Source of the DNA: Cheilinus undulatus
Lineage: Eukaryota > Chordata > Actinopteri > Labriformes > Labridae
DNA: 64,000 bases
Reading direction: 5' to 3'
NCBI RefSeq assembly: GCF_018320785.1
Contig: NC_054877.1
Coordinates: 37,470,151-37,534,150, forward strand
In this document: positions 1 to 64,000 of the stretch, in pieces
Numbering within the stretch: the first letter of the stretch is position 1
Layout of the letters: each line of letters starts with the position of its first letter
Notes under the pieces: model-generated
What the model was told of the DNA's origin: nothing
Databases searched by the model: none
Seen by the model: only the letters and a program-made list of their open reading frames with translations
Position numbers and translations under genes: made by a program

Positions 1-610
1 AGGTAAAGGAAGTAAGCTTGATAAGGTAAGGAGAACTGGTATGCATTTTGTCTTCTTTTAACAAGATTGTTATGGTTCTAATCATAATTATGATGATTAT
101 GATGATCACTTCTTGATTTTATAGCGCCTTTTTTTTTTTTGGGTGTAGAACCTTTAAGAATGAGATTTGACAAAGCCTTTCGACCAACAAGGTTAACAGG
201 ATAAGCTGTTGACAGCAGAACAGAACCCAGACAACATGCAAGACAATCAGTGCATTAACATGGACTCAGATGAGCCTTTTTCCAGTTTTGATCACATTCC
301 AGATATGGCATTTACATTCGCAGAGAGATGCATGGTTATTCATATTTCTTTGATATATTTAAATTTCAGAAAAATTACACCACTGGCTGAGCATCCTTAA
401 ATGCTGACATTATGTTGCAGATGTGGTGTATCCACCTTATTTTCAGCAACAAGAGAGGGTAGTGACAGCAAATATCAAACATGTCCTCATCTCAGACTGA
501 TATCAGCCTGCCACAGACAACACAAAGGACAAGGGAGCAGTGGAATCATCAAAACTTCCAATTATATCTGATTCTTCATGACTGGAAGACAAAACTCTGG
601 GGGTTTCTAG

Positions 611-757
611 GGGTGCTGATGGCCTAGTGGTAAGGCCGTGCCCCATGTTCACGGGTGGCCCGTGTTCAGGTCTGGCCTCCCCACTCTTTCATCCCTGTGT
701 CTGATTCAATCCATGTCTTATATCTCCAATGAAGGCAAAAAAGCCCAAATGTAAATA
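611..757 (+). repeat. tRNA-derived SINE copy
   Basis: A tRNA-like head has an A-box-like TGGCCTAGTGGTAAGG and a worn B-box region GTTCAGGTCTGGCC. It is followed by a pyrimidine-rich body and an A-rich tail containing AAGGCAAAAAAGCCC. It lies in the myosin intron upstream of 1359. The rest of 3-1358 shows no recognisable feature. Confidence 0.6.
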
Positions 758-1358
758 ATGATTTTTTTAAAAAACTCAGTTTCTATGGGGCTCCAGAAAT
801 GAGACCCTAGTTGCCACTGCCTTGCCAGGTAGTTTGCAGCTGGCAGAAAATCAATATGGCATAAACATGCCACAGTATCCTGTTTTATTTCCTGGTTCTC
901 AGGGAAGCAAGATTACATTTCTCATAAAATCAAGACAAGGATACGACGTTTTCTTTGCCCGCTCACAAAATGGGATACTAAACAGAATGATCTAAACTAT
1001 GACAGAAGTCCATGTAAATGCACTCATTATGAAGGCACAGAAAATATACTGGTATATGAATTTAAAGCAAAAGTACAAAAAAGGAATGTAAGTAACAGAC
1101 AAAAGACAGAGATTTAAGACAAAAGGAGGAAATAGAAGCAGAAGACTAAAAATCATTTAAAAAGATTTGGATTGAAGAGTTTAATTTGTGTCTCTATTTT
1201 ATTTGATAACTCTGTAATTTAGACTGCTGTCCATGAGAAAAGTTTTTAAAATGATAACAGCATAAAAAGTCAATTAAGTTTCCCTGTTAACTGTTGTTTA
1301 AGTCTCCAGTTTCTCCAGGTACTTAGAAAATGTAAACCCTGTTTTTTCATCTGTCTAG

Positions 1359-4300
1359 TGAGGAACATTTGAGTGTTCAGTCAGTGAGCTTGGCCACAAT
1401 CAGAGGGGAGTTTGTCCTGTCATCTCCTGAAGCTGAAGGCATGGCAGCACTGATAGAGGAAAACCTGAAGGGGCTGAGACAGCGCTCGGTGTACGCTGTG
1501 GTGCAATATGATTCTGGTAAACAAGGTATGAGACCACAGCATGTACACCATGTATACGGTGTGGGATAGCAACCTCAAACACATGTACTGTTAAAGCAGT
1601 TTTAGGGCCAGACTTACTTTTTGTCCTTAAATCATCCTGATAAACATTTTTAGATCTTGAAATAAACATTACTTGATGGTGCCATTCTGTCAATCTAAAC
1701 TGTATATAACATGCTCTGATTGAACTTCAGTCACCAAATTTTGCCATGCATCATGTGGCCATGAAGTGTGAATCATGACCATTTTTTCATCAGCTTCTTT
1801 CTTTGATTAATTTCTACATTTGATATTTTTGGAGTATTTTTAAATGCACTGAATGTTCTTAAGATAACTAGGTCCACAAAAATTATTGAGATGGCTGGGT
1901 TCACCATGTAATTTTCTCAGCTTCAGTTTTTGCATATTCCTCAAATGCATAGCTTAAAAATCATGGACATCCTTACTCTCAAGCCGTGCAGTAAAAGTAC
2001 TTATTGCATTTTTTTCTGTGTTTTTCTTTCCCATTCTTCAGACGACCCAATGTTCCTAACATTTAAGCGTGGAGACCTGCTGCTGGTAGAAAAAGATGAA
2101 CATTATCCTCCCAAAGACAAGCTGATCAGGGCAACCAACCAGCGGACCAGCGACAGCGGAGTAGTTCATACGGACTCACTGCAGTTTCTGCCAACTCTCA
2201 GCAAACCCTCAGATGACATACTGGTAGAGTAACATAAATACCTCACACTTTGTAATGTAAAACTTGCTGAAAAGGACCACTTGACTGAAGAATGAGGTAG
2301 AACTCATGAAAAAAGTGCCATTAACTGCTGTAAAAGAATATTTCCCAGAAAAATTAAACACATAACCATTATAGGAATTATGCATAAAGGAATAAAGTGT
2401 AAGAAATTGAATTGAGGAAACTTTGAGCAGACATGAATCCATTCATATTGTTTGTACATCAATCTCCCATAATAACAAGTCATATCTGGTTGTTTACTCA
2501 AGATCTGGACTTTAAAACCTAGTTATCACATCATAATAATGCTCCTTTTCACATGATTACTTATTTCAGTCATGGCCACTTTGTCAAGAAACACTTTATT
2601 TGCAAGTAAAAATATTTTTCTTTATTAGCAGTTATTAATTTGCTCCTTTTGCCGTTTTTTATGATTGTGACTGTTCTGGGATGCCCCTTGTCCTTCTATG
2701 AGTCTGCGTGGAAAGCATCAAATACCACATTTTCCTGGCTTTCCTGTGCCTACAAGGAAAGCTTGAGGCAGGGAGAGAAGCAGAAAACCCCCCAGAGCAG
2801 AGCAGGCATCGGTGACAACAAAATTAGATTGATTAAGTCAGAGGCAGAACAAAGGAGGAGCTGGGATGGAGGAAGGTTGCAAAAAGCATGCAGAGGGGGC
2901 AGCAAAGCTTAACCAGGCTAAAACAGCTTAAATATGGCAGCATGAGTGCAACTAGCCAATGGCATGCTTAGGGCGAGCATGAGAGTCATGAGGGCTTGCG
3001 GGGGATCAGCTGATCTTAATTATATGGCAGCGCTTGAACTAACCCTATATGCTCAATTTTTAGTTGCCTTCGTGAGATCTTGATTTATTTTCTTGTAATG
3101 TCAGTAATACAAGGCTTGTTTTCTCTCAGTAATAACCTGGTTGCTCTGATAGGCCGACGAGGTCACTTCATGCTGCCATTACAACACTAAGTTCAGACTT
3201 TTCCTATGTTCCTTTGTAATTTTGCAACTCCAGGAATACAAGAAAAGTAAGTCAAGAGCTGAAGAAACAGGAAAAAACACTTAATCACAGTATGACAGAG
3301 TAAATGAAAAGTGTATTTATGTCTGTTACAGGTGTCTGTATATATACTTTCAATCAACATATAAAAAGATATAATACATTTAGTATTATAGATTTCACTT
3401 GAGACTTAAATCTGAGTATCCCAAGGAGCACAAACACCGGGTGTACTCTACACACATGAAACAAAGGTAGACTTCAGGTTCATGTATACAGCACTGTGAG
3501 ACAGTGACATGAGCTCTATCTTGTGGTAAAACTAATGAACTGCCTCTGACCAAACAGGAGCTGCTCATTCCAGGTTCAAAGATAACTTCAGCAGCACAAA
3601 GTGCTCCACAGAGAGAGGAAACAATGGCCCCTGTTTCTCTTAAAGAGTTTGCAATGGAGAACTTCAGGTAAAGTTATTATATTAGTCTTTTTGATTGATG
3701 ATAGTGTGATCAGACTCTTCTAAGCATTGCTATTATGCCGCTTTATCTGTTTTTCAATAAAATTCAAGTTATTTTGGATGTTTTAAAGACAAAAAAGCCA
3801 TGAATAACTCTGCTTGCCCTATGTGTCACAGGCCTGCAGGTAAAGATGCGGGTCGGCAGGGTGTGGGCCGAGCGGCCAGCAGGGAGAAGTTGTGGGCTTG
3901 TTCGAAAGAACCCCTCAAACAGCCACTGATGAGGAACCTCGTACGCAACTCTGAACTCAGCAGCCTGGCCTGCAACGCCTTCACTGATATCCTTTAAAAT
4001 GCACAATCCTGGTTTAAAGGAATAGACATCTTTCAGAGTTAAGGCCTGTTTGACTTTACTTTAACTATTTTGGGTTATCAATGCACATGTGGATCTCAGC
4101 GTTTAAATTTCTTTATTAGCTGAACATTTCTAATGTCCTGCCCCAAACTTTAATCTCATATTGTTTTATCCACAACACTGCAAGTATGGATGAGGATTGC
4201 TGTTGATGATTTGGTATCAAACTTGCTACTGAAGTTTATCAACAACAACAGATGCACTTGCAACTTTTTAACACTGTTGCATAAGAGGCTCCATATTCAC

Positions 4301-7300
4301 ATGAGACAGAGCCTCTCAACAAATACATGCACAGCAGGGATGCACCAGCAGATGTCTCACTGTGTGTGTTCTTCTCTGGGGAGCATGTGAGTTGAGTCTG
4401 CTTATAACAGCCCTGCAAGGGAACAAAGAGCATTATCGAGTTGTTGGCTTACTGTTTCTCAACTGGTAGGGCATCAGGACCCACCACCACCTCCCTGTAA
4501 GAAATTGCAACTGATTTTTTTTTCAAATTTTCAACCACAAAATTGTATAAAATGAAAAATATTGATGTATCTCACAGTAATACCTCAGCGACAAGTCCAA
4601 GGTACAGTTTTTATTCTGGTGTCAAGAAAATAAATGAAAAAAAACAACAACAAAGAAGACTTGGAAAAAGTGACATCTGCATTTATCAAACAACAGTTGC
4701 ACATTGCATTGTCAGCACATCACCACGACATTTACAATATCGTTAAATCTCTAATGATGGACCTTAGATGGAACAAGACATGACTGAACCAATAGACCAC
4801 ACAAAAAAGACCTTTTCAAAAGCGCATAGTTACAGAAGGGCGTACATGTATCCATATTATTTGATCTCCTTTCCTGTGATAATATGGACATTTGATTAGT
4901 CAGTTTAATTGGTACTATTAGTAGTAGTCATTTCTCAGTGAATTACCCCATCATCTTCATAAACTGTCCTCATATCAAAGGAAAACAAAAAGAGTAGATG
5001 TGTGTTTAGTTTTCCATGAGTTTATCACTTGTGAATTGGGACCTTGTACTGGTGACAGATTGTCCAAAAGGGGATGGCAAATAGACATAGGCTTTATATG
5101 TAAGATGCAAAGATTATAGATCCATCTTTATTTAGACTCGAATAGTAAATTATAACACAAAGACGACATCCTGCAGTACCCTCATTGACCACAAGGGGGC
5201 CACGGCCCACATTTTTGGAGTCACTGCTGTAAACCAGTGGTACCCAAATGATGTGTCGAGGCACACTGGTGTGCCTTGAGAAATAAAGACTGCAAATATG
5301 CAACAACTAGAGATACTGTTGCACATGTTAATGCGACTATTCAAAAATTGAAACTCTTTCTGCTGGGCCTTTCTTTGGTAGATGAAAATAGGTTCAAGCC
5401 CACCTGCACACATCAACACATAAATATACTGTATATCAATACTTTTAAAAAACTATCTTAAACAATTAAGATGGGGCAAAGGGAAGGTGTGTCTCTTTCT
5501 TTCATACCTGTTGTCTTAGCTGAGGATAAGACATGACTTTGTTTTAGTGGTTGTGACATCTACTGTAGATTTGTTCTTGACCCCACATTTACCTTTAAGT
5601 CTTTTCTCAGAATTTGCCGGGCTTTACTAGCAGTGCAAAACAATGCACAAGGTCTTATTTAGCCTTAGTGAGCCTTGCTGATAACTTCAGGCACAACTTT
5701 GGGAATCACTAGTCTAATCTGTTACTTTTATTTTAAGATATTTTTGGGGGGTGTTTTGTCTTCATGTTTGGCAGAACAGCTGGAGAGAGAGAGGGAATTT
5801 GGGGGGCTAGAGTGGGGGAGGACATGCACCAAACATTACCTGGATTACCAGGTAATATGGGCACCTGCTCTCACAACTGTGCCAGACCGGCACCCTCTGC
5901 TACTTTTCCTATGTGTAGATTTTTTTCCCAAACATCAAACAGTTTGTAATGTGTGCTTTTTATTTTTAAAAAAAATGTATCCCTTATAATTTTGTGTTTT
6001 GAATACATAGTTTGAATTTTTTTTATTCGTGTTCCATACATAGAATCATATGCCTAGCCCACATGGGCTTACCTGACACCAATATATGTGGGATCATGTA
6101 TGTGTTTCAGCCACACAAACATATGTAGGAACCTACCTGCTGTTGTCCTTAACCTTTTCTGCCACCCATCCTTAAGTACATGGGTGACTACCCTATCAAA
6201 CAAGCTCGCACTCCTCTGGAGCTCACTGACCAGATCTTTGGTCCAGCCACACAGCATGAAGATCTGCAGGATGAGATCTACTGTCAGATCATGAGACAGA
6301 TGACTGGGAACACCAGCATGTACTCACACAGTCTTTTTCTACATTTCAAAAAGAATTCACGTTTAAATTAAACGAACATTTCTAATCCTCTATGAATTAT
6401 TGTTTATCAGGTTGAGTGTGGAGCGAGGCTGGCAGCTGATGTGGCTGTGTACAGGTTTGTTCCCACCTAGTCAAATGTTGATGAGACACACTCAGCGCTT
6501 CCTGGAGTCTCGACCAAAAGAACAGCTGTCTTTAGACTGTCTGCACAGGCTGAAGGCGATGCTCAGGTCAGCATGGAGTTTGACATAGAAATAATAAATG
6601 ATCAGATTTAATGACATGACAGTAAAGTCCTCCCACCATATGAACCAGTGACTATATATAAAGGTGGACAATGCATCTCTAGCTCCCCCCAAGGTACACA
6701 AGTAAAGCCAAAACACCCCCATCAAAAATGCTGACATATTGTGGTAGTGACATCATTTTTAGCCATAGTTTGTACAATGGAGCTGTATTATTGATGTTCT
6801 GTACCTACCTATAAATTGTAAAAAATAATCAGTCATGATGCTATGTCCCATTAAAATTAAGTTAAACTTCCCATTGGGTCATAAATCCGTATTAAATAAT
6901 AATTGACGAAAAGAAACAGTAATGTGAGAAAAATGTGTGGGAGCTGTAAATGTTTTGGTTTCACATTTGGGAGCTGACATGCCATCCATCTTTTATCATA
7001 TTCAAAGGTATATTCTTTAGTTTCATTTAGTGATATTCAGGGTACACTCACAGCTTAATATTTACCCTAAAATTGTTGGACCTATGAGTATTTCATGTAA
7101 AATCAGTCATTCAATTAAAAAAAAAACTGATGCCAAGACAGATTTTTACTTTAAGACTCAAGCATGGTCAAGCTTGATGAACTTGTTTCCATTAATAAAA
7201 GGAGAGAATGTGTACTTATGTGTATTTTTGATAAAGTAATATTGATGTTTTTCTTTGTGCCCTCAGTAAGGAGCCCAGGAAGCTTCCTCCCCACATGGTA

Positions 7301-10300
7301 GAAGTGGAAGCCATCCAGCAGAACAGCTCCCAGATCTTCCACAAAATCCACTTCCCAAATGACACTGACGCTGTAAGACAAACAAACGTCTGTAAAGATG
7401 AGATATCCATTTATGTCAGAACTTTAGGGCAATGCATCTTCACTGGTGTCACCATTTGATTTAATTAGAATTACACTGTCTACTATTCAATTTGATACAC
7501 AGTGCCTCCTCCGTTTTCTGCATGACTGCACATTAGTGGTGTTGAAAATAACACTTTCTATTTTTTCCATTGCTGTCTCTTAAATCACTGTCTGTGTTTT
7601 GATGCAGATATTTGAGGTGTCATCGACGACCACAATCAAAGAGTTGTGCTTCACTATCGCCTCTCTGCTAAAACTTGGCTCAACTGAAGGATACGGCTTA
7701 TATCTGAAAACACAACACAAGGTGAGAGTTTGGTGACATTCCTGCTGTATTTTTATTCTTCAGATTTTGTTGAATTTAACCTTAAATTACGTTGTAACAT
7801 AATTAAAACATTTACAAGTGTCCGTTTGATTTGTACAAATACAGACTCTTAGAAATACAGAGTTATGAACAGGACAATGCTTCTTTTCCATCTGACATGT
7901 TTGGTTTGGATTCTCAGGTCTCAAGTATGGAGGAGGACAAATATTTCTTTGACAGCTTAAGGCAAACTTCAGATGCTCCGAAGAAAGCTAAAAAAGGCAG
8001 AGAAGGTAATGAATCATGGGGAAACTTCATATCTTGATATCAATTTAACTCCATATTTACAATTCAAATTTTGTTTCCCAGGCTCCCAGACCAACATACC
8101 ATACCAGGTGCTCTTCAGGAGGAAGCTCTGGTTCAATGTGAGCCCAGAGAAAGACCTGATTGCAGACCTAAACTTCCATTTCCCACAGGTATTCAACTAA
8201 ACACCCTTAATTCTGATCTATTTTCTCTTTCTAAACACACAACATCATGGTGATGCATGACTTCTGTTTTTTCTTCCTACAGGAACAGCCTAAGTACCTG
8301 AAAGGGTACCACACCTGCTCCAAAGAGGACATGATCAAGCTGGCCGGGCTGCTCTTCAGAACTCAGGTGGATTCAGACAGGTCACAGTTTGTCATGATCC
8401 CCAAAATGTTAAAGCATTTGGTTCCTGCTGACCAGATCAAACTCATGTCACCAGATGAATGGAAGAAGGTAGCAAAGGATCTTTATAGAAATTATGTAGC
8501 GTCCAGTGTAATGGATATCCACTGACTTTTAGTCATCTTTTCTTCTTGCAGCATATCATCTCCTCCTACAACAAGCAGAGCGGGATCACTGTGGATGAGG
8601 CCAAAATCGCCTTCCTGAAAACCATTTCAAGCTGGCCGACCTTCGGCTGTGCCTTCTTTGAAGTCAAAGTGAGTCACAAAGATTAAAAATACTGCTTATT
8701 CTGTTTATTACCAATTGGGAAAACTGTTTATTTATATTACATTTTAATTTGACTTTGCAGCAAACATGTGAATACAGCTACCCAAATATACTACGGATTG
8801 CTGTCAGCAAGCAAGGTGTGAGCTTGATAGACCCAGAGACAAAGGTATGCGCCGAGATAAGCCTTAAAATTAATACTTTAAAGTCCTGTGATCAGTTTTT
8901 TGCTGGCTATGAAACAATCTGAAGTCATTGCCGTTGCCTCTTATTAAGCTACAAAAGCAAACAGGCCATCAGCAATTAGACTGATTGTATCTGAATAGTT
9001 ATTTTGATGCTTGCCCTCCAAGGAACCCATCAGTCTTTTAGTTTTCCTCCGCCAATATTTGCAATGGGTAAAGCATTTGACTGTAAAAAAAAAAAAGAAG
9101 CAGATGAGGCACCTTTATAAATTTCATGGACTCAACACGGCTTTGTCTGCTGGGCCTGTCATAATCGATATAACCTGAAAAATCTTCTTTGGAGCTGTGA
9201 TTACAGCCTTAGGAGCAGTGGCAGAAGTGTTAGATATACAGGGCTTAGCCCAAACTTTGGAGGGTCCAAGGGCATGCTTCCCCAGAAATGCTCTGCTTTT
9301 TAGGCAATGTTGATAAATGTGAAATTGAATAGATGCATTGAAATAAAATAAGAAGGTCAACAATGAATAGATAAGTAAATACCATAGATTCAAAAGCACT
9401 TTGATCCAGTGCAGAGTGTCAGGTTATAATATGGACGTGTCATATTTTTTCTGTTAGGATCTTTTCATACTCTCATATTTGTGTTAGGGTAATTGTGCAT
9501 AAATCTATGCAGCTTCATGTGGATTGATCATACTGTGAACATTTCAGGAGTTGCTGGTCATGCACCAGTTTAGCCGCATCACAGACTACCAGAGCAAAGG
9601 AAATACTTTCCAGATGACCATCCGAACACTGGTGAATACTGTCAACTTCGTCTGTGAAACCACACAGGTGAGAGGCTTTCGGTCATGTTTCTTGCAGAAG
9701 AAGTCCCTGAAACTTTGTTTTAAAATTAGTCTGAGCCGATCACTCACTCTGATTGTAGTAATTTTCCTTAAACCATCTGATTTTAAAATTAAATCTTACT
9801 CTTTAAATCCATAGTATAAAAAAAATCCTTAAAAGAAAAAATAGGAACTCAGCTGACATCACATGTATAACAACACTGTTAAGACAATTATATTATTTCA
9901 GAATAAAATGAAAACACAAGAGAGAAAAATAATACATATCTGTTTTTCTAAAGGTTATATTTCCCGACACCAATGAGTGTTTCTTCTTTTATTAACTTTA
10001 TTGACATTGAAAATGAGTTGGGAAAATAAGTTAAAAGCGTGTGACCCACACAAACATCTAATTACATGTTACAGCTGATTGCATATTTAAAAAATGCATG
10101 CTCAGTTTCATCTTTTAATGTATCAAATGATGCCTTTTAAAGCTTTAATTGGCTCAATTAATTTGCAAAAGAGAATACATTTCTTAAAGGATGATGATGA
10201 GAGCTTATAGACTGGATGTATCAAATATTACACACACCTTAAATGCCTGCTGAATCTTTAAAAAACACAATTTGGCATGGTTTTACCATTTATAGGCATC

Positions 10301-10742
10301 AGAATATAATGGAAATGTATGCTGGCTTTATCCTCTATTTATTACTGTTATATATAAGCACAATTTGAATTTTTTTTATTGCATTATTACTTTTGAAAAT
10401 TGAAAATATACACAAAAACCCTAGTTTCAGTTGATTGAAGATAGCATTTTTGATGTGGCATACAAAGTTACTATGATGCGTGTCTTCAGCTCCCTGTTGG
10501 ATTATCTCTCCATGGCATGAATCTGAATTTATTCATCGGATTACACAGGACAAAAATGTCTCATTGTGGATGCCGAGGTCTGAAAACGTGCATCAAATAT
10601 AATGTATGTGTCTTTATAAAATGACAACATTTCTCTCCTTTTTCAGGCCAAAACAATGGTGGACCTTCTCAGGTCATACGTCAGCATGTACGAGAGGCAG
10701 AGGGAGACTTTTCAGCCGAGGAACCACATGATTTTCTTTTGA
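1359..10742 (+). CDS. Unconventional myosin VII-like, 3' part of gene (end of FERM1, SH3, MyTH4, FERM2)
   Basis: Class VII myosins are actin motors whose tail binds cargo and adaptor proteins in stereocilia and microvilli. Exons as I read them: 1359-1525, 2042-2223, 3558-3667, 3832-3986, 6166-6319, 6411-6566, 7267-7372, 7608-7721, 7918-8005, 8082-8188, 8283-8468, 8552-8668, 8761-8844, 9548-9667, 10647-10742 (TGA). They join without a frame break into 646 residues. The first exon ends the first FERM domain, the second is SH3-like, about residues 138-310 are MyTH4 (motifs [17 protein letters not shown] and KYMGDYP) and about 315-646 are FERM ([24 protein letters not shown]). These motifs match remembered MYO7A/MYO7B tails closely. 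The motor, IQ and first MyTH4 parts lie upstream; the AG at positions 1-2 followed by GTAAAG may be the end of the preceding exon and has the right phase. The intron after 3986 is AT-AC. The 7A/7B paralogue is unresolved; 7B is possible because the C-terminus is divergent. Confidence 0.9.
3987..6165 (+). other. U12-type AT-AC intron in the myosin VII-like gene
   Basis: No GT donor follows the MyTH4 exon, but ATATCCTTT sits at 3987-3995 and matches the U12 AT-AC donor consensus at every base. Near the other end TCCTTAAC at 6146-6153 is the consensus U12 branch site, and the intron ends in CAC at 6163-6165, about 13 nt after the branch adenosine. Splicing here yields [12 protein letters not shown] across the junction, like [12 protein letters not shown] in MYO7A. 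Reading through instead gives FTDIL and a stop. Confidence 0.85.
5235..5711. mobile_element. Non-autonomous hAT-like element (MITE)
   Basis: The left end CAGTGGTACCCAAA and the right end TTTGGGAATCACTA form terminal inverted repeats of the hAT (YARNG) type. The flanking 8-mers CTGTAAAC and GTCTAATC agree at 5 of 8 places, as expected for an aged target duplication. No transposase is present. It lies inside the U12-type intron of the myosin gene. Confidence 0.6.
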
Positions 10743-10796
10743 GGCTTCAAAAGCAAAACAATGGACTGGACTAAACTATTAATTTATATAAAATCT

Positions 10797-10975
10797 CAAC
10801 AACATGGGGAGCTGGCAGCCAAAGTGATTAAACCTGGTGGGCTAGGTTTAAGTCTGGCTTGTGGCTCCTTACCCACATGTCCTAACCCCCTCTCTCTCTT
10901 TTTTGTCCCAGCTCTATCCAGTGTCCTATCTAAAAAAAGGTGGAAAAGTAAGAAAATAGATCTTAAAAATCAGAA
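10797..10975 (+). repeat. tRNA-derived SINE copy in the myosin 3' UTR region
   Basis: A tRNA-like head (GGGGAGCTGGCAGCCAAAGT, then a B-box-like TAGGTTTAAGTCTGGC) is followed by the CT-rich body and an A-rich tail, in the layout of the other SINE copies in this window. It begins about 55 nt after the myosin stop codon. Confidence 0.55.
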
Positions 10976-11143
10976 AAAATTTCCACTCAGATATATTTAT
11001 ATATACTTTAAATTACAAAATCCTCCTTAATACAGAAGACTTCTGCTGAAAAACAGTTCATTCATTGTAATTCTTAACTTAGGTCTCTTACTAAAACAGA
11101 TGAGTTTGTAAAAATGTAAGTTCAGACAAATGTAAAATAATTG

Positions 11144-11149
11144 AATAAA
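11144..11149 (+). terminator. Polyadenylation signal AATAAA of the myosin VII-like gene
   Basis: This is a canonical AATAAA about 400 nt after the stop codon at 10742 and a plausible end for the transcript. The 3' UTR would then carry the SINE at 10797. Confidence 0.5.
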
Positions 11150-13219
11150 CTTTACGCTGCCCTACATTGTGTCCTTTATTTAAAACATTTAAGTGATTTC
11201 TTATTACTCAGAGTGGAGTGATAACATCAGTTAGGGTATTTATTATTTGTATGGTTAGGTAAAATACCCCCTGACTTTATCTCAATAAGATCTTTTACTT
11301 TTAATGAAACCATGTCTCCAAAAACATTGGGACATTGTGTAAAGTGTGATTGAAAACCAATTGCAGTGTCCATGCCATTGGGCTCTATGGTTCCTAAGCT
11401 CCTCCAGTGTTTTTTAGAGTTTTGAAGAGGTAAACATGACCCTGTCCCACCTTTCTTAAACAATTTATTAATTTAAAATGGGCATAAAGTTTTCCAAAAA
11501 TGGAAGTTTCAACAGTTGATATGCTGTTGTGCCATTTTCTATTAAATATTGTGTTTCAGTGGTGTGCAGAGAACAAAAGATTATTAGATCCTGTACTTTG
11601 CTTCTATATTTGAGAGACATATTTCAGCCCTGTCATTTAGCCTGATCTGCATCGTACATTTTCTATTTGTGTTCAGTACTGTCCAATATTTCTTTTAAAG
11701 AACTGCTTTCAGATTTGTTTATCTAAATAACCCTTGCTGTTATTTTTCTTATTTATTTCAGATGTCCATTTATTGTTAAAGCATCCACTCTTCAGGATAG
11801 TCCTCACATAATGTGCAAAAGTCTATTTATGATTATTCCTCATGTTTATCAGACAAAATACAGTGAACAATTACTTTGGTATTTAACTGAGGCTGTTTGT
11901 CTTTCATTTCAAAACAACTTGATGTCATTCATGGAAATATCCCTATTTAAGGACTGGAGGGTCAAAAAACAGTATGGCACACATAAATGCCCAATTATTC
12001 ATAAAGCCAGTCCCTGTTGACTTTAATTGGAAATGTCAGAGCCTGAAAAACTGCCTCTCACAGCTGCGGAAAAACAGATCTGACCATTTTTGATCAAATC
12101 TGAGATTTTCAGTATTTGTTATGTTATTGTACTTCATTTGTTACACTTGAAAGGCCTGTGTAAATGAATATCTACTACTCCTACTACATCCTTCATGTTT
12201 TGAAACTTACACTATTATTTATTGTTCTAGCTTCAGTTGTGTTTCCTCGACACAAGCTGGGGACGGTTTCCAAAATGTCAGCCAACTCTTCATGTTTTCC
12301 ATCAGACATTTGATTCCCCTGAACGTCCTGACTTCACTGACTGTGTATGTGGAGTAGTGTGTAATGTAGTAGTGTGTAGTAGTGTAATGTAGTAGACTGC
12401 TTATACAACCCTCCTCATTGCCTGTCAAGCCTATTGCTCTGTTACCATGGAAACCTTGTGACCAAAAAATCAGGTTACCATGGGCAGGTGCATATGAGGT
12501 GCAGAATGATGGTTTGTGCCTCGGTGTGTTTCCTGATGCAATCTGACTGCAAGGAGAGCAGAGGTTTGACAGACAAAGACCTTCGAACAGTGTTCACTCT
12601 GAAACTCTGAGTCCTGACGTGAACCAATGAAATCACTTTTAATTATCACAGGATAAATATGTCTGCTTACAGGCAGGGCCACAGAGGATTTATGATTATG
12701 TAAAATAAATGTTTGACATTTTGAAAATGCAGAGTGGTGGGTTAGATCGAGATGTAGGCCAAACAGCTGATGTGTGTCTTTGTGTGTTTTGTGTCTGGTG
12801 CCCTACAAGAAGGCAAAGGCATTTTGATGCACTGCACCAAATTTGGAACAAAAGACCTTATAGCCAAGACCACATCACTATCCTCCCACCTGCACCTCCC
12901 CCTCTCAGCCCCCCACTACTCCACCACCCCCATTCTCCTACAACTTGTATCTCAGGACTGAAAAACAGCACAGCAAGACAGCAGCCCTGTGCAGAGGTAG
13001 GACAGCTTGAGATGTGCATAACAGACAAGCTGCATGCACACTGCTGTCATACAACATGTGCATATGGACTACTGTACATGCATCATGGAGAAACACTATA
13101 TTTAAAAAAAAATAAACCTTTATTTCAGTGCTTATAAGTATTTCTATCTACATATATATATATATATGCATATTGATAAATACGCAAAACATACAAAGTG
13201 CATATACTTAATATAGTTG
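11150..13219. other. Intergenic spacer between the myosin and tlk1 genes
   Basis: No supported gene was found. The spacer holds a short AGT/TAGTG-rich repeat (12349-12398) and an AT dinucleotide run near 13150-13170. A 142-codon reading frame at 12709-13137 is proline-, histidine- and cysteine-rich in patches, resembles no family I know and is probably chance. Confidence 0.5.
12349..12398. repeat. Short TAGTG/TGTAGT-rich simple repeat
   Basis: The units GTAGTGTGTAATGTAGTAG recur about twice with variation. This looks like a slippage-prone simple repeat in the spacer upstream of tlk1. Confidence 0.5.
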
Positions 13220-13801
13220 CTTTCGTGTCTTCCGTTCCTCGTGTGTTAGTGCGCGTGCACGTGTGCGTGTGTTTTTGTGTTTCTGTTTTGTGTCGTCCTC
13301 CTCAAACAGACAGGAACTTTCGGCCATGTTTTTTCGGGGTGTTTGTTGTTTTCACTGTAACAAGAGGCTGTTCTCAGGTCGACGCTTAGCCGTGGCTTCC
13401 AGTGAACCCGGGGCTACTTTCTAGGAGGGTAAAATGATCCCAGATCAGTGTCTGTGTCGATGTCATGCCATCCCCTTCGCGCTACTAGGTGCGCGCCAGC
13501 CTCGCGATAGCCTCGCCTACAAGAATCAGAGCTCCGCTCGCGGACTGGATGCTGACAGGCGCGCGGTGCGGTCATCATGCAAAGGTTACATTGGATCTGT
13601 TTCAGCGAGTCTCTAAAGAAGCCGCTCCTCCGCAGGACCCGCACGGGTCACAACATGCGAGACGTCTAGCAGCACATACAGGCTCCCGCTGACGTTTACC
13701 GGCCTGTTTGACGACAGCAGGTGTCAAACGATGGACGCAAGTTTGGGATTTCCGCGAACGGCAGAGTGTACGCTGGCTCCTCTCGGCGGTAAAGTGGCTT
13801 C
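13220..13801 (+). promoter_or_regulatory. CpG-rich promoter and 5' leader of tlk1
   Basis: Base composition changes abruptly: CpG becomes frequent (GCGCGTGCACGTG, GGTGCGCGCCAGCCTCGCG, GGCGCGCGGTGCGG) against an AT-rich, CpG-poor background. This is the usual look of a housekeeping CpG-island promoter and ends at the tlk1 start codon at 13802. The leader contains several upstream ATGs, for example at 13434 and 13731. The transcription start is not visible. Confidence 0.65.
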
Positions 13802-38660
<24,859 letters not shown>

Positions 38661-38873
38661 CTGGCTCTCTTACATGATTGACAGGACGCTCCAGCCAATC
38701 CTGAGGCAGGATTGTGCAGATTTTTTTTAACCTGAGCTGTTCCATAAAGGATATATTCACGAGAGAAGAGAATTAAAGATGGGAAAGAGTGAAGAAAAGG
38801 AGGAGGATGATCCCTTTGCATAGGAGAGATGAGATGTACCCTGAACTCAACTGTGAGCAACAAAAGGGGAAAG

Positions 38874-38879
38874 AATAAA
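38874..38879 (+). terminator. tlk1: Proximal polyadenylation signal of tlk1
   Basis: AATAAA occurs 214 nt after the tlk1 stop codon and would give a short 3' UTR. Confidence 0.4.
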
Positions 38880-40212
38880 GCTGGACAACAGGAAGGAAAT
38901 GGAAAGAGTTAAAAGAAAGGCTCTGCATTGCTGGGAACAAGAAAGGAAGAGGATTTCTTTATGGATTCTACTAAATAACCCTGTAGGAGACATTTATCAT
39001 CAATAGAGGCTCCTAGATGTCATGTCCAAGCCCACCTCTCTTAGCTCTTAAGCATAAAACACCTCACATGGATTTCTTCTATGTAAAACCGCTGTTTTTG
39101 ATGTTCTCTTGTTGCTAATGTGAGGGTGGTGAAGACCAGGAGGAAGGAGAACCGAATGCAGCAGAGGATGTCAAGTCTCTGCACGTCAAATATGAACTTC
39201 TTGTTAAAATCTGCTCTTTAGTCTAACGCTATGAGGCACAAAATGATGATAACATGTCATTGAATTAACCCTTAACTTAAAAATCATTTTGTATCTTTGA
39301 TGGGACTTCAGAGAAAAATGTTCCAGATTAAATAATCTGGGCTCGATTTGCACTTCTGGTCCGGGTTGCTGTGGTCGGGCCTCACAAACACATTTGGCAT
39401 GAAGTTCTGCAGCGTGGGCGAGTGTTGTAGTCGTCCGTTCACTTTTATGTTTTAAAGCAGTTCAGATCTGCTGCTCAGTTTACAGATCTGTGAATCTGTC
39501 TTAATCCATCTTTGTTGTTCAGATTAGAGTCGACATGTTTCAAAGAGCCGAGTGTTTCAGCACCGTGTCGTCCTCGTCGAGCTGCCTGCAGAGTGGGACT
39601 GGATCAGCTGTTACTGTGCTGCAAACACTCACAGTTTAGTGTACATTTCATGTGCAGGAGACGTTACTCACAAGCAAATACAACATAATGAGGCTTATCT
39701 CTGCTTCTCTGTGTCTCATTTTCTTCTTGTTCTCAGTTTGCTGCTATGAATGTTGCTCCTAGTTTAGAACGTGTGAATGGTTCCCTCCTGGTATATGTGC
39801 ATACTTGAAATGTGTTTAAAGGAATGCTCTCTAGGGCCCCCCCCTCTCTGAGATGGAGCCCTGCTGTGCTGTTTGAAGGAGGGAGGATGCAACACATTCA
39901 TCACTGTCCCTCTGGGGTTATGTTTACTTTCATGCACAAGTTTTAAGCTGTTTTTGCTCATGCACTCCTGAAAACTTCTAGAAAATATCAGGACAGGCTG
40001 CCCTTGAAATCTTCCTGAGATGTTACTCACATGCCCCTCACAGTGTGATGTTTTCCCTGTCGGATAAGAGGTGGAAGGAGGTCTCTGGAGACAAGTTGTC
40101 ACACAAAAAAAGACGCTCAGTCTTGTTGTTTACAAAATGTCCCAGTGGCAGACAAAGCGATTCTTTATCCTTTGTCCTAAAAGCATCCGATTTCAGCTCA
40201 TGAAATAATGTA

Positions 40213-40256
40213 AATAAAAGTAATTTTGTCTTTAAGGAAAATGACCCTTCAATAAA
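40213..40256 (+). terminator. tlk1: Distal polyadenylation signals of tlk1
   Basis: Two AATAAA hexamers, at 40213-40218 and 40251-40256, follow about 1.55 kb of non-repetitive sequence after the stop. Repeats begin right after them, so they are the likely main 3' end. Confidence 0.45.
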
Positions 40257-40329
40257 TTAGTCTTTTGCTGTCTTGTAGGAATGTGCACATTTAGTCAACA
40301 TAATTATTTAATGCCAGCACTCTCACTAG

Positions 40330-40440
40330 TCAGCATCAGGATTATTATTTAGTGTAACAAAATCTAGTTATATGTTGGAATATGATGCCAACCAAATGTA
40401 ATACTCAGACCATGACAGGGCTGTAGCCATAGACTAGCAC
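40330..40440 (+). repeat. Direct repeat, left copy
   Basis: Shares CAGGAT, ATTTAGTGTA, AAATCTAGTTATAT, GATGCCA and AGGGCTGTAGCCAT in the same order with 41750-41870. The two copies bracket the purine-rich repeat tract. Confidence 0.6.
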
Positions 40441-40564
40441 TTGCTCTGGTCAGCAGTCCTGCACTTTTAGCCTTACTGCAAGCAGTGCAATGTCGCAGCA
40501 TTTCAATCCAGAAGATTGCAATAGTCTATTTGTATACTGTCACAATAAACTGGCATGTATACAG

Positions 40565-41445
40565 CAACAATGTAAAAACACAAAAAAGGCCAAAAATCAG
40601 CAAAATGGGTAAAAACTGGTTAATAGAAGGGATAGCCATGGGCATGAAGTGGCAAAAATGAGTTAGAAGCAACTAAAATGGGCAAAAAGTGGCAAAATGG
40701 AATATAAATGTCAAAAATAAGTGACTGAAACGGGTGTTAGGTGGTACAACAGTGGAAGAATAGGCAAAAATCTGCGAAATGAGTAACAACTAGCGAAAAA
40801 AGTAGCAAATGGGCAAAAGGTTGCAAATATGAGTAAAAGGCAGGTAGAATAGGCAAGAAGCAGCAAAAATAGATAGAAATGTTAAAAAAAAAATCACTAA
40901 AATGGGCATTAAGTGTCAAAAGACTGACAATAAAAGGTAAAAAGATGTCAAAATTGGGTAAAAAGTGGCAACACAGAGGCAACAATTGGTACAAAGGCTC
41001 ACAAACGTGAGAGTGGCAAAAGAGTGACAAAAAAGGGTGAAACGGCAAAAACAGGTTAAAAGTTGCAAAAAAAGCTTGAAAAACAGCCAAATTGGGTGAT
41101 AAATGGTAGAAAGCAGTAGCCAAAATTGGAGTAAAAAGTGTGGAAAGGGGTTAAAATGTAGCAGGAATAAATAATTCCAACATCAGAGCCCAGTTATAGT
41201 TTGAAGCACTTTTCAGGGCCAAAATTAGCAAAGTGGCAAAAATGAGTGAACTGGCAAAATGTGTGTAAAGTGGAAAAAAAATGGGTTAAAAGTGCCAAAA
41301 AAAAGCTGGAAAAGCAGCCAAATGGGTTAGAAATGGTAATGGGTGGTAAATTGTTGAAAAGATTTTTAAAAAATTAAAGGTAACATGAATAAATAATTCC
41401 AACATCAGAACCCAGCAATAGTTTGTCACACTTTTCAGGTCCAAA
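40565..41445 (+). repeat. Degenerate purine-rich tandem repeat tract
   Basis: Units such as GGCAAAAAGTGGCAAAATGG and GGGTTAAAAGT recur irregularly for about 0.9 kb. A larger block is also repeated directly (about 41055-41225 and 41285-41450, both ending with AATAATTCCAACATCAGA and ACTTTTCAGG). Phe-rich frames on the minus strand are by-products of this composition. Confidence 0.65.
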
Positions 41446-41749
41446 GTGAGTGAACTGTTAGCCAGGACGCTAGCACCAGTTCTAAACATCCAACACACTC
41501 GTTTATGGCAAAAATGAATCCCTGAGGGGCAGGGGCTCTCCTCTTTGTTGTTGAGTCTGTTGGCAACCTTGAGTTGGACAAATACCTGCAAGGACATATA
41601 ATCTGTTGAACATCTCTAGCATCAAGGTGTACTAAACCATTTCAGCAAATTAATTTGATTTGGCAGTTATTTATACTCATTATTAATGGGGTGAAATAGG
41701 GATACACACAATTTGCTGGCTAAACATATAAGGTTGGATCCCTTAGTCG

Positions 41750-41870
41750 ACACCAGGATTGTGATTTAGTGTAGGCAAATCTAGTTATATCTATATTTTG
41801 GCATTCGATGCCACACAAATGTAAAACTCAAACTGAGACAAAGCCCCCAGCACTAGTCAGGGCTGTAGCC
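41750..41870 (+). repeat. Direct repeat, right copy
   Basis: Right-hand partner of 40330-40440, in the same orientation. It retains ATTTAGTGTAGGCAAATCTAG and AGGGCTGTAGCCATCT. The remainder of 41450-41750 has no feature I recognise. Confidence 0.6.
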
Positions 41871-41879
41871 ATCTTTAGT

Positions 41880-42030
41880 CATCATCATTCCTAACGCTTT
41901 AACGTCTGTTTTAAGTGATGAAATTTGTTTAAACTCAATCTTAACTTTCTGTTTTAAGGAATGAAGTTTTAGGTCCGAATTAAGGTTAAATGTTGGTATT
42001 GATATCCATATCTGCAAAAATCCAATATCT
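41880..42030. repeat. Interspersed repeat, shared with 18640-18950
   Basis: Contains the ordered blocks GAAGTTTTAGGTC, TTGATATCCATATC and CAAAAATCCAAT in common with the copy in tlk1 intron 2. Confidence 0.35.
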
Positions 42031-42090
42031 ACTTTAGACCAGTTGGTTAGTCTGGACTAAAGTTTCTTTTTAACATCTCTGCTATCACCC

Positions 42091-42180
42091 ATCCATTTTC
42101 TATACTACTCGTGCTGTTGGGGGTCGCGGGGGGCTGGAACCCAGCCTAGCTGGCATTGGGTGAGGGGTGGGGTCCCTGTT
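42091..42180 (+). repeat. Common teleost interspersed repeat fragment, plus copy
   Basis: CCATTTTCTATAC followed by GGGGTCGCGGGGGGCTGGA and a GGGTGAGGGGTGGGGT block is a pattern I know as abundant in fish genomes. An inverted copy is at 50168-50255. Its class is not certain. A run of 13 C follows at 42311-42323. Confidence 0.45.
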
Positions 42181-43555
42181 ATTTTTATGCAGCAGAAGTC
42201 TTTTTTAAGCTTTTATGTATTTATCTTTTTCCTCTCTTTTAACCTGACAGAATCAGACAGCTGCGGATTGCTAATGTTAATGCTGAATAACCTTGAGATG
42301 ACACCCTATGCCCCCCCCCCCCCAGTTGCACACACGTCCTAATGCAGAAAGTCTGAGAACAACAGAGTGATCACTATCAGCATCATGATGTCAGATCTTT
42401 TATTGAAACTCCAGGCTTTGTCAAGCCGGCTTACTTGAAGAAATCCTGGGTATGTTGAGCTCACTTCATGCTGCACTCCTCTTTGTTGCATCAATTGCAG
42501 GACACAGACATCATCAGCCAGTCCTGTTGTTTGCAATAATTTTTCTTGGACATTTCTTTCACTCTAATGTCAGCTCACTGCTACTTCATGTGTTAACAGT
42601 TACCAGGGGTTTGGAAGGGAAAAGTCGAGGTGGAAAATGTGTTCGTATGTGTTCAGCTCACCCTGAAATGTGAAATTTTCAGGAGTTTTGTTCATGTGTG
42701 AAAACATTGTGGCAGGCATCATATGGAGCAGAACTCTGCAGTGGGGGATGCCTGCAGCATGATTCACTGCAGCTATAAATCAAGTAGAATCATCCAAATG
42801 TAAATACAACACTTCCCTGAATGCTGGTGTCATTTTAAACCCTCCTAGATACAAGTGGGTGCAGTTATCAGCAGAAGTGGGTGTTTCTTCCTCTCCCTGA
42901 GCTCTCCTTAAAATAAATCTTGATAGATTTTGTGTGAGAAACACCCAGATGGAGCTCCGGTAACATGACAGGCTGATGAAACAGCAGGAAGAACCAGCTC
43001 ACAGCCAGCTGCTCTTTAATAAAAGCAAATAAAATGAGTAAAGTGCATGCACTTTGATAAACTCTCATTTTATCCACTTGGGTGCAGTGAGACATAAAAC
43101 AAACTGTCTCCACTCATGTCTAGTTTTCACTTCTCTTTATTGGTATAAAGCATAAGCACAGCCCAGCAGATTCTTAATGTGCAGACAGATGTAAGTAGAG
43201 CCATCAGAGAGCTTCATGCAGCAGTGGGCGAGCTGCCGTTCATATGCAGTAAAGATTTCTACAAGTCTTCATTCCTGCAGTGTGACCCATATTTCCTGTG
43301 CAGGGTTACGCAACAAGAAGGAGCGCAGAGGAAGGTGATGGTATCTGTGTGTTAATGAGGAGACACTGGCATATGGGAAATCTGAAACACTGCACAGACA
43401 CCATCTTGTGACATTCCTCAGTGGTTTTATAGAGCTGGATTTGATGCTGAGCACCTCCAGGCCAAAGTTTGGTCAGCAGGACTGAAGTATTTAGAAAAAT
43501 TTAAACTATACCCTCCTATCGAATGGAATTAAATCATGATTTATACATTTGTATA

Positions 43556-45070
43556 CAGTTGAGGATGAAATTATTAGCCCCTCTATGACAATTTCATTTA
43601 AATAAAGTATTTCCCACAGAGTAAGGGGTTTTTAACACGGCTTCTCCAAACATCCTTGTTCAATTTTGGATGTTTATGTTATTTTACTTTGCACACCAGA
43701 GTCTAAATCATAAGCCCCCTAATGCTAATAGTCAGTCGTGTCTCCTTTTTGCTGTATAACAGCCTGCAGTCGTTTGTTGCAGTTTTCAACAAGTTTCAGT
43801 CACTTCTGAGGAATCCCAGCCCATTTTCCTTTGGACAATCTCTCAGCCTCCTCCAGATTGGTCTTCTGGCATGGACCTTCGTCTTCAGTTCAGATTTTCA
43901 ATGGGATTCAAGTCAGAGATTTGTGTAGGCCAGTCAGTTACTTTCACTGTAGTCTTCTGGAGGTAGTTCTTCATCAGGAGCCTCGTATGTTTCAGATCAT
44001 TGCTATGTTGGAAGACAAAGCGATAACCCAAATCCAGTTGTGCTGCTGACTGCTTGAGGTTTTCCTCCCAAATCTTCAAATATCCTTCTTTCTTCATGGT
44101 CCATCTCTATAAGATTCCCAGGTCCAGATACACTGAAGCATCCCCACAGCATAATACTCCCACCACTGTTTCACTGTGGGGGCAGTGTTCTGTGGGTGAT
44201 ACGCCTCTACGTTCTTTCTCCAAACATCAGCATTGTCTCCTTGGCCAAAGAGCTCTAGTTTAGTTTCATCTGACCAAAGGACGCACGTCTGGTATGCAAA
44301 ATCATTCTTCAGATTGTCCTTAGCATTCTTCAGTCTGGCTTGAAGGTGTCTCTTCTGCAGAAGTGGAGGTTTTCTTGGTCCATTCCTGTACAGGGCTCTA
44401 GTGATGGTCTTCTTTGAGTCTACAATTCCTGACTTGGCTAAGTCATTCACTAGTGTCTCAGTTGTTCTGGGGTCTTTAGCCACATCCCTTACCAGTTTTC
44501 TTTCCAGAGTCTTTGAAATCTTTCTCTCTCTAGCTCTGCCAGGCTTGTTCTGGACTGTGTGGCTCTCTTTGAGTTTCTTGATTATAGTTCTCACTCCAGT
44601 TCATGACCCTGGAAATTCTGTGATAACTTTGTAGATCCTTCTCCGGCTTTGTGAACATCATCAATCTTTTTTTCTCAAGTTTAAACTGATTTCTTTTGTT
44701 TTTTTGCTGTGATGCTTTCTCCAGTGACAGCTCAAACCTTCAGAGGATTTTAAACTGTGCGTAAATAAAAGAAAACCCTCAGTTTTAACTTGATTTGACA
44801 AGCTTTAAGCATTGCAAAGTTAAAAAACATCATTACACAACAGTGATTTGTGCTACAACTCAATAAAAAGGTCAGCTCTAAAGGGGGGTGAATGAGTTTG
44901 ACCCTGGGGGTTTTTGTGTTCATAATTTTGTTTCTGTGTGCAAAGTAAAATAATGTAAGTTTCCAAAATAAGCCTAGGATGTTTGGAAAAGTTGTTAAAA
45001 AATCTTGAAATACAAAGATAAAATAATGGAGAAAAAAAACCAATAATCTGTGGGAATGATAAGAAAACTG
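43556..45070 (-). mobile_element. Tc1-like transposon of a second family, with broken transposase
   Basis: The end at 43556 (CAGTTGAGGATGAAATTATT after TA) is intact, but the other end is worn away near 45070. Inverted repeats are still visible as TTTTTAAC, CTCCAAACATCC and TTATTTTACTTTGCACAC at about 43627-43700 and their inverse at about 44930-45000. Reading on the minus strand, 44594-44094 encodes the DNA-binding part and SDETKLELFG. A frameshifted piece at 44097-43885 has QHSNDLKHT, where the catalytic aspartate of DNDPKHT is serine, and SDLNPIENL. It is therefore inactive. It sits downstream of gorasp2. Confidence 0.8.
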
Positions 45071-45174
45071 CACATTAGTTTACCTTTTGCTCTTGCATTC
45101 TAGAATGTAACTTCCATATTTGTGCACCCGATACCAATTCACAAGGAGTCTAAATAAATAGAAAAAAATCATAT

Positions 45175-45180
45175 TTTATT
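45175..45180 (-). terminator. gorasp2: Candidate polyadenylation signal of gorasp2
   Basis: AATAAA on the minus strand about 1.1 kb past the gorasp2 stop. Closer ones occur at 45775-45780 and 45741-45746, so the true 3' end is uncertain. Confidence 0.35.
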
Positions 45181-46284
45181 TGAGCAGGAGGAGCTGTAAA
45201 AGAACATTTTATAGAGCATTAAGTTTCAAACACTACAATATAAAAGACACCGAGGCCTCATGTAAAATTAATTTGGCTTTATTGCTCACACTGTGCGTAC
45301 TGTTCGTTTTCAGAAACCTCTGTTACAGTGACACCTTGTGGTGGAACTGCATCATTACAATATCACTTCAGTCGTGCCAGGAGGAGACAAACTGTGCATT
45401 TCCAAACTAATTTACACTTCATTCAGTAGCTCTCGTGTCTTTAATCGTCTGTCTCCACTGGCACGGCCTCCAAACTGAAACACCTCTGAGTTCTGGAGAC
45501 AGACGGCAAATTTCTGCTTCAAAAAGGACCAACAAAAGGGACAGACTAATTATTTCAACAAACACAAAAGGTGGTGCAAAATAATGCAGATTCATTCAAC
45601 GGGTGGAGACTTTTATAAGGTAATCTGAACAAAATTAACACAGAAATTAATCTATTGATCAGGGGTCTATAAACTAGTAAGAGATTACATGTTAGGGCTG
45701 GACAAAAAGAAAGAATCTATAACATGGATTTAGATTTATCTTTATTATGTTTTTAATACAGCAGTGCTTCATATTTTATTTCCCCTTAAGGCCCAGTCTT
45801 ATACCTCTGTCCCATTGGCTGAACTTGAAGCTATTCTATTTTGTTTATAAAGGATTTATGACCAGCCCTGACAATATACAGTTTATATAAAAAATCCAAA
45901 ATAACCATGTGAAACAGAGAGGATAAATGATGAGTAAAGAGGAAAATCCTGACAGTTTTTGCTGTTTAGAGACTGCAGAAGAGAAAAGCCAAACCACAAA
46001 CTGAAGCGTCTAACTCGTCTTCTCTCCTCACAGTAGCTTACATCGCTCCATGATGATCTGACAGTAACATGCTGCTAAGAGCTGTCTACATCCGCCCTCT
46101 GGTCTTCATCGCTCCACACGAGCTTCCTCTGGAGCACTCTGACCTTTCTGTGTGAACTAATGCAGCTGTCTGTCCCTCTCAGCCAAATAAATAGAAAAAC
46201 AGAGAGAAAGACAGACAGGAGGGAGAAAGAGAGAAAACCGGGGTGTGTTTTGGTTTGATGTTGAGCTGGATGTTGTCTCCTAGG

Positions 46285-49200
46285 TTACGACGATACAGAT
46301 GTTTCCGTGGGAGCCGCTGTTTCGGTTTCGTTTGTGGGTGCCGTTTCTGTGGGGGCTGCGGGGTCGGAGGCAGGCTCTGGTACAGGCGCTGCTGTGACGG
46401 TGACCGAGGCCGCAGGAGCGGAGGTGGAGATGGGGAGGATGGGCGCTATCCCCTGAGGGAGGAGAGGGGGCAGCTGGGAGGGCAGCACAGTGGGTAGAGG
46501 GGGTAATGGGGCCAGACCGGGGATGTTTAGGGGTGGGAGGGGCGCTAGAGAGGGGACTGGTGGAGAAAGAAGGAAAAAATAAAAGAACATTATTTCAACA
46601 AAAAATCATTTTAAAGGAAAAAATCTGCCTAATTCAATTTAAAATGCCTGAAAGAAAACAGAAAGCCATTTCTCTTAGGATAACAGTGCATCCAAACAGT
46701 ATGTGGACTAGAGGAGGGGTCCACATGTAGACAACGAGATACCAGTAGATCCTGGATGAGCTTTCAGTAGCTCACCAAGAAGTAGATCACCAACTGTGCA
46801 CAAAAATTTTGATGACATTCAGAGTCTCTACATCTTCTTCATTCGTTTTCATTGATGCACTGCCCCCTCAATACAAAAGAACAGGATAAGCTGTTGATAA
46901 AATGGGATACACCCGTTAACTTTTCATTGTCTGAACCTAACCAATCACAGCAATGTAGCAGCAACCATCATCAGCGTATTGGGCATGGGATATTTTCACA
47001 TGAACCTGTGCAAAATTTTCCATAAACAGTGTTAGTTAAGGTTGGAACCTTTCAGAAAACACTGAGGGTGACTGAACAAACACTCTGACCGTCATATTAC
47101 TACTGAAAAATTAGAGCGACAAAACATATGATGTAGTAGACATGCATCACCTCAGCAGTGTCATTTTCATAAACTAGGACTAAAAATGTTTGTTGATAAC
47201 TTTTGTTTGATAAGCTGAAAATAGACCTTTGATGAAAAAAAAAGAGAGTTTAGTTTTTGTCAACAAGTAAAGACAGGGCTAAAATGTTGGTCCTTGACTG
47301 CTGGACATTTAAAGTCGTTACTATTTCTCCACTGTGTGAATAATCAGCCAAAACACAAGTACAGATGATGAAGGAGGACTTTTACAGGTATGTCAGTATT
47401 TTTATCAGTTTATTTTAAATTAATTTCACAATTTGGCTCATCAAATTAGTTCAAAGAAAACAAATATTTCAACAAAATTTAAGTCCAAAAAGTACAAAGT
47501 TTTTGACAAAACTGACTAAAATGCCAAGTTTTTTTCAACTTAAACTAGACAAACTATGAGTCAAAATGACAATTATTTGACTTAAACTAATGAAAATTTA
47601 AATCCAAAGACTAAGACTCTGTTTAAAATAGCTACAAAAATTAAAGGTCACATATTTTACCCCTTTAAGACAAGTTTATATTGGTGTCAGAGGTCCCCAA
47701 AACGTGCCAGTGGCACATAATTTTGTTAGAAAAGCCTCAAAAAGTGTGTTTTTGCATAATATGTGACCTTCAACACTGCCTCCGAGGGAATACACTACCA
47801 AATACAAGCTCACAGTTGTTATCACTGTTCACTTTCTGAGAGGCCAGTTGGAAAATCAAACTCTTGCTGAAACTGACATCTTCTTCTCAACAAAAAAACT
47901 CATGGTGTGGTTCTTTGCTCTTCTTTAAATAAAGGCTATCCACTTCTGATAAAAGTGTTGCTAAAGCTGTATTCATACCAATCTTTTGGCCATCAATGTT
48001 CGAAGGCTTACAGTTCACCTAAACCACACCCTTAGCTACCTAGCATCTTTCTCCTCCAATGAAGCCAATTGGTCCAGTCATTCTCTGACCAGGAACAACT
48101 GCATCAGGTTGAATTTTCGAAAGATGGATCTGCTGGATGTGACCACGCCAAGAAAAATCAGAAAACGAAGTACTTCCAGTAGGAAGTGGAAAGGCTAAAA
48201 ATCTTTGTTTAACAAGAAGGCAAACCCAGCAAAAAGGGCCATCCTGACAAAGTTCAACATTCACAGAAGCCAAGGATGATGAAGGAAGTTATGACTGCAG
48301 TGGCTGAGATGTAATCCAAGGACTGTAAAAGTATGAGGGAAATAATGCCTACTGTTGCTGATGTACAGCTTGGTGCTAATACAAAGGCACTCTTTGTGCT
48401 TGGTTTTGACAATGACACATGTAAAACAGTGGATTAAAATGGCTGGGTCATTTGTTTTGATACCTTACGTGAGAAGGTTCAACATTCAAAGTTCTCATCC
48501 ACTGTCATTGTTTGAGAGTCTCTTTCAGATGGAAAAACAGTTGGAGACCCTGGTTTACAGAGGGAAAATGCTATGTGGAGGGGGCTGTTTATTTACCTGT
48601 GGTTCCTACAGGTGGCGGTAAAGTGCTGCCTGATAATGACACAGCGCTGAGGTCTGGGAGCGGCAGGTTGAGGTTGGGCAGGTTAGGGAGCGGCGGTAAA
48701 CCAGCTGGGAGAGGCATCAGGCCTACAAACAGAAAATGTCACATGATGGTGAGCTGTAATCTTTTTTTAACAACTGGAACAACCTGACATGAAACACACA
48801 CAATCTTACTGCAGAAAGAGAAAAGAAAAAGGTTAAAACCTGATTAATAATTAGGTCAAGGGGTACTTGAGAAAAGTTTATCTCCCCAGTTATTAAATGA
48901 CTTGGTCAGCCTCAAGAGTAAAAAAAACAACAGTGGTAAGAAATTCTGGAAAGAGTTACTGCTGCTAACTCAGTAATCACATTACTGCTACTGTAAAAAA
49001 ATAATATTGTTACTGGTGTAACTGAAAATCTGCCAACTACGTGTAAAATGGGAGCATGGAAAAAAACAAATCAAGCCTCCCTTTTAATGCGCGCTCATGA
49101 CACATTAACACATTAACTTGAGTCCATAGAGGAGGAAGAGGGAAACAGCAGAGCGGCTATTATAAGGACATTTCTAGATCTGTGGAGGAATAAAAAAACA

Positions 49201-52200
49201 CTTTGGATTTGCTGCACAAAAGAAAAAGAATGTGACGGTGAAGTGTAAACTGTGGCCAGTCCAGAAAAACGACGCTGCTATGAACTCTGCATCAAATTTT
49301 TCGAGACACCTGTAAAGGCAGCAGCACGTGAAAACAAAGCTAGAAGACCCCCAGAGCCTAAGTTAGGCTCAGGACAACTACATGATGGTGACACCTGCAG
49401 AGCAGTGAAGGTTGATTTTTCAACAACAGCAAATGGTAGCCACAAAAGCTGAGAAAAATTGGCTTGTGGCTACACATATTGTTTGAGTAAATACTAGAGA
49501 TTTTCCAATGCCTTCCTGAAAGTGATACCAAGGTGTTGGGTATCGGACGATACCATGTACTGATCCGATACCGGTGTGGACTGACTGTTCAGATTAGCAA
49601 ATTATTTTAGACCTATATTTGACTCAGAACATGGCTCCACAAGTAGAATCATAATGTACAGCATCTCTGTGATTCTAAAGTTGTTTTCCTGCTGATTATT
49701 GAGTTTTACTGTAAATATTAAAATAACAGTAATACAGGGGGCTCTCTCTCTCTCACTACATTATGCTCTATTCTGGTTTATAGCACTAACATTTAGCATG
49801 GCTGAACAAAGAAAAATATAAAGTTAAATGGTCAAACGGTAACAGATCTGTGCATAAACGTGTTTACTCATTGATACCAGAACCTGCATTTTAAGCAGCA
49901 TTGGATGAATTTACTGGTATCAGAATCAGAAAAACTCTAGTGAATACCCCAACATTGGCCATAATGTTCATCTTCTGTGCAGTTGATAGAAGAAGCTTGG
50001 GTTTGCTCTCAGGTAACAACGAGTGATGCAAAAGTAATCTAACTAGTAGTGTAACTAGTTACTTTTAGCTGTGAGTAGCAGAGTATTAGTTTTTTAGTCA
50101 CTAGTAATGTTTAATGGATGACTTTTTTTAGTAACTAACTAAAATTTGCCTGTGGTAATGAATTGTGAGGGTGTGTCTACCCTACATCCTGCCTCTCGCC
50201 TACTGTCAACTGAGATCGACTCCTCCGATAATGGATAGATGGAAACGGATGGATCGTTTGTTGCAGGGCTGTTGAAGACTAAGCTGCAAATTTGCAGAAA
50301 TACAAATTTAGGCTTCAGTGCTTCTGCTGTGCCTCTGTTTCAAAAATCTGGTATTAAGGTCACTGCCTCAGCAAACTGAGGATGTGTGCTTTGATTGTGC
50401 TTGTTTGAAGAATGTCTCACCTGGTAGTGTGGTGGAGGGGTTGAAGGTGGTGGTGGCAGGATTCAGAGGAGTGAGCGGGCTGAGAGAGGGGCTACTGGAA
50501 GAGGGGAGCAGGGGGACTGTGGGCAGACCTAAAAAATGAAAGCAGCATTTTGAGAATGAATGCATGGAGAAAATACTCAAGCAATATGGAATAAGGGGCC
50601 TGTCTGACTAACATACCTGTCTGCAGCTCACTGGGCATGGTAGGCGGGGCTGTGCTGATTGACAGGCCTGTCAGTGAATCCTCGAGGCCAGTGGAGACAG
50701 CTGGTGCTGTTGGAGGAGGGGTCACTGCCGACAGCTGGACCTGAAGGAGTTAAAGTGAAAAGATGGAGGTGTTTGAGAAAAGATGCTGCTGTCAAACAGA
50801 GAAGGTCACATTCATCCAAACGTGCAATTAACCGTAATGAGCTGCATTGCTCTCAGTCCCTGCACCTGCTCTGCTGCATGCGTAATGAACAAACTTTCAT
50901 TTATAGTGTGGGAAAAAGACTCTTCAATCTCCTCAGTGTCATGCACACACAATGCATGCTGATCAGTAAAGTTTGAGCTGGCACAGGAGGCCACAGCTTT
51001 CAGAGATACACAGTGAGAGAGTCTATGTAGGACAATTACACAAGTAATGATCCAAAAACGATGATTCCTCTGCAAATACATTAATCCAAGAGAGTTTCTC
51101 CTTTAGCTTGAGCTTGCTTTAATTTCAACTGAGTCCTGCAGAAAAGCTGCGACATAAAGTTTGACGTTTATGTGTAGTGTGACGCATGTGTGAGTCCTGA
51201 CCTCAGTGAAACCATCCTTCAGTGGACTGATGGGCTCACTGGGAGAGTTTCCGGGGAAGCTGATCTTCTTGCCCTCCTCAAAAGGCCTGGTGGGAATCCT
51301 GTGGAGGTATCCATATCCAATCCCACATCCAAGGCTGGAAAAAAACAAGAGTTAAGATTCAAAACTTCACAAAGACAAAGATATTCATTCAAACACATTT
51401 GTGACTGATCTGTTTCCAGACCACATCTAAGTGATTCAGACAGGCCTGGTGCTGTGCATCCTGATGGTCAAATCCCACTGCTTTGTGAGTAATCGGAACT
51501 TTTTAGGAGGAAATTGTTATTTTTTTTAAATGCTAAGACACCGTTATGACATCCATAAAGTGGAGTAAAACAGAAATTTTAAAATAAATGGCAAACATGG
51601 ATGAACTGGACAGAAGAGTATTGGTGGTTTGGTTCTGTCAGAGAAATTTAATTCTGAGACCTCAAAGGGTTGTTTTGGGCCACTAGGTGACTCCACCTGC
51701 ATATTATGGGCTTCATCCGTGACTGGTGATACAACGGTGAATTTCCTGAAATGGTACCAGCGCAACTCGACTCAACAATTTGTTTTCCACTACAGTTTAT
51801 ACTTCGATAGTACCTCCTAAAGATAGGCAGGGTCATCTTTTAGCCCTAGCTCTATCAGCGTTAGAAACAGCACAAAGCAACACAGCAGAAGGAAAACAGG
51901 AAGTGATGCCCTACACTCACTGTGTTAGTGGCACCCAGGCTTAAGTGTTGATTGGCAATTCTAATCAGACATCTACCAAAATCACACTGTGCCGTATAAA
52001 GGACGTATGTTGAGACTGTGGAGAGTAAAAATAAAGCCAGAGGGGAATACTCACTTTGCAGTGGAACCAAAGTAGTGCACCTTTTGATTTAGTGACTTTA
52101 GCGATTATTGGTGAAATAAAATGCCAATACCATTAATCAGCCAAAACACACGCATGTATAAGCAGCATTTCTACTGAAGTGTCATCTCTCCTGAATCTAA

Positions 52201-55200
52201 AGTGATTAAAAAAAAAGACAGTGCTTTTCTCTTTCAATACAGCATCTTCATTTATAAATATTCCTCTCTCTTTTTTATCCTTAGCCTTTATGCGTACTGG
52301 CTACTCTTAACATGACAATCAGACGGATATGTTAGCTAATGCTTTATTTTCTCAGACGATTTTTGTGAATTCATGGCTCCTTTTTGGCAGGATAACAGGC
52401 TATCTGAGGTAACAAGGCATTTAACTAAAAGGATATAATTCTGCTACCTCCAATTAAAACAGAAGGGAAACACAAAATAGTTTAAGTGAATTAACTTGGT
52501 TTCTTTTTGGTCGAATACTGAAGGATTTCCGATGTATTTGTGATGAGGGGGACATAGCCAGCCTAATATTTGTTTAAACAAACAAAATATAAAATTTAGA
52601 AGTATTGTGTGTAGTTATCACATTAAAAATAATGTTACAATGGTTTAAGTGTGATAAATTTGTGCCAGCAAAACAAACAGATGCTGAAGAAAAAGTAGCA
52701 CATGGATGACTGAAATATGAAGAAACAACCGCGTAAACCAGGGGTGTCAAAGTCAAGGCATGGGGGCCTAAACCGGCCTGTAGTTTAGCTATACCCAGCC
52801 TGCAAGATAAAATCATATCTTTACTATAACTGGTCCATTGTTATGAGGTCTGCAGACTTCCTCCAGTATAAAAATGTCAATTTAACATTGGTGACTTAAA
52901 ATATCCTTCTTAAGTTGTAAAAATGTTATAATGTAAAGAGTAAAAATAATTAGATAAAAAGTCAACAATATAGGAAAAGACATTAATTTGTATTTTCATT
53001 GTTTGACTTTTGTTTCATATAGTGATCTTTTAAACTCATGCTTTCGACTTTCTATCTCATATGTAAATGCTTTCTAAAAACATTATTTTGATTTTTAATT
53101 CACATTTTGACTTTTTTATTTCAAATTTTGAACCTTTAAGCTGACATTTTTTAAATCTCAAAAGCATTAACATCAGTACCAAGTTATTTCCCCCTCCATA
53201 ATTCATTACTGGTGATAATTAGGTTGACAGTTTGTGGTTTTATGATGACCCTGTTAGGCTCTCAGGTTAGACCCAAGTTCAGAATCCGGTCACTGCTGTG
53301 ACTGAGTTTGACTCCTCTGATCTAGACCTTTATAGTAACCCAAAACTTCTAACTCAGTTTCAGATTCATCACTGATCAACTGGGTTTATGCGTCTTCTGA
53401 TCCTACTTTGTGTACTTGAAATCAGGTCCATATGTTGTCAGGAAACTCAATTCATGGCCTCATAGCAGTGTCTATGGTCCACTGCGTCTTTAACAAACTG
53501 TATGGGTCTCCATCGAGCCAAAATACCCCCAATTTAAGCAGATATTAGTCTGTTTTAAAAGTGACATCAGTGCATACCCTCTATTTGGGTTCCTAAATTT
53601 TGCCAATGTGTTTATGATAAAGGTGCAGCAAATTGTGCGGCCATATTTGTGACAGCAGACATAAGCTGCATTTGCAACACTGACATATTACCTTCAGATA
53701 GAGATTTATTGTGTTCTCTAGTAAATGAACAAAAGCTATGTTTCTGTTCTGTTTCGCTCCTCAAGCTTAACTGAAGCAACTTCATTCATCACTAAACATT
53801 AGCAGAGCTGTTTTTAAGCGTTCTTTGCTCAGTGATGTATACATCCTCAAGCATATGCATAGGACAAACAAAACAGATGCCATCTCAAAGAAAACAGCTT
53901 CATAGCATCAGAGAGATCAGAAAGCCAGTGGAGCCTGAAGCTGATGTGACAAATTTGTCAGCAAAAAGCTACTTACTACAGATATAGACATTATGTGGCC
54001 ACATTATGACACAATCTATCAATCAATCTCACAATTTTGTTTAAATTCAATAATGAAATCTTTATGGTAACGGTTCTACAGCTCCAAACAAAAATCTACT
54101 TTATGGTTAAATCCAGAAAAAAATGACATCCTTCCCGTTAGAAATCATAAGTTCAGTGTGATCACAAGGGTGGTGTGAGATGTGAACAAGTGTGTATCAT
54201 TCTGTTCATCTCTCTAAAACCCCAAACTTAAGGACTTTTCTGCTTAAACAGAATTAAAAAAACTTTAATGTGCTTGTTACCTGCCCTCTCCTCCCCACGC
54301 ACTGTTCGGTGTGATGATCACTTCTCTGCAGTTATCGGTGTCTGTGTTGTAGACGTAGAGTTTCAGGCCTTTCCCCTCATGGCTCTCTATCAGAGAGAAC
54401 AGATCCTCTGACTGCAGATAAAGACACAACAAGGAGAAAGAGGAGAACGAAACAAGAGAAAACACAATCACTATCACTGTTATCAGCTGGAGAGTGTGCA
54501 GCAGTGACACTTTCAAGGATCTTGAGTGCAGATTAACAACCTCATTCATAACAGTGTCGGCTCCAATGATGTAGTCTGTGTGTGGCCGCAAGCCAGCCAA
54601 AGCAGCTGGGGAATTAGGCTCCACTTCCTGTTAGAGAGAGAGGGAGAGTTAGTGCACAAAGTGACACTAGACCACTTTAAAACAGTAATAAAGCTCAGGG
54701 CTACTCACCAGCACATGCCAAACATTCTCATTGGCTCCCTCAAAGCTGCAGAAACGAATGGAGACGCCGAGCAAGCCCTGACCCCCCCACAGGTTACTGG
54801 GGGTGACTGTGGACTCTCGCAGCTCCAGGGTCTTTGAGGAGTAAACCAGCATCTTAACTGGTTTCTCCACGCTGGCTTTCAGCAGGTCTTTCAGGGTGTC
54901 ATTGTCTTTGTTCTGCAGAGAAGAGAGAAGGAAGCACAGAGAGGCAAGCATGACATGCAGTTTGTTCTGGCCTCTGTTAAGTGCAGCCAGACACCAAGGC
55001 AAAACAAATTAAATAATACATATCAGGATAAAATGAGGATACAACTGAATATTTTGTGATGTAGAGGAATCTGTGAGCGAGGCAGTTTATATCTACCCCT
55101 TTTGATCTAGGTTGGGGTTCATTCATTTAAGTGAAAAAGTCAAATTACTGCAGACATATTGCAACATTTCCTGCTAGTAGTGTTTCAAACTCAACACAAA

Positions 55201-57289
55201 TTAAAACACTGTCACAAAACTTTGAATCTAAAATTGAAGTCGATTAAGTTTGTACAGATTAATGCAGTATGAGAAATCATAAAGTGTTGATACTTGAGGG
55301 TAGACATCTTTTCTTACACAAAAACTGACTGATTGTGTTTTATGAACATGTCATATAGGCAGAGTGCTCAACCTGCTTCACAAGAAACCAAAAACGCAGC
55401 TGCAACAGTCCAAAAATTCATTCCTTAGTAGCATGTTGCTCTTACAGGTCAGTCTTACTTCCTTTTCTTACAGATTTTGCCTACATCCTGCCACATCCAA
55501 CCAGAAGAAATGAGCACTAATGAAAAGTATTTAACATCCCTTATGTCATCATAGATCGGTCATCTTAACAAAGTAAGACCATACATCATGGGACAATCAG
55601 TTTTGTAGTTTTGGTTCAGACACCCTACATCTAAAGACCCTTTCATTTTCTCTGTGTGCATAGGAAACATTATGATCTTAATCTCAGCAATATTACAGAG
55701 TAGCATTTTTTAAATGAATGACATAATATTCAAGTTAAATGCAGAGTTCAACAAACTGAAATCTAAATCACAGATGGTGTCTTTCCTTACCAGTCTGGTG
55801 TTGTTTATGGAGACGATGAAGTCAAAGAAAGGCTCTAGTCCTGCACGGTGTCCAGGTGAGTTCTCCTGAACCTGCAAAAAACAGGAGAGACAGTCTGAGC
55901 TGCTGCTGTTATACATGCTGCTGCCTTCTGCCATCACTGATGGTTGTTTAGCCAATTCAGTGAAAAGGATGACTGTGAAATATGCTCATCAGAATTTCTT
56001 TTTCTTAAGGTACTGCAGCCGTAGAACTGCTCTAGGTGGGTTGACACAGGCGAAATTACAACTAGCAGTGCTGCTGGCGCTGTTATGGAGGAGCACCAAG
56101 CTTACCACTGTGGGCATCATGCAAGATGGATGCTTGCTTCTGGGCAATGTGAGATGATAGTACACTGGCAATTGAGGCTAAACAAAGTGGCAGAGGTCAT
56201 TTATTATGAGTGAAATAAAAGCTGTAACAATTTGATAGCAATTGAAAGGCAAGTTGCAGAATTTTGAGGTGAAAACCTTCCTTTTGTTACTGCTGGATTT
56301 TTTTAAATGAATGGAACAAAACATCTGACATTTAATTGAGGCTGTCACAATGATTATTGAATGTTGTTTTAGTCTATGTTGTGGTTTCACTGGAGAGTCA
56401 GCCTTAACATTACACTAAGGATTGCTGACTTGTGCTGAATGAGAGTCTATATCATTCAGGGGATGGGGCTGGAGCATTTTTTATGATGCAGAGGGGAAGA
56501 AATTGTTCTGGTGATAGGATATCATGATGGACCACAGCCTCTTGACTCAGGGGAGGGTCTCAAATCGTCTGTGCCAATGGTGAGGGGGCTCCAGGGTCAT
56601 GTAGAGATGGTAGATTAAAAACATCTCAACATCTCTAATTTATAAACGAAATGCAACATACAAATCTCAGTTGTGTGCATTTCCTTCATGAGAGGCAGGA
56701 CACAAACACAAGGAGAATCGTTCTTTTTGATGTCTAGAAAACCAGTCAAGCTTCAAGCTAACGTTACCAACACTTAAACTTTGTGAAACTATAGGATAAC
56801 ATTTTTTAATTGGATAACTGACCAATAGGTATTCCGTGTTAGATTGACTGGATGAGCGTCAAAAGTCGCAGAACAAAGGAGAATAATCACTGTTTGTTTG
56901 TGTTTGCATTCCCATTTGAGCAGCTGTCATCCAGTGCAGCTACTTAGCTTCAGCTAGCTAGGCTGCAGCAGTGATGGTTAGCTTGTTAGCAGCAACCTTT
57001 AAAGCATACGAGCAGTAAATAACAGAAAAGTGACGTTAACCAACGTGGGGCTATCTATCACTATTCTACAGCACAACACATTTTCCGGACATGGTGTTTG
57101 TGTTTTCCAGACGGAGGCCTCAACGGTCATCCCCGGCCTCTCGTCATCACTCAGAGCTGGGAATCCGCTTCTGACTCAATGCTAAGCTAACAGCTAACAC
57201 CAAGCTGTAGCAGATTAAAAACTCACCCGGAGGACGTGGTAGCCCTCTGACCCTCCGCCCGGTATCTCCACGCTCTGTGCTCCTCCCAT
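46285..57289 (-). CDS. gorasp2: Golgi reassembly-stacking protein 2 (GRASP55), complete, 10 exons
   Basis: GRASP55 tethers medial/trans Golgi cisternae through homotypic contacts of its two PDZ-like GRASP domains. Exons in transcript order: 57289-57227, 55871-55791, 54912-54709, 54627-54541, 54411-54281, 51334-51202, 50740-50617, 50528-50421, 48722-48597, 46556-46285. They total 1329 nt, giving 442 residues (human about 452). The start [13 protein letters not shown] keeps Gly2, the myristoylation site known for the family. GRASP domain 1 has [18 protein letters not shown] and domain 2 has [20 protein letters not shown] and [20 protein letters not shown]. The C-terminal half is a long proline-, serine- and threonine-rich tail, the usual phosphoregulatory SPR region. 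TGLSIS, NPATT and LMPLPAGLP match GORASP2 rather than GORASP1. The intron 4 donor (GAG|GTTGTT) is weak; the other introns are ordinary GT-AG. It faces tlk1 tail to tail. Confidence 0.97.
46557..48596. other. gorasp2 intron 9
   Basis: Intron between the last two gorasp2 exons. It carries a 127-bp MITE (47644-47770) and, near 46735-46800, a worn fragment with repeated AGTAGCTCACC/AGTAGATCACC motifs like those in degraded fish DNA transposons. Nothing coding is recognised. Confidence 0.5.
47644..47770. mobile_element. Small MITE with inverted repeats
   Basis: The left AAAGGTCACATATTTTAC and the inverse of the right end, AAGGTCACATATTATGC, pair over about 17 bp around a 127-bp unit. TTAA flanks the left end; the right flank is diverged. 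Superfamily is uncertain. Confidence 0.6.
49495..49939. mobile_element. Non-autonomous hAT-like element
   Basis: The ends TAGAGATTTT and AAAACTCTA are inverted and of YARNG type. The flanking 8-mers GTAAATAC (49487-49494) and GTGAATAC (49940-49947) agree at 7 of 8. It lies in gorasp2 intron 8. The left interior carries a palindromic GGTATCGG/CCGATACC block. Confidence 0.65.
50168..50255 (-). repeat. Common teleost interspersed repeat fragment, minus copy
   Basis: CTACATCCTGCCTCTCGCC, GATCGACTCC and GATAATGGATAGATGG are the reverse-oriented counterpart of the 42091-42180 repeat. It lies in gorasp2 intron 8. Confidence 0.45.
51335..54280. other. gorasp2 intron 5
   Basis: The longest gorasp2 intron (2946 nt). 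It contains the hAT-like element at 52739-53319. Apart from that I see only AT-rich sequence without supported exons. Confidence 0.5.
52739..53319. mobile_element. Non-autonomous hAT-like element
   Basis: The left CAGGGGTGTCAAAGTCA and the inverse of the right end, CAGAGGAGTCAAACTCA, match at 14 of 17 places. The flanks GCGTAAAC and ATCTAGAC share only part of an 8-bp duplication, consistent with age. No transposase frame. It lies in gorasp2 intron 5. Confidence 0.65.
55872..57226. other. gorasp2 intron 1
   Basis: No exon was recognised. The stretch near 56455-56600 (GATGGACCACAGCCTCTTG, GGGGAGGGTCTC) looks like an old repeat fragment of unknown class. CpG content rises toward exon 1. Confidence 0.4.
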
Positions 57290-57440
57290 GTCTCTCCCAG
57301 TTTAAGGCTTTTTAGGTTTTAATGGCAGCTTATTGCCCGGCGGAGGTGATTTACCTGAACTCTTCCACAGACCCGGTACACGTCGCCAAACGAGTAGCAG
57401 GGTGGTGCGCATGCGCCGTTACGTGGCAGGAAATAACGCC
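57290..57440 (-). promoter_or_regulatory. gorasp2: gorasp2 promoter region with an NRF1-like site
   Basis: CpG-rich DNA lies directly upstream of the gorasp2 start codon. TGCGCATGCGCC at 57406-57417 is one base off the palindromic NRF1 consensus YGCGCAYGCGCR and lies about 120 nt from the ATG, a typical place for this factor in TATA-less promoters. No TATA box is evident. Confidence 0.5.
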
Positions 57441-58089
57441 TTTGATAGATTTGCGGTTCACGTTTTATTTCCAGTCGACGCCTTTTTGTTCACTGTGATT
57501 TTCAAATATCAATAGATGTAAATATTGTTTCTTAAAAGTGTTTTTTGTAAATACTTTTTTGATACAGCTGTCACATCAATAACAGGATTGTAGACACATT
57601 CACACCATTAGAGTATTTTATTTTTTTGAGGAACCATCAAGCATTTTCTTTAATTTAATTTAATTTAATTGTAGATATAAATAATTTGTTTTAAAATGTA
57701 TTTATTAATATGGTGTATTATTCCATTTATTGTACTGGATTTTCTATTGGTTTTATATTGATTTAAATATATTTAGATATATTTTCACCCCTTATGGTTT
57801 CTCATTACAAATTCACACTAGGTGTGAATGTCTAAATTGAATAAAGTACAGATTCATTAGCATATTCTGCTGTACTAGAACAACAGACAGACTTGAAAAC
57901 TTACTAGAGATGCACAGATATATTAGTTTAACATCAGCATCAGTAAATATCAGCCCCTCTGACAAACACTGACCATCAACAAACAATATGGTAGTGTCTG
58001 TTTTATTGTATCATTGTAATGCTACCACTTACCTGATGACTGATTTAAAGAACAGTTTTATTATTGGACTGAGGATGTGACCTATTGGA

Positions 58090-58570
58090 CAAACTCTGAT
58101 GTGTTTATCATGGTCAAACATGAGAGACAGTGATGACATTGTGGAAGTCTAACATAAAAAGAAATGAAAAAATAAAACACTTTTTTAAAGTGTTGCTTTA
58201 AGTGCAGAGGAACTTTTTTATGTAGCTTTTCCCAGATCTCTGCCGTGCAACAATCCTGTCTGAGCTCTGCAGGCATTTCCTTTGACCTCATGGCTTGGTT
58301 GTTGCTCTGATATGCATTGTCAGCTGTGAGGCCTTCGAGAGGTGTGTGCCTTCCCAAATCATGCCCAATCGATTTATTTACCGCAGGTGGACTCCAGTCA
58401 AGGCGTAGAAAGATTTCAGCAAAGATCAAGAGAAATGGGAGGCACCTGAGTTAAAGCTGAAGTGATTTGCAAAGGGTCTGAGTACTAATGTCAATGTGAT
58501 ATTTCAGTTCTTTTTAAATACATTTACAAAATTTTCTAAAATTCTGTTTTCGCTTTGCCAACATGGGGAC
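58090..58570 (-). mobile_element. Tc1-like relic, 5' part only
   Basis: On the minus strand it opens with CCCCATGTTGGCAAAGCGAA, like the subterminal repeat of a widespread fish Tc1 family. It continues with ACCTGCGGTAAATAAATCGA and a piece coding for the start of the helix-turn-helix region (AELRQDCC). The rest of the transposase is missing. I recognise this family from memory. Confidence 0.55.
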
Positions 58571-58767
58571 CTGAATGAAGATAAATGAGAAATAAACTGC
58601 ATGAGACCGAGAGAGAAAGAGAGAGCACAGTTTATTATAAAGAAATGAAAAACAGGCAGCAATGGTTAATAGAGGCTAAACAGTGCAGTATAACACAGCA
58701 TTAACTGTGACTGAAAATGACTGTTGTAGGTGTTTGCAAATAAGGAAAAACAAAAGTAGTTATTTTA

Positions 58768-58798
58768 CTACTACTACTACTACTGATAATAATAATGA
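58768..58798. repeat. (ACT)n/(ATA)n microsatellite
   Basis: Five to six ACT units are followed by GATAATAATAATGATA. Confidence 0.6.
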
Positions 58799-59033
58799 TA
58801 TTTCATGATGTTTATGTTGATGATTTCAACCATAAATGTTAAATAATATTGACTGCAAAGAAAATCTAAGGCAGACAGTTTAAATTTACTGTGATTAATT
58901 TGATCACAAACAAAGACAGTGTATACAATGCCATCAAAATAGACCTTTCGATAAGACAAAAATCCCCAGGCAGAAACACCCAGACCCACTGAGGTCTGGG
59001 CTGTGTGTTAATAGTCCCAATAACTTTTTCATA

Positions 59034-60638
59034 CAATGATGTGAAAAAGTATTTGCCCCCTCTCTGATTCCTGATGTTGTTGCATATTTGTCACATTGAG
59101 ATGTTTTGGATCGTCCAACCAATTTTAATATCTCAGAAAGACAACCCAAGTAAATACAAAATGCAGTGTCTGAATGATTATTTAATTTTTCAAGGGAGGA
59201 AAAAAATCAAAACCTATCTGGCCCTGTGTGAAAAAGTAATTGCCCCCCTTGTTAAATCATGAGCTAACTGTTATTAACCACAGTTCTTGGAAAGCTGCGT
59301 TCAACTTCACTGGCCACACCCAGGTCTGATTATCGCCAGATTTGTTGAATCCAGAAATCACTTAAATAGAAGCTGTCAGACAAAGTGAAGTGGGCTACAA
59401 GATCTCAAAGAGAAATGCATCATGCCACGATCCAAGGAAATTCAAGAACAAATGAGAAACAAAGTGACTGAAATCTATCAGTCTGGAAAAGGTTACAAAG
59501 GCATTTCCAAGGTTTTGGGGCTCCAGCGAACCACAGTCAGAGCCATTATCCACAAATGGAGAAAACTGGGAACAATGGTTATCCTTCCCAGGAGTGGTCA
59601 GCCAACCAAAATTACGAGTGCAACAACGACTCATCCAGGAGGTCCCAAAAGAACCCAGAATGACATCCAAAGAACTGCAGGCCTCACTGGCCTCAGTTAA
59701 AGTCAGAATCCATGACTCAACCATTAGAAAGACACTGGGCAAAAATGGCATCCATGGGAGAGTTCTAAGGCCAAAACCACTGCTGGCAATAAACAACACA
59801 AAGGCTCGTCTCACATTTGCCAAGAAACATCTTAATGATCCCCAAGACTTGTGGAGAAATATTCTGTGGACTGACGAGACAAAAGCTGAACTTTTTGGGA
59901 GGTGTGCAGCCCGTTACATCTGGCGTAAAAAATAACACAGCATTTGATAAAAAGATCATCATGCCAACAGTCAAACATGGTGGTGGCAGTGTGATGGTCT
60001 AGGGCTGCTTTGCTGCTTCAGGACCTGGACCACTTGCAGTGATTGATGGAGCAATGAATTCTGTTGTCTATCAGAAAATCCTGAAGGGGGGCGCCCGGCC
60101 ATCAGTTGTGCCCTTAAGCTCAAGCAGGACAACGACCTGAAAAATACCAGCAAGTCCACCTCTAAATGGCTCATAAAAACAAAATTAAGGTTTTGGAGTG
60201 GCCAAGTCAAAGTCTGGACCTAAATGCAACTGAGATGCTGTGGTGTGACCTGAAACGGGCAGTTCATCCTGTGAAACCCACCAACATGGCTGAGTTAAAG
60301 CAATGCTGCAAAGAAGAGTGTGCCAAAATTCCTCCACAGTGATGGGAAAGAATCATCACCAGTTATCACAAACGCTTGATTTCAGTTATTGCTGCCAACG
60401 GTGGCACAACCAGTTATTAGGTTCAGGGGACAATTACTTTTTCCCATAGAGCCAGATAGGTTTGTATTTTTTCCCCCCTTAAGAAATGAAATAATCATTC
60501 AGACACTGCATTTTCTATTTACTTGGGTTGTCTTTGCTAGATATCAAAATTCATTTGATGATCCGAAACATTTCAATGTGATAAAAATGCAAAAACATCA
60601 GGAATCAGAGAAGGGGCAAATACCTTTTCACTGCACTG
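59034..60638 (+). mobile_element. Tc1-like transposon, copy B (same family as copy A)
   Basis: Complete 1605-bp element between TA dinucleotides (59032-59033 and 60639-60640), with inverted ends CAATGATGTGAAAAAGTATT and the inverse of AATACCTTTTCACTGCACTG. The transposase begins at 59422 (MPRSKEIQEQMRNKVTEI). It is intact through the helix-turn-helix region, shifts frame near 59600-59700, and keeps WTDETKAELFG before running into stops and shifts after 59935. The second acidic site is damaged. It is a pseudogene. Comparison with copy A reveals the LINE insertion in the latter. Confidence 0.87.
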
Positions 60639-61587
60639 TATATTTGCACTTTGACTTTATCTCAAATCATCTTCACTAAGTTCCGTTTTGATAATATTTC
60701 ACCGTGCATCATGTGGAAAATGTTTTTACTACAAGCATAAAAAATCCAAACACAAATCCTATGCTAATAAAAGTGAGTAAAGTTTATTTACTTCTCCGAG
60801 ATGATGATGAGGTGCTGGGGATGGAATCTCGCCTATGGCACTTAAATATCAAGAGCCGGCCCTGGTTGAAATATATCATCTCAAAGAATGTGCTCGTTCA
60901 TGTAAACCACAGCTTTATACATTTTTATAGTAAGGGGGTCAGTGGTCAAGCTTTAACAGGTTTCCCAGCATAATATTGTAGATTTATTTATTTATGTAAG
61001 TTGAAGCCACTCTGAAAAGTGAGGTCATCTTTCAGCCCTGGAGCTTCGTTGTTTTTGTTGTATTCAGCTGAAGTGTTTAATGTGGGCTTTTTATTCCTGG
61101 CCTGAATGGGCCGGAGAGCAAAGCTTTAGAAAAACCCAGCCGCCCTCTACATAAAGAAACAATGCTGTTATTCACTGATGCTTTACTATCTCATATCTGA
61201 CATATTTCTTTACAGTGAATGGCTCCTTAAAGATGAGACTGCCAAAAGATGAAGTGAGACACATCTAGCTGATTTTTTCCAGCTTATTTCTGATCTGCTG
61301 AACTAATGTCATGTACTGAAACTCTTAGAGATCACACTTTAACACGTAAATGTAACACTTGAAATGTTGAAGTCAAAAATAAGCCAAAGGTGGGTCGTTT
61401 TGCTGAAGACGTCGTTTTTTATGATTCTAAACCAGAAGTCAGTCACTACTGAGAAACAATCAATCTTCGTTGTTTTTAGTTGTCAAAAACAAACAAATAA
61501 TAATAAAACAAACAGGTTTTGGCATTGATGGTAGTTTTGGTGCAATACTTCTGGCTGGGGAGTTTACCACACACATTTAATACTAAT

Positions 61588-61607
61588 TTAATAATAATAA
61601 TAATAAT
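61588..61607. repeat. (TAA)n microsatellite
   Basis: About six consecutive TAA units. Confidence 0.75.
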
Positions 61608-61889
61608 GTGGTCTTATAGGTTCAGGGTTGCTTGTACCTAAAGGTCGATGTGTTTTGTAGCTAGTAGCAGGAAGCACCACAGAATCAAAGAAGCAAAACT
61701 ACCGACGTTGAGAAAAACTGAATAATATGAGAAACATGAACAGTCATAACAGTAGGGAATAAAAAAACAACAAGAAATAAACAGTCATCATGAACAGGAT
61801 TTTATTGTATATTCATAAAACTTAATCTAACACCTGTGAACATTTTCAAACGTCTCTCACCTTTGAATGACAGTGCTGGCAGATATTCA

Positions 61890-61902
61890 CCACCAGGTGG
61901 CG
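61890..61902. promoter_or_regulatory. CTCF-like motif
   Basis: CCACCAGGTGGCG closely matches the core CTCF consensus CCASYAGRKGGC. A single motif in sequence is weak evidence of binding. Confidence 0.35.
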
Positions 61903-62514
61903 TTGTCAGTGCATCACATCCTCATAGCTACACTCTTTGTAGTCCTGGAGCTTCAATCCTCTGATATTTTTACGGCCTCCATGTAAAGATTTTAAAACCC
62001 TGAAACAGATCGATTTATTTCTCCATGAAATGGAGGCTGAACCCCCTCATACCCACAGGTGAATGAAGGCAAAAAGACAGGAGACATGGAGGAGTGGTGG
62101 TAAGAGGAGGCAGGTGAAAGAGAAGCAAATAAGAAGAAATAAAAGAGTAAACGAGAGAGGGGGGAGAAAGGGAAGAAATGGAGGGGAAAGAGGAGATTAA
62201 AGGGGAAAAGAGAGAAAAGTACTTCACGCTGGAGAAGAGCCAATCCGGCACACCGCTGGAGGCCAAACAAAGCCTTCTCCTGGATGATTAGGCAGAGAGG
62301 CAATAATGTACATCTCTGTGTATGTGGGAGAATATAGATGTGTGTTATACAGGCTGGGCAGAGATGCAGTGGGATTATAGACAGAAATAAATGTCTATTT
62401 TTGAAGAATTCAGTTTGTTGAGCTTAGAAATGTCCCTTATATTTCTCACGTGGCTTTGACCAATAGCAGAAAAGCAAATACTTCTATAATGCAAGTGGGC
62501 TACATTTATATATG

Positions 62515-63345
62515 TAGCCCCAATTCCAAAAAAATCTCATAAACCTGTATATTATTCACAATAGAACATAAACAATATATCAGATGTTGAAAATGACACA
62601 TTTTATAATTTCATGAAAAAATTGAGCTCATTTTGAATTTGATGGCAGCAACACAACTCAAAAAAGTGAGGACAGGGTCATGTTTGCCACTGTGTAGTGT
62701 CCCCTCTTCTTTTAACAACAGTTTTTTAACATCTGGGAAGTGAGGAGACTAGTTGCTGGAGTTTTGGGAGAGGAATGCTGTCCCATTTTGTCTGATGTAA
62801 CTGTTCAACGGGCCCGGGCTTTCTTTGCTGGATATTTTTTTATGATATGCCTAATATATTCTATTGGTGAAAGGTCTAGACTGCAGACAGGCTAGTTCAA
62901 TTGTGAAGCCATGCTGTTGTGATGGATGTGTTTTAGCTTTGAATTGCTGAATTAAGCAAGGCCTTTCCTGACAGAGACATTATCTGGATGGGAGCATATG
63001 TTGCTCTAAAACCTCTATATGCTTTTCAGCACTGATAACGCCTTTCCAGATGTGTAAGCTGCCCACGCCATAGGCCCTAATGCAACCCCATACCATCAGA
63101 GATGCAGGCTTTTTAACTGTGAACTGGGTTGTCTGTCTCGTCTTTAGTGTGTAGGACACAGCGTCTGTGGTTTCCATAAAGAATTCAAATATGGATTAAT
63201 CTGACCACAGAACAGTTTTCCATTCGAAGATATTTACTGTAGATGGTGGTATATGCAAAGTCTTTGTAATTTTACGTTGAGTAAGGTTTTTCTGAAATTG
63301 TTCCACAATTTGTAGTTATAATCTTTTGCTGATTGGTGAACATCT
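62515..63345 (-). mobile_element. Tc1/mariner-like relic with transposase fragments
   Basis: The end CCCCAATTCCAAAAAAATCT is a terminus I recognise from a common fish element. On the minus strand 63177-62980 encodes KPASLMVWGCIRAYG and KHIEVLEQHMLPS. A shifted frame near 62890-62850 has DLSPIEYIRHI, the third catalytic motif. The middle region is scrambled by stops and shifts, so it is non-functional. Confidence 0.65.
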
Positions 63346-63412
63346 GGCCATCTTTACCATCTTTACCTCAGATATATACATACATACGTACATATATACA
63401 TACAGTGCTTAA

Positions 63413-64000
63413 CAAATTTATTAGGCCATCTGTCATATTTGTCTGAGAGACCATCCAGCATCATGAAGTGCTTTAATGCTGACTCTTTCATTTTCAGTGA
63501 GCTCTCCAAATTTTACCATTTTGAACAGGAATGAGGAATTTCAAACTTAATGCACCTTTTTATACCCAAATTTGAGCCGGCTCACTGGGCTTCTCTGAGA
63601 AGTCAGAAATTAATCAAGCATAACATTCAACCACTAAAACTCATTTTTCTGTTCAGGAATTTAAATAAATAACTAGAATTTGACATATTAATCAAGAAAT
63701 AATCATGTGCTTTACTATTTTTTCAGTGTTTTTTCTGTAAATCAGTACGTTTGAAAATTCATGGAAAACAATAATAATTATATTTTAGCATTAAAAATAT
63801 AATTTGGACCTCTGTTGAATTAGGTCAGTCACTTCAAAGGGGGTGAGTATTTATGCAGTCACTTTTGCTAAAAAACATATTTTTATTTAATTGACATTAC
63901 TTTGTAGAACTGTTTTCACTTTGACATTAAAGAGGTTTCTTTTGTCAAAAGGGGAAAATTATATTAAACCACCTGAAAAACAATAAACAGGTCAAACATT
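63413..64000. mobile_element. Fragments of further Tc1-like elements, running off the window
   Basis: A TA at 63411-63412 is followed by CAGTGCTTAACAAATTTATT, a Tc1-type terminus. Near 63825-63950 TCAGTCACTTCAAAGGGGGT and TTTTCACTTTGACATTAAAG resemble the 3' region of another Tc1-like family. No transposase frame is seen and the far end lies outside the window. Confidence 0.45.

Follow-up and report, generated by a model that had tools for sequence, protein, structure and literature searches.

The window, by which we mean the whole 64-kb stretch of DNA analysed here (C13:37470151-37534150 in the 1.17-Gb genome of Cheilinus undulatus), carries the C-terminal tail of a class VII myosin, one intron of which begins with AT and ends with AC (Table 1). 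In order, the tail comprises the end of a first FERM region, a linker that is SH3-like by look only (no Pfam SH3 match was found in the tail) and a second MyTH4-FERM region, the Pfam matches being FERM_C1_MyoVII, MyTH4, RA_2, FERM_M and IRS. Its 646 residues read without a stop and are identical (646/646) to residues 1530-2175 of the NCBI model from the same species, P0121; the motor domain lies outside the window, and P0121 carries PF00063. The top solved PDB chains for the tail are those of MYO7B (547.7 bits) and MYO7A (542.5 bits). The original prediction assigned the gene to class VII without going further; since many close fish homologues carry the name Myosin VIIBb, we take it to be of the MYO7B type, even though P0121 is labelled 'unconventional myosin-VIIa-like' by NCBI. 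No family reached its gathering score in an Rfam scan of the window, and no relative was found among the viral contigs searched.

Table 1. Positions of the myosin tail, the AT-AC intron and its signals (window positions), and of the corresponding introns in three wrasse paralogues (genome positions).
Feature	Position	Strand	Details
C-terminal tail, MYO7B-type class VII myosin	1360..10742	+	15 exons from first full codon at 1360; TGA stop 10740-10742
Upstream exon	3832..3986	+	3' end AAC GCC TTC ACT G/, base 1 of the split Ala codon, phase 1; identical in P0121
AT-AC intron, almost certainly U12-type	3987..6165	+	2,179 nt; splice signals, frame-keeping join, AT-AC at same codon in three paralogues
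U12-type 5' splice site ATATCCTTT	3987..3995	+	consensus positions matched 9/9
U12-type branch site TCCTTAAC	6146..6153	+	consensus 8/8; 12 nt to 3' splice site, AG-free between
3' splice site, terminal AC (CAC)	6164..6165	+	
Downstream exon	6166..6319	+	5' end CC/ATC CTT AAG TAC ATG GGT GAC TAC (A-ILKYMGDY)
C7 paralogue intron	C7:40347927-40349389		1463 nt; donor ATATCCTCC, branch TTCTTGAC, +10 nt to end
C2 paralogue intron	C2:49778589-49778847		259 nt; donor ATATCTTTT, branch TCCTTGAC, +11 nt to end
C12 paralogue intron	C12:40540478-40540597		120 nt; donor ATATCCTTT, branch TCCTTGAC, +11 nt to end

Splice signals and the exon join

As criteria for a U12-type intron we used a 5' splice site of the form [AG]TATCCTTT, a branch site TCCTTRAY some 8-20 nt before the 3' splice site, the lack of a long polypyrimidine tract downstream of that branch site, AT-AC or GT-AG dinucleotides at an exon junction that keeps the protein, and a position shared with orthologues or paralogues. 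The full agreement with consensus that had been claimed for both the donor and the branch site is borne out, and so is the proposed CAC end: the intron ends ...GCCAC at 6165, 12 nt past the branch motif and 13 nt past its second A. The 12 nt that follow the branch site read CTTTTCTGCCAC, and pyrimidines make up 77% of the last 30 nt. Taken singly, neither motif is remarkable: across the window, ATATCCTTT has one copy on the + strand and two on the - strand, against 0.39 expected on each, and TCCTTAAC has two copies on the + strand and none on the - strand, against 1.1 expected on each. Their pairing at one exon junction is remarkable, the chance of a donor and a well-placed branch site occurring together there being about 1e-9 by a crude, after-the-fact estimate. 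The remaining 13 introns of the tail are all GT-AG, with matches no better than 5/9 to the donor and 6/8 to the branch site.

Enumeration of all stop-free, in-frame joins with GT-AG, GC-AG, AT-AC or AT-AG ends, taking exon ends from 3880-4099 and exon starts from 6040-6269, gave 54 candidates. Among these, the full 102-aa product is kept by 3986/6166 only, and the ends at this sole full-length join are AT-AC; the expectation that no other splice would restore the protein thus holds for the joins tested. With GT-AG or GC-AG ends, the longest products fall short by 19 aa (3940/6177) and 7 aa (3976/6177), respectively, and an AT-AG join (3988/6177) costs 3 aa; reading through from 3986 is stopped by a TAA at 3995. 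The join at 3986/6166, which is also that of P0121, reconstitutes an Ala codon (G/CC) in the second MyTH4 region, and no gap opens at the junction when the joined protein is aligned with four solved chains from the C-terminal part of MYO7B/MYO7A (MYO7B reads ...FVAILRYMGDYP). The intron had been placed within the MyTH4 domain, which is true in so far as the junction, at aa 205 of the tail, falls within the part of the solved structures that aligns as MyTH4-FERM, but the Pfam MyTH4 match (226-323) does not begin until 21 aa downstream. Separately, a product reading D-I-L-K-Y-M-G-D could be formed through the ATCCTT common to both intron ends, for which unrecognised terminal dinucleotides would be needed.

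The intron in other class VII myosins

Paralogues were located by a genome search with the MyTH4 segment and assigned to class VII from exon sequence. An AT-AC intron interrupts the same codon in the same phase in each of the four class VII myosin genes found in the genome; at the DNA level, the three paralogues have the Ala codon split after its first base. Two of the three paralogue donors and one of the three paralogue branch sites depart from the full U12 consensus. The gene on C7 resembles MYO7B (its downstream exon shows 73% identity), and those on C2 and C12 are MYO7A-like by reading (SFIAVMKYMGDYPSKRTR, AFLAVMKYMGDYPSKRVR). We also considered whether the intron might be a general MyTH4 feature in the wrasse genome and rejected this, because homologous sites elsewhere lack it: by eye, the first MyTH4 regions of the three paralogues (C2, C12 and C7) have an unbroken exon at this site, as do two further MyTH4 genes, L027 and L032. 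For the window gene, no first-MyTH4 exon was found in the sequence examined.

A comparison with MYO7A and MYO7B of other vertebrates had been proposed as a check, and traces of the intron are indeed found at the protein level, the DNA-level comparison being confined to the wrasse paralogues. Since an AT-type U12 donor gives G/AT ATC CTT, a model that reads through the donor is expected to show D-I-L; a model that reads into the downstream exon from the intron is expected to show Pro, because with the intron's last C in first position the codon reads CCC (Pro) instead of GCC (Ala). We looked for these letters in 342 distinct homologues, made up of the 120 best of each of three protein searches (203, 2858 and 456 above threshold) with overlapping lists; the set includes invertebrates and several models per species and is no census, and 24 of the 342, with a missing or poor flank, were retained in the denominators. 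Junction classes were assigned by regular expression and source classes by hand from the result tables; a different earlier rule, applied to the first 240 proteins, gave other numbers.

D-I-L stands at the donor in 63/342 listed homologues, the 'donor_DIL' class being defined by those letters, and a cut at 70% identity to bird MYO7A divides these into 27 MYO7A-like models and 36 that are MYO7B or other. Those of MYO7A include sturgeon (P0241), bichir (P0337), teleosts and birds; those of MYO7B include fishes, snakes (P0054, P0333), a lizard (P0338), tuatara (P0063), owl (P0067), pigeon (P0331) and goat (P0072). No read-through trace was seen in mammalian MYO7A among the listed proteins. Other letters are also seen in read-throughs (P0228, D-I-P; P0311, Y-I-L), and P0161 has an apparent alternative join. 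At the acceptor, Pro replaces Ala in 35/40 of the listed read-throughs, the other five having R, D, L, G and S; this class was not chosen for Pro itself, and models that fail the exact rule fall into it. Ala occupies the split codon in 163/178 of the listed exact joins, which is a share among allowed letters, as the 'exact_join' rule disallows Pro and Asp. The 'skip_or_other' class holds 31 models, four of which (P0295, P0296, P0304, P0317) appear continuous by eye.

These protein letters suggest that the intron is present in the species concerned. The lamprey protein P0289 carries an acceptor trace (...VLDGTA[P]VLKYMGD) that fits an intron ending in AC with a branch site of the TCCTTGAC type 10 nt before that end, and it points to an intron that was probably in place before lampreys and jawed vertebrates separated.

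Public gene models at the split codon

Many public class VII myosin models are truncated or misjoined at the split Ala codon, and this is a recurrent annotation fault. With missing flanks kept in the denominators, the listed homologues join exactly in 38/42 contig ORFs (lgn, jgi, ena, merc), 134/209 NCBI/nr models, 6/90 UniRef-only models and 0/1 eukprot model, and D-I-L is found in none of the contig ORFs. The original suspicion that existing annotations may be wrong is therefore well founded for many models, but not for the NCBI model of this gene, P0121, which is correct. Four of the contig ORFs (P0165, P0195, P0199, P0224), all of which join exactly, span 1840-2164 aa on contigs of 6.3-6.9 kb; we take these to be spliced transcripts because the ORFs are so long on contigs so short and such genes are intron-rich.

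Gaps at the AT-AC junction occur in 105/260 genome-derived models and 0/37 contig ORFs among the listed homologues. Nineteen genome-derived models start at this junction, mostly at the Met of MGDYP, compared with three at the other 13 junctions together; one contig ORF (P0104) starts there. The gap count alone is not specific, because four other junctions are also gap-rich in genome-derived models (41/176, 64/177, 44/130 and 70/281); at these four, contig ORFs have gaps at three (4/18, 7/16 and 8/39) and none at one (0/10). Correct and broken models coexist within species: P0137 against P0008 and P0196 in Mastacembelus armatus, P0129 against P0232, P0234 and P0235 in Dicentrarchus labrax, P0179 against P0011 and P0213 in Hippocampus comes, and P0176 against P0012 and P0219 in Monopterus albus. 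All four listed Scophthalmus maximus models that we take to be this MYO7B-type gene (P0005, P0050, P0139, P0239) are broken.

Some of these models bear on whether the true intron might be a nearby GT-AG or GC-AG one, giving a protein 19 or 7 residues shorter. Both 3940/6177 and 3976/6177 are in frame, and the same product, 'ACNYMGDYP', appears in P0010, P0015, P0130, P0140 and P0194. However, these joins drop residues that are found in the four solved chains and in nearly all of the contig ORFs, and other models from the same species join exactly (Labrus bergylta P0122, Echeneis naucrates P0154, Seriola lalandi P0134). Given that conserved residues would be removed, we rejected these joins and consider an intron of this kind very unlikely.

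Probable splicing by the minor spliceosome and what it would mean

We are nearly certain that the segment 3987-6165 is a spliceosomal intron of the minor class, U12-type with AT-AC ends, one that is old, is conserved in class VII myosins and predates the separation of MYO7A and MYO7B. AT-AC introns of the U2 type, spliced out by the major spliceosome, do exist, and this, together with the pyrimidine-rich 3' end described above, could be taken to favour removal of the present intron by the same machinery. Against this, the donor and branch site here both carry the full U12 consensus, and the branch motifs of the paralogues (TCCTTGAC in two genes, TTCTTGAC in one) sit 10-11 nt from the intron end, so that splicing by the major (U2) spliceosome seems to us highly improbable. 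That the motifs match by chance at an intron of another kind is extremely unlikely, for although each alone is expected some 0.4-1.1 times per 64-kb strand, they are placed jointly at an exon junction, the intron recurs in four genes and there are traces in other vertebrates.

In minor introns, U11 and U12 recognise the donor and branch site jointly, and U4atac/U6atac with U5 complete the catalytic core. Judging by its splice signals, the wrasse intron of the U12 type would be handled in this way: U11 would pair with the ATATCCTTT donor and U12 with TCCTTAAC, leaving a bulged A to attack the donor, U6atac would take the place of U11 there, and the exons would be joined at 3986/6166 to complete the Ala codon of the second MyTH4 region. 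The dependence of this myosin on the minor spliceosome, as originally proposed, is likewise inferred from the splice signals. Minor introns are often slowly removed, and for this reason the output of myosin VII may be limited by this intron.

The intron type is already known, and its conservation is wider than the original prediction could see. U12-type AT-AC introns have terminal AT-AC, a ATATCCTTT donor and a TCCTTRAC branch site near the 3' end, and the present intron is like them in all three respects; it differs in its host, a class VII myosin, and in its place in the second MyTH4 region. Our literature searches, judged by title and abstract, listed no paper on a MYO7A or MYO7B minor intron, although an entry in a U12 catalogue or a supplement is quite possible. 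The searches also returned no paper on the c.5326/5327 exon numbering of human MYO7A, which we take to lie near the split codon and did not use as evidence. Rnpc3 is a minor-spliceosome protein. The abstract of PMC8767276 mentions minor introns in genes for voltage-gated Na+ and Ca2+ channels. Myo10, also a MyTH4-FERM myosin, is named as a minor-intron gene in a passage of PMC6558932 that does not state the intron position. Myo7a is placed in stereocilia and Myo7b in microvilli by the abstract of PMC5493754, and passages of PMC9604452 report that hair-cell regeneration in zebrafish neuromasts requires Rnpc3.

The intron, present in both MYO7A- and MYO7B-type genes, offers a testable connection from the minor spliceosome to the myosins that serve sensory hairs and microvilli. 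We consider the chances evenly balanced that a single U12-type AT-AC intron of the second MyTH4 region dates from before lampreys and jawed vertebrates diverged and has been retained in every class VII myosin of vertebrates, that of the Usher syndrome gene MYO7A among them, and that stereocilia and brush border would thus depend on the minor spliceosome for their myosin supply. If this is true for all vertebrates, it could partly explain the need for Rnpc3 in hair-cell regeneration reported in the passage of PMC9604452. If human MYO7A has the same intron, then variants near it would need to be judged by U12 rather than GT-AG rules.

Motif shared by the AT-AC intron boundaries

The hexamer ATCCTT is common to the donor of the AT-AC intron in the class VII myosin tail (3989-3994) and the start of its downstream exon (6168-6173), and reading through past the donor therefore yields D-I-L where A-I-L belongs. 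At the next intron, which has an unusual donor, the exon join matches the NCBI protein of this myosin gene (P0121) on comparison.

Features of the window
Feature	Position	Strand	Remarks
Next myosin-tail intron	6320-6410		GT-AG; donor CAT/GTACTC
Tc1-like transposase piece	26165-26763	+	by look only
Kinase-like exon pieces	31401-38657	+	
Tc1-like transposase piece	44097-44600	-	PF01498 (Pfam)
GRASP55/65 PDZ-like domain	54280-54630	-	PF04495 (Pfam)
Further piece close to it	54670-55985	-	
Tc1-like transposase piece	59468-59932	+	PF01498 (Pfam)

Transposase pieces and a tandem array

The part tried of the Tc1-like piece recognised by look gave no Pfam match. Judging by eye from its translation, the AT-AC intron of the MYO7B-like paralogue (L024, G000:C7:40347927-40349389) also seems to hold a Tc1-like transposase piece. 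Elsewhere in the Cheilinus undulatus genome, G000:C1:1347678-1353360 is a tandem array with a period of ~45 bases, with many copies of ATATCCTTT among the matches listed.

Other coding pieces

The kinase-like pieces, which we take to resemble tousled-like kinase, gave no Pfam match for the two tried. From the PDZ-like domain, the minus strand of the window probably carries the gene of a Golgi stacking protein.
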